A stretch of DNA of 64,000 bases, taken from assembly GCF_020097155.1 (NCBI RefSeq), contig NZ_CP083691.1:186001-250000 (forward strand), given 5' to 3'. A program made the position numbers and the translations under genes. The first letter of the stretch is position 1. Each line of letters opens with the position of its first letter. This document shows, piece after piece, positions 1 through 64,000 of this stretch. The DNA is from Micrococcus porci (GTDB lineage: Bacteria > Actinomycetota > Actinomycetes > Actinomycetales > Micrococcaceae). Under the pieces are notes generated by a model. The model was not told the DNA's origin. It saw only the letters and a list, made by a program, of their open reading frames with translations, and did no database searches.

Positions 1-50
1 CGCTGTGGGGTGGGGCCCACCGCGTGTCACCGCGGGGGCCGGTGTTCCGG

Positions 51-1748
51 TCAGTCGCGGACCGTGGGCTCCATCGGGATGCGGACGCCGCGCTCGGCGG
101 CGACCTCGACGGCGCGGGAGTAGCCGGCGTCGACGTGGCGGATGACGCCCATGCCCGGGTCGTTGGTGAGCAGGGCGGTCAGCTTGGCCGCCGCCAGCTC
201 GGTCCCGTCGGCGAGACCCACCTGACCGGCGTGGATGGAGCGGCCGATGCCGACGCCGCCGCCGTGGTGGATGGACACCCACGTGGCGCCGGAGGAGGTG
301 GCGGTCAGCGCGTTGAGCAGCGGCCAGTCGGCGATCGCGTCGGAGCCGTCCAGCATGGACTCGGTCTCGCGGTACGGGGAGGCCACGGAGCCCGAGTCGA
401 GGTGGTCGCGGCCGATCACAATCGGCGCCTTGACCTTGCCCTCGGCCACGAGCTGGTTGAAGAGCAGGCCGGCCTTGTGGCGCTCGCCGTAGCCCAGCCA
501 GCAGATGCGGGCCGGCAGGCCCTCGAACTCCACGAACTCGGCGGCGCCGTCCAGCCAGCGGTGCAGGTGCTCGTTCTCGGGGAACAGCTCCTTCAGGGCC
601 TCGTCGGTCACGCGGATGTCCTCCGGATCGCCGGAGAGCGCGGCCCAGCGGAACGGGCCGAGGCCCTCGCAGAACAGCGGGCGGATGTAGGCCGGGACGA
701 AGCCCGGGAACTCGAACGCCCGGGAGTAGCCGGCCTTGCGGGCCTCGTCGCGGATGGAGTTGCCGTAGTCGAACACCTCGGCGCCGATGTCCTGGAAGCC
801 GACCATGGCCTCGACCTGGCGGGCCATGGACTCCTGGGCCTTCTTGGTGAAGGTGTCCGGGTCGGCCTCGGCCTCGGCGTGCCAGTCCTTCTCCTCGATC
901 TCGATCGGCAAGTAGGACAGCGGGTCGTGCGCGGAGGTCTGGTCGGTGACGATGTCGATCTCGACCTCGCCGGCCTTCTGCCGCTTCAGCAGCTCCGGGA
1001 ACACCTCGGCGGCGTTGCCGACGAGCCCGACGGAGACGGCCTCGCCGTCGCGCTTGGCCTGCATCACGCGGGCGATCGCGGCGTCGATGTCCGTCTCCAC
1101 CTCGTGGAGGTAGCGCTTGCCCATGCGGCGGCGCAGCCGCTCCTCGGAGACGTCGACGATCAGGCAGACGCCGCCGTTGAGGGTCACGGCCAGGGGCTGG
1201 GCGCCGCCCATGCCGCCGCAGCCGCCGGTGAGGGTCAGGGTGCCCTTCAGGGTGCCGTCGTACTTCTTGCGGCCGATCGCGGCGAAGGTCTCGTAGGTGC
1301 CCTGGAGGATGCCCTGGGTGGCGATGTAGATCCAGGAGCCGGCCGTCATCTGGCCGTACATCATCAGGCCCTCGGCCTCGAGCTCGCGGAAGGTCTTCCA
1401 GTCGGCCCAGTCGCCCACGAGGTTCGAGTTGGCGATCAGCACGCGGGGAGCCCACACGTTCGTGCGGAACACGCCGACCGGCTTGCCGGACTGCACCAGG
1501 AGGGTCTCGTCCTCCTCGAGGTCCTTGAGGGTCTCGACGATCGCGTCGAAGGCCTCCCAGGAGCGGGCGGCGCGGCCGGTGCCGCCGTAGACCACCAGGT
1601 CCTCGGGGCGCTCGGCGACCTCGGGGTCGAGGTTGTTCATGAGCATGCGCAGCGGCGCCTCGGTCTGCCAGGACTTGGCGTTGAGCTCGGTGCCGCGGGG
1701 GGCGCGGATCGTGCGGGACGGGTCGTGCTGGGTGAAGCCGGCGGCCAT
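51..1748 (-). CDS. hutU: urocanate hydratase (urocanase)
   Basis: Second step of histidine degradation: it hydrates urocanate to imidazolone propionate in the cytoplasm, using tightly bound NAD+ as an electrophile. The 565-aa protein is close to the usual 555 aa or so and keeps the glycine-rich [14 protein letters not shown] stretch typical of urocanase. The ATG at 1748 was chosen because it follows an AGAGGA Shine-Dalgarno and gives the family N-terminus; a longer frame to 1808 would run through the operator at 1802-1839. It diverges from an IclR regulator. Other hut genes would lie downstream, beyond base 1, and are not visible. Confidence 0.96.
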
Positions 1749-1801
1749 GGCCTGGTCCTCTCGACGGGGGGTGCTTGCGCCGCCGGACGGGGGTCCACGG
1801 C

Positions 1802-1839
1802 GTTTCATTCAGCGGCAGGTGCTTGCCGCTCATTGAAAC
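1802..1839. promoter_or_regulatory. palindromic IclR-type operator between hutU and its regulator
   Basis: A 38-bp interrupted palindrome: outer arms GTTTCA / TGAAAC, inner arms AGCGGCA / TGCCGCT, 15 of 19 base pairs matched. It lies 54 nt upstream of hutU and 59 nt upstream of the IclR-family gene. Paired GTTTCA-like half sites are common for IclR operators. Inferred role: autoregulation of the regulator and control of the hut operon. Confidence 0.7.
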
Positions 1840-1897
1840 AGTGACAGGGGTCACGTGCAACTCCGCCGCGGCGCGTCACCCCCGCTACGCTCGGCCC

Positions 1898-2578
1898 ATG
1901 CCCACCACGCCCCCCGCCTCCACCCGCACCGTGGACCGCGCCCTGGCCCTGCTCGCCGCCGTCGTCGCCCAGCCGCGCCTGAGCCTGGCGGAGGCGGCCC
2001 GCGCCACCGACCTGCCCGCCTCGACCGCCCTGCGCCTGCTGCGCAGCCTCGAGACCGCCGGGTTCGTGGACCGCCAGGAGGAGGGCGAGTACCGCCCCGG
2101 GGCCCGCCTCATCCAGCTGGGTGCCCGGGCCTTCTCCCGCGAGCCCCTCGTCCGCCTCGCCCGCGCCCCCATGGACGGCGTGGCGGAGGCCACCGGAGAG
2201 TCCGTGTACCTGTCCCTGCGCAACGGCGCGCAGGAGGCCGTGTACATCGCGATCGTGGAGGGCACCCACTCCGTGCGCCACGCCAGCTGGGTGGGCCGCA
2301 CCGTACCGCTGGAGGGCACCGCGGTGGGCGAGGTGTACCGCGGGGAGGTGCCCCCCGGCGGGTACGCCCACGGCGGGCACTCCGTGGAGCAGGACGTCAC
2401 GGCGCTGTCCTCGCCCGTCGTCGTGGGAGGACGGGTCGTCGCGGCCCTCAGCGCGCTCGTGCCGGACTACCGCTGCACCGCGGAGCACGCCGACCGCTGC
2501 GGCCGGGCGCTCGCGGGCGCCACCACGCGGCTCGCCAGCGCCCTCGGCGAGGAGGCCCCGCCGGAGGACGCAGACTGA
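1898..2578 (+). CDS. IclR-family transcriptional regulator, probable hut regulator
   Basis: 226-aa DNA-binding protein. Residues of about 8-65 form the winged helix-turn-helix (TVDRALALLAAV, then LSLAEAARATDLPASTALRLL); the rest is the ligand-binding domain, somewhat shorter than in typical 250-aa IclR proteins. The ATG at 1898 follows TACGCT (1886-1891) by 6 nt with no Shine-Dalgarno, so the mRNA is probably leaderless. Divergence from hutU across a palindrome suggests it senses a histidine-pathway intermediate; the ligand itself cannot be read from the sequence. Confidence 0.88.
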   Translation: MPTTPPASTRTVDRALALLAAVVAQPRLSLAEAARATDLPASTALRLLRSLETAGFVDRQEEGEYRPGARLIQLGARAFSREPLVRLARAPMDGVAEATGESVYLSLRNGAQEAVYIAIVEGTHSVRHASWVGRTVPLEGTAVGEVYRGEVPPGGYAHGGHSVEQDVTALSSPVVVGGRVVAALSALVPDYRCTAEHADRCGRALAGATTRLASALGEEAPPEDAD

Positions 2579-2616
2579 CCCCGCGGGGTCGGGCGGAGGC
2601 CTCACCTCCGGACCGG

Positions 2617-2757
2617 GATTGCCAGGGGACTGCCAGGCTCCTCCCCCGGTTCCCCCAAGGAGGGTTCGTACGCTGAAGGCACCTCATCGAAGGTGCGAGC
2701 GATGCAGGTGCGAGTGATGACAGGCGAAGGGCCCCGGACGGCGAATCCGGGGCCCTT
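2617..2757 (+). repeat. 141-bp repeat, copy 1 (possible small RNA or 3'-UTR element)
   Basis: Almost identical (3 differences seen) to 9666-9806 on the other strand. It contains CTCCT...AGGAG around two C5 runs, a GGTGCGAGCGATGCAGGTGCG stretch of near-repeats (shown here as 2692-2712), and ends in a perfect 12-bp terminator hairpin. It starts 39 bp after the IclR stop and reads in the same direction. No open frame of note. It could be an independent sRNA or a conserved 3' end; I do not recognise a named family. Confidence 0.7.
2727..2757 (+). terminator. 12-bp-arm hairpin at the end of repeat copy 1
   Basis: AAGGGCCCCGGA, a 7-nt loop, then TCCGGGGCCCTT: a perfect stem. There is no long T-run, which is common for terminators in very GC-rich actinobacteria. 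Confidence 0.7.
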
Positions 2758-2808
2758 CCCACGTCTCGGGGACGGTTCGGCGCTCCGAGGCCATGCCAGG
2801 CCCCTACG

Positions 2809-2851
2809 ACGACGCCGGGCCACCCCCTCCTCGGGGACGGCCCGGCGTCGT
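2809..2851. terminator. bidirectional hairpin terminator
   Basis: ACGACGCCGGGCC pairs with GGCCCGGCGTCGT across a 17-nt loop. It lies just past the stop of the minus-strand membrane gene and between convergent transcripts. Confidence 0.7.
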
Positions 2852-2866
2852 GCCGCGCGGGACGGC

Positions 2867-3394
2867 TCAGGACTTGGCGGAGGTGATCCCGGCCCAGACG
2901 CCGCCGATCAGGCCCGCGAGCGGGAGCATCCAGAACAGGTGGCCGCCCACGGACAGGGCGGCGGTGTTGGAGAACACGAAGATGACGCCGACGGCGGCGA
3001 GGAAGCCGCCGATGAGGCCGCCGATGGCGTAGCGCGCGGCGGAGCGGGCGGCGCCACCCATGAGCAGCACGATGCCGTAGCCGGCGGCGCCGGCGATGGC
3101 GCCGCCCACGAGCGCGAACATGAACGCCTCGAGCACGGCGACCCAGCCCACGCCGTCCTCACCCAGGACGCGGGGGCCGTCGGAGAGCAGGCCGGTGGCG
3201 GCGCGCCACAGCTCGAACGCCACGATCAGCACGGTGGCGACCACCAGGATGCGGTTGACGAAGCCCCAGCCGTCCACGGGACGGGCCGGTTCGACGGCCT
3301 CGGGGGCGACGACGGCGCGGCGCGCCGGGGCCTGCGGGGCGGCGGTGCCGCCGACGGTCTGGACGGCGTGCGCGCCATGGGCCTGGGTGTTCAT
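2867..3394 (-). CDS. hypothetical membrane protein, about four TM segments
   Basis: 175 aa. An Ala/Pro-rich cytoplasmic N-terminus of about 45 residues is followed by hydrophobic segments near residues 46-65, 85-112, 120-143 and 150-170, rich in Gly and Ala. No enzymatic motif and no family recognised. A GAGGGAG Shine-Dalgarno precedes the ATG at 3394. It stands alone between convergent IclR and the minus-strand amidohydrolase. Confidence 0.75.
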   Translation of the reverse strand: MNTQAHGAHAVQTVGGTAAPQAPARRAVVAPEAVEPARPVDGWGFVNRILVVATVLIVAFELWRAATGLLSDGPRVLGEDGVGWVAVLEAFMFALVGGAIAGAAGYGIVLLMGGAARSAARYAIGGLIGGFLAAVGVIFVFSNTAALSVGGHLFWMLPLAGLIGGVWAGITSAKS

Positions 3395-3572
3395 CGGGTG
3401 CTCCCTCGGTTCCGCCCCCGACGGGGCGTGGTGCGATGCGGGACGCGGGGGTCCCGGCGTGATGGATCTGCCCCGATTCTAGGCACCCCGCCACAGGGGC
3501 GGCCAACGGTGACCGGCCAGGGGGCCGTGCGCGGCACCGTCGGCCGCGGACCCGGCCCCTCGGCGCGTCGGC

Positions 3573-4394
3573 TCAGCCCCCAGGCTCGACGTCGACCGGC
3601 GGGGTCAGCACGTCGGTCCGGCGGTTCGCCAGCACGGGCACGGTGCGGCGCACCTCCTCGACCCGCTCGGCGGTGACGTCCGCGCACAGCAGGGTCTCGG
3701 GGGCGGCGTCGTCGTCGGCCTCGGCGAGGGTGAGCGCGAGGGGGTCGATGATCGCGGAGTGCCCCACGGTGGCGGCGGAGGCGGTGTCCGCGGCGGCCAC
3801 CCACACGGTGTTCTCCACGGCGCGGGCGCGCAACAGGGTCCGCCAGTGGTCCACCTTGTGCTCGCCGGCGAACCACGCGGCGGGGATCGCCAGCACCTGG
3901 GCCCCGGCGAGGGCGAGGGCGCGGGAGACCTCGGGGAAGCGGAGGTCGTAGCAGGTCTGCAGCCCCACGGTCAGCCCGCCGACCTCCACGGTGACGAGGC
4001 CGCGGTCCCCGGGGGTGATGAGCTCGGACTCGCGGTGCTCGAACGCGTCGTAGAGGTGGAGCTTGCGGTACGCGCCGGCGACGGCGCCGTCCGCGTCCAC
4101 CGCCACGAGGGTGTTGTACGGGCGGTCCGTGGCGGAGGGCTCGTACCCGCCCGCGACGATCGCCAGCCCGTGCTGCCGCGCCAGCCGGGCCAGGCCCTCG
4201 GTGAACGGCTCCCAGGAGCCGGCGACGGCGTGCGCGAACTCGTCCTCGACCTCCCGGAACGTGAGCATCGCCTCCTCGGGGAGCACGAGGAGCCCGGCGC
4301 CCTCCGCGGCCGCGCGCGCGGCGAGCCGGCCCATGGCCTCGAGGTTGTCCTCCACGCGGCCCGTGGGCCCGAACTGTCCGACGGCGATCCTCAT
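3573..4394 (-). CDS. carbon-nitrogen (nitrilase) family hydrolase
   Basis: 273-aa cytoplasmic amidase of the nitrilase superfamily, cleaving C-N bonds of amides or ureido compounds. The catalytic triad is visible: Glu at about 40 (LLVLPEEAM), Lys at about 111 (YRKLHLYD) and Cys at about 148 (QTCYDLRFPE). The length fits a stand-alone nitrilase domain. Substrate is unknown; omega-amidase, deaminated-glutathione amidase and N-carbamoyl hydrolase are all possible. The start follows TAGGCT (minus strand, 4402-4407) by 7 nt, so the transcript is probably leaderless. Confidence 0.85.
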   Translation of the reverse strand: MRIAVGQFGPTGRVEDNLEAMGRLAARAAAEGAGLLVLPEEAMLTFREVEDEFAHAVAGSWEPFTEGLARLARQHGLAIVAGGYEPSATDRPYNTLVAVDADGAVAGAYRKLHLYDAFEHRESELITPGDRGLVTVEVGGLTVGLQTCYDLRFPEVSRALALAGAQVLAIPAAWFAGEHKVDHWRTLLRARAVENTVWVAAADTASAATVGHSAIIDPLALTLAEADDDAAPETLLCADVTAERVEEVRRTVPVLANRRTDVLTPPVDVEPGG

Positions 4395-4590
4395 GCCCGC
4401 CAGCCTAGCGACGCCGTGCCCCCACCTCAGCGCGTCCGTCGAGGAACAGGGAGGACGTCACCCCTGGTCAGCACCGGTTCCACCCTCCACGCTGAAGACG
4501 GGCGCGACGTCGGCCCGCCCGCCGCCGTCGTCGTCCGACCGGATCCGCGCCCCTCGGCGCGGAGCAGCCGAGACCCAAGGAGTCACCGCC

Positions 4591-6810
<2,220 letters not shown>

Positions 6811-6824
6811 CCCCCACCCACCGC

Positions 6825-6874
6825 TTTCGTTCGGGAAACGGGGGCGTGTCGCAGCGCTGTCGTTGCCGAAACGG
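6825..6874 (+). repeat. TTTC-N6-GAAACG hairpin repeat pair
   Basis: TTTCGTTCGGGAAACGG at 6825-6841, a GGCGTGTCGC spacer, then a degenerate second copy ending GCCGAAACGG. An inverted relative of the whole block, including the following terminator hairpin, lies at 7535-7626. The same layout recurs at 14533, 32051 and 33585. Confidence 0.7.
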
Positions 6875-6912
6875 GCCCCGGCCCGGGAGTTCGCTCCCGA
6901 GCCGGGGCCCGT
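6871..6912 (+). terminator. katE terminator with TTCG loop
   Basis: ACGGGCCCCGGC and CCGGGAG pair with CTCCCG and GCCGGGGCCCGT around a TTCG tetraloop: a stem of nearly 19 bp. Confidence 0.8.
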
Positions 6913-6986
6913 CGGCACCTTGACCCGGGGGGTACCGGGCCACAGACTCCTCTCAGCCCGTGCCCGCGGGCGGAGAGGAGGGCCGC

Positions 6987-7454
6987 ATGGACATCCCGAC
7001 GCGCCGGTCCGCCGTCGCCCTGGCCGCGGCCGGAGCCGCCCTGCTCGCCGGGTGCGCGGCTCCCACGCCGGAGATCACCGTGGTCGACGACGCCGGCACC
7101 CGCCTCTTCCTCGCGGCCTCACCCTGGGAGCAGCGTGAGGGCGAGTCGAGGGGTCTGCTCACCGGCACACTCGAGGTGAGTGAGGGCGGCTGTCTGGTGG
7201 TGGACGACGGCGCGGTCGGCGTACCCGACCACACCTCCCTCCCCCTCGCCTTCCCGTCCGGCAGCACCCTGGTGCGCGAGAGCGACCGCGTCACGGGTGT
7301 CCGTGCTCCGGACGGCGCGACCGTCCTGCTGGGCGACTCCCGCGGCTGGACGGGCGGGCGGGTCCTCGTCGACGACCTCGAGCGGGACGCGCGGGACGCC
7401 CTCACGCAGTGCACCACGGAGCAGGCCGTGTTCGTGCCGCTTGCGGAGGGCTGA
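6987..7454 (+). CDS. small secreted lipoprotein of unknown function
   Basis: 155 aa starting at the ATG at 6987, which has GGAGAGGAGG in front; an upstream frame start at 6960 would lack a ribosome site. An Arg-containing N-terminus, a hydrophobic stretch and the lipobox LLAGC (Cys near residue 23) indicate export and lipid anchoring. The mature part is acidic with a later Cys pair and no recognised domain. It lies between katE and purA, flanked by inverted copies of the TTTC hairpin/terminator block. Confidence 0.72.
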   Translation: MDIPTRRSAVALAAAGAALLAGCAAPTPEITVVDDAGTRLFLAASPWEQREGESRGLLTGTLEVSEGGCLVVDDGAVGVPDHTSLPLAFPSGSTLVRESDRVTGVRAPDGATVLLGDSRGWTGGRVLVDDLERDARDALTQCTTEQAVFVPLAEG

Positions 7455-7534
7455 GGACGCTGGAGGCCGAGGCGCCCCCGTCCCGCCCTGCCGCCCGGAG
7501 AACGGGACGCCCAGGGCGCCGTCGGGACCAAACG

Positions 7535-7579
7535 AAACGGGCCCCGGTCCGGGAGATCACTCCCGGACCGGGGCCGTTT
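7535..7579 (-). terminator. purA terminator hairpin, serving convergent genes
   Basis: AAACGGGCCCCGGTCCGGGAG pairs, with one bulge, with the complementary arm around an ATCA loop. It matches the katE terminator in inverted orientation. Confidence 0.75.
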
Positions 7580-7626
7580 CCCGAACGAAAGCGCGGCGAC
7601 ACGCCGCCGTTTCCCGAACGAAAGCG
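7577..7626 (-). repeat. two inverted TTTC-N6-GAAACG hairpin copies
   Basis: CCGTTTCCCGAACGAAAGCG appears at 7574-7593 and 7607-7626, separated by a GCGACACGCC spacer. Read on the minus strand it mirrors 6825-6874. It ends only 7 bp from the purA stop codon. Confidence 0.75.
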
Positions 7627-7632
7627 TCCGGT

Positions 7633-8922
<1,290 letters not shown>

Positions 8923-9075
8923 GCTGCATCTCTCCTCTTGGGGCCGCGGCGCTCGACCGCGCGGTCCCGCACATGGAAAACGCCCCCTTGCGTGCGCACG
9001 GAGGCCGTACCCCCGAATCCTACCAGCGTGACCTGGGACACCCTCCTGGGTGAGGGCTGCGCCTAGGCTGGGGGC

Positions 9076-9636
9076 ATGGCCGTGCCGCACCCCGTGATGC
9101 CTCCGCCCGGAACACCCCTCCCCCACCAGCTGCGCCCCGCGGGCCCGTCCGTCGGGACGCCCCGCTGGCTGCCCGCGGTCCTCTGGATCGTCGCTTTCGC
9201 GCTCCTGCCGCTGTGCGTGATCGTGGGGCGCTTCGCCACGGAGAACGGCGGCTGGCTGCTGTTCACCTACATCATGTTCGGGTGGATGGTCCAGGGCGGC
9301 CTCGGCGTCCTGGCGGCGGCGTCGCTGTTCCTGCTGCCCCGCGTGAACCCGCCGGTGGAGCGCCGGGCCGGGGTGCGCACCGGCGTCGTGGTGCACCTCC
9401 TGCTGGGCGCGTCCTGGCTGACGGGCCTGCTCGGCATGCTGGCGTTCGGCGACTACGGGGACGCCCCCGGCTCCGAGACCGCGCCGGCCCCGCTGGTCGA
9501 CCTCTACGGGATGGACCGGGCGGTGGAGATCGGCGACGCCGTGGGGCCGCCCCTCGTGGGCATCAGCCTCCTGACCGGCCTGGCCGCGGTGGTGCTGGTC
9601 GTGGTCCGGAGGCTGGCCGCCGCCGTCCGCAGCTGA
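9076..9636 (+). CDS. hypothetical four-TM membrane protein
   Basis: 186 aa. A Pro-rich N-terminus of about 30 residues is followed by hydrophobic segments near 33-52, 61-87, 100-124 and 155-178. No recognised motif. TAGGCT (9064-9069) lies 6 nt before the ATG without a Shine-Dalgarno, so the message is probably leaderless. Diverges from purA and converges on tdk. Confidence 0.75.
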
Positions 9637-9665
9637 GTCCTCCCCGGCCTGAACCGGACGCGGCG

Positions 9666-9806
9666 AAGGGCCCCGGGTTCGCCGTCCGGGGCCCTTCGCC
9701 TGTCATCACTCGCACCTGCATCGCTCGCACCTTCGATGAGGTGCCTTCAGCGTACGAACCCTCCTTGGGGGAACTGGGGGAAGAGCCTGGCAGTCCCCTG
9801 GCAATC
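9666..9806 (-). repeat. 141-bp repeat, copy 2 (possible small RNA or 3'-UTR element)
   Basis: Inverted near-identical copy of 2617-2757. It begins 14 bp past the tdk stop and reads with tdk, ending in the AAGGGCCCCGG hairpin (9666-9696). One difference from copy 1 changes the CTCCT stem arm to CTCTT, which can still pair with AGGAG through a G-U wobble, suggesting that the RNA structure is kept. Confidence 0.72.
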
Positions 9807-9820
9807 GCGACTCCGGGCTC

Positions 9821-10462
9821 TCATCCGAGCCGGCCACCGGACTCCTCCAGGTAGCACGCCGCGCACAGGGACTCGTAGGTGACCTCGACCCCGTCGATGG
9901 CCACCTGGTCCCCCTCGAACACGAAGCGCGAGCGCCCCGTGGCCGCGTCCACGACCTTGCGGGTGTTCAGCACGGCCTTGCGCCCGCACCGGCAGATGGT
10001 CTTGAGCTCCTCGAGCGAGTGCGCCAGCTCCAGCAGCCGCGCCGAGCCCGGGAACGAGTGCGTGCGGAAGTCCGTGCGCAGCCCATAGGCCATCACGGGG
10101 ACGTCCTCCAGGACGGCGATCCGCAGCAGGTCGTCCACCTGGCCGGCCTCCAGGAACTGCGCCTCGTCCACCAGCAGGCATGCCACCGGCGGCGCGTCCA
10201 CGTGGTCCACGAGGGCGTCGGGGTCGTCGCCGGCGGCATGCGCGCGGAACAGGGCCAGCACATCCGCCCCGGCGGGCACCAGGAAGTCCACGGCCCGGGT
10301 GACCCCCAGGCGCGAGACGACGGCGGCGTCGCCCTTGGTGTCCACGGCCGGCTTGGCCAGCAGGACCCGCTGCCCGCGCTCCTCGTAGTTGAAGGCGGCC
10401 TGCAGCAGGCCCGTGGACTTGCCGGAGTTCATGGCTCCGTAGCGGAAGTACAGCTTGGCCAT
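9821..10462 (-). CDS. tdk: thymidine kinase, type II
   Basis: 213-aa cytoplasmic kinase that phosphorylates thymidine to dTMP in nucleotide salvage. The P-loop GAMNSGKST is at about residues 9-17, the DEAQF motif is Walker-B-like, and CRCG and CAAC supply the structural zinc cysteines. The active-site lasso region before YESLCAAC is present. GGAG precedes the ATG. A DUF3151 gene lies 30 bp upstream on the same strand and may share its transcript; the 141-bp repeat follows the stop. Confidence 0.95.
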   Translation of the reverse strand: MAKLYFRYGAMNSGKSTGLLQAAFNYEERGQRVLLAKPAVDTKGDAAVVSRLGVTRAVDFLVPAGADVLALFRAHAAGDDPDALVDHVDAPPVACLLVDEAQFLEAGQVDDLLRIAVLEDVPVMAYGLRTDFRTHSFPGSARLLELAHSLEELKTICRCGRKAVLNTRKVVDAATGRSRFVFEGDQVAIDGVEVTYESLCAACYLEESGGRLG

Positions 10463-10492
10463 CGGGGTTCTCCGGGGGACGACGCGCGGCGC

Positions 10493-10924
10493 TCAGGCCT
10501 GCGCGGCCTCGATCTGCTGGGCGGCGGTGGGGTCGGAGTCCTTGAGGAAGGTGCGGATGCGGTCCACCTCGGCGGACTCCCCGATCCCGGCGGCCGCGCG
10601 GCCCAGCGCGTACAGGGCGCGCAGGAAGCCGCGGTTGGGCTCGTGGGACCACGGCACGGGGCCGGCCCCGCGCCAGCCGGCGCGGCGCAGGGCGTCCAGG
10701 CCGCGGTGGTAGCCCACCCGGGAGTAGGCGTAGGAGTCCACGGCGCGGCCCTCGGACCAGGCGTCCTCGGCCATGAGCGCCCACACCAGGGAGGACTCGG
10801 GCGCCAGGGGGACGAGGTCCTCGGGGAGGTCGCCGGCGTCGAGGCGGGCGAGGACCTCCGGCTCCTCGGGGAGGAGCGTTGCCGGGGGCTCCATGAGGTT
10901 CTTGCCGATCAGGGACTCGGACAT
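10493..10924 (-). CDS. DUF3151 family protein
   Basis: 143-aa actinobacterial conserved protein of unknown function. The start MSESLIGKNLMEPPATLLP, the middle DSYAYSRVGYHRGLDALRR and WSHEPNRGFLRALYALGR are characteristic of the family. Predicted soluble and mostly helical. AGAGGC lies upstream of the ATG at 10924. Only 30 bp separate it from tdk, so cotranscription is likely. Confidence 0.82.
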   Translation of the reverse strand: MSESLIGKNLMEPPATLLPEEPEVLARLDAGDLPEDLVPLAPESSLVWALMAEDAWSEGRAVDSYAYSRVGYHRGLDALRRAGWRGAGPVPWSHEPNRGFLRALYALGRAAAGIGESAEVDRIRTFLKDSDPTAAQQIEAAQA

Positions 10925-11118
10925 GGCTGCGCCTCTTCCTGCCCGCGAGGGGGCGGATCGGGGGGCCGGGACGGGCCCGGCGGGGTCGCGGCGAGTCTAT
11001 CGAGGGCCCGGGATCGGTGCCGCGTCGTCCAGGCTCGTCCGGTACCGTGGCCCTCGCGTGTGTCCGGCGGCGGAAGGCCGTCCGCCCGGGCCCGCACGCC
11101 AGCCGAAGGAGCCCCCGC

Positions 11119-12348
11119 ATGACCCACCCGACGTCCGCGCCGCACCGCGCCGCCGCCGCGCTCGGCGCCGCCGCCCTCGCCCTGACCCTCGCCGGCTGCT
11201 CCGACTCCGGCCAGCCGAGCCCCGCGAGCTCCACCTCCACCGCCACCGCCGCCGCGGGCTCCTCGGCCTCCGCCACCGGCGACCCGCAGAGCCCGGCCTC
11301 CGCCGCGGCCTCCGAGATCCGCGCCGCGCGCGCCTCGGAGAAGGCCGACGGCTCCGAGCGCCCGCAGCCCCGCGAGGCCCTCGAGACCCAGGGCCCCGGC
11401 ATCACCTCGGGCGCGGCCTCCGCGGGCTGGAAGTCCGTGGCCGCCCGCTACAACGACACGGTCTCCGTGATGGACTGCACCCAGGACGTGCTGGACCAGA
11501 CCACGCTCGACGCCGTGGCCACCCACATCCCGGTGGCCAACGACATCGGCATCGTGCAGCTCTTCGCCTCCCGGGACCAGACGCACGAGTTCCTCACCTG
11601 CCAGTACCAGGGCTCCTCGAGCCGCTCCGAGGGCGCCCCGCTGGTGATGGTCCACTACCAGCACAACCTCGACGGCAGGCGCCTGGAGTGGTGCCGGCCC
11701 GAGGCGCCCGTCATGGCGGACGAGTACTCGTACGACGAGTCGACCCGGAAGGGCCTGCTCGCCCTGCTGCGCCCCGGCATGGTCGGCGGCGCGGACGGCG
11801 CCCCCCTGCTCCCCCAGCGCACCGCGTGGGCCTGCAACGAGGACGGCACCCAGCTGGTCTCCGTCACCTTCGGCGCGATGAAGGGCTACGGCTCCGTGAA
11901 CGAGGGCCTCACGCAGGTGACGAACTCGCCGATCGCCAACAGCACCACGCTGGCCACGCAGGCCCGCGACCACCTGGCCGACACGGTGCTGAAGGACCCG
12001 TCCGACTTCCAGGCGGACATCGAGACCAGCTCCCCGTTCTTCCTGAACGCCCAGACGGACCAGGAGACCCTCGACAAGGCGAAGGGCCTGCCCACCGGGA
12101 TCATCCCGCAGGACCAGCTCTCCGACCAGTCCACGATCGACCGGCCCGAGGGCGCACCCGAGCCCGTGGCCCCCGGCCAGCCTCCGCGCCCGTTCGTGGG
12201 CGCCGCCCGCGACGCCGCCGAGTCCGCGGCCGCTGAGTCCGCGGCCTCGTCCTCCGGCTCGGACTCCGCGTCCCCCTCGGACGACGGCGACGGCAACCCC
12301 GTGGTCAGCGAGAGCGGCACCCCCTCGCCCTCCAACACGACGGACTGA
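11119..12348 (+). CDS. large secreted lipoprotein of unknown function
   Basis: 409 aa from the ATG at 11119, supported by AAGGAG 8 nt upstream. A twin-Ala hydrophobic signal ends in the lipobox TLAGC. A Ser/Thr/Ala linker follows (about 25-70), then a folded domain of about 270 residues with several Cys (MDCTQDV, LTCQYQG, EWCRPE, WACNED) that may form disulfides, and a low-complexity Ser/Asp tail. Related actinobacterial lipoproteins exist, but I know no function for them. Stands alone, ending at a strong terminator. Confidence 0.8.
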   Translation: MTHPTSAPHRAAAALGAAALALTLAGCSDSGQPSPASSTSTATAAAGSSASATGDPQSPASAAASEIRAARASEKADGSERPQPREALETQGPGITSGAASAGWKSVAARYNDTVSVMDCTQDVLDQTTLDAVATHIPVANDIGIVQLFASRDQTHEFLTCQYQGSSSRSEGAPLVMVHYQHNLDGRRLEWCRPEAPVMADEYSYDESTRKGLLALLRPGMVGGADGAPLLPQRTAWACNEDGTQLVSVTFGAMKGYGSVNEGLTQVTNSPIANSTTLATQARDHLADTVLKDPSDFQADIETSSPFFLNAQTDQETLDKAKGLPTGIIPQDQLSDQSTIDRPEGAPEPVAPGQPPRPFVGAARDAAESAAAESAASSSGSDSASPSDDGDGNPVVSESGTPSPSNTTD

Positions 12349-12370
12349 CCCGCCCGGGCCCGTCCCGGAC

Positions 12371-12418
12371 ACGACGACGGCCGGCCGCCTCCCGGAGGAG
12401 GCGACCGGCCGTCGTCGT
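12371..12418. terminator. bidirectional terminator between lipoprotein gene and fba
   Basis: ACGACGACGGCCGG pairs with CCGGCCGTCGTCGT; the inner CGCCTCC/GGAGGCG extends the stem. It lies 13 bp from the fba stop. Confidence 0.85.
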
Positions 12419-12430
12419 GCGTGGGGGGCG

Positions 12431-13453
12431 TCAGCCGATGGACTTGCCGGCGGCGTTGAGCTCCTGGCAGGCCTGGACCACGCGGGCGGCCATGCCGTCC
12501 TCGGCCTTGGCGCCCCAGACGCGGGGGTCGTACATCTTCTTGTTGCCGACCTCGCCGTCGACCTTGAGGACGCCGTCGTAGTTCTCGAACATGTGGCCGG
12601 CCACGGGACGGGAGAACGCGTACTGCGTGTCCGTGTCCACGTTCATCTTCACGACACCGTAGGAGACCGAGTCGGCGATCTCCTGGGCGGCGGAGCCGGA
12701 GCCGCCGTGGAACACCAGGTCGAACGGGCGCTGCCTGCCGAACTTCTCGCCCACGGCCTGCTGGATGTCCTGCAGGATCTGCGGGCGCAGCTTCACGCCG
12801 CCCGGCTTGTACACGCCGTGCACGTTGCCGAAGGTCAGGGCGGTCAGGTAACGGCCGTTCTCGCCCAGACCCAGGGCCTCGATCGTCGCGATGCCGTCCT
12901 CGACGGTGGTGTACAGCTTGTCGTTGATCTCGTTCGCGACGCCGTCCTCCTCACCGCCGACGACGCCGATCTCCACCTCGAGGATCTGCTTGTTGGCGTG
13001 GGTGCGGGCCAGGAGCTCCTGGGCGATGCGCAGGTTCTCCTCGAGGGTCTCCGCGGAGCCGTCCCACATGTGGGAGTTGAAGAGCGGGTCGCGGCCGGCC
13101 TTGACCTCGGCCTCCGAGGCGTCGAGCAGGGGCTTCACGAAGCCGTCCAGCTTGTCCTTGGGGCAGTGGTCCGTGTGCAGGGCGATGTTCACGGAGTACT
13201 TCTTGGCGACCTCGCGGGCGAACGCGGCCATGGCCAGGGAGCCGGCGACCATGTCCTTCACGGAGGAGCCGGAGAAGTAGGCGGCGCCGCCGGTGGAGAC
13301 CTGGATGATGCCGTCGGAGCCGGCCTCCGCGAAGCCGCGGACAGCGGCGTTCAGCGTCTGGGAGGAGGTGACGTTGATGGCCGGGTAGGCGAACGCGCCG
13401 TTCTTGGCCGCGTCGATCATCTCGGCGTACTTGTCCGGGGAGGCGATGGGCAT
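12431..13453 (-). CDS. fba: fructose-bisphosphate aldolase, class II
   Basis: Zinc-dependent aldolase of glycolysis and gluconeogenesis, splitting fructose 1,6-bisphosphate. 340 aa, as in other actinobacterial class IIa enzymes. ALHTDHCPK holds the catalytic Asp and zinc His; LEVEIGVVGGEEDG, GNVHGVYKPG and VFHGGSGS supply the remaining metal and phosphate contacts. The ATG at 13453 follows CAGGAG. The region upstream holds a 20-bp palindrome shared with a divergent SMP-30 gene. Confidence 0.97.
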   Translation of the reverse strand: MPIASPDKYAEMIDAAKNGAFAYPAINVTSSQTLNAAVRGFAEAGSDGIIQVSTGGAAYFSGSSVKDMVAGSLAMAAFAREVAKKYSVNIALHTDHCPKDKLDGFVKPLLDASEAEVKAGRDPLFNSHMWDGSAETLEENLRIAQELLARTHANKQILEVEIGVVGGEEDGVANEINDKLYTTVEDGIATIEALGLGENGRYLTALTFGNVHGVYKPGGVKLRPQILQDIQQAVGEKFGRQRPFDLVFHGGSGSAAQEIADSVSYGVVKMNVDTDTQYAFSRPVAGHMFENYDGVLKVDGEVGNKKMYDPRVWGAKAEDGMAARVVQACQELNAAGKSIG

Positions 13454-13504
13454 GCGGGTGTGCTCCTGACTCGCGAGGCGTCGGTTTCTGTTGCTCAGGC
13501 GGCA

Positions 13505-13524
13505 TGCTGCACACGTGCACAGCA
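13505..13524. promoter_or_regulatory. possible operator between fba and the SMP-30 gene
   Basis: TGCTGCACACGTGCACAGCA: TGCTG and CAGCA arms around an ACGT core, one pair mismatched on each side. The position suits a regulator of fba; no binding protein is evident here. Confidence 0.35.
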
Positions 13525-13640
13525 GCGCCGCCGTGCCGGTCCTCATCGTAGCCGCCGCCCGGGCGGCTGGCCCGGGACCGCCGTCGCCTGCGGCGCCTAG
13601 GATCCTGGGCAGGACGCCCCCGACGACGAAGGAGCCCGCG

Positions 13641-14510
13641 ATGCGCGCCGACCAGGTCACCGACCCCCTCTGCTACCACGGCGAAGGCCCCGTCTGGGCC
13701 GAGTCCTGGGGCGGGCTGCGCTGGGTCGACATGCTCGCCGGCGACGTGCTCTCCCTCGGCGCGGACGGCGGGGTGACCCGCCGGAACGTCGATCCGAAGG
13801 TGTGCGCGGTGGTGCGCCCGCGCGTCGGCGGCGGGGCCGTGTTCGCGGTGGAGCGCGGCTTCGCGCTGGAGGACCCGGACGGCACCCTGCACCGCCTGCC
13901 CCCGCTGTGGGACGACGCCGCCGGGCTGCGCATGAACGAGGGCGGCTGCGACCCCGACGGGCGCTTCTACGCCGGCTCCATGGCCTACGCCAAGACGCCC
14001 GGGGCGGCGTCGCTGCACCGGCTCAGCCCCGCCCCGGAAGGCGGCGCGGGCGAGGTGGACGTGGTGCTCGAGGGCGTGACCACGTCCAACGGCCTGGCCT
14101 GGTCCCCGGACGGCTCCCTGGCCTACTACGACGACACCCCCACGCGGCAGGTCGCGGTGTTCGACTACAGCCGCGAGGAGGGCCTGACGAACCGCCGCGT
14201 GCTCGTGGACGTGCTCGACGGCGAGGGCAAGCCGGACGGCCTGTGCGTGGACGCCGAGGGCGGCATCTGGGTGGCGGTGATCAGCCACGGGCGGATCCAC
14301 CGGTACACCCCGGAGGGCGTGCTGGACGAGGTGGTCGAGGTGCCCGTGCAGAAGACCACGGCCTGCACCTTCGGCGGGGACGACCTCGGCACCCTCTACA
14401 TCACCACCTCCTGGGAGGGCATGGAGCGCGGCGAGGACCCCCTGGCCGGCGCGCTGTTCTCCGTGCGGCCCGGCGTGGCCGGCCTGCCCACGCTGCCCTT
14501 CGCCGGCTGA
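13641..14510 (+). CDS. SMP-30/gluconolactonase-like sugar lactonase
   Basis: 289-aa six-bladed beta-propeller hydrolase expected to open sugar lactones with a divalent metal. Metal ligands are visible in the family context: Glu in CYHGEGPVW, Asn in TTSNGLAWSPDG and Asp in GKPDGLCVDAEGG. The C-terminal TACTFGGDDLGTLYITTS is also typical. GAAGGAG precedes the ATG at 13641. The true substrate cannot be told from sequence. Confidence 0.87.
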   Translation: MRADQVTDPLCYHGEGPVWAESWGGLRWVDMLAGDVLSLGADGGVTRRNVDPKVCAVVRPRVGGGAVFAVERGFALEDPDGTLHRLPPLWDDAAGLRMNEGGCDPDGRFYAGSMAYAKTPGAASLHRLSPAPEGGAGEVDVVLEGVTTSNGLAWSPDGSLAYYDDTPTRQVAVFDYSREEGLTNRRVLVDVLDGEGKPDGLCVDAEGGIWVAVISHGRIHRYTPEGVLDEVVEVPVQKTTACTFGGDDLGTLYITTSWEGMERGEDPLAGALFSVRPGVAGLPTLPFAG

Positions 14511-14532
14511 GCCGCCCACGGCGCCCCCACGC

Positions 14533-14586
14533 CTTCGTTCACGAAACGGACGGCGCGTCGAGCGCATTCGTGCGTGAAACGGACGG
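14533..14586 (+). repeat. TTTC-N6-GAAACG hairpin repeat pair
   Basis: CTTCGTTCACGAAACGGAC, a GGCGCGTCGAGCGC spacer, then ATTCGTGCGTGAAACGGAC. It sits between the convergent SMP-30 and SpoU genes and may help to end both transcripts. Confidence 0.65.
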
Positions 14587-14599
14587 CTCCGCGCCCGCC

Positions 14600-15247
14600 T
14601 CACACCGGCGCCGGACCCCCGTGCTGCCGGATCCAGGCGTGCATCGCGATGCCCGCGGCCACGCCCGCGTTGATCGACCGGGTGGAGCCGTACTGGGCGA
14701 TCGAGAGCACCGCCTCGCTCGCCGCCCGCACCTCCTCGGAGAGGCCCGGCCCCTCCTGCCCGAACACCAGCACGCAGGCACGCGGGAAGTCGAAGGTCTC
14801 CACCGGCACGGACTCCGGGAACAGGTCCACGCCCAGCACCGGCAGGCCCTCCCCCGCCGCCCAGGCGGTGAACGCCTCCACCGTCTCGTGGTGATGCACG
14901 TGGAGGTACCGGTCCGTCACCATGGCCCCGCGCCGGTTCCAGCGCCGCCGCCCGATGATGTGCACGCCTGCCGCGTTGAACGCGTTGGCAGTGCGCACGA
15001 CGGTGCCGATGTTCAGGTCGTGCTGCCAGTTCTCGATGGCCACGTGGAACGGATGCCGAGTGCGGTCCAGGTCCGCGACGATCGCTTCCACGGTCCAGTA
15101 CCGGTAGCGGTCGGCCACGTTGCGGCGGTCCCCGTCGCGCAGCAGCGCCGGGTCGTACCGCGGGTCCTCGGGCCAGGGGCCCTCCCACGGGGGCGCGCCG
15201 ACCTCACGTCCGACCTCCCGGGCGTCGACGCCCTCCCCCGACCCCAC
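14600..15247 (-). CDS. SpoU/TrmH-family RNA methyltransferase
   Basis: About 215-aa SAM-dependent 2'-O-ribose methyltransferase of tRNA or rRNA with the knotted SPOUT fold. The three family motifs are clear: NIGTVVRTANAF (motif 1), VLVFGQEGPGLSEEV (motif 2) and LSIAQYGSTRSINAGVAAG (motif 3). The start is uncertain: I chose the GTG at 15247, the only GTG in the right place, with GGAGG 11 nt upstream and clear of the neighbouring gene. The exact target nucleotide is unknown. Confidence 0.85.
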   Translation of the reverse strand: MGSGEGVDAREVGREVGAPPWEGPWPEDPRYDPALLRDGDRRNVADRYRYWTVEAIVADLDRTRHPFHVAIENWQHDLNIGTVVRTANAFNAAGVHIIGRRRWNRRGAMVTDRYLHVHHHETVEAFTAWAAGEGLPVLGVDLFPESVPVETFDFPRACVLVFGQEGPGLSEEVRAASEAVLSIAQYGSTRSINAGVAAGIAMHAWIRQHGGPAPV

Positions 15248-15309
15248 GGCGCCCCCGGCCTCCGAGGCGGAGGCGGGGGCGCCGTCGTCGTGCGCGGGAC
15301 GCTCCGGGC

Positions 15310-15675
15310 TCAGCGGCGACCGTCCTTGCGGTCCACGGCGGCGTACGCGGCGCCGGCCGAGGCGGCGGCCACGGACAGCACTGACGGCCACGCGCCGATC
15401 TTCTTGGCCAGCGGGTGGGACGCGCCGAAGCCGCCCAGGTACAGGGCGCCGAGCGTGCCGGCGACGGCGGGGCCGCCCTTGGCCGCCCAGGTGCGGCCCG
15501 CGTACAGGCCGGCCGCGCCGAGGACGACGCCGCCGAGCCAGCGGATGCCGGTCTCGCGGGCGACGAGGTAGCCGCCGACCAGGCCGAGCGCGGCGATCGG
15601 GGCCGTGGTGACGGCGTCGGCGGGGAGGAGGGTCTTGCCGTCGCGGGCGACGGGGGTGCTGGTGTCCTTGCTCAT
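15310..15675 (-). CDS. hypothetical small membrane protein
   Basis: 121 aa with three or four short hydrophobic Gly/Ala-rich stretches from about residue 24 onward and a basic C-terminus (DRKDGRR). No family recognised. The ATG at 15675 follows TACCGT (minus strand, 15682-15687) by 6 nt, indicating a leaderless mRNA. The SpoU gene lies 62 bp downstream on the same strand. Confidence 0.7.
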   Translation of the reverse strand: MSKDTSTPVARDGKTLLPADAVTTAPIAALGLVGGYLVARETGIRWLGGVVLGAAGLYAGRTWAAKGGPAVAGTLGALYLGGFGASHPLAKKIGAWPSVLSVAAASAGAAYAAVDRKDGRR

Positions 15676-15740
15676 GGGGCCACGGTACGTCCGCAGGCTG
15701 GGTGCGCGCCCGACGTCGCGGCCGCGGGGGCTTTCGGGGC

Positions 15741-15780
15741 GGGACACGCCGCTTCCTCTCCGGGTGATGCGGCGTGTCCC
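15741..15780. terminator. long-armed hairpin of the GGGACACGCC repeat type
   Basis: GGGACACGCCGC pairs perfectly with GCGGCGTGTCCC across a 16-nt loop. Related hairpins occur at 33001-33046 and 39041-39086. Here it lies between divergent genes, so its role as a terminator is doubtful. Confidence 0.5.
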
Positions 15781-15821
15781 GTCCGCACAGTGCCAGGGGG
15801 CGGCTCGGGCACAATGTCCCG

Positions 15822-16895
15822 GTGACCCTGATCGATAACGCCGTGTACGTGGACGGCCGCCGAGTCTTCGCCCCGACCTCCCTCTCCGACACCTGGGACG
15901 CCATCGAGCGCACCGGCGGGATGGCCTGGCTGGGCCTCTACCGCCCCCACCCGGACGAGCTGCAGGAGGTCGCCGACGAGCTGCCCCTGCACCCGCTCGC
16001 CGTGGAGGACGCCCTGACCCCCGGCCAGCGCGCCAAGCTCGAGCGCTACGGGGACGACTGGTTCATGGTGCTGCACCCGGCCCGGTACATCGACGCCACC
16101 GAGACCGTGGAGTTCGGCGAGCTGGACGTGTTCACCGGCAAGGACTACGTGGTCACCGTGCGCCACGCCGAGGAGCCGGACCTCGCGGACATCCGCGCCG
16201 GCATGGAGCAGCGGCACACGGACCGCCTGGCCCAGGGCCCCTCCCAGGTGGCCTTCGAGATCCTCGACCACGTGGTGGACGCCTACTTCCCCGTGGCCGA
16301 GGGCCTGGAGCAGGACATCCGGGAGATCGAGGACCAGATCTTCTCCGGCGACGCCGCCGTCTCCCGCCGCATCTACGAGCTCTCCCGCGAGATCATCGGC
16401 TTCGAGCGCGCCACCCGCCCGCTGCCGCGGATGATCGAGCAGCTCCAGGAGGACATGCGCGCCCGCCTGGGCGACGCCGCCAACGGGTCCCACGCCTCCC
16501 ACCTCGAGGCCCCCGAGCCGGAGCCGGGCGAGGAGGAGCGCGCCGAGCTCGTCGAGACCCTGCGCGCCCTCCGCGACATCCACGACCACGCCGTGCAGGT
16601 CACCGACCGCGTGGCCGCGATGCGCCAGATGCTGGAGAACGCCCTGGAACTGGACTCCACCCTTGCCTCCAAGCGGCTGGCGGAGCAGTCGATCGCGCAG
16701 AACGAGCAGGTCAAGAGGATCTCGTCCTGGGCGGCCATCATCTTCGCGCCGCAGCTGATCGGCTCGGTCTACGGCATGAACTTCCAGCACATGCCCGAGC
16801 TCGAGTGGCCGCTGGGCTACCCGTGGGCGCTCGGCCTCATGCTGGGCGTGGCCGTGGCGCTGTACGCGCTGTTCAAGAAGGCCGACTGGCTCTGA
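15822..16895 (+). CDS. corA: CorA-family magnesium/cobalt transporter
   Basis: 357-aa inner-membrane divalent cation channel. A long cytoplasmic N-terminal domain rich in acidic helices is followed by two C-terminal membrane helices; the first ends in YGMNFQHMPE, the GMN signature of CorA. An acidic insertion (EAPEPEPGEEE) lies near residues 225-236. The GTG at 15822 was preferred to a frame start at 15774 because CACAAT lies 6 nt before it and the protein then begins VTLIDNAVYVDG like its relatives. Confidence 0.92.
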   Translation: MTLIDNAVYVDGRRVFAPTSLSDTWDAIERTGGMAWLGLYRPHPDELQEVADELPLHPLAVEDALTPGQRAKLERYGDDWFMVLHPARYIDATETVEFGELDVFTGKDYVVTVRHAEEPDLADIRAGMEQRHTDRLAQGPSQVAFEILDHVVDAYFPVAEGLEQDIREIEDQIFSGDAAVSRRIYELSREIIGFERATRPLPRMIEQLQEDMRARLGDAANGSHASHLEAPEPEPGEEERAELVETLRALRDIHDHAVQVTDRVAAMRQMLENALELDSTLASKRLAEQSIAQNEQVKRISSWAAIIFAPQLIGSVYGMNFQHMPELEWPLGYPWALGLMLGVAVALYALFKKADWL

Positions 16896-16919
16896 GGCCC
16901 GGCCCGGCCCCCGACACCG

Positions 16920-16989
16920 CTTTCGCTCAGAAGAACGTCGCTACCTTCCCACACGGACGGGATGGTAGCGACGTCTTGTCTCGCGAAAG
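16920..16989. terminator. nested hairpin between convergent corA and pyrE
   Basis: Inner arms ACGTCGCTACC / GGTAGCGACGT (16935-16974) inside outer arms CTTTCGC / GCGAAAG. The position suits bidirectional termination. Confidence 0.7.
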
Positions 16990-17022
16990 TGCGGGGCGGG
17001 GTCGGCGGGCCGGGGCCCCGGC

Positions 17023-17610
17023 TCAGTCGAGGTCGAGCTCGTCCTTGCCGAACGCGTACAGGTAGGGGACGCCGGCCTCCTCGGCCACGCGCTCGGCGGC
17101 GCCGGTGGCGCGGTCCACGATCACGGCCACGGCCTGCACGTCGCCGCCGGCCTTGCGCACGCCCTCCACGGCGGTCAGCGCGGAGCCGCCGGTGGTGGAG
17201 GTGTCCTCCAGCACGACGACGCGGCGCCCCTCGACCCCGGGGCCCTCGACCTGGCGGCCCATGCCGTAGGACTTCTGCGCCTTGCGCACCACGAACGCGT
17301 CCAGCGCGCGGCCCTGGGCGCCGGCCTGGTGCATCATCGCGGTGGCCACGGGGTCGGCGCCCATGGTGAGGCCGCCCATGGTCTCGAACTCGATGCCGTT
17401 CTCCTCCAGCAGCCGCAGCATGACGCGGCCGATCAGCGGGGCCGCCTCGTGGTGGAGGGTCACGCGGCGCAGGTCCACGTAGTAGTCGGCCTCGGCGCCG
17501 GAGGACAGCGTCACGCGGCCGTGCACCACGGCCAGCTCCTTGATGAGCTCGCGCAGGCGTTCGCGGTCCTGCTCGGGAGTGGGGGCGACGGAGGTGTGCT
17601 CGGCGGTCAT
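17023..17610 (-). CDS. pyrE: orotate phosphoribosyltransferase
   Basis: Pyrimidine biosynthesis: transfers orotate to PRPP, giving OMP. 195 aa. The PRPP-binding motif VVVLEDTSTTGGSAL is near residues 130-144, and LSSGAEADYYVDLRR is the usual N-terminal substrate segment. The ATG at 17610 follows TACGCT (minus strand, 17617-17622) by 6 nt, so leaderless. It stands apart from other pyr genes. Confidence 0.94.
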   Translation of the reverse strand: MTAEHTSVAPTPEQDRERLRELIKELAVVHGRVTLSSGAEADYYVDLRRVTLHHEAAPLIGRVMLRLLEENGIEFETMGGLTMGADPVATAMMHQAGAQGRALDAFVVRKAQKSYGMGRQVEGPGVEGRRVVVLEDTSTTGGSALTAVEGVRKAGGDVQAVAVIVDRATGAAERVAEEAGVPYLYAFGKDELDLD

Positions 17611-17670
17611 GCGCCCAGCGTAACGGCCAGCCCCTGTCCCTGCGCCGAGGCGCGGGGCTAGCCTCGGCCC

Positions 17671-18141
17671 ATGACGGACAACACCCAGACCCCGGAGAAC
17701 CGGCAGACCCAGGCCCCGCGGAGGGACTCCCATCCGTCCGGCCTGCCCCTGTCCCACTGGCTGACCGTGGCCGAGGGCCTGCTGGCCGCCCGCGTCGCCG
17801 CGTCCCTCGAGGAGCACGGCCTGACCCGCGCCCAGTGGCAGTCCCTGAACGCGCTCACGGCGGCACCGCTGAGCGCCGCCGAGATCGGGGCGGGCTTCGA
17901 ACCGGAGGTGCGCGGCGCCGTCGTCGAGCAGCTGGACGAGCTGGTGGACGCCGGCTGGGTGACCGTGGAGGGCGACCTGTTCACCCTCACGTCCACCGGG
18001 CGCACGGCGGGCGAGCGCGTGGGCGAGGCCGTGGAGCGGCTCCGCGGGGAGGCGACGGCGGACCTGCCCGCCGAGCACTACGAGGTCACCGTCGCCACGC
18101 TGCGCACGATCGCCCGCAACCTGGGGCATCCGGATGCCTGA
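17671..18141 (+). CDS. MarR-like winged-helix protein
   Basis: 156 aa. LTVAEGLLAARVAASLEEHG, LTRAQWQSLNAL and a wing-like VTVEGDLFTLTSTGR resemble the MarR fold, with a DNA-binding helix around PLSAAEIGAGFEPE. Regulated genes are unknown. TAGCCT (17659-17664) lies 6 nt before the ATG: leaderless. Its coding end comes within 17 bp of the nadE start, and the nadE minus-10 box begins just after its stop. Confidence 0.7.
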   Translation: MTDNTQTPENRQTQAPRRDSHPSGLPLSHWLTVAEGLLAARVAASLEEHGLTRAQWQSLNALTAAPLSAAEIGAGFEPEVRGAVVEQLDELVDAGWVTVEGDLFTLTSTGRTAGERVGEAVERLRGEATADLPAEHYEVTVATLRTIARNLGHPDA

Positions 18142-18157
18142 GCCCTACGCTGGGGCC

Positions 18158-19015
18158 ATGCGTGAACTCCAGCAGCAGATCATCGCCGAGATGGGCGTGC
18201 GGCCCGAGGTCGACCCGGCCGCCGAGGTCGAGGCGCGCGTCCGGTTCCTGGTGGACTACCTGGAGGCCACGGGTGCGTCCGGGTTCGTGCTGGGGATCTC
18301 GGGCGGCGTGGACTCCACCACGGCCGGGCGGCTGGCGCAGCTGGCGGTGGAGCGGCGTCGCGCGGAGCTGGGCACCGAGGCGGGGGACGACGCCGCCCCC
18401 TCCCGCGAGAACCCACGGTTCACCGCGGTGCGCCTGCCGTACAGGGTGCAGGCGGACGAGGCCGACGCGACCGCGGCCATGGACTTCGTGGGCGCCGACG
18501 GGCGCGTCACGCTGAACATCGCGGAGGCCGTCGCCGGGATGGCCTCGGCGTTCCAGGAGGCCACGGGAGAGCCGATCTCCGACTACAACCAGGGCAACGT
18601 CAAGGCCCGCATGCGCATGGTGGCGCAGTACGCGATCGCCGGGGCGCACGGTCAGCTGGTGATCGGCACCGACCACGCGGCCGAGTCCATCACCGGGTTC
18701 TTCACCAAGTTCGGCGACGGCGGTGCGGACGTCCTGCCGCTGGCCGGCCTGGACAAGCGGCAGGTCCGCGCCGTCGCGAAGGAGCTGGGCGCCCCCGAGC
18801 ACCTGTGGGCGAAGGTCCCCACCGCGGACCTGCTGGACGGCAGCCCCGGCCGCGCCGACGAGGACGAGCTCGGCCTGAGCTACGAGCACATCGACGACTA
18901 CCTCGAGGGACGGGAGATCCCGGAGGAGGCCGCCGAGAAGCTCGAGGGCGTCTGGCGGCGCTCCCGCCACAAGCGCACCACCCCGGTCACGATCCACGAC
19001 GACTGGTGGCGCTGA
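18158..19015 (+). CDS. nadE: ammonia-dependent NAD+ synthetase
   Basis: Last step of NAD+ synthesis: amidates nicotinic acid adenine dinucleotide with ATP and ammonia. 285 aa, the length of the single-domain NH3-dependent form; no glutaminase domain. The ATP-pyrophosphatase loop SGGVDSTT, IGTDHAAESITGFFTKFGDGG and the ending RRSRHKRTTPVTIHDDWWR are diagnostic. The ATG at 18158 has TACGCT at 18146-18151; an earlier in-frame ATG at 18134 overlaps the upstream gene and is less likely. Confidence 0.95.
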   Translation: MRELQQQIIAEMGVRPEVDPAAEVEARVRFLVDYLEATGASGFVLGISGGVDSTTAGRLAQLAVERRRAELGTEAGDDAAPSRENPRFTAVRLPYRVQADEADATAAMDFVGADGRVTLNIAEAVAGMASAFQEATGEPISDYNQGNVKARMRMVAQYAIAGAHGQLVIGTDHAAESITGFFTKFGDGGADVLPLAGLDKRQVRAVAKELGAPEHLWAKVPTADLLDGSPGRADEDELGLSYEHIDDYLEGREIPEEAAEKLEGVWRRSRHKRTTPVTIHDDWWR

Positions 19016-19049
19016 GCCGGCCGTCCTCCCCCTCGGCTAGCCTGGCCGG

Positions 19050-19877
19050 GTGAAGATCGCCACCTGGAACGTGAACTCCCTCCGTGCCCGCGCCGACCGC
19101 GTGGAGGCCTTCCTCGACCGGCAGGACGTGGACGTCCTGGCCATCCAGGAGACCAAGTGCCGGGACGAGAACTTCCCCTGGGAGCTCTTCGAGCGTGCCG
19201 GCTACGAGGTCGCCCACAACGGCACCTCGCAGTGGAACGGCGTGGCCATCGCCTCCCGCGTCGGCCTGAGCGACGTGCAGCGCGGCTTCCCCGGCCAGCC
19301 GCACTTCGGCAAGGGCGGCGTGGACCCGCAGGAGGAGTCCCGCGCCATCGGGGCGACCGTGGGCGCCGAGGCGGCCGACGGCGTCGCCCCGGTGCGCCTG
19401 TGGAGCCTGTACGTGCCCAACGGGCGCGGCCTGGAGAACGAGCACATGGGCTACAAGCTCGAGTGGCTGCGCGTGCTCCAGGAGCACGCGGCCGCTCGCC
19501 TCGCCGAGGACCCGGACACCCGGCTCGCCCTGACCGGCGACTGGAACATCGCTCCGCAGGACGAGGACGTGTGGGACATCGAGCTGTTCCAGCGCGAGGG
19601 CTACACGCACGTCTCCCCGGCCGAGCGCGCGGCGTTCCACGCGTTCGAGGACGCCGGGCTGGTGGACGTGGTGCGCCCGCGCCACCCCGGCCCCGGCGTG
19701 TACACGTACTGGGACTACACGGGCCTGGCCTTCCCCAAGAAGAAGGGCATGCGCATCGACTTCCAGCTGTGCTCGCCCGCCCTCGCGCGGACGGTCACGG
19801 ACGCCTGGATCGACCGTGAGGAGCGCAAGGGCAAGGGCGCCTCGGACCACGCCCCGGTGATCGTCGAGCTCGGCTGA
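19050..19877 (+). CDS. xthA: exodeoxyribonuclease III (AP endonuclease)
   Basis: Base-excision repair enzyme of the EEP fold, cutting at abasic sites and degrading 3' ends. 275 aa. Starts MKIATWNVNSL; the catalytic Glu is in IQETKC, TGDWNIAP holds Asp and Asn, and the ending ASDHAPVIVEL supplies the catalytic Asp-His pair. A GTG start 6 nt after TAGCCT (19038-19043) indicates a leaderless mRNA. The next gene begins 2 bp after the stop. Confidence 0.95.
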   Translation: MKIATWNVNSLRARADRVEAFLDRQDVDVLAIQETKCRDENFPWELFERAGYEVAHNGTSQWNGVAIASRVGLSDVQRGFPGQPHFGKGGVDPQEESRAIGATVGAEAADGVAPVRLWSLYVPNGRGLENEHMGYKLEWLRVLQEHAAARLAEDPDTRLALTGDWNIAPQDEDVWDIELFQREGYTHVSPAERAAFHAFEDAGLVDVVRPRHPGPGVYTYWDYTGLAFPKKKGMRIDFQLCSPALARTVTDAWIDREERKGKGASDHAPVIVELG

Positions 19878-19879
19878 GC

Positions 19880-20767
19880 GTGCGCACCGCCGCCGCGAAC
19901 CTCCGCGTCTTCCAGCCGCTGTCCGCGTACCCGGACGCGGTGGCCGCGCGCATGGTGGCCGCCGCCCACCGCACCCGCGCGGAGGTGGAGGCGGAGGCGG
20001 CCGAGCGCGCTCGGCGTCGTCTGCTGCGCCTGCCCGCCGACCCCTTCCCCGCCCCCGGGGAGGACGACCTGGTGCGCGTGCTGGAGCGGGGCGGCTCCGC
20101 GTTCTACTGCCCCGACGAGCTCGCGCTGCGCATGGAGATGGCCGCCGAGATGCTGGAGGCGTCCGCCCCGGAGGCCCTCTACGCCGCCGCCGTGCCCGCC
20201 GCCGCCCGGGCCATGAACCGCGGCCGCGCCCTCGTGGCCCTGGAGGACGAGTGGGGGCTCTCCCCCGACCCCGACGCCCCCGCGCCGGACGACCCCCAGG
20301 ACGCCGCGCACCAGGACCAGGACGCCGACGCCGGCACCCACCGCCTCCAGACCCGCACCTCCCTGTGGGGCGTGCCTCACGCGTGGCTGGCGGCGTTCGA
20401 CCCGGAGGAGCCCGCGCGTCGGCTGGTGGACGGGGAGGACGTGGCGTACCGGCGCACCCCCGTGGCCGAGGCCGTGGAGCGCGTGGGCCACGCCGCGGCC
20501 GTGCTGGCCGGCGCCGCCCCGGACGCCGAGCTGCTCGGTGAGCTGGCCGTGATGATCCCCTGGCTGCAGGCCTTCCACCCGGACGCCGTGCTGGAGCTGG
20601 ACTACGGCCGCGCCCTGACCTCGCTCGTCTGGCCGGACGACTCCGTGTTCGACCTCTGGACGCTGCTCGACGCCCTCGAGGAGGGCGACGAGGTGGGCGC
20701 GGGCATGGCCCAGGAGCGGCTCAACCGCCGCTGGGCGCGGGTGGGCATGCACGCCCACGACGGCTGA
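19880..20767 (+). CDS. conserved hypothetical protein, coupled to xthA
   Basis: 295 aa, soluble, Ala-rich and mostly helical, with an acidic low-complexity stretch near residues 130-150 (about DPDAPAPDDPQDAAHQDQDA). No domain recognised; it seems restricted to actinobacteria. The GTG start is 2 bp after the xthA stop, so translation is probably coupled. Confidence 0.75.
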   Translation: MRTAAANLRVFQPLSAYPDAVAARMVAAAHRTRAEVEAEAAERARRRLLRLPADPFPAPGEDDLVRVLERGGSAFYCPDELALRMEMAAEMLEASAPEALYAAAVPAAARAMNRGRALVALEDEWGLSPDPDAPAPDDPQDAAHQDQDADAGTHRLQTRTSLWGVPHAWLAAFDPEEPARRLVDGEDVAYRRTPVAEAVERVGHAAAVLAGAAPDAELLGELAVMIPWLQAFHPDAVLELDYGRALTSLVWPDDSVFDLWTLLDALEEGDEVGAGMAQERLNRRWARVGMHAHDG

Positions 20768-20800
20768 GGCGCACCGGGCCCGCCCCTCACGACCGGGCGC

Positions 20801-21379
20801 TCACGCCCGCGGCATCGTCCCCAGGAACGGTGCCGGGTCCAGGGCCGGCTTCCGGGACGCGGCGAGCTTGACCCGGTGCTCCGGGTCCACGTCCCCCACG
20901 TACAGCCAGCCCATGAGCAGCTCGTCGTCGGCCAGGCCGTGGGCGGCCCGCACCTGCGGGGCGTTCGCGTGGAGGCCGGAGCGCCACATCACGCCCCAGC
21001 CGGCCTGCCACAGGGCCAGCTCCAGCAGGTGCGCGGCGCCGGCGGCGGTGGCGTGCTGCTCCCACTCGGGAACCCCCGGGTGCGGGACGTGGCGGGCCAC
21101 CACCGCGATCAGCAGCTCCGCCCGGTACGGCTTCTCGTTGCGCTCGCCCTCCGCCCGCTCGACGCCGGCCGCGGCGTCCAGGGCGGCGCCCAGCACGGCC
21201 CGGTCCTCCCCGCGCAGGGTGATCAGCCGCCACGGCCGCAGCGCCTTGTGGTCGGCCACGGGGGTGACGGCGACCAGCAGTCGGGCCAGCTCCTCATCCG
21301 ACGGCGTGGTCGGGCCCACCTTGGACACGGAGCGGCGGGAGGCCATGGCCTGCAGGACGGGGTCGTCGAAGTGCTTCAT
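20801..21379 (-). CDS. nitroreductase-family protein
   Basis: 192-aa FMN-dependent oxidoreductase of the nitroreductase fold. MASRRSVSKVGP near the N-terminus gives the FMN-phosphate Arg-Ser motif; HKALRPWRLITLRG and the GWLYVGD C-terminal segment also fit. Substrate unknown. The ATG at 21379 is 7 nt from a CACAAT hexamer, so the mRNA may be leaderless. Convergent with the gene downstream of xthA. Confidence 0.82.
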   Translation of the reverse strand: MKHFDDPVLQAMASRRSVSKVGPTTPSDEELARLLVAVTPVADHKALRPWRLITLRGEDRAVLGAALDAAAGVERAEGERNEKPYRAELLIAVVARHVPHPGVPEWEQHATAAGAAHLLELALWQAGWGVMWRSGLHANAPQVRAAHGLADDELLMGWLYVGDVDPEHRVKLAASRKPALDPAPFLGTMPRA

Positions 21380-21439
21380 GCAGACCATTGTGGCCGCCGT
21401 GCCCGCCGCGGTGTCCGAGGGCGGGGCTACGGTGGTCGG

Positions 21440-22765
21440 GTGAGCGCCGCCGACTCCCTGTACTCCCGCCTGGTCACGCGCGACCCCGAGGCCGAGGCGG
21501 CGCTGCCCGGGCAGGTCCGCCGGGACCTGCCCGCCAACGGCCTGCGCCTGGTGGGCGCGAACACGCTGCAGTCCTCCGGGGACCAGATCGTCGACGCCGG
21601 CACCGTGCTCCCCTGGCTGTTCGCCGTCCTCGGCGTGCCAGCCGGCCTCGCGGGCCTGCTCAAGCCGGTCCGGGAGTCCCTGTCCATGCTCCCGCAGGCG
21701 CTGCTCACCCCGGTCGTCCTGCGGGCCCGGCGCCGCACCCGCGTGTTCGCCGCCGGCGCGGCGGTGCAGGCGGCCGCGGTGGCCGTGATGGCGGCCGTCG
21801 CCGCCGTCGGGCACGGGGCGGGAGCCGGTGTCGTGATCCTGGCGGCGCTGGCGGTGTTCTCGCTGGGCCGCTGCCTGTGCTCGATCGCGTCGAAGGACGT
21901 GCAGGGGCGCACCGTGCCCAAGGGGCAGCGCGGGCAGCTCACCGGCTGGTCCACCACAGCCTCGGGGCTGGTGGCGATCACCCTGGGCCTGGGGATCCGC
22001 CTGCTCGGCGGGGACGCGCTCTCCGCCGGGCGGCTGGCCGGGCTGCTCGCGGGCGGCGCGCTGCTGTGGGTGGGCGTGGCCCTCGTGTACCTGCGCATCC
22101 GCGAGCCCCGCGAGGACCCGGAGGAGTCCGGCGGCGCCCACGACGACGCCGGCGCCGCGGCCGTGCTCCGCCGGTCCTGGGCGCTGCTGCGGGACGACCG
22201 CCCGTTCCGGAGCTTCGTGACCGTGCGGTCCATGCTGCTGGTGACCTCCCTGTCCCCGCCGTTCCTGGTGATGCTGGCCCTGCAGGCCGGCACGGACGCG
22301 CTGGCCGGCCTGGGCGGGTTCGTGATCGCCTCCGGGGTGGCCTCGCTGATCGGCGGGCGGCTCTTCGGCCGGGCCGCCGACCGGTCCAGCCGTCGGCTGA
22401 TGGGGTCCACGGCCGGCGCGGCCTCCGCGGTGCTGGTGGCGGCGCTGGCCCTGACCTCCTGGCCTGGACTGCCGGCGTCGGCGGCGGGCGCGGTGCTGGT
22501 GGCGGCCTACTTCCTGGTGACGCTGCTGCACACCGGGGTGCGCACCGGGCGGAAGACCTACCTGGTGGACATGGCCTCCGGGGACACGCGCACCCTGTAC
22601 ACGGCCGTGTCCAACACGGCGATGGGCGTCATCCTGCTGGTGGTGGGCGCGGTGAGCTCGGCGATCGCCGCCGTGACCGTGCCCGGGGCCCTCCTGTTCC
22701 TGGCGGTGCTGGGCGTGGGCGGCGTCGTCGGCGGGGCGCGGCTGCCCGAGGTGTCCCAGGGCTGA
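21440..22765 (+). CDS. major facilitator superfamily transporter
   Basis: 441-aa membrane transporter with about 12 hydrophobic segments. The loops RRRTRVFAAG and GRAADRSSRRLMG resemble the charged MFS loop 2-3 motifs. Probable exporter; substrate unknown. The GTG at 21440 is 6 nt after TACGGT (21428-21433) and no Shine-Dalgarno is visible: leaderless. The nitroreductase diverges from it with only 60 bp between, so the two may share control. Confidence 0.83.
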   Translation: MSAADSLYSRLVTRDPEAEAALPGQVRRDLPANGLRLVGANTLQSSGDQIVDAGTVLPWLFAVLGVPAGLAGLLKPVRESLSMLPQALLTPVVLRARRRTRVFAAGAAVQAAAVAVMAAVAAVGHGAGAGVVILAALAVFSLGRCLCSIASKDVQGRTVPKGQRGQLTGWSTTASGLVAITLGLGIRLLGGDALSAGRLAGLLAGGALLWVGVALVYLRIREPREDPEESGGAHDDAGAAAVLRRSWALLRDDRPFRSFVTVRSMLLVTSLSPPFLVMLALQAGTDALAGLGGFVIASGVASLIGGRLFGRAADRSSRRLMGSTAGAASAVLVAALALTSWPGLPASAAGAVLVAAYFLVTLLHTGVRTGRKTYLVDMASGDTRTLYTAVSNTAMGVILLVVGAVSSAIAAVTVPGALLFLAVLGVGGVVGGARLPEVSQG

Positions 22766-22791
22766 GCGGGGCGCCGCCTAGGCTGGTCCCC

Positions 22792-24588
22792 ATGACCACG
22801 CAGCGCCTGACCACCCCGCCCTCGGAAGCCCGCAACCGACCGGAGACCCCGTGGTGGGTGGACGCCGTCGTCTACCAGGTCTATCCGCGGTCCTTCGCGG
22901 ACGGGGACGGCAACGGCATGGGCGACCTCCCGGGCGTCACCGCGAAGATCCCCTACCTGTCCCGGCTGGGCGTGGACGCGATCTGGCTCTCCCCGTTCTA
23001 CCTGTCACCCCAGCACGACGCCGGCTACGACGTCGCGGACTACCGCACCGTGGATCCGCGCTTCGGCACGCTGGCGGACGCGGACGCGCTGATCGACGCC
23101 GCGCACGCCGCGGACATCCGCGTGATCGTGGACCTGGTGCCGAACCACACCTCCTCCGAGCACCCGTGGTTCCAGGCCGCCATGGCCGCCGGCCCCGGCT
23201 CCCGCGAGCGCGCCCGCTACCACTTCACCGAGGGTCGCGGCGAGCACGGCGAGCTGCCCCCGAGCAACTGGGAGTCCACGTTCGGCGGCGGCGCCTGGTC
23301 CCGCGTGACGGAGGCCGACGGCACCCCCGGCCAGTGGTACCTGCACCTGTTCGACACCACCCAGCCGGACCTGAACTGGGAGAACCCGGAGGTCCGCGAG
23401 GAGTTCGAGTCCATCCTGCGGTTCTGGCTGGACCGCGGCGTGGACGGGTTCCGGGTGGACGTGGCCCACGGGCTCGTCAAGAAGCCCGGCTACCCGGACG
23501 CCGACCACACCCGCATGGGCATGGTCACGGACGCCGGTGAGGATCAGGACCCGGACTTCGACGTCGACGCGTTCGAGCCGGCCATGCCGTTCCTCGACCA
23601 GGACGGCGTGCACGAGGTCTACCGGCAGTGGCGGCGGGTGCTGGACTCGTACCCGCACGAGCCGATGATGGTCGCCGAGGCGTGGGTGTCCCCGCTGCCG
23701 CGCACCTTCCGCTATGTCCGCCCCGGGGAGATGCACCAGGCGTTCAACTTCACCTACCTCATGGCGGGCTGGGACGCGGAGTCGCTGACGTCGGCGATCG
23801 ACCGCTCCTTCACGGAGGCGGAGAAGGTCGGCGCGCCCAACACCTGGGTGCTCTCCAACCACGACACCGTGCGCCACACCTCCCGCTACGGCCTGTCCGA
23901 CCCCACCGCCTACCCGGCGGGCATCACCGCCGAGGACGAGCAGCCGGACGAGGCCCTGGGCCGCCGTCGGGCGCGCGCCGCGGCCATGATCGAGCTGGCC
24001 CTGCCGGGCTCCGCGTACATCTACCAGGGTGACGAGCTCGGCCTGCCCGAACACACCACCCTGCCCGCGGAGCTGCGCGAGGACCCGTACTTCTTCCGCA
24101 CCGGGGGCGCGGAACCCGGCCGCGACGGCTGCCGGATCCCCCTGCCCTGGGCCGCGGACGAGCCCGCGCTCGGGTTCAGCGGCCCCGACGCCGACGCCGC
24201 CCCGTGGCTGCCGCAGCCGGACTCGTTCCGCGTGCTGGCCGCAGACCGGCAGGTGGGCGTGGAGGGCTCGCACTTCGAGCTGTATCGCCACCTGCTGCAG
24301 ATCCGCGCGGAGCTGGACCTGGGCACCGGCACGTTCGCGTGGTCCGCGGAGCACCACCGCCCGGAGCAGGGCGTGCTCGCGTTCACGGTGAGCTCGGGCG
24401 GGGGCCGCCACCTGGGGTCCGGCGTGCCCATCCCGGCCCGGACCGTGCTGGTCATGGCCAACATCGGCGACACCCCCGTCGCTCTGCCCGGGGACCACGT
24501 GCGGGCGCAGTTCTCGCTGCCCGAGTCCGAGGCCGTCGTGGACGACCGTCTCGCGCCCGACGCCGCGGCCTGGCTGCTGTTGCGCTGA
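22792..24588 (+). CDS. GH13 alpha-glucosidase
   Basis: 598-aa cytoplasmic glycoside hydrolase (oligo-1,6-glucosidase/alpha-glucosidase type) releasing glucose from alpha-glucans, maltose or sucrose-like substrates. The four GH13 regions are clear: DLVPNHTS, GFRVDVAHG (nucleophile Asp), VAEAW (acid/base Glu) and LSNHDTVRH (third Asp). VVYQVYPRSFADGDGNGMGD is the usual N-terminus. No signal peptide. TAGGCT (22779-22784) lies 7 nt before the ATG. Confidence 0.93.
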   Translation: MTTQRLTTPPSEARNRPETPWWVDAVVYQVYPRSFADGDGNGMGDLPGVTAKIPYLSRLGVDAIWLSPFYLSPQHDAGYDVADYRTVDPRFGTLADADALIDAAHAADIRVIVDLVPNHTSSEHPWFQAAMAAGPGSRERARYHFTEGRGEHGELPPSNWESTFGGGAWSRVTEADGTPGQWYLHLFDTTQPDLNWENPEVREEFESILRFWLDRGVDGFRVDVAHGLVKKPGYPDADHTRMGMVTDAGEDQDPDFDVDAFEPAMPFLDQDGVHEVYRQWRRVLDSYPHEPMMVAEAWVSPLPRTFRYVRPGEMHQAFNFTYLMAGWDAESLTSAIDRSFTEAEKVGAPNTWVLSNHDTVRHTSRYGLSDPTAYPAGITAEDEQPDEALGRRRARAAAMIELALPGSAYIYQGDELGLPEHTTLPAELREDPYFFRTGGAEPGRDGCRIPLPWAADEPALGFSGPDADAAPWLPQPDSFRVLAADRQVGVEGSHFELYRHLLQIRAELDLGTGTFAWSAEHHRPEQGVLAFTVSSGGGRHLGSGVPIPARTVLVMANIGDTPVALPGDHVRAQFSLPESEAVVDDRLAPDAAAWLLLR

Positions 24589-24603
24589 GATCCACCGCCC
24601 CGT

Positions 24604-24646
24604 GGACATCCCGTCGTCACGCCTCGTGAGTGACGACGGGATGTCC
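24604..24646 (+). terminator. long-armed hairpin after the glucosidase gene
   Basis: GGACATCCCGTCGTCAC pairs perfectly with GTGACGACGGGATGTCC across a 9-nt loop, 16 bp past the stop. Confidence 0.8.
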
Positions 24647-24762
24647 GCCTGGACCGCCCCCGGCGGGCGAGCCGTCTCCGTTCGACGCGGGAATTGGCGC
24701 CGACGTGTGGGGCACGCCACCATAGCGTGTCATCCACCTCACTTCTCGAGCGGAGCACCCAC

Positions 24763-26226
24763 GTGAACGCTTCCCCCTCCGGCGCCCATGCCGTCGACCA
24801 CCCGCGCGACGACGCCGCGCATGCCGCGCAGTCACAGCTGCACCGCGGCCTCAGCCAGCGCCACATCATGTTCATCGCCCTCGGCACCGCGATCGGCACG
24901 GGCCTGTTCTACGGCTCCGCCGGCGGCATCCAGACCGCGGGCCCCGGCGTCATCCTGTCCTTCCTCATCGCCGGCTTCGCCGTGTACCTCGTGATGCGCG
25001 CCCTGGGCGAGATGACGCTGCGCGAGCCCGTCTCCGGCTCCTTCGCGGCCTACGCCTCGCGCTACCTCGGGCCCTTCGCCGGCTACGTGACCGGGTGGAC
25101 CTTCGTGTTCGAGCTGGCCGTCGTGATCGTGGCGGACACCGCGGCCGTCACCAAGTACATGGCCTTCTGGTTCCCGGGCGTGCCCGCATGGGCGTGGGTC
25201 GCCGCGACCATCCTCGTGATCGGCCTCGTGAACCTCACCCACGTGGGCAACTTCGGCGAGGCCGAGTTCTGGCTGACCCTCATCAAGATCGGCGCCATCG
25301 TCGCCATGATCTTCGGCGGCCTCATCCTCATGTTCACCGGCGCCTCGTTCACCGACGGCACCCCCGCCGGCCTGCACAACCTGGTCGACCACGGCGGCTT
25401 CCTGCCCCACGGCTTCGGGGGTGTCCTGATCGCGCTGACCATCGTGACCTTCTCCTTCGGCGGCATCGAGACCCTCGGCGTGGCCGCGGGCGAGGCCAAG
25501 GACCCGGAGACGGCGCTGCCGAAGGCCATCAACACGGTCCCGGTGCGCATCCTGCTCTTCTACGTGCTCACCATGGTCGTCATCATGTCCCTGGTCCCGT
25601 GGAGCGCGGTGGACGGCAAGACCAGCCCGTTCGTGCAGATCTTCGAGGGCCTCGGAGTGCCGTTCGCGCCGCACATCCTCAACTTCGTGGTGCTCACCGC
25701 GGCGATCTCCGCCATCAACGCGTGCATCTACGCCTCGGGTCGCCTGCTCTACGCGATGGCCCACGACGGCCAGGCGCCCCGCGCCTTCACCCGCACCACC
25801 GCCAACGGCGTGCCGTGGCTGACCGTCGCCGTGATGCTGGGTGTCATGGTGCTCGGCGCCATCCTCATCACGGTGAACCCGGACGCGTTCGGCCTGATCG
25901 CCGGCGTCGCCTCGTTCGCCGTGGTGCTGACCTGGACCATGATCTTCCTGTCCCACCGCGCCATGCGGGCCCGCGTCAAGGAGGCCGGCGCCCCGCCGTC
26001 GGTGTACCCCATGCCGTTCGGGATCGTCGGCACCGTGCTCGGCCTCGCCTTCGTGGCGACCGTGGTCATCACCATGGCCACCATCCCGGAGTCCCGCCAG
26101 GCGCTGCTGATCGGCCTGGCCTGGGTCGTGGCCCTGACGGCCGCGTGGTTCGTCACCGGCGTGCGGAAGACCGCCGCCCTGCACGACCGCACGGGCCAGC
26201 TGCCCGTGGTGCACCGGCACCACTGA
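24763..26226 (+). CDS. amino acid permease (APC superfamily), first of a tandem pair
   Basis: 487-aa, 12-TM cation-coupled amino acid importer. HIMFIALGTAIGTGLFYGSA is the TM1 consensus of the family, with the glycine-rich unwound segment, and GEMTLREPVSGSFAAYASRY in the TM2-3 loop is the other hallmark. Specificity cannot be assigned. The GTG at 24763 follows CGGAGC. The next gene is a close paralogue separated by a terminator, which points to separate control. Confidence 0.9.
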   Translation: MNASPSGAHAVDHPRDDAAHAAQSQLHRGLSQRHIMFIALGTAIGTGLFYGSAGGIQTAGPGVILSFLIAGFAVYLVMRALGEMTLREPVSGSFAAYASRYLGPFAGYVTGWTFVFELAVVIVADTAAVTKYMAFWFPGVPAWAWVAATILVIGLVNLTHVGNFGEAEFWLTLIKIGAIVAMIFGGLILMFTGASFTDGTPAGLHNLVDHGGFLPHGFGGVLIALTIVTFSFGGIETLGVAAGEAKDPETALPKAINTVPVRILLFYVLTMVVIMSLVPWSAVDGKTSPFVQIFEGLGVPFAPHILNFVVLTAAISAINACIYASGRLLYAMAHDGQAPRAFTRTTANGVPWLTVAVMLGVMVLGAILITVNPDAFGLIAGVASFAVVLTWTMIFLSHRAMRARVKEAGAPPSVYPMPFGIVGTVLGLAFVATVVITMATIPESRQALLIGLAWVVALTAAWFVTGVRKTAALHDRTGQLPVVHRHH

Positions 26227-26242
26227 GCGCGACGGCGTCGCA

Positions 26243-26279
26243 GGTCGGAGGCCCTTCCCGCCGGGGAGGGCCTCCGACC
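26243..26279 (+). terminator. terminator between tandem permease genes
   Basis: GGTCGGAGGCCCT pairs with AGGGCCTCCGACC across an 11-nt loop. Confidence 0.82.
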
Positions 26280-26390
26280 GTCCTCGGACGAGGAGGGGGC
26301 GACGTCGTCCGCCGGAACGAACCGGGCCCAGACGACGACGCGCGGTACTGTGGCCCCGCTCTCGTCCCTTCCCCCTGGAGTGGAGACCCC

Positions 26391-27869
26391 GTGCAGTCCA
26401 CCCCCGCCCCCGAGGCCCCCGCGCAGGCGCAGCTGCAACGCGGGCTGAACCCTCGGCACATCACCTTCATCGCGCTCGGCACCGCCGTCGGGACAGGCCT
26501 GTTCTACGGCTCCGCCGCGGGCATCCAGGCCGCGGGCCCCGGCGTCGTCCTGGCATTCATGCTGGCTGGCGCGGCCGTGTACCTGGTGATGCGCGCCCTC
26601 GGCGAGATGGCCGTCCGGGAGCCGATCTCCGGCTCCTTCGTCGCCTACGCGTCCCGCTACCTCGGCCCGTTCGCCGGATTCCTCACCGGCTGGACCTACG
26701 TGTTCGAGCTCGCGGTGGTGATCGTGGCGGACACGACCGCCGTCACCGTCTACATGGCCTTCTGGTACCCCGACGTCCCGGCGTGGGTGTGGGTGGCCGC
26801 CACCATGGTCGTGCTGGGCCTGATCAACGTCACCCACGTGGGCAGCTTCGGCGAGGCGGAGTTCTGGTTCTCCCTCATCAAGGTCCTGGCCATCGTGGGC
26901 ATGATCTTCGGCGGCGTGATCCTCATGTTCTCCGGCGCGTCCTTCCAGGACGGCGTGACCCCCGGCCCCCACAACCTCGTGGAGCACGGCGGCTTCCTCC
27001 CGCACGGGCTCATGGGCGTCCTGACCGCCCTGACCATCGTGACGTTCTCCTTCGGCGGCACGGAGACCCTCGGCATCGCCGCGGGCGAGGCCGAGGACCC
27101 GGCGAGCGCCCTGCCCCGCGCCGTGAACACGGTGCCGGTGCGCATCCTCTTTTTCTACATCGGCTCCATGCTGGTGATCATGTCCCTGGTGCCGTGGACC
27201 ACCGTGGACGGCGAGACCAGCCCGTTCGTGCAGATCTTCGAGACCCTCGGGGTGCCGTTCGCCCCGCACCTGCTGAACTTCGTGGTGCTCACCGCGGCGG
27301 TCTCCGCGATCAACGCGTGCATCTTCACCAACGCCCGCCTGCTGCACCACATGGCGCACGACGGGCACGCGCCCCGCGTCTTCACAGCCGTCACCCGCGG
27401 CGGCGTGCCGTGGGTGACCGTGGTGGCGATGCTGGGCGTGATGGCGGCCGGCGCCGTGTTCATGAGCGTGAAGGAGGACACCTTCGGGATCGTCGCCGGC
27501 GTGGCCACGTTCGCGGTGGTGTTCACCTGGGCCCTGATCCTGGCCTCCCACCTCGGCATGCGGCGGGCACTCGCGCGGCACGGCCAGGCACCGGGAGCGT
27601 TCCCGATGCCCGGTGGGCGGGTCGGCGCGTGGCTCGGCCTGGCCTTCGTGGCCGTGGTGGCCGGGACCATGGCGTTCGACCAGGGCGGCGCCGTCCTGGG
27701 CGCCCTCGGCGGCCCGGACGCCCTCCAGACCGCGCTCGCCCAGCCGTTCGTGATCGGCGTGCTCTGGCTGGCCGTGCTCGCGGCCGCGTGGGCGGTGCCC
27801 GCGGTGCGGCGCAGCGCCCACCGCCACGACCGCCACGGCACCCCGCCGCCCCTCACCTGGGACGTCTGA
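26391..27869 (+). CDS. amino acid permease (APC superfamily), second of a tandem pair
   Basis: 492-aa, 12-TM transporter very similar to the preceding gene along its length (HITFIALGTAVGTGLFYGSA; GEMAVREPISGSFVAYASRY; VTFSFGGTETLGIAAGEAED). The C-terminal third has drifted most and includes an extra loop (DQGGAVLGALGGPDAL). The GTG at 26391 is preceded by GGAG at modest spacing; TACTGT at 26346-26351 may be its promoter, giving a leader of about 40 nt. Tandem duplication followed by divergence is likely. Confidence 0.9.
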   Translation: MQSTPAPEAPAQAQLQRGLNPRHITFIALGTAVGTGLFYGSAAGIQAAGPGVVLAFMLAGAAVYLVMRALGEMAVREPISGSFVAYASRYLGPFAGFLTGWTYVFELAVVIVADTTAVTVYMAFWYPDVPAWVWVAATMVVLGLINVTHVGSFGEAEFWFSLIKVLAIVGMIFGGVILMFSGASFQDGVTPGPHNLVEHGGFLPHGLMGVLTALTIVTFSFGGTETLGIAAGEAEDPASALPRAVNTVPVRILFFYIGSMLVIMSLVPWTTVDGETSPFVQIFETLGVPFAPHLLNFVVLTAAVSAINACIFTNARLLHHMAHDGHAPRVFTAVTRGGVPWVTVVAMLGVMAAGAVFMSVKEDTFGIVAGVATFAVVFTWALILASHLGMRRALARHGQAPGAFPMPGGRVGAWLGLAFVAVVAGTMAFDQGGAVLGALGGPDALQTALAQPFVIGVLWLAVLAAAWAVPAVRRSAHRHDRHGTPPPLTWDV

Positions 27870-27882
27870 GACCGTCCCCCGC

Positions 27883-27930
27883 ACGACGGCGGCCCGCCGC
27901 CTCCACGGGGAGGCGACGGGCCGTCGTCGT
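27883..27930. terminator. bidirectional terminator
   Basis: ACGACGGCGGCCCG and CGCCTCC pair with GGAGGCG and CGGGCCGTCGTCGT, with one bulge, between the convergent permease and BCCT genes. Confidence 0.8.
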
Positions 27931-27982
27931 CCCCGGAGGCCCGGGGAGGGTGCTGGACGGGGCGACGTCAGCGGGCGGGGCG

Positions 27983-29899
27983 TCAGCGGGCGGTGGAGCC
28001 GCCGCGCGTCGTGTCCGGCCGCGCCGATGTGGCCGTGGCGTCCTCGTGCAGGCGGATCTCGTCGTCCGGGCCGGGGGAGGCCAGCCGTGCGATCGTGCGC
28101 TGGTGGTCACGGCTGAGCGAGGCCCACCACTGCGAGGCGGCCACGGGGCCGCCCTCGACGACCTCGTCGTCGTCCGTGTCCTTGCCGAGCCGGTCCTGGA
28201 TGGAGGCCAGCATGGCCTGACGGCGGACCGCCTCCACGCGCGCGGCCGAGTAGCCGAGCGAGCGGAACGTGGCCACGCACATGACCAGCATGAGCACGGA
28301 GAACGGCAGGCCGATGGTGATGGCCAGCGTCTGGATGGCGGACAGGCCTCCCGCGGCGAGCAGGGCCGCCGCCATGAACGCAGTGGCGATCGCGAAGAAG
28401 ATCTTGACGGCGGTCTTCGGGTTCACGTCGCCGCCCGTGGCCAGCATGCCCATCACGAGCGCGCCGGAGTCCGCGGAGGTGACGAAGAAGATGCCCGAGA
28501 GGATGATGGCGCCGATCACCAGCAGCAGGCCCGCCGGGAGCTGCTCCAGGACCTGGAAGAGGGCGGAGTTGGAGTCGATCGCGCCGTCGGCGCCCACCAC
28601 GGAGGTGTAGCCGGCCGGGCGGACGGTCTCCAGCCAGATGGCGGTGCCGCCGAGGATGCCGAACCACACCACGCAGACGAGGGTGGGCACCAGCAGCACG
28701 CCCATCAGGAACTCGCGCACGGTGCGGCCGCGGGAGATGCGGGCGATGAAGATGCCCACGAACGGGGTCCAGGACATCCACCAGCCCCAGTAGTAGGCGG
28801 TCCATCCTGCCTGCCAGGCGTCGCCCTCGGCGCCGTAGAACGCGGAGACGTTCAGGGAGTCGGCGAAGAAGTTCTGCAGGTAGGCGCCGAACGACTGCAC
28901 GGTCTCCTTCAGGAGGAAGGGGGTCGGGCCGACGAGCGCGATGAACAGCAGCAGCCCCGCGGCGAGCACGAGGTTGATGTTGGAGAGCCACTTCATGCCG
29001 CGCTCCACGCCGGAGACCACGGTGTACATGACCACGCAGGTCACCGCCGCGATCATGGCGTACTCGAGCCAGGGGGAGTCCGCGGGGACGATGCCCAGGG
29101 AGCGCAGTCCGGCGGCCATCTGCGTGACGCCGAGGCCGAGGGAGGTGGCCACGCCGAAGACGGTGCCGATCAGGGCGATGTTGTCGATCAGGTGCCCCCA
29201 GCCGCCGCGCACGCGCCGCTCGCCGAGCAGCGGCTCGAACGCCCAGCGCAGGGAGAGGGGGCGGCCGCGGCGGTGGATCGCCAGGCCCACGGCCACCCCC
29301 ACGACGGCGTAGATCGCCCAGGGCTGCAGGCCCCAGTGGAGGAACGTGGTCGCCAGGGCGGACTGGGCCGCCTGGGCCTCGGTGGGATTGGCCGCGGCCA
29401 GATCCGGGCGGGGACTGGTGAAGTGCATGAGCGGCTCGGTCATGCCGAAGAAGACGAGGCCGATGCCCATGCCCGCCGCGAACAGCAGGGCGAACCAGGA
29501 CATCGTGGAGAACTCAGGCTTCTCGTCGGGCTTGCCGAGCGTGATGGAGCCTTTGCGGGAGAACACGAGGTAGGCGCAGAACACCACGAAGGCGAACGCG
29601 ACGATCGCGTACCACCAGGAGAAGTTCCGGATGATCGCGGCCTGGACGTCGCCGATGACGTCGGTCATCTGCGCGGGGAACGCGAGGGTCGCGACCACGA
29701 AGAGCAGGACGATCAGGGTGGAGGGCCAGAAGACCCAGGGCAACAGGCCCGCGTGGCCCCGGTCGGCCTGATCCGCGGTGGCGGGGGCCGGGTGCTTCAC
29801 GTCGGGGTCGGGCCCGGTCCGGTGGGGGCGGTTCGCTGCCGGCGCATCGGCGTCGCGCCCCGCGGGGGCGGGTGTCATCGAAGGCGGAGTGTCGGTCAT
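27983..29899 (-). CDS. BCCT-family betaine/choline/carnitine transporter
   Basis: 638-aa, 12-TM sodium- or proton-coupled importer of osmoprotectants such as glycine betaine. MGIGLVFFGMTEPLMHF contains the glycine-rich TM3 motif, and WTAYYWGWWMSWTPFVGIFIARISRGRTVREF is the aromatic TM8 signature (residues quoted are positions of about 375-406). The N-terminal about 45 residues and C-terminal about 90 residues are hydrophilic and charged, as in osmosensing members. The start follows TAACTT (minus strand, 29907-29912) by 7 nt. Confidence 0.93.
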   Translation of the reverse strand: MTDTPPSMTPAPAGRDADAPAANRPHRTGPDPDVKHPAPATADQADRGHAGLLPWVFWPSTLIVLLFVVATLAFPAQMTDVIGDVQAAIIRNFSWWYAIVAFAFVVFCAYLVFSRKGSITLGKPDEKPEFSTMSWFALLFAAGMGIGLVFFGMTEPLMHFTSPRPDLAAANPTEAQAAQSALATTFLHWGLQPWAIYAVVGVAVGLAIHRRGRPLSLRWAFEPLLGERRVRGGWGHLIDNIALIGTVFGVATSLGLGVTQMAAGLRSLGIVPADSPWLEYAMIAAVTCVVMYTVVSGVERGMKWLSNINLVLAAGLLLFIALVGPTPFLLKETVQSFGAYLQNFFADSLNVSAFYGAEGDAWQAGWTAYYWGWWMSWTPFVGIFIARISRGRTVREFLMGVLLVPTLVCVVWFGILGGTAIWLETVRPAGYTSVVGADGAIDSNSALFQVLEQLPAGLLLVIGAIILSGIFFVTSADSGALVMGMLATGGDVNPKTAVKIFFAIATAFMAAALLAAGGLSAIQTLAITIGLPFSVLMLVMCVATFRSLGYSAARVEAVRRQAMLASIQDRLGKDTDDDEVVEGGPVAASQWWASLSRDHQRTIARLASPGPDDEIRLHEDATATSARPDTTRGGSTAR

Positions 29900-30023
29900 T
29901 CCATCGAAGTTACGGGGTCGACGTCGCCGCACGAACCGCTGATCGCCCCGGATCCCCCGGAATCACGTCAGTGGATGTGAGGGATCTCACGCCACCCGGC
30001 CCCGATCGGAGGTCGGAGGACGA

Positions 30024-30053
30024 CGAAGGCCCCCGCAGCAGCGGGGGCCTTCG
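30024..30053 (-). terminator. terminator of the tRNA cluster
   Basis: CGAAGGCCCCCGC, AGCA loop, GCGGGGGCCTTCG, located 7 bp past the tRNA-Phe 3' end on the minus strand. Confidence 0.85.
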
Positions 30054-30059
30054 TGAGTG

Positions 30060-30132
30060 TGGCTCCGACCGGCGTCGATCCGGTGACCTTACGATTTTCA
30101 GTCGTACGCTCTACCAACTGAGCTACAGAGCC
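30060..30132 (-). tRNA. tRNA-Phe (GAA)
   Basis: 73 nt, full cloverleaf. Acceptor GGCTCTG / CGGAGCC; anticodon loop CTGAAAA; no encoded CCA. The T loop reads ATCGACG, so the usually invariant T54 is A. Third gene of a Glu-Asp-Phe cluster. Confidence 0.93.
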
Positions 30133-30209
30133 AGGCGATTCGCATCGCCGGGATCCTCGTGTCACCGGACTCCGTAGAACCGAAGAAACCGGTGATCGGA
30201 TGATCCGAG

Positions 30210-30283
30210 CGACCCTGACGGGACTTGAACCCGCGACCTCCGCCGTGACAGGGCGGCGCGCTAACCAACTGCGCTACAGGGCC
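30210..30283 (-). tRNA. tRNA-Asp (GTC)
   Basis: 74 nt. Acceptor GGCCCTG / CAGGGTC with one G-U pair, anticodon loop CTGTCAC, normal T loop TTCAAGT, discriminator G; CCA not encoded. Confidence 0.96.
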
Positions 30284-30411
30284 TTGTTCTGTTGTACGCC
30301 GCTCCGGATCTCTCCTTGCAACGAGTAGAGACTCTATCAGAGCGTCTGCGCGCCGTGCAAATCGACTCTCGCGCGTCCTCCGCAGACGCCGTGGAGCCGG
30401 CCTGCCGTGCG

Positions 30412-30484
<73 letters not shown>

Positions 30485-30571
30485 GCGCCCGCCGGCGGAC
30501 CGACGGACCCGTGAAGTCTATAGGGTGGGCGCACCCGACCGACACCCGCCGTCCGAACCCCAGGAGGCCCC

Positions 30572-30937
30572 GTGGAGACGTGGATGAGCGAGGAGGAGTT
30601 CGACGCCGCCGTCGACGCCGCCCTGCTGCGCATCCCGGACGAGCTCGCCCGGCTGCTCACCAACGTCGTGGTGATCGTCGAGGACGAGTACGAGCCGCAG
30701 CGCTGGGAGGACCCGGACACGGAGCTGTTCGGCGTGTTCGAGGGGTTCAGCCTGGCCGAGCGGGCCGAGGCGGCCTGGCAGCTGCCGGACCGGATCGTGA
30801 TCTTCCGCGGCCCCCTCACCCGGCACTGCCGCAGCCGCGCGGAGCTCGAGCACGAGATCACCGTGACGGTGATGCACGAGGTGGGGCACTTCTTCGGGAT
30901 CTCGGAGGAGCGCCTCCACGAGCTCGGCTGGGGCTGA
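30572..30937 (+). CDS. minimal zincin-like metallopeptidase family protein
   Basis: 121-aa small protein of the DUF1025/zincin_1 family. MHEVGHFFGISEERLHELG provides the zinc motif HExxH plus a later conserved His. Proteolytic activity is presumed, not shown by sequence. The GTG at 30572 follows CAGGAGG at good spacing. Lies beside the tRNA cluster with its own terminator. Confidence 0.85.
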   Translation: METWMSEEEFDAAVDAALLRIPDELARLLTNVVVIVEDEYEPQRWEDPDTELFGVFEGFSLAERAEAAWQLPDRIVIFRGPLTRHCRSRAELEHEITVTVMHEVGHFFGISEERLHELGWG

Positions 30938-30943
30938 ACACGG

Positions 30944-30976
30944 CGGACGCCCGGCCCGTGGCGGGCCGGGCGTCCG
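30944..30976. terminator. bidirectional terminator
   Basis: CGGACGCCCGGCCCG, TGG loop, CGGGCCGGGCGTCCG: 15 perfect base pairs between convergent genes. Confidence 0.87.
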
Positions 30977-31000
30977 GTGCGTCCGAGGGGCGGGGGCGGC

Positions 31001-31978
31001 TCAGACGCGCGGGTCGTCCTGGTCCACGACCGCGCCGAACTCGGCGCGGCGGCCGAGGCGGACGTCCTCACGGAAGGGCACGACCATCACCGGGCCCTTG
31101 GCGTGATTGGCCACGCCGGCGCTCGTGGAGCCCATCAGGGCGCCGCTGAACCCGCCCAGGCCCCGGGTACCCAGGACGGTCAGGCGCGCGGTGGCGGTCT
31201 GCTCCACCATCACGTCCACGGGCACGCCCGAGGCGAGCTCGGAGGTCACCTCCAGGCCGGGGAACTCGGAGGCCAGCCAGCGGGCGCCGTCCTCGAGACG
31301 CTCGCGCAGCTCCTGCTCGCGCGCCTCCTCGTCGAGGGAAACGGCCAGCCAGGCGGCGTTCGGGGAGATCGGGGGCAGCGCGGAGATCAGGTGCAGCGGC
31401 GCCTTCCGGGCCTGCGCCTCCTCCGCGGCCACCAGGGCGGCCGCCCGGCCCTGCTCGGAGCCGTCCACGCCGACGACGACGGGCGCCCCCGAGTCCGCCC
31501 GCGAGGCCTCCACGCCCGCCGGGATGATGGCCACGGGGCAGTGCGCGTGGCCCGGCAGCGCCGAGGACACCGAGCCCAGCAGGCGGCCGATGAACCCGCC
31601 GCGGCCGCGGCTGCCGGAGACCAGCAGCTCCGCCTGGGCGGAGAGGTCGATCAGCACGCCGGCGGCGTCGCCGACCTCCACGCGCAGCTCGGGGGCCACC
31701 CCGGCGGGGTCGAGCTTGCCGGCGACCTCCCTCAGGAGGGCCTCCACACCGGCGTGGAGGCGGCCGTCGTCGGTGAGGAGGCCGGCGCCGTCCGCGGCGT
31801 AGCCCCAGAACGCGGGGACGGTGTACGCGGTGGCGAGGGTCAGCGGGAGGTTCCGCAGGCCCGCTTCGCGCTGCGCCCAGCGGGCGGCGGAGATGGACTG
31901 GTCGGAGCCGTCCACGCCCACGAGCACGCCCAGCGGGGCCTCGGCGGGGAGGGTGGACGGGGTGGTCTCGGCGGACAT
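31001..31978 (-). CDS. universal stress protein with two Usp domains
   Basis: 325-aa tandem UspA protein. Each half begins with a beta-strand and VGVDGS and ends with the nucleotide-binding signature G-2x-G-9x-G: GSRGRGGFIGRLLGSVSSAL (domain 1) and GTRGLGGFSGALMGSTS (domain 2), so both probably bind ATP. Role in stress or dormancy is inferred from the family. AGGAGG precedes the ATG. Confidence 0.92.
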   Translation of the reverse strand: MSAETTPSTLPAEAPLGVLVGVDGSDQSISAARWAQREAGLRNLPLTLATAYTVPAFWGYAADGAGLLTDDGRLHAGVEALLREVAGKLDPAGVAPELRVEVGDAAGVLIDLSAQAELLVSGSRGRGGFIGRLLGSVSSALPGHAHCPVAIIPAGVEASRADSGAPVVVGVDGSEQGRAAALVAAEEAQARKAPLHLISALPPISPNAAWLAVSLDEEAREQELRERLEDGARWLASEFPGLEVTSELASGVPVDVMVEQTATARLTVLGTRGLGGFSGALMGSTSAGVANHAKGPVMVVPFREDVRLGRRAEFGAVVDQDDPRV

Positions 31979-32050
31979 GGCGGCCTCCTGACGTCGGGGG
32001 CTCCGGCCTCGTCGTCGGGACCGGAGGGTCGCCTCCAGCCTAGTCCGGCG

Positions 32051-32095
32051 TTTTCGTGCGTGAAACGGGCCGCGCGTCGGGCGCTTTCGTGCGCG
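32051..32095 (-). repeat. TTTC-N6-GAAACG hairpin repeat pair, second copy partial
   Basis: TTTTCGTGCGTGAAACGGGC, a CGCGCGTCGGGCG spacer, then CTTTCGTGCGCG where the second hairpin is cut short. It lies between the Usp start and the next stop codon. Confidence 0.6.
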
Positions 32096-32107
32096 CTGTG
32101 GACCCCG

Positions 32108-32959
32108 TCAGCCCTCGGCCGGGGTCACGAGTGGCGTCGCGTCCGGAGTGAGGCCGGCGGTGAAGGCGACGACGTCGTCGAGCAGCTGCGCCGGCAACGC
32201 GTCCGAACGCAGTGCCCGGGCCAGCGCGGACCGCCCCCCGAGCCCGTCCGCGGACAGCGGGGCGGACGACGCGGCGGCGATCACGTTCCCGCGTCGGCGG
32301 CCCTTGAGCATGGCCGGGTCCGCCATGACCTCCACGTGCGCGAACGTCTCGGTGAGGGCGGCGACCTCGCGGCGCACCGACGTCAGGTCCGGCCCGCCGC
32401 CGATGTTCAGCAGGTACACCCCGCCCGGGGTGAGCACACGGGCGGCGTGGGCGGCGGCGTCGAGGCCCGTGAGGTGGGCGGGGGTGACGTGGAGGGCGCC
32501 GGTGGGGTCGGCCGGGTCGGGGGCGAAGACATCCCGGAACACGACCTCACGGGTGGCGTCGCGGAGGCCGGCGAGCACCTCCCCCGCCTCGCCCACGCGG
32601 ATCTTCAGCTGCGGGGCGCGGGGCAGGTCGAAGTGCTCGCGCGCGACGGCGGCCAGGCCGGCGTCGAGCTCCACGGCCAGCTGGTGCGAGGCCGGGTAGG
32701 TGTGCGTGACCCAGCGGGCGAAGGTGCAGCCGGCCCCGCCGAGGTGCAGGACGCGCAGACGCGCGTCCGGGGCGAAGCGGTGCGTGAGGACGGCCGCGGC
32801 CCAGCGCATGTACTCGAAGCCGAGGGTCTCCGGGCGGTCCGGGTTGAGCTGCGAGGACTCCACGCCGTTGACCTTGAGCAGGAACACGCCGTCCGTCCAC
32901 GGGTCCGGGACGATCTCGGCCGTGCCGGAGCTGATGGGGAAGGTGCCGGGCGTGATCAT
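32108..32959 (-). CDS. spermidine-synthase-like SAM-binding protein
   Basis: 283 aa with the Rossmann fold of polyamine synthases/methyltransferases. LRVLHLGGAGCTFARW is the nucleotide-binding motif, HQLAVELDAGLAAVAREHF follows it, and FRDVFAPDPADP carries the loop where synthases have DxxD. The N-terminus differs from true spermidine synthases, so polyamine synthesis is not assured. The ATG at 32959 has GAGAAT 6 nt upstream. Confidence 0.8.
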   Translation of the reverse strand: MITPGTFPISSGTAEIVPDPWTDGVFLLKVNGVESSQLNPDRPETLGFEYMRWAAAVLTHRFAPDARLRVLHLGGAGCTFARWVTHTYPASHQLAVELDAGLAAVAREHFDLPRAPQLKIRVGEAGEVLAGLRDATREVVFRDVFAPDPADPTGALHVTPAHLTGLDAAAHAARVLTPGGVYLLNIGGGPDLTSVRREVAALTETFAHVEVMADPAMLKGRRRGNVIAAASSAPLSADGLGGRSALARALRSDALPAQLLDDVVAFTAGLTPDATPLVTPAEG

Positions 32960-33000
32960 GGACCGATTCTCCCGCGCCCCGGCCGGGCGGGGACTGTGCG

Positions 33001-33046
33001 GGCGGGACACGCCGGGCCGTCGTGGGCGGAAGCGGCGTGTCGCGCC
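33001..33046. repeat. GGGACACGCC-type long-armed hairpin
   Basis: GGCGGGACACGCC pairs with GGCGTGTCGCGCC, one mismatch, across about 20 nt. Related to 15741-15780 and 39041-39086. Confidence 0.65.
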
Positions 33047-33070
33047 CTGAGAACGAGGGTGGGCAGCGGG

Positions 33071-33583
33071 TCAGCGGCGGACCATGCGCTGCTCCCGCGC
33101 GTCGCCCCACGGGCCGCCGAGCACCGCCGGCTCGCCGACCGCCACGAAGCCGTGGCGCTCGTAGAACGCGATCGCCCGCTCGTTGCCGACGAGGACGTCG
33201 AGTCGGGCGGGCCGCCCGCCGACGGCCGCCCGCAGCAGCGCGGCCCCGAGGCCGGCGCCGTGGAGGCGGGCCCGGACATACAGCGCGATGAGCTCGCGCC
33301 CCTCGGGCCCCAGAGCGGGGTCGTCCGCCGGGCCCGCGGCCGCCATCCCGACGACGACGCCCGCTCCCTCCGCGAGCCAGACCTCCATCCCGGGCTCGCC
33401 CAGGAGCCGGGTCCACGCCTCGACCGCCCGGGGAAGCTCGGCCTCCTGGGCGGCGAGGAACCCGGGCTCCAGCAGATGCGCATAGGTCTCCCGCCAGGCC
33501 GCGTTCTTCATGGCGAGCACGGCGGGCAGGTCGTCGGCCCCGGCGGGGCGGACGGTCGGTGCCGGGGCGGACGGAGGGTTCAC
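33071..33583 (-). CDS. GNAT-family N-acetyltransferase
   Basis: About 170 aa; transfers acetyl from acetyl-CoA to an unknown amine. ELIALYVRARLHGAGLGAALL is motif A, with the pyrophosphate-binding RxxGxG/A loop (its core here RLHGAGLG), and ERAIAFYERHGFVAVGE is motif B. The start is uncertain: I chose the GTG at 33583; the frame reaches 33625, but that would place the start inside the TTTC hairpin repeat. Confidence 0.83.
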   Translation of the reverse strand: MNPPSAPAPTVRPAGADDLPAVLAMKNAAWRETYAHLLEPGFLAAQEAELPRAVEAWTRLLGEPGMEVWLAEGAGVVVGMAAAGPADDPALGPEGRELIALYVRARLHGAGLGAALLRAAVGGRPARLDVLVGNERAIAFYERHGFVAVGEPAVLGGPWGDAREQRMVRR

Positions 33584-33584
33584 A

Positions 33585-33633
33585 TCGCGAACGACAGCGT
33601 CCGACGCGCCGTCCGTTTCACGCACGAAAGCGG
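33585..33633 (-). repeat. TTTC-N6-GAAACG hairpin repeat overlapping a gene end
   Basis: On the minus strand: GCTTTCGTGCGTGAAACGGAC followed by GGCGCGTCGGACGC and a degenerate second copy. The TGA in the first hairpin is the stop codon of the thiamine-binding-like gene. Confidence 0.7.
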
Positions 33634-33983
33634 TCGGGGGTGGCGGGGGTGCCGTCCGTGAGGGCGGCCTCGAGGCGCTCCAGCTTGCCGTCGAGCTCGC
33701 CGGTGCGGCCCCGCCGGATGTCCGCCTTCAGCACCAGCGAGACCCGCGAACCGTAGGGCTCCACGGCCTCCACGGCGCGCTTGACCACGCCCATCACCTC
33801 GTCCCATTCCCCCTCGACCTCGGTGAACATCGAGGAGGTCCGGTGCGGCAGGCCCGAGGCGCGGACCACGGCGACGGCGGCCGCCACCGCGCGATGCACC
33901 GAGGCGGAGTCGCCGTCGGAGGAGGGGGCGTAGGCGGCGTCGGCGGGGGCGCCGGACGGGGACACGGAGAAGGCGACGATCAT
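33618..33983 (-). CDS. MTH1187/YqgV-family thiamine-binding-like protein
   Basis: 121 aa. MIVAFSVSPSG, HRTSSMFTEVEGEWDEVMGVVKRAVE and SRVSLVLKADIRRG fit this ferredoxin-like family, whose members bind thiamine or HMP. The last residues (about DRFRA) and the TGA stop lie within a TTTC hairpin repeat, so the C-terminus was probably set by that repeat. The ATG at 33983 lacks a clear Shine-Dalgarno. Confidence 0.8.
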   Translation of the reverse strand: MIVAFSVSPSGAPADAAYAPSSDGDSASVHRAVAAAVAVVRASGLPHRTSSMFTEVEGEWDEVMGVVKRAVEAVEPYGSRVSLVLKADIRRGRTGELDGKLERLEAALTDGTPATPDRFRA

Positions 33984-34045
33984 GCACCCAGGGTGCCCCG
34001 CCTCCGTCGCCGGCGCCAGACCGACGCCGCCCGTCCCGTCGTGTC

Positions 34046-34086
34046 CACGACTCGCCGCAGGGGCCGGGGGCGTGCGGCGAGTCGTG
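34046..34086 (-). terminator. 14-bp-arm hairpin after the Nramp gene
   Basis: CACGACTCGCCGCA pairs perfectly with TGCGGCGAGTCGTG over a 13-nt loop, 36 bp past the Nramp stop. Confidence 0.78.
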
Positions 34087-34121
34087 CACACAACGCTGGG
34101 CAGGCGGCCGCCGGACTGCCG

Positions 34122-35483
34122 TCAGCCGCCGATCAGCGGCTTCAGCGCCTTGAGCAGTTCGTTCCCGCCGATCACCAGGAACACGGCCGTGGTCAGGGCC
34201 AGCAGGACGTTGCGCACCCAGCCGTTGCGGAACTTCCCAGGCACCCTGCGGGAGTTGTTGAGGAACAGCAGGGTCACGGCCAGGAACGGCATGAACAGGG
34301 CACCGAGGGTGCCGTAGAGCAGGATCAGGAAGATGGGCCGATCGAGGAACAGCAGCACCATCGGCGGGAACGTCAGCCACAGCAGGTAGAAGCGGCCGGG
34401 CTTCGAGGCCAGGGACGGGGCGTCGTCCTGATCCAGCTCGTCGGCGGGGCGACGGAAGTTCGTCCAGAAGTCCGCGAACATCAGGGACACGCCGTGCCAC
34501 ACGCCGATCACGGAGGAGAAGGACGCCGCGAAGAACCCGATGAGGAACACCGTGGCCCAGACGTCGCCGTACCGCTGCGCCAGGACGTCGCCGACGTCGA
34601 GCAGGCCCTTGTCCCCCGAGGAGATCGCGATGCCCGCCGAGTGCAGCAGCTCCACGCCCATGATCATCGTGGCGATCACGAACACGCCGGTCAGCACGTA
34701 GGAGACCGTGTTGTCGAAGCGCATGACCCGCATGTACTTGGGGGTGTTCCAGCCCTTCTCGCGCAGCCAGTAGCCGTACGCGCCGAGGGTGATGGTGCCG
34801 CCGACGCCGCCGGCCAGGCCCAGGACGTAGAACATGACGTCCGGGTCGCCGGAGGGGATGCGCGGGACCAGGCCGCCGAGGATGTCCCCGAGGTTCGGCA
34901 CGGTCAGGGCCGCGGAGATCAGCACCGTCACGAACATGACGCCGATCAGGACTGTCATGACCTTCTCGACCAGCCCGTAGCGGTTCAGCCAGACCAGGCC
35001 GAGGCCCACCAGGCCGGAGGCGATCGCGAAGACCTTGGAGTCCACCCCCGGGAAGAGGGCCGCCAGCGGCAGGGCGGTGGAGGACATGGCCGTGGCGCCG
35101 TACACGAAGCCCCAGATCAGGATGTAGGGGCCGAAGTACCAGGAGGTCCACGACCCGAGCCCGCGCCAGCCCTGGAAGATCGTCTTGCCGGTGGACAGGT
35201 AGTACCGGCCCACGCCCTCCACGAGGACGATCTTGAAGACCACGCCCAGGACCACGGCCCACAGGAGCATGTAGCCGTAGCGGGAGCCGGCGGTGAGGGT
35301 GGCCACGAGGTCCGCGGCGCCCACGCCCGTGGCGGCGGCCACGATGCCGGGGCCGAGCGAGTTCCACTTCGGCTTGATGGGGGTCTCGTTGAGTTCGGCC
35401 TCGGTGAAGCCGACGATGTCCGGGTCGTGCACCGGGTGGTGCCGGTCGACGAGCCCGTGGCCCGGAGGGGTGGTGTGCGACAT
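34122..35483 (-). CDS. divergent Nramp-family transporter
   Basis: 453-aa membrane protein with about 11 TM segments, matching the Nramp fold by pattern (WNSLGPGIVAAATGVGAADL at TM1). Canonical Nramp proteins use DPGN in TM1 and MPH in TM6 to bind Mn2+ or Fe2+; neither is present here (TM1 has TGVGAAD; the TM6 region reads GTITLGAYGYWLREKG). Substrate is therefore open; it could differ from manganese. CGAGGA precedes the ATG at 35483. Divergent from pta. Confidence 0.82.
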   Translation of the reverse strand: MSHTTPPGHGLVDRHHPVHDPDIVGFTEAELNETPIKPKWNSLGPGIVAAATGVGAADLVATLTAGSRYGYMLLWAVVLGVVFKIVLVEGVGRYYLSTGKTIFQGWRGLGSWTSWYFGPYILIWGFVYGATAMSSTALPLAALFPGVDSKVFAIASGLVGLGLVWLNRYGLVEKVMTVLIGVMFVTVLISAALTVPNLGDILGGLVPRIPSGDPDVMFYVLGLAGGVGGTITLGAYGYWLREKGWNTPKYMRVMRFDNTVSYVLTGVFVIATMIMGVELLHSAGIAISSGDKGLLDVGDVLAQRYGDVWATVFLIGFFAASFSSVIGVWHGVSLMFADFWTNFRRPADELDQDDAPSLASKPGRFYLLWLTFPPMVLLFLDRPIFLILLYGTLGALFMPFLAVTLLFLNNSRRVPGKFRNGWVRNVLLALTTAVFLVIGGNELLKALKPLIGG

Positions 35484-35655
35484 GGGGGGTCCTCGAGTCG
35501 GTGCGAAGGATGCGGGGTGACCCTCCTCACTCTATGCCGTGCTCCGGACCGCCCCGGGGCGGGCGTCCGTCGCCCGCCCCTCCCCGCTCCGCGCGGCCGC
35601 CTCCTACGCTGACGGGAGACCATCCGCCGCACATCGAACACGTCGAAGGGGCAGC

Positions 35656-37758
35656 ATGCCGCAGGGGATCCTCGTCACCACCACCACGGCCGGCGCCGGC
35701 AAGTCGCTGGTGAGCCTGGGCCTCGCCGACTCCCTGTACCGCCGCTCCGGCACGGTCGGCTACTTCCGCCCCGTGGTCCCGGGCGACGACGTCGAGGCCG
35801 ACCCCATGGTCCTGCTGATGCGCGAGCAGTTCGGCCTGACCGCCGAGCAGGCCCGCGGCGGGATCACCGCCGCCGAGGCCCGCTCCCTCATGGCCGAGGG
35901 CCGCGGGGACGAGCTGCAGGAGCGCTGCGTCGAGGTGTACGACCGGATGGCGCGGGAGTGCGGCGTCGTCGTCGTGGAGGGCACGGACCTGACGGGAGCC
36001 GACGCCGCCGCGGACCTCGAGCTGAATGCGGGGCTCGCGCTGAACCTCAGCACGCCCGTGGTCGCCGTGGTCTCCGGGGCGGGCCTGGGCGCGCAGGAGG
36101 CCGCCGACGCCGTCGACCTCACCCGCCACGCCCTCGCCGAGGCCGGCGCGGACCTGCTGGCCGTGATGGTCAACCGCGCGGACGCCGGCCGGCTGGACGA
36201 GATCGCCGAGGCCATCCGCCCGGGCCGCCGCTCCTGGCCCGTGTACGTGCTCCCCGAGCTGCCCGAGCTCGCCCACCCGTCCGTCGCGGAGGTCGCCGCC
36301 GCCCTCGACCTGGAGCAGGTGGCCGGCCGACCGACCCAGGACCGCGACGTCACCGAGGTCAAGGCCGTCTCCATGGAGGGCGGCAACTTCCTGGAGGTGC
36401 TGCGCGAGGGAGCCCTGGTAATCGTCTCCGGCGACCGCTCCGACGCGATCCTGGCCACCCTGGCCTCCTCCCTCACCCCGGACTTCCCTACGCCCTCAGG
36501 CATGATCCTCACCAACGGGATCCTCCCGAACGCCCAGCTGCAGCGCCTCTACCAGGACGCCGCGTTCCCCGTGCTCGCCACCGACGACGACACGTTCGGG
36601 ACCGCCGCCGACGTCTCCCGGGTGCGCTCCGAGCTCTCCAGCGCCCAGCCCCGCAAGACGGCCGCCGCGCTCGGCACGTGGCACCAGCGCGTGGACGGGG
36701 ACGAACTGCTGCAGCGGATCGACCTGCCCCGCACCGACGTCGTCACCCCCCTGCGCTTCCTGCACGACCTGATCGAGCGGGCCCGCGCAGACCGGCGGAC
36801 CGTGGTGCTGCCCGAGGGCGAGGACGCCCGCGTGCTGCGCGCCGCGGAGATCCTCCAGCGCCGCGACGTCTGCGACCTCGTGGTGCTCGGCGGCGAGGCC
36901 GAGGTGCGGGAGCTGGCCTCCCGCGAGGGCGTGGACCTCACCGGCATCACCCTCGTGGACCCGGCCACGTCCGAGGACCGCGAGCGCTACGCCGCCGAGT
37001 ACCGGAGGCTGCGCTCCCACAAGGGCGTGGACCTGGAGCGGGCCCGCGAGGTCATGCTCGAGGGCGCCTACTACGGGACGATGATGGTCCACCTCGGCGA
37101 CGCCGACGGCATGGTCTCCGGCGCCGCCCACACCACGGCCAACACCATCCGCCCGGCCCTCGAGTTCGTGAAGACGAAGCCGGGGGTGTCGATCGTCTCC
37201 TCGGTGTTCTTCATGCTCCTGCCGGACCGCGCCCTGGTGTACGGCGACTGCGCCGTGAACCCGGACCCCGACGCCCGGCAACTCGCGGACATCGCCGCCG
37301 CCTCCGCGGAGACCGCCGCGCAGTTCGGCGTGGACCCGCGCGTCGCGATGCTCTCCTACTCCACCGGCGCCTCCGGCTCCGGTGACGCGGTGGACAAGGT
37401 CCGCGCCGCCACCGAGCTGGTGCGGGCCGCCCACCCGGAGCTGAAGGTGGAGGGCCCGCTCCAGTACGACGCCGCCGTGAACGCCTCCGTGGCCGCATCC
37501 AAGATGCCGGGCTCCGAGGTGGCCGGCCAGGCCACCGTGTTCGTGTTCCCCGACCTGAACACCGGCAACAACACGTACAAGGCGGTCCAGCAGTCCTCGG
37601 GCGCGGTCGCCGTCGGGCCCGTCCTCCAGGGCCTGAACAGGCCGGTCAACGACCTCTCCCGCGGCACCACCGTGGAGGACATCGTGAACACGGTGGCGAT
37701 CACCGTGATCCAGGCCCAGACCGGGTCCCCGCAGCCCACCCCGAAGGACGCCCCGTGA
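35656..37758 (+). CDS. pta: phosphate acetyltransferase, long form
   Basis: Interconverts acetyl-CoA and acetyl phosphate. 700 aa, the long three-domain form: an N-terminal P-loop-like domain (TTTTAGAGKSLVSLGLADSL, residues of about 8-27), a central DRTGG-like domain, and the catalytic C-terminal PTA domain from about 370 (VVLPEGEDARVLRAAEIL; EGPLQYDAAVNASVAASK; PDLNTGNNTYKAVQQSS). The ATG at 35656 follows GAAGGGG. It overlaps ackA by 4 bp, so the two are translationally coupled. Confidence 0.96.
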   Translation: MPQGILVTTTTAGAGKSLVSLGLADSLYRRSGTVGYFRPVVPGDDVEADPMVLLMREQFGLTAEQARGGITAAEARSLMAEGRGDELQERCVEVYDRMARECGVVVVEGTDLTGADAAADLELNAGLALNLSTPVVAVVSGAGLGAQEAADAVDLTRHALAEAGADLLAVMVNRADAGRLDEIAEAIRPGRRSWPVYVLPELPELAHPSVAEVAAALDLEQVAGRPTQDRDVTEVKAVSMEGGNFLEVLREGALVIVSGDRSDAILATLASSLTPDFPTPSGMILTNGILPNAQLQRLYQDAAFPVLATDDDTFGTAADVSRVRSELSSAQPRKTAAALGTWHQRVDGDELLQRIDLPRTDVVTPLRFLHDLIERARADRRTVVLPEGEDARVLRAAEILQRRDVCDLVVLGGEAEVRELASREGVDLTGITLVDPATSEDRERYAAEYRRLRSHKGVDLERAREVMLEGAYYGTMMVHLGDADGMVSGAAHTTANTIRPALEFVKTKPGVSIVSSVFFMLLPDRALVYGDCAVNPDPDARQLADIAAASAETAAQFGVDPRVAMLSYSTGASGSGDAVDKVRAATELVRAAHPELKVEGPLQYDAAVNASVAASKMPGSEVAGQATVFVFPDLNTGNNTYKAVQQSSGAVAVGPVLQGLNRPVNDLSRGTTVEDIVNTVAITVIQAQTGSPQPTPKDAP

Positions 37759-38993
37759 CCGCCTCCCCCGCCACCATGACCCTGCCCACCGTGTCCGCGC
37801 GGCAGCTGCCCGAGGACGCCCTGCTGGTGCTCGTGGTGAACTCCGGCTCCTCGTCCCTGAAGTACCAGGTGCGCGAGCTCACCCCCGACGGCCGGGACAC
37901 CGACCAGCCGGTGGTCCTGAAGGGGCTCGTGGAGCGGATCGGCGTCGCCGGCTCCGACGTGCCGGACCACGCGGCCGCGCTGGAGCGGGTGGAGGCGGAG
38001 ATCACCGCCGTCGTCGGCTCGCGCCGGCTGGCCGCGGCCGGGCACCGTGTGGTGCACGGCGGCGAGCGCTTCCAGCGCCCGGAGCTGGTGACCAACGAGG
38101 TCATCCGCGCGATCGAGCGCCTGGCCCCGCTCGCCCCGCTGCACAACCCGGCGGCCGCGCAGGGTCTGCGCGCCGTGGCGCAGCGCTGGCCGGACCTGCC
38201 GCAGGTGGTCGTGTTCGACACGTCCTTCCACCAGTCCATGCCGCGCGAGGCCTGGCAGTACGCGATCCCGGACGAGCTCTACACCGAGCACGGCATCCGC
38301 CGGTACGGCTTCCACGGCACCAGCCACGACCTCGTGACCGGGCTCGCCGCGGAGCACCTGGGCCTGGAGCGGAGCGAGTTCGACGGGGTGGTGCTGCACC
38401 TGGGCAACGGCGCGTCCGCGACGGCGATCCGCGGCGGCCGCTCGATCGACACGTCCATGGGGTACACCCCGCTGGCCGGCCTGGTGATGGGCACCCGCTC
38501 GGGCGACCTCGACCCCTCGATCGTCACCCACCTCATCACCGCGCACGGCATGAGCGCCGAGGACGTGGACGCCATGCTCAACAAGGAGTCCGGCCTGCTG
38601 GGCCTGTCCGGGAACGCGGACATGCGCCAGGTGCTGGAGGCCGCCGAGGCCGGGCACCGGGCGTCGCGGGACGCCCTGAGGATCGCGTCCTACCGGCTGG
38701 CGAAGTACGTGGGCGGCTACCACGTGGCCGTGGGCGGGGCGAAGGCGATCGTGTTCACCGCGGGCATCGGCGAGAACTCCGCCCCGTTCCGGGCGCGCGT
38801 GCTGGACCGGCTCGAGCCGCTGGGCGTGCGCTACGACCACGCGCGGAACATGGTCCGCGGCGACGAGCCGCGCACCATCTCCACCGACGACTCCGCGATC
38901 CCCGTGCTGGTGGTCCCCACGGACGAGGAGATGGCGATCGCCCAGCTCACCCACCACGTGGTGGAGCAGGCCGAGGCCTGGACGCTGGGCTGA
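37755..38993 (+). CDS. ackA: acetate kinase
   Basis: Makes ATP and acetate from acetyl phosphate, completing the Pta-AckA overflow route, and runs in reverse for acetate use. 412 aa from the GTG that overlaps the pta stop (GTGA). VVNSGSSSLKYQV, GHRVVHGGERF and YGFHGTSHDLV are the ASKHA phosphotransfer signatures; FTAGIGENS is near the end. An ATG at 37776 is an alternative start, giving a more usual N-terminus. Confidence 0.96.
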   Translation: MTASPATMTLPTVSARQLPEDALLVLVVNSGSSSLKYQVRELTPDGRDTDQPVVLKGLVERIGVAGSDVPDHAAALERVEAEITAVVGSRRLAAAGHRVVHGGERFQRPELVTNEVIRAIERLAPLAPLHNPAAAQGLRAVAQRWPDLPQVVVFDTSFHQSMPREAWQYAIPDELYTEHGIRRYGFHGTSHDLVTGLAAEHLGLERSEFDGVVLHLGNGASATAIRGGRSIDTSMGYTPLAGLVMGTRSGDLDPSIVTHLITAHGMSAEDVDAMLNKESGLLGLSGNADMRQVLEAAEAGHRASRDALRIASYRLAKYVGGYHVAVGGAKAIVFTAGIGENSAPFRARVLDRLEPLGVRYDHARNMVRGDEPRTISTDDSAIPVLVVPTDEEMAIAQLTHHVVEQAEAWTLG

Positions 38994-39040
38994 GGCCCGC
39001 CGCCCGGGCCTCGGCTCGTCCCCGGCCCTTCGGCTGTGCG

Positions 39041-39086
39041 GGCGGGACCTGCCCCTACCTCGCGGCGGGTGAGGGCATGTCCCGCC
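39041..39086. repeat. long-armed hairpin overlapping the GDPD 3' end
   Basis: GGCGGGAC and TGCCC arms pair with GGGCA and GTCCCGCC. The TAG stop of the minus-strand GDPD gene (39055-39057) lies in the loop, so the hairpin overlaps the coding end. Confidence 0.65.
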
Positions 39087-40005
39087 CCGAAATCGCACCG
39101 GGGGAGGCCGACGTCGCCGCCTGCGTCACCCAGCGCAGGACGTCCGCGGGCCGGTTGGTGGTGAGCTCCTGCACGCCCTGGGCGGCGAGGAACAGGGCGT
39201 CCTCCCGCTCGTCCACGGTCCACACCCGCAGGCGCCGGCCGGAGGCCAGCCACGCCTTCACGTCCGCGAGGTGGCTGCGCACGTAGGCCACGGAAGGCCC
39301 GGCCAGCCCGGCCCGCCCCCGCCAGACCATCGTCTCGGCGTCCGCGAGGGACTGGCGCACCGTGGCGCGCACGGCCGCCCGGCTCAGCGGCCCGCGGGCC
39401 AGACGGGAGGGGATCTCGTCCGGCACCAGGTCGATCAGCGGGCACAGGGCGTCCGGGCCGGTCAATGGGGCGAGGTACTGGAGGGCGCCCGGGTGGAGGC
39501 TCATGAGCGACACCCGCACCTGGCCCATCAGCCCGGTCTCTGCGTCCCAGCCCGCGGCGACCAGTTCGCGCAGGACCCGCTCCTCCAGCTCGTGCCCGAA
39601 CGGCGAGGGGTGCTTCAGCTCCACGGCCAGGCGCAGGGGGCGGTCGGCCGCCAGCACCATGCGCAGCAGGTCGGCCAGGGTGAGCACCTGCTCGTCACGG
39701 CGCCCGTAGACGGCGGGGACGCGCCCGGCGGCGTCGCCGGGCGCGTCCCCGCCCATGCCCTGGTGCCAGGAGACGACGTCGAGGGCGCGCAGCTGCGCGA
39801 GCGTGTGGTCGGCGAGGGGGCCACGCCCGTCGGAGGTGCGGTCCACGGTGGGGTCATGCCAGAGGACGACCTGGCGGTCCCGGGTCAGCTGGACGTCGCA
39901 CTCGATGCCGTCCGCGCCCACGGCGAGGGCGTGCAGCATGGCGGCGCGGGTGTGTTCGGGGAAGGCGGCGGACGCGCCGCGGTGGGCGATCACGAGGGGG
40001 AGCAC
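39055..40005 (-). CDS. glycerophosphodiester phosphodiesterase
   Basis: 316-aa TIM-barrel hydrolase releasing glycerol 3-phosphate from lipid-derived diesters. IAHRGASAAFPEHT supplies the catalytic His and Arg, GIECDVQLTRDRQVVLWHD the metal ligands and second His. No signal peptide, so cytoplasmic. The start was set at the GTG at 40005, 7 nt after TACCGT (minus strand, 40013-40018); longer frames would include the promoter. The last codons lie in a hairpin repeat. Confidence 0.9.
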   Translation of the reverse strand: MLPLVIAHRGASAAFPEHTRAAMLHALAVGADGIECDVQLTRDRQVVLWHDPTVDRTSDGRGPLADHTLAQLRALDVVSWHQGMGGDAPGDAAGRVPAVYGRRDEQVLTLADLLRMVLAADRPLRLAVELKHPSPFGHELEERVLRELVAAGWDAETGLMGQVRVSLMSLHPGALQYLAPLTGPDALCPLIDLVPDEIPSRLARGPLSRAAVRATVRQSLADAETMVWRGRAGLAGPSVAYVRSHLADVKAWLASGRRLRVWTVDEREDALFLAAQGVQELTTNRPADVLRWVTQAATSASPGAISGRDMPSPAAR

Positions 40006-40127
40006 GCCCGTCACGGTAGGCGGCCCGGCTGGCCGCTCCCCGACGCGCACCCGACGTGCGCCCGACCGGCAGGTGAACCGACGACGACGGCGGCTGCCGC
40101 GTCCGGCGCCGCCGCTAGGCTCGGTGC

Positions 40128-41411
40128 ATGGCCCCGTCCCCCGTCCCCGCCGACTCCCCGTTCCCGCTCACCCCGGCCGCCCTGGAGCGCGCCGCGGGGC
40201 TGCGGCGCATGAAGGCCGTGGCGCTGGGGCTGCTGATCGTGCTGGCCGTGGTGTTCGCCGTCGCCTTCCCGCTGCAGCGCGTGCACCCGGCGTGGGGGTT
40301 CGTGCGCGCCGCCGCGGAGGGCGGCATGGTGGGCGCGCTGGCGGACTGGTTCGCGGTCACGGCCCTGTTCCGCCGCCCCCTGGGCCTGCCCATCCCGCAC
40401 ACCGCGCTGATCCCGGAGAAGAAGGACCAGCTGGGCGCCGCGCTGACGGAGTTCGTGCAGGAGAACTTCCTGGACTCGGACGTGGCCCGGGAGAAGGTGG
40501 CGGGGCTCCAGGTGGCGCGCGCGGCCGGCGGCTGGCTGCGGGAGCGGCCCCACGCGGTCCACGCGGCCGGGGAGATCGCCATGGCGGCCCGGGGCGCGGT
40601 GGCCGCCACGGACGACGACGCCGTGCAGGACCTCCTGCAGCAGCTGATGCAGCGTCACATGGTGGAGCCGGACTGGTCGCCCACCCTGGCCGGCGTCCTC
40701 GAGGACGTGCTGGCCGGGCGACACCACGAGAAGGTCGTGGACCTGGTGGTCGAGCACACCGGCGACTGGGTGGCGACGCACCCGGAGATGTTCCTCGAGA
40801 CCGTGCGCCGGCGCTCGCCCGAGTGGAGCCCGGACCTGGTGGACCGCCTCCTGGCGGAGCGCCTGCACGCCGAGACCCTGAAGTACCTGGCGGGCGTGCG
40901 AGCCGACCGCGACCACGAGGCGCGCCGCTCCGTGGACGACTGGCTGGCCCGCCTGGCCGGGAACATGCGGGACGACCCGGCCACCCGCGCGTCGGCGGAG
41001 CGGTTCAAGGCGGACCTGTTCGCGGACGAGCAGCTGCGCGCGTGGGCGGGCCGGGCCTGGATCACCCTGCGGGATTCGCTCCTGGCCGCCCTGGAGGACC
41101 AGGACTCGGACCTCCACCGGGCGCTCGTGGACGCCCTCGTGGACCTGGGCGTCCGCCTCCAGGAGGACCCGGCGCTGCAGGCCAGCGTGGACGGACGCGC
41201 CCGCGCGGCCGCGTCCTACGCGCTGAGCTCCTACGGGCCCGCCCTGACCGGGGTGATCGAGGAGACCGTGGCCCGCTGGGACGGCCGCCAGACGGCGGAC
41301 ACCCTGGAGAACCTCGTGGGCCGGGACCTGCAGTTCATCCGCATCAACGGCTCGGTGGTCGGCGCACTGGCCGGCCTGGCGATCCACACGCTGGCGAGCC
41401 TCGTGTTCTGA
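40128..41411 (+). CDS. DUF445 family membrane protein
   Basis: 427 aa. TM1 near residues 33-53 (AVALGLLIVLAVVFAVAF), a long helical middle and a second TM at the extreme C-terminus (VVGALAGLAIHTLASLVF). GGMVGALADWFAVTALFRRPLGLPIPHTALIP (about 65-96) is the DUF445/YjiN signature. Function unknown. TAGGCT (40116-40121) lies 6 nt before the ATG: leaderless. Confidence 0.88.
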   Translation: MAPSPVPADSPFPLTPAALERAAGLRRMKAVALGLLIVLAVVFAVAFPLQRVHPAWGFVRAAAEGGMVGALADWFAVTALFRRPLGLPIPHTALIPEKKDQLGAALTEFVQENFLDSDVAREKVAGLQVARAAGGWLRERPHAVHAAGEIAMAARGAVAATDDDAVQDLLQQLMQRHMVEPDWSPTLAGVLEDVLAGRHHEKVVDLVVEHTGDWVATHPEMFLETVRRRSPEWSPDLVDRLLAERLHAETLKYLAGVRADRDHEARRSVDDWLARLAGNMRDDPATRASAERFKADLFADEQLRAWAGRAWITLRDSLLAALEDQDSDLHRALVDALVDLGVRLQEDPALQASVDGRARAAASYALSSYGPALTGVIEETVARWDGRQTADTLENLVGRDLQFIRINGSVVGALAGLAIHTLASLVF

Positions 41412-41459
41412 CCCCCGCCGTCGTCCGATGGGACCACGTGAACAGGAGGGGGGAGCCGG

Positions 41460-41854
41460 ATGGGCGCGGAGAACAAGGCGACCGGCCGCCGGGGCTGGGC
41501 CGTGGCCGGCTGACTGCTGACGGCGGCGGGCCTGGGCACCGCGGTAGGGGCCGCGTCGATGCTGCTGCAGCTGCCCGACGTCCCCCTGGACTTCTTCGGC
41601 TCGGCCGGGGCGGGCAGCCGCGCTGGGCCGCGGCGGCTCTGTTCGCCGCCGTGTGGGCAGCCGCCGTGGCCGCGCCGGTGCTGTTCCTGCTCACCATGGT
41701 GGTCCTGGGCTCCCTCACGCAGGGCTCGGTGAGCCTCGGCGCCCCGCTCCTGATCGCCCCCCTGGTGCTCGCGGTGCCCGTGATCGCCCTGCAGGTGGCG
41801 ATCCTGCAGCCCGCCGGTCCGCGCCCCGCCCCGCCGACGGCCCCCGCCGCCTGA
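41460..41854 (+). pseudogene. broken small membrane protein gene
   Basis: Begins with a good site (AGGAGG, ATG at 41460: MGAENKATGRRGWAVAG) but meets TGA at 41511, where TGG would restore the frame, then continues LLTAAGLGTAVGAASMLLQL. Between about 41600 and 41625 the frame must shift to continue as RWAAAALFAAVWAAAVAAPV and on to a stop at 41854. Two disruptions suggest a decayed two- or three-TM protein of about 130 aa; sequencing error could mimic one of them. Confidence 0.6.
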
Positions 41855-41873
41855 CGCCCGGACGCCCCCGCAT

Positions 41874-41915
41874 GACGACGGCGACGCCCCCTGAAGCGGG
41901 TGCGTCGCCGTCGTC
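41874..41915. terminator. terminator for the convergent EcsC-like gene
   Basis: GACGACGGCGACGC pairs with GCGTCGCCGTCGTC across a 14-nt loop. Confidence 0.82.
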
Positions 41916-41935
41916 GCGCGGGCGTCAGGGGCCGG

Positions 41936-42838
41936 TCAGGCCTTCTTCTCGTCCTTCTTGCCCAGCGGCAGGGCCTTGATGAGGCCGGAGACGAGGCCGC
42001 CCTTGCCGTCCTCCGCAGACTGACCGACGTCCTGGCCCTTGGCCGAGGCCGCGACGATCTCGCCGGGGATCTGCGCGGGCAGGGGGCCGAACAGGTCCCG
42101 GGAGTTCTTCACCACGGCCTTGGCCATGGCGCGGTTGCCCACCCCGCCGATCACGGCGCCGACGCCGAACGGCACCGCGCGGCCCAGGAAGCCCGCGCCC
42201 TGGCGGACGAGGACCTTCTTGACGAACTGCTTCTTGAGCTGCTCGATGGCCACGGCGCCGAGGCCGGCGCCGCCGGCGGCCTGACCGGCCGCGCCGCCGT
42301 TCATCATGGCCGCCAGGCCCGCGGCGGAGTCCGGGGTGCCGGTGTTCTTCACACCGCTCTTCCGGGAGATGTCCTTGAGGAGTTCCTTGGTGTCGTCGCC
42401 GAGCATCACGGCCATCACGAGGGCCTTGGAGCGCGCGGGGTCCTTGGTGGTGAGCCCGTGCAGCTCGGCAAGGGACTGCGCGTAGAGGGCGGTGGCCTCG
42501 AGGAACGCCACGGTGGCCGCGGCGGAGAGGCCCAGCGCGGCCACGGTGCCGATGCCCGGGACGATCGCGGTGCCGCCCACGGCGGCGCCCGCGCCGGTGG
42601 AGGCGGTGACGTACTGGTCCGCGAGGCGCTCGGCGAGCTGCTCCGGGGTCTCCCCCGGGTGGCTCTCGTGCAGGCGCTGGATGTTCTTCAGCACCAGCGG
42701 GCGCTGGATGTCCAGGGTGGTGAAGACGAGCTTCTCGAAGCCCTCGGTGGGGTTGCCGTTCTCGTCGAAGGCGGACTTCATCGCGAAGTCCTTGGCCTTC
42801 CCGGATGCGTACCGTCCGATGATGGAGTTCTTTGCCAT
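41936..42838 (-). CDS. EcsC-like protein
   Basis: 300 aa with a hydrophobic Gly/Ala-rich centre (GAGAAVGGTAIVPGIGTVAALG) like EcsC-domain proteins, and a lysine-rich tail (GKKDEKKA). Function unknown; the family is linked to membrane processes. The ATG at 42838 follows TACGGT (minus strand, 42846-42851) by 7 nt, so leaderless; an ATG three codons upstream is possible but overlaps the promoter spacing. Confidence 0.75.
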   Translation of the reverse strand: MAKNSIIGRYASGKAKDFAMKSAFDENGNPTEGFEKLVFTTLDIQRPLVLKNIQRLHESHPGETPEQLAERLADQYVTASTGAGAAVGGTAIVPGIGTVAALGLSAAATVAFLEATALYAQSLAELHGLTTKDPARSKALVMAVMLGDDTKELLKDISRKSGVKNTGTPDSAAGLAAMMNGGAAGQAAGGAGLGAVAIEQLKKQFVKKVLVRQGAGFLGRAVPFGVGAVIGGVGNRAMAKAVVKNSRDLFGPLPAQIPGEIVAASAKGQDVGQSAEDGKGGLVSGLIKALPLGKKDEKKA

Positions 42839-42879
42839 GCGGGCCACCGTAGCGGCCCGCCCCCGCGCAGGTCAGGGGA

Positions 42880-43593
42880 TCAGGCCCCGCCGAGCACGTG
42901 CTCCAGGAAGATCCGCACGTCCCGGGCCTCCTCCGGGCCGGTGCCGTGCAGGATCCCCGGGTAGGTGCGGGCGGTGAGCAGGGTGTGCTCCTCCGCCCAC
43001 GCGGCGGTGTGGGCCACGGCGTCCGGGCGGATCACCGGGTCCTGCGCGTCGCGGCCCCAGAAGAACGGGCGCGGCCCCGGGCCCTCGGCGGGCGAGTCCA
43101 GGACGGCGAGCAGCTCGTTGTCCACCGCGAACCCGCTCAGCCCCACCCCGCACGCGAACGCCTCGGGACGCAGCCGGATCACGGTCGTCGCCATGGCCAT
43201 GCCCTGGGAGAAGCCGAGCACGGACACGCTGCGGAACCCGGCGTCGGCCACGGCGTCGTCCGCGAGCGCGTCGTACACGCGGTGGGCGGCGGCGATCACC
43301 TGGGCGAAGTCGGACTGCAGGAGCACGTCCAGCAGGAACCAGCCGTGGGCCCCGGGATCGTCCGGGCCCTCGACGGCGGCGGCGTCGATCTCGAAGGGCC
43401 CGCGGAGGGCCAGGCCGGTGCAGCGCTCCGGGAGCATGGGGAAGAACCTGCGGGCGGCGCGCACCTCGTTGGAGCCGTAGCCGTGCAGCACGAGGACGAG
43501 GTCGGTGCCGGCCCGCTCGTGCTCCGGTCGGGACCAGACGGCGTGCCCGCCGGAGGCCAGCGGCTCGGATTCTGGCGCGGAACCGGTGCTCAT
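42880..43593 (-). CDS. phospholipase/carboxylesterase-type alpha/beta hydrolase
   Basis: 237 aa. LVLVLHGYGSNE holds the oxyanion region, VSVLGFSQGMAMA the nucleophile Ser, GRDAQDPVIRPDAV the Asp and LHGTG a candidate His. Related to small esterases that act on acyl esters; substrate unknown. TAGGAT (minus strand, 43600-43605) is 6 nt before the ATG: leaderless. It is the last chromosomal gene before the integrated element. Confidence 0.85.
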   Translation of the reverse strand: MSTGSAPESEPLASGGHAVWSRPEHERAGTDLVLVLHGYGSNEVRAARRFFPMLPERCTGLALRGPFEIDAAAVEGPDDPGAHGWFLLDVLLQSDFAQVIAAAHRVYDALADDAVADAGFRSVSVLGFSQGMAMATTVIRLRPEAFACGVGLSGFAVDNELLAVLDSPAEGPGPRPFFWGRDAQDPVIRPDAVAHTAAWAEEHTLLTARTYPGILHGTGPEEARDVRIFLEHVLGGA

Positions 43594-43726
43594 GGTTCCA
43601 TCCTAGGTGTGGGCGCCGCCCCGCCGTCCTCCGCGATCGTGGACGCACGCGCCGATGCCACCCCGGTGGAGCGCACCCTGCGCGGGATGCTCGGCGAGGG
43701 CTGAGCGGGGCCGGCGTCGTGAAGTG

Positions 43727-43764
43727 GTGGGCCCTGCGGGGATCGAACCCGCGACCGGCGGATT
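43727..43764. repeat. attL: duplicated tRNA-Lys 3' segment
   Basis: 38 bp identical to 50009-50046, covering the acceptor 3' strand, T arm and variable region into the anticodon stem. The rest of the tRNA is absent here. Confidence 0.93.
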
Positions 43765-43941
43765 CTCGGGGCGTGGTCCTGGGTGGTGCGCGCGGGGTCC
43801 CGTCGCCCGCAGGATTCCGGGGATTCCACGTGCCTCCCGTCCACCGTTGGGCCGGTCCGAACAGGTTGTTTCCCAACGTTTAGGGTGGGTAAAGGGTGGG
43901 CGGTTCACGGGTGACCGGCGGCCCCATGCGACACTCCAGGC
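43765..43941. other. non-coding left end of the integrative element
   Basis: Together with 43594-43726 this is a stretch of about 350 bp without a gene. It holds the GGGTGGGTAA repeat at 43883 and no convincing ORF. GACACT lies 6 nt before the lipoprotein ATG and may be its promoter. Confidence 0.6.
43883..43899 (+). repeat. 17-bp direct repeat, left copy (candidate integrase arm site)
   Basis: GGGTGGGTAAAGGGTGG, matched with one difference by 49921-49937 at the other end in the same orientation. Confidence 0.5.
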
Positions 43942-44520
43942 ATGTACCTCCCCCGCGTCCGCGCCCCGCACACCAAGACCCTCCCTACACTCGCTCTCGT
44001 CGCGTCTATCACGGCCGCACTCGCAACCGGCTGTTCCGCGAACACGAGCCAGGACGCCCCGGCATCGTCCGCACCCGCGCCCACGGCGACGGCCAGCGCG
44101 TCCTCGCTCTCCCCTGATGAGGCGGCCAGGAGCCTGGCGTCCCTGGAGTCTGAGGCTGCCCAGGCCAAGGTGGATGCGGCACAACGGAATTTCGACGCCG
44201 CCGTGGCGTCGGCCTCCGCCCGCGCTCTGGAATACAGCCAGTCCAAGGCGGCGGGTCAGGACCTCGGCCAGGTCACGTTGGAGACGCTTGACATCGGGGA
44301 CACGCGGCCCGAATGGGCGCGCCCGATCAAGGACGTGAAGGCCGTGGGAACGGACGGCATTTACGTCACCTACTCGGAGACACTGACGACCGCGCAAGCG
44401 GTGGAAGTTGCCACGAGCATCGCTCGTCGCCTCGCCATGTTCAGCGTGGACTCCCTGAACCGAGTCACCCTTTCTGATGCGTCCGGCACCGAACACGTGG
44501 TGGACATTACCCGCGGTTGA
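43942..44520 (+). CDS. lipoprotein carried by the integrative element
   Basis: 192 aa. Signal peptide ending in lipobox LATGC (Cys near residue 31), a Ser/Ala/Pro/Thr linker, then a helical segment that looks coiled (LASLESEAAQAKVDAAQRNF) and a C-terminal domain. No known family. Its position beside attL, apart from and convergent with the main operon, is typical for cargo genes; phage-encoded lipoproteins often alter the host surface or block superinfection, but that is not shown here. Confidence 0.72.
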   Translation: MYLPRVRAPHTKTLPTLALVASITAALATGCSANTSQDAPASSAPAPTATASASSLSPDEAARSLASLESEAAQAKVDAAQRNFDAAVASASARALEYSQSKAAGQDLGQVTLETLDIGDTRPEWARPIKDVKAVGTDGIYVTYSETLTTAQAVEVATSIARRLAMFSVDSLNRVTLSDASGTEHVVDITRG

Positions 44521-44549
44521 CCTCACCCCGGCACGTCCGGGGCCAGACA

Positions 44550-44583
44550 ACGGCCCCGCCGCCCGGTGAAGAGCGACGGGGCC
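44550..44583. terminator. hairpin between convergent element genes
   Basis: CGGCCCCGCCGC pairs, with one bulge, with GCGACGGGGCCG across a 10-nt loop. Confidence 0.65.
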
Positions 44584-44603
44584 GCGGGTGGCCGGTAGGT
44601 CGG

Positions 44604-45254
44604 TCAGGCGGTGGTGTCGGGGTCCACGGTGGTGGACCCGGCGGCCTGGACGGCCAAGGCAGCGGCCACAGCACCGTTCAGGCCTCCGGCCCCCGGGATG
44701 CCCTGGGCCTCTGCCTCGGCATCGTCCAGGGTCACGGCGAGGCCGGCCAGCGTGGGGGCCTCGGCCAGGGCGGCGGCCATGTCGGCGTCCTTGGTGACCG
44801 TGGCGTAGCGGGCCAGGGTGGCGCGCTCCAGGCGGTCCCCCAGCGCGGGGGCGGCGGCCGGGTCCCCGCCGTTCACGGCCAGGTAGGTGGGTGCCCACTC
44901 ACGGACCGCCTGGAGGGTTGGGACGTCGGCGGTGGCCACGATCTGGTCCAGGGTGGCTCCCGCGCCCAGGCGCATCTCCACGCGCCGCCAGACGTCGGCG
45001 GTGGAGCCGGTGGGGGCAGGGACCTTGGCCAGGGCCTTGGCATTCAGGCGGGCCGCCCGTTCGTAGTCCTCTCGGATAGGTCGGAGCTCCTGGGCGTAGG
45101 CGGTGCGGGCGGCGGCCTCGCGGTCCTGGCGCTGGCGGGTCAGGGCCTCCGGGGTGAGGTCCGGGTCCTGGTAGGTGCGGGCCGTCTGCACGGCCGCGTA
45201 GTAGGCGTGACGGGCGGCGGTCAGGTTGGCGGTGATGGTCTGTGCGGTTGTCAT
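44604..45254 (-). CDS. hypothetical protein of the element operon
   Basis: 216 aa from the ATG at 45254 (AAAGGA upstream). Ala-rich and helical with an N-terminal coiled region (ALTRQRQDREAAARTAYAQE); no family recognised. An alternative GTG start at 45338 would overlap the stop of the XRE gene as GTGA and use the same GAGGA junction as two other pairs in this operon, but the extra 28 residues look like untranslated sequence. Confidence 0.65.
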   Translation of the reverse strand: MTTAQTITANLTAARHAYYAAVQTARTYQDPDLTPEALTRQRQDREAAARTAYAQELRPIREDYERAARLNAKALAKVPAPTGSTADVWRRVEMRLGAGATLDQIVATADVPTLQAVREWAPTYLAVNGGDPAAAPALGDRLERATLARYATVTKDADMAAALAEAPTLAGLAVTLDDAEAEAQGIPGAGGLNGAVAAALAVQAAGSTTVDPDTTA

Positions 45255-45334
45255 GCCGGCGGGTCCTTTCGAGTAGGGGTGAGGGGCGGTGACGGGGCCG
45301 TGCGGGGGTGCCCGTTCACAGGGGCTCGGTGCAG

Positions 45335-45874
45335 TCACCGGGCGTCCTCGGCAGCGAGAGCGGCGTAGACATGATCCAGGCGGTGAACCACGGCGGAGAC
45401 GTTGCGGGTGGCGGCCAAGGCCTCCAGGTCCTCCATGTGCGGGTCCGCCTGGTCCAGGAGGGCGTGCGCGGCGTCCAGGACGTCGGCCACGACAGCCAGG
45501 GCCTCCGGGGTGACTGCATCGGATACGGATGGGTCCATGGGCTCGAGTGGCCAGCCGGCGAGGCGGGCCAGGTGCGCGAGGGATAGTCGGGGGCCAGACG
45601 GGGTGATCTTCCCGGCCGGGGTGAGGGTCTGGAGGACGCTGGTGGCCATGCGGCCCGTGAGCGGGTCCATGACGGCCACGCGGCCGACGTCTTGCAAGCG
45701 GGGCCGCCGGGTGCCCGCCTCCAGGTACTTGAGCCAGCGGAGGGAGACCCCCATCCGGTCCGCGGCCTGGGCCTGGGTGAGGCCCGCGCCGCGGCGGAGT
45801 GCGCGCATTTCACGCCCGAACGGTGCCGTGTCAAGGGCACTGGTCAGGGGCACAGAGGCGGGCTGGCGGCTCAT
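45335..45874 (-). CDS. XRE-family helix-turn-helix protein
   Basis: 179 aa. HTH at about residues 20-60 (MRALRRGAGLTQAQAADRMGVSLRWLKYLE), followed by a helical C-terminal part of unknown role. AAGGA precedes the ATG, which overlaps the stop of a 31-codon ORF (ATGA). Distinct from the divergent repressor; perhaps controls late element genes. Ends in EDAR-stop at a 17-bp junction sequence shared with two other genes. Confidence 0.8.
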   Translation of the reverse strand: MSRQPASVPLTSALDTAPFGREMRALRRGAGLTQAQAADRMGVSLRWLKYLEAGTRRPRLQDVGRVAVMDPLTGRMATSVLQTLTPAGKITPSGPRLSLAHLARLAGWPLEPMDPSVSDAVTPEALAVVADVLDAAHALLDQADPHMEDLEALAATRNVSAVVHRLDHVYAALAAEDAR

Positions 45875-45966
45875 GCGTGGTCCTTCCCGTCGGGCTCGGC
45901 AAGGTTCACGCGGGCGACCAGGGCGGCGGGGGTGGGTTCTGCCGGGTGGGCGGTGGTGGTGCTCAT
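45871..45966 (-). CDS. 31-aa small ORF in the element operon
   Basis: MSTTTAHPAEPTPAALVARV and about 11 more residues. The start is supported by GCGAGGAGC at good spacing, and the stop overlaps the ATG of the next gene (ATGA). No similarity recognised. Real translation is likely even if the peptide only serves coupling. Confidence 0.5.
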   Translation of the reverse strand: MSTTTAHPAEPTPAALVARVNLAEPDGKDHA

Positions 45967-46001
45967 GGTGTGCTCCTCGCGGTGGGGCAGGGTGGGCGTG
46001 G

Positions 46002-46217
46002 TCAGGTGTGGGCCTGGGAGTCGTCGGCCGTGGTGGCGGTGATGCCGGCCAGGTCCTCGGCGTGCTGCGCCACGATGTCCGCGGCGATGCGGGCCATGGC
46101 GTCGGCGTCTTTGGCCGCGGCGTCGGCGACGGCTGCCAAGTCCTCGGCATCTCTGGCTGTGGTGTCCAGGTAGCGGCCGCTGGCGTGCTGGTTCTCGGCG
46201 GGGTGCGTGCGGGTCAC
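46002..46217 (-). CDS. 71-aa small hypothetical protein
   Basis: GTG start overlapping the previous stop (GTGA) with GGAGG in front. Acidic and Ala-rich, probably one long helix (DAEDLAAVADAAAKDADAMA). No family recognised. Confidence 0.55.
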   Translation of the reverse strand: MTRTHPAENQHASGRYLDTTARDAEDLAAVADAAAKDADAMARIAADIVAQHAEDLAGITATTADDSQAHT

Positions 46218-46423
46218 TGGTGGCCCTCCAGGTTGGGGAGGTGGTCCTGGGCGGGGCGGGTGTCCTGCGTCGCCCTGGGGGCCGTTGTGGGCGTTCTGGC
46301 TGGCGTGGGGGCATCGGGGGCGGGGATGCCGTGGCGGGCGGCCAGGACGGCGAAGAACGGGGCTGCGGTGCGGAGGGTCCCCGCAGGGGTGCGGCGGTGG
46401 TGTCTGGTGGCGGTGGTGACCAT
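46214..46423 (-). CDS. 69-aa small hypothetical protein
   Basis: Basic, Thr/Pro-rich (MVTTATRHHRRTPAGTLRTA). AGGA precedes the ATG. Its stop overlaps the next start. Low complexity makes the assignment uncertain; position in a coupled operon is the main support. Confidence 0.48.
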   Translation of the reverse strand: MVTTATRHHRRTPAGTLRTAAPFFAVLAARHGIPAPDAPTPARTPTTAPRATQDTRPAQDHLPNLEGHQ

Positions 46424-46518
46424 GGTCGGTTCCTAGGTGCTGGGCCTCCAGGCGTAGAGGCGGATGGATCGGGGCCACGGGGTGCGTGGTGGGTGGGGCG
46501 GCGGTCGCGCGGGGCGGT

Positions 46519-47211
46519 TCAGGCGGTGAGGGCGTTGGGGTCCTCGGTGTAGTGCTCGGCGGCCCACGCCAGGAGGCGGGCCTCCTGTTCTGCCTTGGAG
46601 GGGGTCCTGTCGTCATTCATGGCGTCGGACTCGCGCACGCGCGTACCAGGGTTGGGCTGGGAGGTGATGGGTGGTTCCTCTGGTGGTTCCTCCCGTGTTC
46701 CTCCGTGTGGTTCCTGGGTTCTCTTAGGGGGGTCCATGGCGGTCCCCCTCCTAGGTCCACCACGGTCCCCCTGGAGGGGGTCCACGACGGTCCCCCTCTG
46801 GGGGTCCACCACGGTCCCTACCTGGGGGTCCATGGCGGTCCCCCTGGCAGTCGTGGGCCGCGCCGTCCAGGTGACGTTCCGCCCTCGGCCGGACGGGACG
46901 TAGGTGGTCCCAGGCGCGAGATTCAGGGCGTACTCCGCACGGATTCCGGCGCGGGCCGTACCGCTGGAGGTGATCGCGCCGGCCTCGGTGAGCGCGGTCA
47001 ACGCCTTCACGGTGGTGCGCTTGGCGGAGGCGGGGTTGCCCTCCAGGTCCAGGCCTAGCGCCCGGGCCACGGCCTCCCACCCGCCGTAGTAGACCGGCGG
47101 GCGGTCAGAATCGAGGGCGGTCACGGCCATGAACACGAGCGCGTGGAGGTCCCGGTGCGAGAGGCGGTCGCGCCAGTAGGTGTAGGCGGCTATGACGTTG
47201 CTCGCGCCCAT
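46519..47211 (-). CDS. winged-helix replication-initiator-like protein
   Basis: 230 aa. The N-terminal 90 residues form a likely winged helix (RDLHALVFMAVTALDSDRP, YGGWEAVARALGLD, RTTVKALTALTEAGAI), as found in replication or helicase-loader proteins of phages and actinobacterial plasmids. The middle (about 125-165) is eight-residue repeats of GTxxDPxx type, encoded by five tandem DNA repeats; an acidic tail follows. GGAAGGAGG gives a strong start at 47211. Role in replication is inferred from fold, position and the repeats. Confidence 0.65.
   Translation of the reverse strand: MGASNVIAAYTYWRDRLSHRDLHALVFMAVTALDSDRPPVYYGGWEAVARALGLDLEGNPASAKRTTVKALTALTEAGAITSSGTARAGIRAEYALNLAPGTTYVPSGRGRNVTWTARPTTARGTAMDPQVGTVVDPQRGTVVDPLQGDRGGPRRGTAMDPPKRTQEPHGGTREEPPEEPPITSQPNPGTRVRESDAMNDDRTPSKAEQEARLLAWAAEHYTEDPNALTA
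46731..46841. repeat. five tandem 24-bp iteron-like repeats inside the rep-like gene
   Basis: GGTCCA-N3-CGGTCC units start at 46731, 46754, 46779, 46803 and 46827 (spacings 23, 25, 24, 24). Each holds two GGTCC words 10 bp apart. The unit at 46754 is one base out of phase with the codons, so the protein there reads GDRGGPRR instead of GTxxDPxx although the DNA is conserved. Confidence 0.8.
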
Positions 47212-47257
47212 GGGTGCCCTCCTTCCAGGCCTGTGATGCGGGTGGTGGGTGTGCCGC

Positions 47258-47611
47258 TCATGCGGCGGGGGTGGCGGTGTCCTCCGCGGGGTCCTGGGCG
47301 TCCTCGGGGACGGCCTCCCAGACGCGGACCGGCCGCGCAGACCCGTCCGGCGACCGTTCCAGGGCCAGGCCCGCGGGGCGGATCACGCGGGCCGCGTGGA
47401 GGTGGCGGACAACGGCACCGAAGTGGGCCGGGTGGACCGGCTCCGGGAGCGCAGCGCGGAGGCGGGCCGGGGTGAACGGCTCCCCCATGGCGCGGGCGGC
47501 CGCTGTGGCTGCGCGGACCCATCCGGAGGGGAGGCGAGCGCCGGCGGCCGGGGTGCGGGCCTCCACGTCTAGGACGGCGGGGTCCAGGCGGTAGCGGTCG
47601 GGGGCACTCAC
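47258..47611 (-). CDS. hypothetical protein of the element operon
   Basis: 117 aa from a GTG overlapping the preceding stop (GTGA) with GAGGA upstream. The middle (EPFTPARLRAALPEPVHPAHFGAVVRHLHAARVIRP) reads like a winged helix with an alternating helix-turn pattern (positions about 44-79). Might be a second replication or regulatory protein. No family recognised. Confidence 0.6.
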   Translation of the reverse strand: MSAPDRYRLDPAVLDVEARTPAAGARLPSGWVRAATAAARAMGEPFTPARLRAALPEPVHPAHFGAVVRHLHAARVIRPAGLALERSPDGSARPVRVWEAVPEDAQDPAEDTATPAA

Positions 47612-47624
47612 CGGGCGTCCTCGG
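47608..47624 (-). repeat. 17-bp stop/start junction sequence (one of three)
   Basis: Minus strand: CCGAGGACGCCCGGTGA. It encodes EDAR-stop, holds the GAGGA ribosome site of the next gene and its overlapping start. Other copies: 45335-45351 (identical) and 47766-47782 (ATGA in place of GTGA). Confidence 0.75.
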
Positions 47625-47769
47625 GTCCGGCGTCCAGGGCGTAGGGGTTCGGCCGGGTGACGCCGTGGAACTCGTCCACCCGGCCCGCGGCGTAGCCGTC
47701 TGCCCATGCCTGGGCCTGGATGCGTCGAACGGCGACGGCGGCGGCAGCGTGCGACTCCGGCGCGCTCAT
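47608..47769 (-). CDS. 53-aa hypothetical protein
   Basis: MSAPESHAAAAVAVRRIQAQ followed by AWADGYAAGRVDEFHGVTRP. The ATG overlaps the stop of the excisionase-like gene (ATGA), and its own stop overlaps the next start (GTGA); both junctions share the same 17-bp sequence. No family recognised. Confidence 0.55.
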   Translation of the reverse strand: MSAPESHAAAAVAVRRIQAQAWADGYAAGRVDEFHGVTRPNPYALDAGPEDAR

Positions 47770-47984
47770 CGGGCGTCCTCGGCGGCGATCTGTTCGGCCT
47801 CCCATGCCTCCACGTCGGCCAGGCGGTACCGGAGGTACTTCCCGACGCGGAATCCGCGGGGGCCGTAGCCGGTCGTCCGCCAGTTGTAGACGGTGGCGAC
47901 CGGGACACCCACGCGGGCGGCGAGGTCCTGGGGGGTGAGGTGGGTGAGGGAAAGAGCAGCGGCGGGGGTCGGGGTGGCGCTCAT
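47766..47984 (-). CDS. excisionase/AlpA-like helix-turn-helix protein
   Basis: 72 aa. LTPQDLAARVGVPVATVYNW and GYGPRGFRVGKYLRYRLADVEAWEAE are the classic small MerR/excisionase HTH layout, as in Xis and AlpA proteins that guide excision or activate element genes. AGGAGG lies at good spacing before the ATG at 47984. First gene of the leftward operon, divergent from the repressor. Confidence 0.85.
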   Translation of the reverse strand: MSATPTPAAALSLTHLTPQDLAARVGVPVATVYNWRTTGYGPRGFRVGKYLRYRLADVEAWEAEQIAAEDAR

Positions 47985-48113
47985 GGCGGGCCTCCTAGGT
48001 TCATCCGATGAATGCGGAACGATTCCGCGTTCCGTTGAGAACGTACCGCACGCCATCGTGATGGTCAACTCATATCCGGAGGCGTTCTCGATTCTTCGGT
48101 GTACCCTGTCCCT
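47985..48113. promoter_or_regulatory. divergent control region of the element
   Basis: Holds CGGAACGATTCCG (48015-48027), a perfect palindrome, and an inverted pair GAGAACG (48037-48043) / CGTTCTC (48083-48089). The repressor minus-10, TACCCT, is at 48102-48107. These are candidate operators for the repressor and switch sites between the two transcripts. Confidence 0.65.
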
Positions 48114-48704
48114 ATGAGTCACTTTCCGACGGACCAGGAGATCGGCCGCCGCGTGCGGGACGCCCGCGAGGACGCCGGGATCAAGCAACAGGGGGACCTA
48201 GTACCCCTCCTACGCGCCGCCGGCCTGCCCTGGTCTCAAGGGACCCTTTCCCGCGTGGAGTTGGGCCAGCGGTCCGTCAAGGTCACGGAGGCAGCCGTCC
48301 TCGCGGAGGTCCTGGGCGTGACCGTGCCCGCACTGATCGGCGCACCGGAGTCCACTACCCGCGAGGTGCTGTGGGAGGCGTACCTGGGCGCGGAGAACGT
48401 GGCCAAGGTTCTCCGCACAGTCGAAGACGTCTACTGGGAGACGGTCCGGGGCGTGCGTGACAAGGCGCGCCAGGACGACGAGCTCCGGAGCCGAGTTCAG
48501 GAGCGGCGGGACAAGTACCTGGCCATCCGGTCGGAGGATCTGCGCCGCCAGGCCATACGAGATGGAGACGACGTGAGCACGCCGGAGGCCTGGGCCGCCT
48601 ACACCAAGCTCTGGGGCCTGGACGCCATCCCGGCTATCCGCGCGGCCACCGACGTTCTGGAGGGGCTGGAAAGCGCGGACGACACCGTGGGCGGGGAGGG
48701 CTGA
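48114..48704 (+). CDS. XRE-family repressor of the element
   Basis: 196 aa. HTH near residues 8-65 (IGRRVRDAREDAGIKQQGDL, LPWSQGTLSRVELGQRSVKV), then a helical domain of unknown partner; no LexA-like protease motif visible. TACCCT lies 6 nt before the ATG with no Shine-Dalgarno: leaderless, as in phage lambda cI maintenance transcripts. Integrase starts 2 bp after its stop, so repressor and integrase are cotranscribed. Confidence 0.85.
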   Translation: MSHFPTDQEIGRRVRDAREDAGIKQQGDLVPLLRAAGLPWSQGTLSRVELGQRSVKVTEAAVLAEVLGVTVPALIGAPESTTREVLWEAYLGAENVAKVLRTVEDVYWETVRGVRDKARQDDELRSRVQERRDKYLAIRSEDLRRQAIRDGDDVSTPEAWAAYTKLWGLDAIPAIRAATDVLEGLESADDTVGGEG

Positions 48705-48706
48705 CC

Positions 48707-49912
48707 ATGCCGCGCCCGCCGTTGGCCGTGGGCACCTGGGGGCGGATCAGCGACCCCCTGGAAGTGGCCCCCGGCGTGTTCCGCGCTATGGCCAAGGTCC
48801 GCGACGTGGACGGGGTGACGCGCAAGGTGGAGGCCCGCGCATCGTCTAAGGAGCGCGCCCGCCGCACCCTGGAGGCCCGCCTCCGCGCCCGCACAGCCCC
48901 GCCCGCTGGCGAGGTCACCCCGGACACCCGCGTCCGCGACGTCGCCCGCCTATGGCTGGCAGAGGTGGAGGCCCGCGGCCGCGCGGCCAACACCGTGAAG
49001 CGGTACCGGATCACCGTGGACCTGCACGTCTGCAAGGCCCGCGGCGGCGTCGGGGAGCTCCGGGTGAGGGAATGCACCACGTCCCGGATGGAGGCGTTCC
49101 TCCGCGGGATCGCGCGGGACCACGGGGCACCCTCGGCCAAGGTGGCGCGGACGGTCATGTCCGGCGTCCTCGGCCTGGCTGCCCGTCATGACGCCATCCA
49201 GGGGAACCCACTCCGAGAGGTGTCCCCCATCTCCATCCCACGGAAGGAGGTCCGCGCCCTGTCCCCCGCGGACGTCCGCGTCCTGCGCCGGAGGTTGGCG
49301 GCCTGGCAGTCGGAGCCGCCCGTGAACGGGAGGCGTCGGCGGCCGGACGACCTGCTGGACGTCGTGGACGTCATGCTGGCCACGGGGTGCCGTATCTCGG
49401 AGGCGCTGGCCCTGCGCTGGCAGGACGTGGACGTGGACGCCCGGAAGCTGGCCATCACGGGTGCCGTCGTGGTGGCGGGCCGCGGGGGCGCGGTGCGCCA
49501 GGATCACCCCAAGTCGGCCGGGTCCGTCCAGACGTACACGGTGGACGCCCACACGGCGGACATGCTCCGCGGCCGGTGGGAGCGGTCCATGGACCTGGGC
49601 CTGGTGTCCCCGATGGTGTTCCCTTCGTCCACGGGGACTGTCCGGGACCCGTCGAACTACCGGAAGCAGTGGCGGACGGCGCGGGAGGCTATCGGATTCG
49701 AGTGGGTCACCCCGCACACGTTCCGCAAGACGGTTGCCACGCGGCTGGCTGACGCGGAGGGCCTGGCCGCAGCGTCGGCGTACCTGGGCCACTCCGGGGA
49801 GGCCGTGACCCGGACGCACTACCGAGCCAAGGCACCGGAGGCGGCGGACATGACGGCGGCGCTGGCCGGGTTCTGGGGGGACGCGGAGGGCGGCGAGGGG
49901 GAGGTCCCCTAA
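48707..49912 (+). CDS. int: tyrosine integrase
   Basis: 401-aa site-specific recombinase. N-terminal arm-binding domain, a SAM-like core-binding domain (TPDTRVRDVARLWLAEVEAR) and the catalytic domain with ATGCRISEALALRW (Arg), DHPKS (Lys), HTFRKT (His-x-x-Arg), LGHS (His) and the nucleophile in THYRAK (Tyr). Adjacent to attR in tRNA-Lys, which is the usual arrangement. Complete, so excision may still be possible. Confidence 0.95.
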   Translation: MPRPPLAVGTWGRISDPLEVAPGVFRAMAKVRDVDGVTRKVEARASSKERARRTLEARLRARTAPPAGEVTPDTRVRDVARLWLAEVEARGRAANTVKRYRITVDLHVCKARGGVGELRVRECTTSRMEAFLRGIARDHGAPSAKVARTVMSGVLGLAARHDAIQGNPLREVSPISIPRKEVRALSPADVRVLRRRLAAWQSEPPVNGRRRRPDDLLDVVDVMLATGCRISEALALRWQDVDVDARKLAITGAVVVAGRGGAVRQDHPKSAGSVQTYTVDAHTADMLRGRWERSMDLGLVSPMVFPSSTGTVRDPSNYRKQWRTAREAIGFEWVTPHTFRKTVATRLADAEGLAAASAYLGHSGEAVTRTHYRAKAPEAADMTAALAGFWGDAEGGEGEVP

Positions 49913-49920
49913 AGTGAATC

Positions 49921-49937
49921 GGGTGGGTAAGGGGTGG
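49921..49937 (+). repeat. 17-bp direct repeat, right copy (candidate integrase arm site)
   Basis: GGGTGGGTAAGGGGTGG, 8 bp past the integrase stop and 71 bp from the att repeat. One difference from 43883-43899. Confidence 0.5.
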
Positions 49938-49964
49938 ATCGCGGCCCCCAGTGCCCAACGGGAT

Positions 49965-50001
49965 CGGCCCCCGACTCGGCATCATGCCTAGTCAGGGGCC
50001 G
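49965..50001. terminator. hairpin ending tRNA-Lys and integrase transcripts
   Basis: CGGCCCCCGACT pairs, with a bulge, with AGTCAGGGGCCG around a short loop holding GGCATCATGCC. Confidence 0.7.
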
Positions 50002-50008
50002 TTTCCGT

Positions 50009-50046
50009 GTGGGCCCTGCGGGGATCGAACCCGCGACCGGCGGATT
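50009..50046. repeat. attR: 3' part of the intact tRNA-Lys
   Basis: Identical to 43727-43764. The tRNA gene continues to 50082, so the host keeps a complete tRNA after integration. Confidence 0.93.
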
Positions 50047-50082
50047 AAAAGTCCGATGCTCTGCCAGCTGAGCTAAAGGCCC
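50010..50082 (-). tRNA. tRNA-Lys (TTT)
   Basis: 73 nt. Acceptor GGGCCTT / AGGGCCC, anticodon loop CTTTTAA, T loop TTCGATC; CCA not encoded. The anticodon stem TCGGA / TCCGC has a T27-C43 mismatch, and position 43 belongs to the element-derived att segment. Confidence 0.95.
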
Positions 50083-50218
50083 TCACCCGGTTCCGCGGCG
50101 GGGCCGCGCGGGTGCCCTGCCATGGTAGCCGAGGCGCGCCGGGGCTACCCTGGACCGGCCCGGATCCCGGGCCCCGCCCGTCCACTCGGACCGCCGAACC
50201 CGACCCGAAGGAGCCCCC

Positions 50219-50893
50219 ATGGCCCACCACCGCGCCCCCGCCGGCCGCGGCGCCAGCTCCACCGCGTCCGGCCTGGTCCGCCCGCACCGGCCCCGCCTGA
50301 CGGACCCGGGTCTGATCGCCGACCTCGCCGACGGCGAGGACCCGCAGGAGATCGCCGCCGCGGCCTCCCGCCTGGCCCACGCCCTCGTGGCGGGCGGCCG
50401 CGCCGAGGAGGACCCCGACGTCGTCGCGCGCCTGGTGGGGCTCGTGCGCGAGGTGGGCGTGGAGACCCTGGCCGGGCTGTGGGCGGACGCCCCCGCCGTG
50501 TCCCTGGCCGGGGCGCTGTGGCGCCTGTACGCCCTTCAGGAGGCCACCGCCCGCGACGGCGAGCGCTGGGCCGCCTGGTACCGCGCCGGGCACGCCGCCC
50601 ACGCCGCACGGGCCGTGGCCGGGGCCGTGGAGCCGCCGGGCCCCGAGGAGCTGCGCCGGCTCACGGACACGATCCTCACGGGCGCGTACCGCTCCGAGCT
50701 GGACGTCGCGCTGGAACGGGCCGGCGCCTACGCCCGCGTGGTCGCCCTGGGTCAGGCCGAGCACGCCGCCGCCGCCGAGCACGCGGACCCCGCGCACGCC
50801 GCGCGCCTGACCCTGCGCGCCGCCCGGATGATCTCCACGGCGGAGGCGCTGGAGGCCGCCGCTCGATCGTGGCGGGACGGCTCGTTAGACTGA
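50219..50893 (+). CDS. conserved hypothetical actinobacterial protein
   Basis: 224 aa, soluble, helical, Ala-rich. LVRPHRPRLTDPGLIADLAD and LVREVGVETLAGLWADAPA look conserved but I know no function. AAGGAG precedes the ATG at 50219. First gene on the right of the integrated element. Confidence 0.78.
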   Translation: MAHHRAPAGRGASSTASGLVRPHRPRLTDPGLIADLADGEDPQEIAAAASRLAHALVAGGRAEEDPDVVARLVGLVREVGVETLAGLWADAPAVSLAGALWRLYALQEATARDGERWAAWYRAGHAAHAARAVAGAVEPPGPEELRRLTDTILTGAYRSELDVALERAGAYARVVALGQAEHAAAAEHADPAHAARLTLRAARMISTAEALEAAARSWRDGSLD

Positions 50894-51043
50894 TCCGCGA
50901 CGACGCCGGATCGCAGGTGACCCCGGGCTCCAACATTCTGCCGCCGTGAGCGGCCTTCCGCCGAGAGGCGTCCCGGGTCCGGCGTCGTCCTCGATCCACG
51001 GCCGCCCCGCCGGCCCGTCCCCGGAAGGTGGGTGCCACTGAGC

Positions 51044-51670
51044 ATGACGCCCCGGCCCGCCTGGCTGGTGACACGGGACTCGCCCGCCCTGGGCCACCTC
51101 ACCGACCTCTGCGACACCCTGGGCCGCGCCGTGCGCGCGGTGGCCCAGGCGGTCGCCGCCGACGGCTCGGAGCGGGACCGCGTGGAGCGCGACCTCTCCG
51201 CACTCGACGCCGCCGCCACGGCCGCCCTCATGGCCTTCCTCACGGCCCTGCGCAGCGCCTACGTCACCCCCGTGCCCCGTCCCGACCTCTACCGCCTCGC
51301 CGACGGCGTGAAGACCGCCGCGCACCGCGTGGTCGGCGCCGGCGTGCTGGTCCACCGCGCAGACCTGGACGCCCTCCCCCGGAACGCCGTGGAGCTGCTG
51401 GAGACCCTCGGCCGACAGGCGGAGCTGCTCGCCCATGGCACCCGCCAGCTGCGGGACCTGGACGCCCTCGAGGACACCTGGATGCAGCTCGAGCGCGGCA
51501 TCCGCCGCATGGAACGCCTCATGGTGGACTGGCTCGCCGCCCTCGGCACGGACCTGCTCCAGCGTGACTACAACCGCCAGCGCGAGATCGCCTCCGCCCT
51601 GCGCGACGCCGTCCTCGCCCTGGACCGCGTCAACACCGACCTCGGCGTGGTGCTGGTCCGTGAGTCCTGA
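51044..51670 (+). CDS. DUF47/PhoU-like protein, partner of PiT permease
   Basis: 208-aa all-helical protein of the PhoU/DUF47 group, usually encoded beside PiT permeases and thought to control them. FLTALRSAYVTPVPRPDLYRLADGVKTAAHR (about 66-96) fits the family, where the turn after the first helix pair is IxTPxxRxDIxxL. The start is uncertain: the ATG at 51044 or a GTG at 51032. The permease begins 27 bp after its stop. Confidence 0.83.
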   Translation: MTPRPAWLVTRDSPALGHLTDLCDTLGRAVRAVAQAVAADGSERDRVERDLSALDAAATAALMAFLTALRSAYVTPVPRPDLYRLADGVKTAAHRVVGAGVLVHRADLDALPRNAVELLETLGRQAELLAHGTRQLRDLDALEDTWMQLERGIRRMERLMVDWLAALGTDLLQRDYNRQREIASALRDAVLALDRVNTDLGVVLVRES

Positions 51671-51697
51671 CCTGGCGCACCGCCGCGGGGGCAGGGC

Positions 51698-52720
51698 GTG
51701 ACCGCGCCGCTCCTGGTCCCGGTGCTGGTCCTGCTGCTGGCGGTCGGGGGGCTGATGGGATTCCGGGACGCCCCGAACGCCGTCGCCCTGGCGGTCCGGT
51801 TCCGGGCGCTGACGCCGCGCGTCGCCCTGATCCTGTCCGCCCTGCTGAACGCGGTCGGCGTGCTGCTCGGCGCGCTGATGCTGACCCTGGGGCTGCCCCT
51901 GATGGTCGCCGGCGGCACCGCGCGCCCGGAGGTCCTGGCCCTCGTGGGGGTGGCCGCCGCGGTGACGCTCGGCTGGGGCGTGCTCGCGTGGCGCTTCCGG
52001 GCGCCGACGTCCACCACGCACGCCCTGCTGGCCTCGCTCGCCGCCGCCCACGTCGCGTCCGTGTCGGCGCTCGGCAGCGGCCTGGACCCCGCCTTCGAGA
52101 ACGGCGCACGGTGGGAGGTGGCGGCGAGCCTGCTGCTGTCCCCGGTCCTCGCCTGGGGCCTGGCACGGCTGACGGCGCGGCCCGTGCTGCGCCTGGCCAC
52201 CACCGGCACCACCGTGAACGTGCAGCACCGTGCGCGGATCGCCCTGGCGGTCTCCACCGGGCTCATCGCGCTGGGGCACGGCGTGCAGGCGGCGCTGCGC
52301 CTGCTCCCCCTGGCGGTGCTCGTGGCGACCGCCGCCGTCGGCACGGGACTGCCCCCGGGGACGGAGCTGAGCGCGGCGTTCGTCGCAGCGGCGGCCGTCG
52401 GGATCGGCACCCTGGGCGGGGCGTGGGGCATCGCGTGGACCCTCACGGAGCGCCTGGTGATCCTGGACCCGCTGCGCGCCGCCGTCGCCGCCGTGGTGCC
52501 GGCCGTCCTGCTCTTCGCCGGCACGATGCTCCTGCACCTGCCCCTGTCCTCCACGCACACGGGCGTGGCGGGGATCGTCGGCGCGGGCCAGACCCAGTCC
52601 TACGCGTCCGTGCGGTGGGGCGCGGTGGCGCGGGTGGCCGTATGGTGGGTGGCGACGCCCCTGGTGTGCGGGTCCCTGGCCTTCGCCGCCGGCGCCGTGC
52701 TGCTGCCCCTGCTCGGCTGA
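51698..52720 (+). CDS. pit: PiT-family inorganic phosphate transporter
   Basis: 340-aa low-affinity phosphate (or metal-phosphate) permease with about ten TM segments. The duplicated family signature is seen as GFRDAPNAVALAV near residue 21 (usually GxNDxANA; the first Asn is Arg here) and APTSTTHALLASLAAAH / PLSSTHTGVAGIVGAG. A GTG start follows GGGGCAGGG. Cotranscribed with the DUF47 gene and convergent with the pst operon. Confidence 0.9.
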   Translation: MTAPLLVPVLVLLLAVGGLMGFRDAPNAVALAVRFRALTPRVALILSALLNAVGVLLGALMLTLGLPLMVAGGTARPEVLALVGVAAAVTLGWGVLAWRFRAPTSTTHALLASLAAAHVASVSALGSGLDPAFENGARWEVAASLLLSPVLAWGLARLTARPVLRLATTGTTVNVQHRARIALAVSTGLIALGHGVQAALRLLPLAVLVATAAVGTGLPPGTELSAAFVAAAAVGIGTLGGAWGIAWTLTERLVILDPLRAAVAAVVPAVLLFAGTMLLHLPLSSTHTGVAGIVGAGQTQSYASVRWGAVARVAVWWVATPLVCGSLAFAAGAVLLPLLG

Positions 52721-52750
52721 CACGTCGACGCACACCTCCCTTCACGACGA

Positions 52751-52788
52751 CGCAGGCCCCCGCCCGGATGTCCGGGCGGGGGCCTGCG
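52751..52788. terminator. bidirectional terminator between pit and pstB
   Basis: CGCAGGCCCCCGCCCGG, ATGT loop, CCGGGCGGGGGCCTGCG: 17 perfect base pairs. Confidence 0.9.
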
Positions 52789-52807
52789 TGCGGGGCCGGG
52801 GGTCGGC

Positions 52808-53587
52808 TCAGCCGAAGCGGCCGGAGACGTAGTCCTCGGTCTGCTGGTTCGACGGGTTGTTGAAGATGGTGTTGGTCTCGGCGTACTCGATGAGCTTGCC
52901 CGGCTGGCCGATGCCCTGGATGTTGAAGAACGCGGTCTTGTCCGCCACGCGCGCGGCCTGCTGCATGTTGTGCGTGACGATGATGACCGTGTAGTCCTCC
53001 TTGAGCTCGTTGATGAGGTCCTCGACGGCCAGGGTGGAGATCGGGTCCAGGGCCGAGCAGGGCTCGTCCATGAGGATCACGTCCGGCTCGACGGCCACGG
53101 ACCGGGCGATGCAGAGGCGCTGCTGCTGGCCGCCGGAGAGGCCGGAGCCCGGCTTGTCCAGGCGGTCCTTGACCTCGTTCCAGAGGTTGGCGCCGCGCAG
53201 GGACTTCTCCACGATCTCGTCCGCACGGGACTTGGTCAGGCGGGTGCCGTTGAGCTTGTAGCCGGCCAGCACGTTGTCGCGGATGGACATGGTGGGGAAC
53301 GGGTTCGGGCGCTGGAAGACCATGCCGATCTGGGACCGGACCGTCACCGGGTCGACACCGGGGCCGTAGACGTCCTCGCCGTCGAGGAGCAGCTGGCCCT
53401 CGACGTGGGCGCCGGGGAGCACCTCGTGCATGCGGTTGATGGCGCGCAGGAACGTGGTCTTGCCGCAGCCGGACGGGCCGATGAACGCGGTGACGGTGCG
53501 GGGGGCGATGTCGATGCTGACGCCCTCGACGGCCTTGAACTTGCCGTAGTAGACGTCGACGTCCTTGGCCTGGATGCGCTTAGACAT
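52808..53587 (-). CDS. pstB: phosphate ABC transporter ATPase
   Basis: 259-aa ATPase driving high-affinity phosphate import by PstSCAB. Walker [10 protein letters not shown] (about 37-45), [13 protein letters not shown] of the Q loop, signature LSGGQQQR, Walker [14 protein letters not shown] and switch HNMQQAARV. The ending EDYVSGRFG is the standard PstB C-terminus. No phoU follows; the terminator lies directly downstream. Confidence 0.97.
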
Positions 53588-53678
53588 GGGAGCTTGTTTC
53601 CTTTTCGAGGATCGCTGGAGAGCGGGAGTCTGGTGGCCGCGCCGGCCGCCGCCCCGCGCGGGGGCGGCGGTGGCGGCG

Positions 53679-54875
53679 TCAGCGGCCGGTCTTGGGGGCG
53701 AAGGCCTTGGCGACGATGCGCGCGAGGAGGTTCAGCACCATCACGATGATGATGAGGACCAGGGCGGCGGCCCAGGCGCGGGACGTGGAGGCGTCCATGG
53801 CCGTGGGCGACGTCGGGGCGACCAGCTGACGGTAGATGTACACCGGGAGGGCGGTCATCCAGTTGTCGAACGGGTTCCAGTTCACCGCGGAGGCGAAGCC
53901 GGCGGTCACGAGGATCGGCGCGGTCTCGCCGGTCACGCGGGCGATCGCCAGGGTGATGCCGGAGGCGATGCCGGAGATGGCGGTGGGGAGCACGACCTTG
54001 AAGATCGTGCGCCACTTCCGCACGCCGAGGGCGTAGGAGCCCTCGCGCAGCTCGTTCGGCACCACGCGGAGCATCTCCTCGGTGGAGCGGACCACGACGG
54101 GGATCATCAGCACGGTGAGCGCGATGGCGGCGGTGAGGCCCATCTTCACGGACTGCAGCGCCTTCGGGCCGGAGCCCATGACCATCTCGAGCACCACCGA
54201 CATCGCCGCGAAGGCGAAGAGGCCCGCCACGATGGACGGGATGCCGGTCATGACGTCGACGAAGAAGATGATGGCGCGGGACAGCCAGCCGTCGCGGCCG
54301 AACTCCACCAGGTAGATGGAGGTCAGCAGGCCGATCGGCACGGCGATCACGGTGGCGATCACGGTGATGAGGAACGTGCCCACCAGGGCGTGGGCGAAGC
54401 CGCCGGGCAGGTCGCCCATGGGCTCGCCGGCCTGGACGTACTGGGCGTCGGTGACGCCGGTGACGCCCTGCATGTCGTTCACCAGCAGCTGCGGGTTGCC
54501 GAACAGGGTCGCGCCGCCGTCGGCCACCACGGACCACAGCACGGAGATCAGCGGGACCAGGGCGATCAGGAATGCGGCCCACACGAGGTTGCGCCACAGG
54601 CCGTCCGTGGCCTGGCGGCGGTTCTCCAGCACGCGGGTGGCGACGTACATGCCCGCGACGAAGAGGATCGCGGCCAGGATGATGAAGCGCGCGATGGAGA
54701 AGTCGGCGAACCCGCCGGCCAGCAGGGCTTCGAGGCCGAGGCCCAGGACCACGGCGCCGGCGGCCACGGCCATCCACGTCCAGCGGGGCTTCTGCCCGGC
54801 CGTCAGGGAGTTCTGCGTGTGCTTCGACGCCGGGGTGTTCTCCCGCGTCGGCGTGTCGTTCAGTGCGGTGCTCAT
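53679..54875 (-). CDS. pstA: phosphate ABC transporter permease PstA
   Basis: 398-aa membrane subunit, longer than the usual 300 or so because of an N-terminal extension of about 100 residues with extra hydrophobic segments. [17 protein letters not shown] is the EAA-like coupling motif. Its ATG overlaps the pstC stop by one base (TGATG), so translation is coupled. pstB begins 91 bp downstream. Confidence 0.95.
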
Positions 54876-55837
54876 CAGTTGGCCCCCGAGAATTCCTTGT
54901 GCTTGTTCACGATCCAGCGCGCCACCATGTTCACCACGAGGGTGATCACGAAGAGCATGAGGCCGGCCGCGATGAGCTCGTTGAGCCGGATGCCGTAGGC
55001 CTCCGGGAAGTTCAGCGCGATCTCCGAGGGGATGGTCGCGTTGCGGCCCTCCTCGATCACGGACGGGCTGAACTTGCCGGGCGAGAGCACCATGGTCACG
55101 GCCATGGTCTCGCCGAGGGCGCGGCCCAGGCCGAGCATGATGGAGGAGACGATGCCGGCCCGCGCGAACGGGAACACGGTCATCTTGATCATCTCCCAGC
55201 GGGTGGCGCCCAGACCCAGGGCGGCCTCCTCGTGGAGCTTCGGGGTCTGGGAGAAGATCTCACGGCACAGGGCCGTGATGATCGGCACGACCATGACGGC
55301 CAGCACGATGCCGGAGGTCATCAGGACGCGACCGGTGGAGGTCACGGAGCCGCCGAAGAAGGGCAGCCAGCCGAGGTACTCGTTCAGCCACTCGTAGATC
55401 GGCACCATCAGGGGCGCCAGGGTGAGCCAGCCCCAGATGCCGTAGACCACGGAGGGGATGGCGGCCAGCAGGTCGATCACGTAGCCGACGGGCTGGGCGA
55501 TCTTCGGCGGGGCGTAGTGGGAGATGAAGAGGGCGACGCCGACGGCGACCGGCGTGGCCAGCAGCAGGGCGATGATCGCCGCCATGACGGTGCCGGCCAT
55601 CAGCGGCCAGACGTACCCCCAGAAGGAGTCGCCGGACTCGAGGTTCGCGCCCTCGGCCGGGAACAGCGCGGGCCAGGCCTCGGACACCAGGAAGATCGCC
55701 ACGAAGGCGAGGATCAGCAGGATGAGGACGCCGGCGGCCAGGGCGAGACCGGAGAAGACCTTGTCTCCGGCGGCCCCCGCCCGCGACGATTTCAGGGCGG
55801 AGGAGCTCGGGGCCGCCTCAGTTGCGGTGTGGGACAC
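54875..55837 (-). CDS. pstC: phosphate ABC transporter permease PstC
   Basis: 320-aa, six-TM permease. GGSVTSTGRVLMTSGIVLAV and LGRALGETMAVTMVLSP, with the conserved coupling Glu, fit PstC. The GTG start at 55837 has GGAAGG in front. Located 159 bp after pstS, close to a lower-strength transcript boundary typical for highly expressed binding proteins. Confidence 0.95.
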   Translation of the reverse strand: MSHTATEAAPSSSALKSSRAGAAGDKVFSGLALAAGVLILLILAFVAIFLVSEAWPALFPAEGANLESGDSFWGYVWPLMAGTVMAAIIALLLATPVAVGVALFISHYAPPKIAQPVGYVIDLLAAIPSVVYGIWGWLTLAPLMVPIYEWLNEYLGWLPFFGGSVTSTGRVLMTSGIVLAVMVVPIITALCREIFSQTPKLHEEAALGLGATRWEMIKMTVFPFARAGIVSSIMLGLGRALGETMAVTMVLSPGKFSPSVIEEGRNATIPSEIALNFPEAYGIRLNELIAAGLMLFVITLVVNMVARWIVNKHKEFSGAN

Positions 55838-55996
55838 GATGCCTTCCCTCGTGATCGGTGGAGTGATGACGCAGCGGCCGCGGAGACGCCTGCTGCCCGG
55901 GTGACGGCCGCCGGTCAGCCCACCGGCCGCCGACCCCCGAAGGGAGTTCAGCGGCCGGTGACCTGCGGTGACTGCTCACGCGTCAGTGACGGCCGA

Positions 55997-57214
55997 TCAG
56001 CCGACCTTGATCGCGTCGATGCGAGTCTTGGCCTCCTTGGCCAGCTCGGCGTCCAGCGGAGCGGACTTGGAGGCCTCCTGGGCGGCCTTCTGGCCGTCCT
56101 CGGAGATCACGTAGGAGGCGAACGCCTTGACCTGGTCGACGGTCTCCTGGTCCCCGTACTGGTTGCAGAAGATGTGGTAGGAGACGAGCACGATCGGGTA
56201 CACGCCCTCGCCCGCGTTGGCGCGGTCGAGCTCGATGGAGCCGTCGTCCTGCTTCTTGCCGTCCGCGACGATCTTGGCGGCGGCCTCGGGGGAGATCTCC
56301 GCGAACTTGCCGTCCTTGCCGACCTTGGCGGTCTTCAGGGAGCCCACGCCGGACTCGTCGGCGTAGGTGATGGCGCCGTTGGTGGCGGCGGCCTGGGACA
56401 CGACGCCCTTGGTGCCCTGGGCGGACTCGGCGGTGATGTCGCCCGGCCACTCCTTGACCTTGCCGTAGGTCCAGGCCTCGGGGGCGACCTGGTCCAGGTA
56501 GGCGGTGAAGTTCTCGGTGGTACCGGACTCGTCGGCGCGGTGCACGACGGTGATGGCGGTGTCGGGCAGCTCGACGCCCTCGTTGAGGGCGGCGATCTCC
56601 GGGGCGTTCCACTTGGTGATCTTCTTGGAGAAGATCTTCGCGATGGTGTCGGCGTCCAGGTTCAGGGAGTCGACGCCCTCGAGGTTGTAGGCCACGGCGA
56701 TCGGGGAGACGTAGGCGGGCACGTGGAACGCGCCGTCCGGGCCGCAGACCTCCTGCGCCTGGGTCTTCTCCTCGTCCTTCAGGGCGGCGTCGGAGCCGGC
56801 GAAGGTGGCCGCGCCGGAGAGGAACGCCTTGCGGCCGGCGCCGGAGCCGTCCGGGGAGTACTGGACCTGCAGCTCGGGGGAGGTGGCCTTGACACCCTCG
56901 GTCCAGGCGGTCATGGCGGCCTCCTGGGAGGACGCGCCGGAGCCCATGAGGGTGCCGGAGGCGGTGGGGACGTCGATGGCGTAGCCACCCTGAGCGGCGG
57001 AGGAGGAGCCCGAGGCCGAGGAGGACTCGGCGGCCGAGGAGGACGCGGAGGAGGAACCGGCGGCCGAGGAGGACGCGGAGGAGGAGCCGGCGGCCGAGGA
57101 GGACGCGGCGGAGGAAGAGGAGGAGGCCGAGTCGTTGCCGCCGCCGCAGGCGGTCAGGGCAAGGGCGGCCACAGAAAGGAGGGCGGCCGAGCGGCCGAAG
57201 CGGAGAGCCTTCAC
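55997..57214 (-). CDS. pstS: phosphate-binding lipoprotein PstS
   Basis: 405-aa solute-binding protein anchored outside the membrane. Signal peptide with lipobox ALTAC (Cys near 23), then a Ser/Ala low-complexity linker of about 50 residues with a 30-bp DNA tandem repeat, then the PstS fold: LMGSGASSQEAAMTAW and SPDGSGAGRKAFLSGAATFAGSDAAL hold phosphate contacts. The GTG at 57214 follows AAAGAGG. Control by PhoP is suggested by the box upstream. Confidence 0.96.
   Translation of the reverse strand: MKALRFGRSAALLSVAALALTACGGGNDSASSSSSAASSSAAGSSSASSSAAGSSSASSSAAESSSASGSSSAAQGGYAIDVPTASGTLMGSGASSQEAAMTAWTEGVKATSPELQVQYSPDGSGAGRKAFLSGAATFAGSDAALKDEEKTQAQEVCGPDGAFHVPAYVSPIAVAYNLEGVDSLNLDADTIAKIFSKKITKWNAPEIAALNEGVELPDTAITVVHRADESGTTENFTAYLDQVAPEAWTYGKVKEWPGDITAESAQGTKGVVSQAAATNGAITYADESGVGSLKTAKVGKDGKFAEISPEAAAKIVADGKKQDDGSIELDRANAGEGVYPIVLVSYHIFCNQYGDQETVDQVKAFASYVISEDGQKAAQEASKSAPLDAELAKEAKTRIDAIKVG
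57031..57120. repeat. 30-bp tandem repeat in the pstS Ser-rich linker
   Basis: CGGCCGAGGAGGACGCGGAG followed by GAGGAACCGG; units start at 57031, 57061 and 57091 with few changes. Length variation here would alter the distance between lipid anchor and binding domain without shifting the frame. Confidence 0.8.
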
Positions 57215-57292
57215 GAGGATGCCTCTTTCAGTCAGGGTGACGGTGATGACGGCGCTCCCGGACAGCAGGACGGTCGCGCCGCGACTCTTGAG

Positions 57293-57347
57293 ACGGTAGG
57301 GGCGTGAGATGAATCGCGTGTCCGCGCAGGATGAACAGCCGGTGAAC
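57293..57347 (-). promoter_or_regulatory. pstS promoter with PHO-box-like direct repeats
   Basis: Minus strand: GTTCACCGGCT and GTTCATCCTGC are adjacent 11-bp units (57347 down to 57326), and ATTCATCTCAC repeats the pattern 22 bp further on (57314-57304). This is the spacing of actinobacterial PhoP boxes. TACCGT (57298-57293) is a suitable minus-10, giving a leader of about 70 nt. Confidence 0.72.
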
Positions 57348-57431
57348 TGGTCCGGGGCCCCCTGTGATGCGTGACACCCACGGGCGTCGCGGGGCCCCGA
57401 GGTGGGCCGGCCCGGCGCTAGGGTGGCGCCC

Positions 57432-58601
57432 ATGACGGACCGCCACGCCACCGCGACGGGGACCCTGCCCGCGGTGCCCGCCGCGGCAGGGCCCTCCGGG
57501 GTGGGCAGGTTCCTGCGCCGCCGGGCCCGCGCCGGCTGGTCCCGGCTGCGCTCCTCGGTGGGCCACGCCGCCCTCATGGCCGTGTGCGCGGTGGGCGCCT
57601 ACTGGTTCGCCGAGACCGTCCTCGGGCACGCCCAGCCCCTGTTCGCGGCGACGGCCCTCCTGATCGCCCTCGGATTCCAGCGCGAGCCCAGGGTCCGCAA
57701 GGTGGCCGAGGTCGCGTTCGGCTGCACGCTCGGCATCCTCATCGGGGACCTCATGATGGCGGCGCTGGGCCGCGGCCTCTGGCAGGCGGTCCTCGTGGTC
57801 TTCGTCTCGGTGCTGGCGGCCCGGTTCCTGGACTCCGGGGCCACCTTCACCATGCAGATGTCCCTGCAGTCCGTGCTCGTGGTGCTCCTCCCCCTCAACG
57901 CGGACGGCCCCTTCGCCCGCTCGGCCGACGCCCTGGTGGGCGGCCTCCTCGCCCTCCTGGTGACCCTCCTGTCCCCCCGGGACCCCACGCGCCTGCCCGC
58001 CCGCCAGCTCCGCGGCCTCTACGAGTCCATGGCCTCCGTGCTGCGGGAGCTCTCCGCCGCCCTCCGCGCGGAGGAGTCCCGCACGGCGTGGATGGCGCTG
58101 GTGGAGTGCCGGCGCACGCAGTCGACACTGGAGGACGTCCGCAAGGAGCTCAAGGTCACCCGGGAGCAGACCGTCCTGAATCCGCTGCAGCGCCCGGCCC
58201 GCGACGCGGCGGACGTCATGGCCGTGGCCGCCGACCGCTCCGACCTCGCCGTCCGCTCCCTGCGGATCGTGGCCCGCCGCGTGGTCTCGATCCTGGACCA
58301 CGGCGCCGTGGACGGCGACCACCGCGAGCGCCTGGCGGCCTGGTTCGACGACGCCGCGGACGCCGTCGAGATCCTGCACCGCTCGCTGGCCGAGCCGCAG
58401 GCCGAGGGGCGGCACCGCTCCCTGGACGTGGCCCGCGACGCCCTGGGCGCCTCCGCCTCGTGGCTGGACCCCCACGAGCTGGCCGGGGGCACCGTGCACG
58501 GCGAGGCGCTGGTGATGCTGCTGCGGCCCATGATGGTGGACCTCATCGAGGCGACGGGCGCCTCCCACGCGGAGGCGCTCACCTACCTGCCGCGCGTCTG
58601 A
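57432..58601 (+). CDS. FUSC/aromatic acid exporter-type membrane protein
   Basis: 389 aa. Four to six TM helices in the first half (ALMAVCAVGAYWFAETVLG; FGCTLGILIGDLMMAALG; LVVLLPLNADGPFARSADAL), followed by a long soluble helical domain with coiled segments, as in FUSC-like efflux proteins. Substrate unknown. TAGGGT (57419-57424) is 7 nt before the ATG: leaderless. Divergent from pstS. Confidence 0.8.
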   Translation: MTDRHATATGTLPAVPAAAGPSGVGRFLRRRARAGWSRLRSSVGHAALMAVCAVGAYWFAETVLGHAQPLFAATALLIALGFQREPRVRKVAEVAFGCTLGILIGDLMMAALGRGLWQAVLVVFVSVLAARFLDSGATFTMQMSLQSVLVVLLPLNADGPFARSADALVGGLLALLVTLLSPRDPTRLPARQLRGLYESMASVLRELSAALRAEESRTAWMALVECRRTQSTLEDVRKELKVTREQTVLNPLQRPARDAADVMAVAADRSDLAVRSLRIVARRVVSILDHGAVDGDHRERLAAWFDDAADAVEILHRSLAEPQAEGRHRSLDVARDALGASASWLDPHELAGGTVHGEALVMLLRPMMVDLIEATGASHAEALTYLPRV

Positions 58602-58622
58602 CGCGCACGACGCCGCGGGGCG

Positions 58623-58628
58623 CCTAGC
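58623..58628. repeat. CCTAGC target duplication (three copies)
   Basis: CCTAGC flanks both insertion sequences at 58623-58628, 59723-59728 and 62730-62735. It fits NCTAGN, the 6-bp target known for IS481. Confidence 0.88.
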
Positions 58629-59722
58629 TGTGATGTCCAGGGACGTTGTTGCGTGAGCAGCTGACAGGCGAAGGCCTCCTGTTGCGAGAGTGGAGTTGTC
58701 AAGAAACCGCTCACGCGAACAGAAGGCCTTCATGTCCCACGCTAACGCCGCCCTGACCCCTCGCGCCCGTCTACGCCTGGCCAAGCTCATCGTCGATGAG
58801 CACTGGGCGGTCGCCACCGCGGCCAAGATGTTCATGGTCTCCCCACCCACCGCACGCAAATGGGCCACCCGCTTCCGGGCCGAGGGACCTGCAGGCATGG
58901 TCGACCGGTCCAGCCGGCCGGCCACGATGCCGACCAGAACATCGCCTGCAGTGGTGAAACAGATCGTGGCCGCCAGAAGGCGCCGACGCCTGGGGCCCGT
59001 GCAGATCGCCTCAGAACTCGGGATGCCGGCATCCACCGTCCATGCCGTGCTCGTGCGTTGCCGGATCAACCGCCTCGCCCGTCTGGACCGGGTCACCGCC
59101 GAGCCGATCCGCCGCTATGAGCACCCCCACCCCGGCTCGCTGATCCACGTTGACGTCACGAAGTTCGGACGCATCCCCGACGGGGGCGGGCACCGATTCG
59201 TCGGGCGTCAGCAGGGCATGAAGCACCGCGCGGCGACTTCGGACCGAGAAGGAACCCGTGATGCCCGATACCAGCCCCGGCTCGGGGTGGGCTTCCTGCA
59301 CACCGTGATCGATGACCACTCCCGCTTCGCGTATGTCGAGATGCACTCCGACGAACGCAGCCAGACCGCCATCGCGGTGCTGCGCCGCGCGGTCGCTCAC
59401 TTCGCGCAGCTGGGCGTGGAGGTGGAGCGGGTGCTCTCGGACAACGGTTCGGCCTACCGCTCGCATGCCTGGCGGGATGCTTGCACCGAGCTCGGGATCA
59501 AGCCCAAGCGGACTCGGCCCTACCGACCGCAGACGAACGGGAAGATCGAGCGGTTCCATCGCACGCTCGCTGACGGGTGGGCCTACGCCAAGTTCTACGG
59601 CTCAGAGACCGAACGCAGGGCCGCGTTGCCTGGGTGGGTGCACTTCTACAATCATCACCGAGTCCACTCCGCGATCGGAGCCGCACCTGCCAGCAGGCTC
59701 AACAACCTCCCTGGACATCACA
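58629..59722 (+). mobile_element. IS481-family insertion sequence, 1094 bp
   Basis: Imperfect 23-bp terminal inverted repeats: left begins TGTGATGTCCAGGGACGTTG, right (reverse) TGTGATGTCCAGGGAGGTTG, one mismatch. One intact transposase. Flanked by CCTAGC on both sides. Confidence 0.93.
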
Positions 59723-59727
59723 CCTAG
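58732..59727 (+). CDS. tnp: IS481-family transposase
   Basis: 331-aa DDE transposase. N-terminal HTH (RLRLAKLIVDEHWAVATAAK, SPPTARKWATRFRAEG), then the rve integrase core: HVDVTKFGRIPDGGGHR (first Asp), VLSDNGSAYRS (second Asp) and TNGKIERFHRTL (Glu). The ATG at 58732 follows AGAAGG. The stop codon TAG (59725-59727) lies outside the right terminal repeat, within the CCTAGC target copy, so termination depends on the target site. Confidence 0.93.
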   Translation: MSHANAALTPRARLRLAKLIVDEHWAVATAAKMFMVSPPTARKWATRFRAEGPAGMVDRSSRPATMPTRTSPAVVKQIVAARRRRRLGPVQIASELGMPASTVHAVLVRCRINRLARLDRVTAEPIRRYEHPHPGSLIHVDVTKFGRIPDGGGHRFVGRQQGMKHRAATSDREGTRDARYQPRLGVGFLHTVIDDHSRFAYVEMHSDERSQTAIAVLRRAVAHFAQLGVEVERVLSDNGSAYRSHAWRDACTELGIKPKRTRPYRPQTNGKIERFHRTLADGWAYAKFYGSETERRAALPGWVHFYNHHRVHSAIGAAPASRLNNLPGHHT

Positions 59728-59749
59728 CTGTTCCACTTCATGAGGTTGT

Positions 59750-60835
59750 TTACAGGAGATCGAACAGGGTGGGCTCGTGCCCGAGGCCCTCGATCTGAGG
59801 AACGTCGAGCACCTTCGGCTGAGGCTGGACCCGGTACGACGTGATCGGAACCCGGCTGGCCGGTGGCTTGTTGCCCAGGCTGCTGTGCGGACGGTCATGG
59901 TTGTAGGTGTTCAGGAATGCCGCCAGCGCGGCGGTGCGCTCACCGTCGCTGGCGTAGGCGCGTACGTAGAGCCACTCTTCCTTCATGGTGCGGTTGAAGC
60001 GCTCCACCTTCCCGTTCGTCCGGGGCGTGTGCGGGCGCGTGTACTTGTGAGCCGTTCCGGTTCCTGCGAGGGCGTCGTTGAAGACCTTGGAGCGGTACGC
60101 CGGGCCGTTGTCCGTGAGGCACCGACTGAATGTCGTGATGCCGTGCTCGCGGTAGAACAGCACCGCCCGAAGCCAGAACGCGGCAGCGGTACCCGCCCGC
60201 TCGTCAGGGTGGACTTCGGCGTAGGCCAGGCGGCTGTGGTCGTCCACCGCCGCGTGAATGTAGACGTAGCCGGGACGCCTGCTGGCGACGCGGCGGGAGG
60301 CTAGCGCTTCTTCGGTGCCACGCCCGTGGACGGCCCAACCGCCACCCTCCGGGATACGGCCGACCTTCTTCACGTCGACATGTATCATGTCGCCCGGAGC
60401 GGCGTGCTCGTACCGGCGAGGCTCGCGTTTGGACTCGCCCGTCGGCATGTCCAGGTCCCGCAGGCGACTGATGCCGTTGCGATTGAGGATGCGCCACACC
60501 GTGGCGGGGCTGATGTTGATCGATCCATCGCCGACCGTGGAGAGGTGCCCGGCGATGCGTGCTGGCCCCCACTTCTCGACCGTCCGCAACTGGACCACCA
60601 TCTCCTCGATGTCATTCGGTGTGCGGGTGGGCTGATGGTCGGGCCGAGAGGTCCGGTCGTACAGGCCGGGCTCCCCGTGCAGCAGCCAACGGCGGTACCA
60701 CTTCGTCAGCGCGGCGCGACTGATGCCCCCTTCGTCAGCGACATGAGCGAGCGGACGACCAGCGTCGACGCGTTCGCACAGACGCTTCCGGCCCTCAGGT
60801 GTGAGCGGAGCATTCGCGTGGGTAGGCACTCGCAC
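59750..60835 (-). CDS. tnp: IS481-family transposase of the passenger element
   Basis: 361-aa DDE transposase, clearly different from the neighbouring one. HTH (GGISRAALTKWYRRWLLHGE), then HVDVKKVGRIPEGGGW, CLTDNGPAYRSKVF and TNGKVERFNRTMKEEW carrying the Asp, Asp and Glu. A 40-residue C-terminal tail after the core. The likely start is the GTG at 60835 or a later GTG two codons on. Its upstream region is the MarR palindrome, so the passenger regulator may also control transposition. The TAA stop begins in the terminal repeat. Confidence 0.9.
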   Translation of the reverse strand: MRVPTHANAPLTPEGRKRLCERVDAGRPLAHVADEGGISRAALTKWYRRWLLHGEPGLYDRTSRPDHQPTRTPNDIEEMVVQLRTVEKWGPARIAGHLSTVGDGSINISPATVWRILNRNGISRLRDLDMPTGESKREPRRYEHAAPGDMIHVDVKKVGRIPEGGGWAVHGRGTEEALASRRVASRRPGYVYIHAAVDDHSRLAYAEVHPDERAGTAAAFWLRAVLFYREHGITTFSRCLTDNGPAYRSKVFNDALAGTGTAHKYTRPHTPRTNGKVERFNRTMKEEWLYVRAYASDGERTAALAAFLNTYNHDRPHSSLGNKPPASRVPITSYRVQPQPKVLDVPQIEGLGHEPTLFDLL

Positions 60836-60852
60836 TCACCGACGGAGACACT

Positions 60853-60882
60853 AGATGTTTCAACATGTATGTCGTAACATCT
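60853..60882. promoter_or_regulatory. 30-bp palindrome over the passenger promoter
   Basis: AGATGTT...AACATCT outer arms and ACAT/ATGT inner arms; 12 of 15 pairs match. TAACAT (60875-60880), 6 nt before the hydrolase ATG, lies inside it, so a bound MarR dimer would cover the minus-10. It also lies 17 bp upstream of the transposase start on the other strand. Confidence 0.75.
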
Positions 60883-60886
60883 AATC

Positions 60887-61609
60887 ATGAGCAACTCTAC
60901 ATTGGTCTTCGTCCCGTGCTTCTCTGGTGCCCCTTGGGAGGTGGAGCAACTCACCGCCCTCGCCGATCACCCTCGCCGGACCATGCGGCTCCCCGAGAGT
61001 CTCGATGACATCGAGGCCTACGCTGATGCGCTCTCGTCCGAGGTCGCCGACCTGGGCGACTACGTGCTGGTCGGCGACTCCTTCGGCGCGAACATCGCCC
61101 TGGCGCTGGGAGCCCGTCAGCCGGAGGGGCTTTCGGGCCTGGTGCTCTCGGGTGGCTTCGCTGCAAACCCGATCACCTCACCCGCCTGGAAGGCAGCGAT
61201 GCGCCTCATGGGCAGGCTGCGGGGTCCGGCATACCGCCAGATGGTGCTTCGCGCCCACGCCCACCGACTGGCCTCGCCGCACGACACCGAAGGGCAGGTG
61301 CCCTGGTCGGAGTCGCAGAGTCGCCAGTTGTTTCTCGATCACACGCCAGCGACGTCATTCGGCGCTCGCGTCACGGCCGTACTGAACGCCGACTACACCG
61401 ACGAGCTGGACCGGATTCAGGTCCCGACGCTGATCTTGACGCCGTCCCACGACACGCTCATCGGGGACGATGCGGCCCGCGTGTTGCGCGATGGCATCCC
61501 GCATGCCCGAGAGCGCGTGCTGGAGCGGACCGGGCACATGTTCCGGTTCACCCACCCAGAAACCTACAGCCAGGCTGTCGCCGAGTTCCTCGCTGACGAG
61601 TCGCTGTAA
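60887..61609 (+). CDS. alpha/beta hydrolase, passenger of the IS element
   Basis: 240 aa. VGDSFGANIALALG holds the nucleophile Ser, TPSHDTLIG the Asp and RTGHMFRFTHPE the His, a complete triad. Similar proteins include esterases and C-C hydrolases; substrate unknown. The start is leaderless (TAACAT, 6 nt). Pairing with a MarR gene suggests detoxification of, or response to, a small aromatic or ester compound; this is inference. Confidence 0.85.
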   Translation: MSNSTLVFVPCFSGAPWEVEQLTALADHPRRTMRLPESLDDIEAYADALSSEVADLGDYVLVGDSFGANIALALGARQPEGLSGLVLSGGFAANPITSPAWKAAMRLMGRLRGPAYRQMVLRAHAHRLASPHDTEGQVPWSESQSRQLFLDHTPATSFGARVTAVLNADYTDELDRIQVPTLILTPSHDTLIGDDAARVLRDGIPHARERVLERTGHMFRFTHPETYSQAVAEFLADESL

Positions 61610-61622
61610 GGAGAGAGCATCA

Positions 61623-62099
61623 ATGCGCGCCGTCGAAGAACTCCGCTACCTCATCCTCGCTGCCCAGCGGGAAGGCAACCGCCTCCTTGCTCAGGGGCTG
61701 CGCGCACTTGGCTTGACCCCATCCCAGGCAGAGGTGCTCCGAATCCTGAGTGACCACCAGCCCCTCACGCTGAGCGCCCTCGGCGGGCTGCTGGTCTGCG
61801 ACAGCGGGCAGAGCCCCAGTCGCCTCGTCGACCGACTGGTTGGCAAGGGCTACATCGAACGCACCCCGTCGAAGCAGGACCGCCGCAGCGTCGAACTCGC
61901 CCTGACAGCGGAGGGTTCCGCCGCCTCAGCGAAGGTCGCCGAGATCGAGGAGGACGTCTACGCCCTGATCGGCGAGGCACTCGGCGGAACCGATCCGCAG
62001 CCCCTGACGGAGTTCCTCTGGAAGGTCGTTGGCGGCACCGTCGCCGGCGAAGCGTTGGCCCAGCGGCGCGCGAGCCAGCAGGAGCAGACCAATGTCTGA
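61623..62099 (+). CDS. MarR-family regulator, passenger of the IS element
   Basis: 158 aa. Standard MarR fold: LRALGLTPSQAEVLRILSDH, TLSALGGLLVCDSGQSPSRLVDRLVGKGYIER as the recognition helix and wing region (about 49-80) and SKQDRRSVELALTAEG. AAGGAGA precedes the ATG, 13 bp after the hydrolase stop, so it is cotranscribed. It probably binds the 30-bp palindrome upstream of the hydrolase gene. Confidence 0.9.
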   Translation: MRAVEELRYLILAAQREGNRLLAQGLRALGLTPSQAEVLRILSDHQPLTLSALGGLLVCDSGQSPSRLVDRLVGKGYIERTPSKQDRRSVELALTAEGSAASAKVAEIEEDVYALIGEALGGTDPQPLTEFLWKVVGGTVAGEALAQRRASQQEQTNV

Positions 62100-62667
62100 T
62101 GTTCGCCGGACGGTGTGGATCATGGTCACCTACGCCGCGATCGGACTGCCGCTCTACCTGCCGATGTCGGCAAGGCTCAACAAGAAGGTCATGGGCTCGC
62201 CGCGGCCCATGTTCTGGGGAGCAAGCCCAATTGGCTGGCTCACGTCAGCAGGCCTCTGGCGGTACTTCCTCGGGTATGTGACCCGCCGAGACCTCGCTCG
62301 TCGGCGAGTTGAGGAGCGAGAGGAAAGGGCATGGGGACGAAGACGTCAGGAGTCGCGCCGCGCGACCACCCGCCGTTCGCCAACAGTGACGACGGCTACG
62401 CCTGGCAGTCCAACTGGTGCGACCGGTGTATCCACGACCAGCCTGCCCGCGAAGGTCGCTACGAGGACGCCTGCGGTATCTGGTACATCGCCGAGTGCGG
62501 GCAGACGCCAGGCGAGTGGCTACGCCAGCCCGGCCAGCGGTACGGCGACCAGTACCACTGCATCGAGTTCCGTAGCGAAGACGACGGCCCGGAGCCGCCG
62601 ACCGACCCGGAGCCCACTCCGCCCGGTCAGGGCGAACTCCTACCGATGGAGCCCTACCTCGGAGTGA
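62092..62667 (+). CDS. small membrane protein with an overrunning C-terminal frame
   Basis: Starts inside the MarR end (8-bp overlap). The first 80 residues look real: MSDVRRTVWIMVTYAAIGLP, a second hydrophobic stretch near 40-62, and a charged RRRVEEREER segment. From 62331 on, the frame (to residue 191) is Ser/Thr/Pro/Arg-rich and overlaps a better gene in another frame, so the natural stop may have been lost by rearrangement or a frameshift. Confidence 0.55.
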   Translation: MSDVRRTVWIMVTYAAIGLPLYLPMSARLNKKVMGSPRPMFWGASPIGWLTSAGLWRYFLGYVTRRDLARRRVEEREERAWGRRRQESRRATTRRSPTVTTATPGSPTGATGVSTTSLPAKVATRTPAVSGTSPSAGRRQASGYASPASGTATSTTASSSVAKTTARSRRPTRSPLRPVRANSYRWSPTSE

Positions 62668-62720
62668 AGATGTTCGCGGACGTGGCTGCCGAAGTAGCCA
62701 CGGTGTCAACAACCTCATGA
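62331..62720 (+). CDS. Cys/Trp-rich hypothetical protein ending in the terminal repeat
   Basis: 129 aa. SNWCDRCIHDQPAREGRYED, DACGIWYIAECGQTPGEWLR and QYHCIEFRSEDD have spaced Cys that could bind metal; reminiscent of small phage proteins, no named family. GAGGAAAGG gives a good start at 62331. The final residues (VSTTS) and TGA stop are in the right terminal inverted repeat, so its C-terminus was cut or shaped by the element end. Confidence 0.68.
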   Translation: MGTKTSGVAPRDHPPFANSDDGYAWQSNWCDRCIHDQPAREGRYEDACGIWYIAECGQTPGEWLRQPGQRYGDQYHCIEFRSEDDGPEPPTDPEPTPPGQGELLPMEPYLGVKMFADVAAEVATVSTTS

Positions 62721-62764
62721 AGTGGAACACCTAGCGCGTCCGCCCCCGTGGCTAGGGTGACGGC

Positions 62765-64000
62765 ATGGCCACGAAGTCCTCCACCAAGCGCGCCCCGTCC
62801 TACCGCTGCACCGAGTGCGGCTGGACCACGGTGAAGTGGGTGGGCCGCTGCGGCGAGTGCCAGGCGTGGGGAACCGTGGAGGAGGCCGGCGGTGCGGCCA
62901 CGGCCGGGCGGACGCACGCGTCCACCGTGGCGCAGGCGGCGCCCCGGATCAGGGACGTGGACGCCACGCTGGCCTCCTTCCGCACCACGGGCGTGCGGGA
63001 GCTGGACCGGGTGCTGGGCGGCGGCCTGGTCCCCGGGGCCGTGATCCTCCTGGCGGGCGAGCCCGGCATCGGCAAGTCCACGCTCCTGCTGGACGTGGCC
63101 GCGCAGACCGCCCGCGGGGCCGCCGGCGGCGGGCCGCGGGACGTGCTGTACCTGACGGGTGAGGAGTCCGCGGCGCAGGTGCGCTCCCGCGCGGACCGGA
63201 TCGGGGCGCTGGCGGACACGCTGCGCCTGGCGGCGGAGACGGACCTCGGCCGGGCGCTGGGGCAGATCGAGAAGACGGACCCCGCCCTGGTGATCGTGGA
63301 CTCCGTCCAGACGCTGCAGTCCACCGAGGTGGAGGGCGTGGCCGGCGGCGTCACCCAGGTGCGGGAGGTCGCGGCGTCGCTGATCCGCACCGCCAAGGAG
63401 AAGGGGATCACCACGATCCTCGTGGGGCACGTGACGAAGGACGGCTCCATCGCCGGGCCGCGCCTGCTCGAGCACCTCGTGGACGTGGTCTGCCAGTTCG
63501 AGGGGGACCGCCACTCGCGGCTGCGGCTGGTGCGCGCCGTGAAGAACCGGTTCGGCCCCACGGACGAGGTCGGCTGCTTCGACCTGCGGGAGGACGGCAT
63601 CGAGTCCCTCGACGACCCCTCGGGCCTGTTCCTCTCCGGCACGCAGGAGCCCGTGGAGGGCACGTGCGTGACCGTGACCCTGGAGGGCCGGCGCCCGCTC
63701 GTGGCGGAGGTCCAGGCCCTGCTCACACCCTCCGGCGGCGGCAGCGCCCGCCGCACCGTCTCCGGCGTGGACGCCGCCCGCGTGAACATGCTCCTGGCGG
63801 TGCTCCAGCGCCGGGCCCGCTTCGCCCTGGCCCAGGACGACTGCTACGTGGCCACCGTGGGCGGGGTGCGGCTCTCCGAGCCCGCCTCCGACCTCGCCGT
63901 GGCCGTGGCGATCGCCTCCGCGAAGCTCGGCGCCCCCGTGCCGCAGGGCATGATCGCCGTCGGCGAGCTGGGGCTGGCCGGGGAGGTGCGCCCCGTGCCC
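62765..64000 (+). CDS. radA: DNA repair protein RadA (partial, runs off the window)
   Basis: RecA-like ATPase aiding recombination and branch migration. 412 residues seen of about 460. N-terminal zinc finger (CTECGWTTVKWVGRCGEC), Walker A GEPGIGKST, Walker B LVIVDSVQTL, the RadA motif KNRFGPTDEVG and the start of the Lon-like C-terminal domain (LAVAVAIASAKLGAPVP). TAGGGT (62753-62758) lies 6 nt before the ATG: leaderless. The adjacent IS insertion ends at 62735, only 17 bp from that hexamer, so the minus-35 region was replaced. Confidence 0.96.
   Translation, partial: MATKSSTKRAPSYRCTECGWTTVKWVGRCGECQAWGTVEEAGGAATAGRTHASTVAQAAPRIRDVDATLASFRTTGVRELDRVLGGGLVPGAVILLAGEPGIGKSTLLLDVAAQTARGAAGGGPRDVLYLTGEESAAQVRSRADRIGALADTLRLAAETDLGRALGQIEKTDPALVIVDSVQTLQSTEVEGVAGGVTQVREVAASLIRTAKEKGITTILVGHVTKDGSIAGPRLLEHLVDVVCQFEGDRHSRLRLVRAVKNRFGPTDEVGCFDLREDGIESLDDPSGLFLSGTQEPVEGTCVTVTLEGRRPLVAEVQALLTPSGGGSARRTVSGVDAARVNMLLAVLQRRARFALAQDDCYVATVGGVRLSEPASDLAVAVAIASAKLGAPVPQGMIAVGELGLAGEVRPVP

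What the first reader, a model, noticed from the sequence alone, without database searches (positions are those of the whole stretch)
59729..62729. IS481-type element carrying a regulated passenger cassette
A 3.0-kb element with perfect 22-bp terminal repeats and a CCTAGC duplication contains, besides its transposase, an alpha/beta hydrolase, a MarR regulator and two more ORFs divergently arranged. Typical IS481 members are 1-1.3 kb with only a transposase. It is an autonomous transposon with a self-regulated metabolic or detoxification module.
Basis: partly seen in the sequence, partly recalled or inferred. Interest (0 to 1): 0.82.

Follow-up and report, generated by a model that had tools for sequence, protein, structure and literature searches.

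The report
Jumping gene carrying a regulated enzyme
A 3-kb mobile DNA element in a Micrococcus-like bacterium carries, next to its transposase, an enzyme gene and the gene of that enzyme's probable regulator; it is a real transposon of a kind already described, and the open question is whether the cargo's regulator also controls jumping.

Summary
Window 59729-62729 is a 3,001-bp element with 22-nt perfect terminal repeats and a CCTAGC duplication. It holds an intact IS481-family transposase and, divergently, abh (alpha/beta hydrolase), marR, a doubtful ORF4 and a phage-like ORF5. In 10 of 10 other genomes of the genus the two flanking genes adjoin without it. It is single-copy here. A 99%-identical piece of its transposase end, at a different NCTAGN site, lies in Dermacoccus. 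A separate ordinary 1,094-bp IS481 abuts on the left and shares one CCTAGC.

Seen here: the nearest transposases found (56-57% identical, mycobacterial plasmids) also carry cargo, each a different one; abh-marR is a conserved chromosomal pair (7 of 7 other loci) with a conserved upstream palindrome (7 of 8 loci). In this element that palindrome lies in the 51-bp gap shared with the transposase gene, so the cargo repressor could also gate transposition. That is untested. The hydrolase's substrate is unknown.

The parts
58623..58628 (.). outer-left CCTAGC target duplication (NCTAGN) of the neighbouring IS481
58629..59722 (+). separate, ordinary 1,094-bp IS481-family IS (transposase ORF 58690-59727; its TAG stop is supplied by the CCTAGC duplication)
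   Evidence: ends 19 of 20 matched, TSD CCTAGC; NF033577 336.6 bits
59723..59728 (.). middle CCTAGC, shared by the two elements; left duplication of the 3-kb element
59729..59754 (+). left terminal inverted repeat (22 nt perfect, 25 of 26)
59750..60835 (-). IS481-family transposase, 361 aa, GTG start, DDE residues D154, D242, E278 intact
60836..60886 (.). 51-bp intergenic region shared by the divergent transposase and hydrolase genes
60852..60883 (.). palindrome TAGATGTT...AACATCTA with core CAACATGTATGTCG (60861-60874), candidate MarR operator, conserved upstream of abh-marR pairs
60887..61609 (+). abh: alpha/beta hydrolase, 240 aa, nucleophile motif GDSFG; candidate triad S65, D189, H217 the same in 8 of 8 aligned sequences
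61623..62099 (+). marR: MarR-family regulator, 158 aa
62092..62667 (+). ORF4: start overlaps the marR stop by 8 bp; possible small membrane protein (by eye) whose last ~111 codons lie out of frame under ORF5; no relatives found; doubtful as a complete gene
62331..62720 (+). ORF5: phage-type Cys-containing protein, 129 aa (PHROG 6074); its TGA stop lies inside the right terminal repeat
62704..62729 (-). right terminal inverted repeat
62730..62735 (.). right CCTAGC duplication, 29 bp before the radA-type gene

Best explanation
A unit transposon of the IS481 family. One transposase acts on a single pair of about 26-bp ends and inserts at NCTAGN with a 6-bp duplication. Between the transposase's 5' end and the distal end it carries a captured chromosomal operon (hydrolase + MarR) and a piece of phage-type DNA (ORF5). 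Shown by sequence comparison: ends, duplication, empty sites in congeners, intact DDE residues, conserved cargo pair, conserved palindrome. Inferred: MarR binds the palindrome in the 51-bp gap and represses its own operon until a small-molecule ligand, probably a substrate or analogue of the hydrolase, releases it; transposition proceeds as in other IS481/IS3-type elements. Inferred with less confidence: the same operator also damps the divergent transposase gene, because a promoter for it inside the gap would have to overlap the palindrome.
For: Ends and duplication. In 10 of 10 other genomes of the genus the gene left of both elements and the radA-type gene lie next to each other, with no match to the transposases, abh, marR, ORF4 or ORF5 in the about 3.6 kb held. 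Transposase assigned to IS481, with the three catalytic positions identical in 48 of 48 aligned rows. Element 66% GC against 76% on either side of the two elements. A near-identical transposase end (99% over 270 bp) in Dermacoccus abyssi at TCTAGG, another NCTAGN. The four closest plasmid hits (56-57%) are two M. chimaera and two M. abscessus records; three of the four were fetched and all three enclose cargo between matched ends: 1,972 bp with ACTAGC twice, and 2,501 bp with CCTAGT; the fourth has an identical transposase. abh and marR are neighbours in 7 of 7 other loci, 50-71% and 45-61% identical, divergent in one (L038). Palindrome core at 11-14 of 14 positions in 7 of 8 loci.
Against: Only one complete copy is known: no second copy in the genome; by its end at up to 2 mismatches, 396 genomes of the order gave the exact Dermacoccus piece and nine single 2-mismatch sites that were not followed; none in the plasmid or viral collections. 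So current mobility is not shown, nor that transposase and cargo move together repeatedly. The Dermacoccus copy is cut short before the cargo. One abh-marR locus (L039) lacks the palindrome (8 of 14, reached by 896 of 2000 shuffles). The core was read from L036 after looking, so that row matches by construction. The promoter scan found no site on either strand (shuffles mean 0.3).
Confidence: 0.87

Rival explanations
1. Composite insertion: a solo IS481 next to chromosomal cargo, the far repeat coming from a second, degraded IS copy.
For: A separate IS481 does sit directly left.
Against: The left IS has different ends (TGTGATGTCC...) and its own complete pair. The 3-kb element's two ends match each other 20 of 20 and flank identical hexamers. 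Congeners have no cargo there. No third end of this type exists in the genome within 3 mismatches.
Confidence: 0.04
2. The cargo is a passenger without influence on transposition: its MarR regulates only its own operon, and the transposase is read from a weak promoter inside or near the hydrolase gene, independent of MarR.
For: The same palindrome lies upstream of abh in relatives without any transposase, so it belongs to abh-marR. No promoter was recognised on either strand.
Against: A transposase promoter within the 51-bp gap would overlap the palindrome.
Confidence: 0.5
3. The element is a relic that moved once into this lineage and can no longer transpose.
For: Single copy; no complete copy elsewhere in the searched sets.
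Against: Intact ORF, DDE triad, ends and duplication.
Confidence: 0.3

Closest known systems
ISArsp12 (IS481 family, Arthrobacter plasmid pA2H1; 86% nucleotide identity to ISPfr21 of Propionibacterium freudenreichii), PMC6305408, passages seen
   Same: IS481-family element of 2,615 bp, 20-bp ends, 6-bp CCTAGA duplication, two passenger genes: a regulator (ArsR) and one effector (permease).
   Different: Other ends (TGTACTGACCGGACACGTTG), other regulator and effector; its transposase was not compared here.
TnRErm46 / ISRe46 (Rhodococcus equi), PMC6794481, passages seen
   Same: IS481-family unit transposon, NCTAGN duplication, 20-bp end TGTTGCGGGTCATGACGTTG (15 of 20 identical to this one), cargo including a regulator (TetR); a distal gene takes its TGA stop from the terminal repeat, as ORF5 does; multiple insertions reported.
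   Different: 6.9 kb, macrolide-resistance cargo, transposase 51% identical and in another branch of the tree; transposase gene in line with erm(46) instead of divergent from the cargo. Whether its distal hypothetical gene resembles ORF5 was not tested.
Elements found here on M. chimaera (1,972 bp) and M. abscessus (2,501 bp) plasmids
   Same: Nearest transposases found (56-57%), identical NCTAGN flanks, cargo placed between the transposase 5' end and the distal repeat.
   Different: Cargo is a DNA-modification-type gene (weak Mom match below Pfam's cut-off; D12 adenine methylase); I saw no regulator gene among the ORFs looked at.
Chromosomal abh-marR gene pairs (L033-L039)
   Same: Same two genes (same order in 6 of 7; marR divergent in L038); palindrome upstream in 6 of 7.
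   Different: No match to the window's two IS481 transposases within the 0.7-1.5 kb of flank fetched.

Membership tests
IS481 family | DDE transposase of the IS481 type | tested here: met
   NF033577 312.8 bits, cut-off 224; D154, D242, E278 match in 48 of 48 aligned rows
IS481 family | terminal inverted repeats beginning 5'-TGT and ending ACA-3' | tested here: met
   TGTTCCACTTC...GAAGTGGAACA; relatives likewise (that scan required TG...CA)
IS481 family | 6-bp NCTAGN target duplication (as in TnRErm46) | tested here: met
   CCTAGC on both sides
IS481 family | length near 1-1.3 kb with a transposase only (typical form) | tested here: not met
   3,001 bp; the solo relatives measured here are 1,052-1,129 bp. 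Not a bar to membership, since passenger-carrying IS481 elements are published.
Cargo-carrying IS481 unit transposon (ISArsp12 / TnRErm46 kind) | cargo enclosed with the transposase between one pair of matching ends and one duplication | tested here: met
Cargo-carrying IS481 unit transposon (ISArsp12 / TnRErm46 kind) | transposes as a unit to several sites | tested here: inconclusive
   one complete copy; a truncated copy at another NCTAGN in Dermacoccus shows that the IS end has moved, not that the cargo has
MarR-autoregulated operon | MarR binds a palindrome over its own promoter and is released by a ligand | tested here: inconclusive
   conserved palindrome in 7 of 8 loci; no binding or expression data
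MarR-autoregulated operon | MarR-family winged-helix domain | tested here: met
   PF01047 E 7.6e-14; PDB MarR chain E 3.7e-10

The most novel reading that the evidence does not exclude
The cargo's ligand-responsive repressor also controls the transposase, so the transposon jumps when its host meets the compound that the cargo hydrolase handles. Other cargo-bearing IS481 elements may have reached the same end by a different route: their transposase start codon overlaps the last cargo gene (the NAD(P)H-binding gene by 4 bp in S. anthocyanicus; erm(46) in TnRErm46-type elements), which ties transposase translation to a regulated cargo operon.
Probability: 0.25. Interest if true: 0.6.

Novelty: new member of a known kind. 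Interest (0 to 1): 0.36.

Why it matters
It adds a well-delimited member to the published set of IS481 elements that carry whole gene cassettes, with a hydrolase-MarR cassette that I did not see in the papers read. The nearest transposases that I found also carry cargo, each a different one, which suggests that some IS481 lineages are gene carriers by habit. If the shared 51-bp control region couples transposition to the cargo's inducer, exposure that favours the cargo would also drive its spread, an idea that a reporter assay can test directly.

Tried and rejected
Looked for a third copy of the end inside the element, which would have meant nested or composite structure: none within 3 mismatches. 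Considered ACTAGA (60850-60855) followed by TGTTTCAACATG as a relic IS end: rejected, since it reads outward to the cargo side and the same spot holds a palindrome in relatives without transposons.

Looked for other copies of the element: own genome, 11 genomes of the genus, 396 and 386 genomes of the order, plasmids by DNA, the 20-nt end in genome contigs and viral contigs, the proteins in viral contigs. Only the Dermacoccus piece was found. The genome searches are samples (the tool draws evenly from larger groups). The nine 2-mismatch sites were not followed.

Looked for an ORF4 family: no Pfam or NCBIfam match for its first 84 aa, one PHROGs match at E 0.093 for the 191-aa frame, no hits in phages or plasmids, none confirmed in viral contigs, and nothing better than E 2.5 in the held abh-marR and phage loci. 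ORF5 was found in 1 of 198 genomes of the order, its own, in 2 plasmid records (40-47% identical, part of its length), in no record of the phages collection, but in 7 IMG/VR loci.

Hydrolase substrate: the best NCBIfam matches (PcaD, RutD and others) are far below their cut-offs, and the PDB matches (proline iminopeptidase, esterases, RsbQ, RutD) reach at most 46.5 bits. No substrate is claimed. No structure was predicted.

Tree: 48 rows (36 different): the two window transposases and 46 of 49 loci given; L006, L016 and L091 gave no row of 280 aa or more. Cargo carriage clusters: 2 changes against a shuffled mean of 5.6-5.7, reached by 0 of 500 shuffles, but near-copies inflate this and 10 rows without a label were left out; 3 changes once L086 and L087 were counted as solo. 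The node joining the window element with the mycobacterial ones has support 88/65 and is not firm, and the window row has a long branch. The TnRErm46 label on L047 comes from the paper and the annotation: in that record my end scan found no matching pair.

Against my reading that the cargo carriers are the nearest kin: by the HMMER identities, solo elements of one genome (G458) reach 54-56% over a somewhat shorter stretch; by tblastn they are 51-53%, and by path in the tree the mycobacterial cargo elements are nearer (1.07-1.14 against 1.51 or more).

The notebook entry was written before L086 and L087 were recognised as solo and before the empty-site check.
Full report
What is there. Window 59729-62729 is bounded by inverted repeats TGTTCCACTTCATGAGGTTGTT... 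(22 nt perfect, 25 of 26) with CCTAGC directly outside each end. The 20-nt end is found only at these two places in the window at up to 3 mismatches, where 100 shuffles give a mean of 0.00, and only at these two places in the 2,648,900-base genome. Inside are an IS481-family transposase on the - strand and, divergent from it, an alpha/beta hydrolase (abh), a MarR regulator, an uncertain ORF4 and ORF5 on the + strand.

It is an insertion. In 10 of 10 other genomes of the genus that were searched, the homologue of the gene at 57402-58601 and the radA-type gene lie next to each other, and none of the transposases, abh, marR, ORF4 or ORF5 is matched in the about 3.6 kb held of each. GC is 66% inside against 76% on either side of the two elements (profile). 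The left neighbour, 58629-59722, is a separate 1,094-bp IS481 with its own ends (19 of 20) and shares the middle CCTAGC, so two IS481-type elements entered the same NCTAGN site, one after the other. The order of the two events cannot be told.

Relatives of the transposase. Only a piece of this exact element was seen elsewhere: in Dermacoccus abyssi 270 bp of the transposase end are 99% identical and end at TCTAGG; the piece begins next to other DNA about 100 bases from the contig's edge, so nothing is known about cargo there. One search found 155 plasmid records with a related transposase at E 1e-60 or better. I fetched regions of 13 of them, picked from the 30 listed rows and not at random, and did not use the last. 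The top four hits (56-57%) are two M. chimaera and two M. abscessus records. I looked for matched ends at CTAG sites in 34 loci: 28 gave a pair of ends. Of these, 4 loci (3 different elements) enclose cargo and 24 measure 1,052-1,129 bp; in 4 of the 24 the aligned transposase piece ran past one end, and in 2 (L063, L073) the two hexamers differ. Six loci gave no pair; two of those six, L086 and L087, were later seen to share an exact 1,118-bp block, that is, solo copies. The cargo carriers are M. chimaera (1,972 bp, duplication ACTAGC, two records, a gene with a Mom match below Pfam's cut-off), M. abscessus (2,501 bp, CCTAGT, D12 adenine methylase) and Streptomyces anthocyanicus (2,071 bp, CCTAGG, HxlR regulator plus NAD(P)H-binding protein). 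The loci from whole genomes reach only about 1.5 kb beyond the match, so larger elements could have been missed where no ends were found. In a tree the window transposase groups with the mycobacterial cargo elements, weakly (88/65), and the cargo label needs at least two changes, three once L086 and L087 are counted as solo. Solo elements are not much farther off: 51-53% by tblastn for the nearest genome copies, 54% for L062.

Relatives of the cargo. The hydrolase was found at E 1e-40 or better in 1 other of 386 genomes of the order and 6 others of 394 of the class; both are samples. In 7 of 7 the marR homologue lies next to it, in one case (L038) divergent. None of these loci matches the window's transposases in the fetched flank. 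The candidate catalytic residues S65, D189 and H217 are the same in 8 of 8 aligned sequences. Upstream of abh a palindrome with core CGACATATATGTCG is present at 11-14 of 14 positions in 7 of 8 loci, each reached by at most 5 of 2,000 shuffles; L039 lacks it (8 of 14, 896 of 2,000). The core was read from L036, so that row is by construction. In the window the wider palindrome is 60852-60883. In L034 and L037 a TTGACA precedes and a TAATCT follows the core, which by general knowledge of promoters suggests that repressor and polymerase would compete. ORF5 belongs to PHROG 6074 and has homologues of 37-50% identity in 7 IMG/VR loci; the one phage neighbourhood that I read, L040, was read by eye only. 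It is probably captured phage-type DNA. The last codons of ORF5, with its TGA stop, lie in the terminal repeat.

How it probably works. The transposase binds its two ends and inserts at NCTAGN; this is inferred from family knowledge and from the duplications. MarR probably binds the palindrome and shuts its own operon until a ligand appears. The transposase gene starts at 60835 (GTG) and the palindrome begins at 60852, so a transposase promoter in the gap would have to overlap it. No promoter was recognised by the scan on either strand, so this is an argument from space, not a detected promoter. In S. anthocyanicus the transposase start overlaps the preceding cargo gene by 4 bp, and in erm(46) elements the transposase start likewise overlaps the end of erm(46). 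Together these raise, but do not show, the idea that cargo control extends to transposition in this kind of element. The two mycobacterial elements have a gap between cargo and transposase and say nothing for it.

Compared with what is known. PMC6305408 (passages seen) describes ISArsp12, an IS481 element of 2,615 bp with 20-bp ends, a CCTAGA duplication and two passenger genes, an ArsR regulator and a permease, 86% identical to ISPfr21. PMC6794481 (passages seen) describes TnRErm46, 6.9 kb, NCTAGN duplications at many sites, cargo including a TetR regulator, and states that IS481 members may carry cargo genes such as resistance determinants and regulators. PMC8304765 (passages seen) lists IS5564 as IS481 with Tn5564 and chloramphenicol-resistance genes. 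So the kind is known; this element is a new member with a different cassette. I did not find this cassette or this element in the paper searches made (the last, for IS481 with MarR and alpha-beta hydrolase, found 0 papers); they cover open-access papers only. ISfinder could not be searched.

Verdict. New member of a known kind. Interest 0.36, with the cargo-gated transposition reading as the part worth testing.

Noticed in passing
window 58623-59728: An ordinary 1,094-bp IS481 (close relatives of 1,097 bp elsewhere in the genome, L007 and L008, about 95% identical transposase) abuts the 3-kb element and shares one CCTAGC: two IS481-type insertions at the same NCTAGN site; its transposase takes its TAG stop from the duplication.
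   Followed up: partly
L061:3184-3903 and L084:3892-4893: The M. chimaera and M. abscessus IS481 elements carry different genes (weak Mom match; D12 adenine methylase) that share a Cys-rich C-terminal tail (55% over 53 aa), as if the tail belonged to the transposon and the enzyme part had been swapped.
   Followed up: partly
L088:3928-6008: S. anthocyanicus IS481 element of 2,071 bp (3933-6003) with an HxlR regulator divergent from an NAD(P)H-binding gene whose end overlaps the transposase start by 4 bp.
   Followed up: partly
L086:4874-5991 and L087:4874-5991: Two Rhodococcus plasmids carry identical 1,118-bp solo copies of a relative of the TnRErm46 transposase, flanked by GTTAAC and ACTAAC instead of NCTAGN: a relaxed target.
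   Followed up: no
L033:28-1311: In one genome of the order a transporter-like ORF (MFS type by eye) lies directly upstream of the chromosomal abh-marR pair, a hint towards export or detoxification; not checked in the other loci.
   Followed up: no
L047:5703-8509: In the P. equi p1-WH99 record a sequence like the TnRErm46 end, one base short, lies inside the erm(46) region, with unlike hexamers at the two ends.
   Followed up: no
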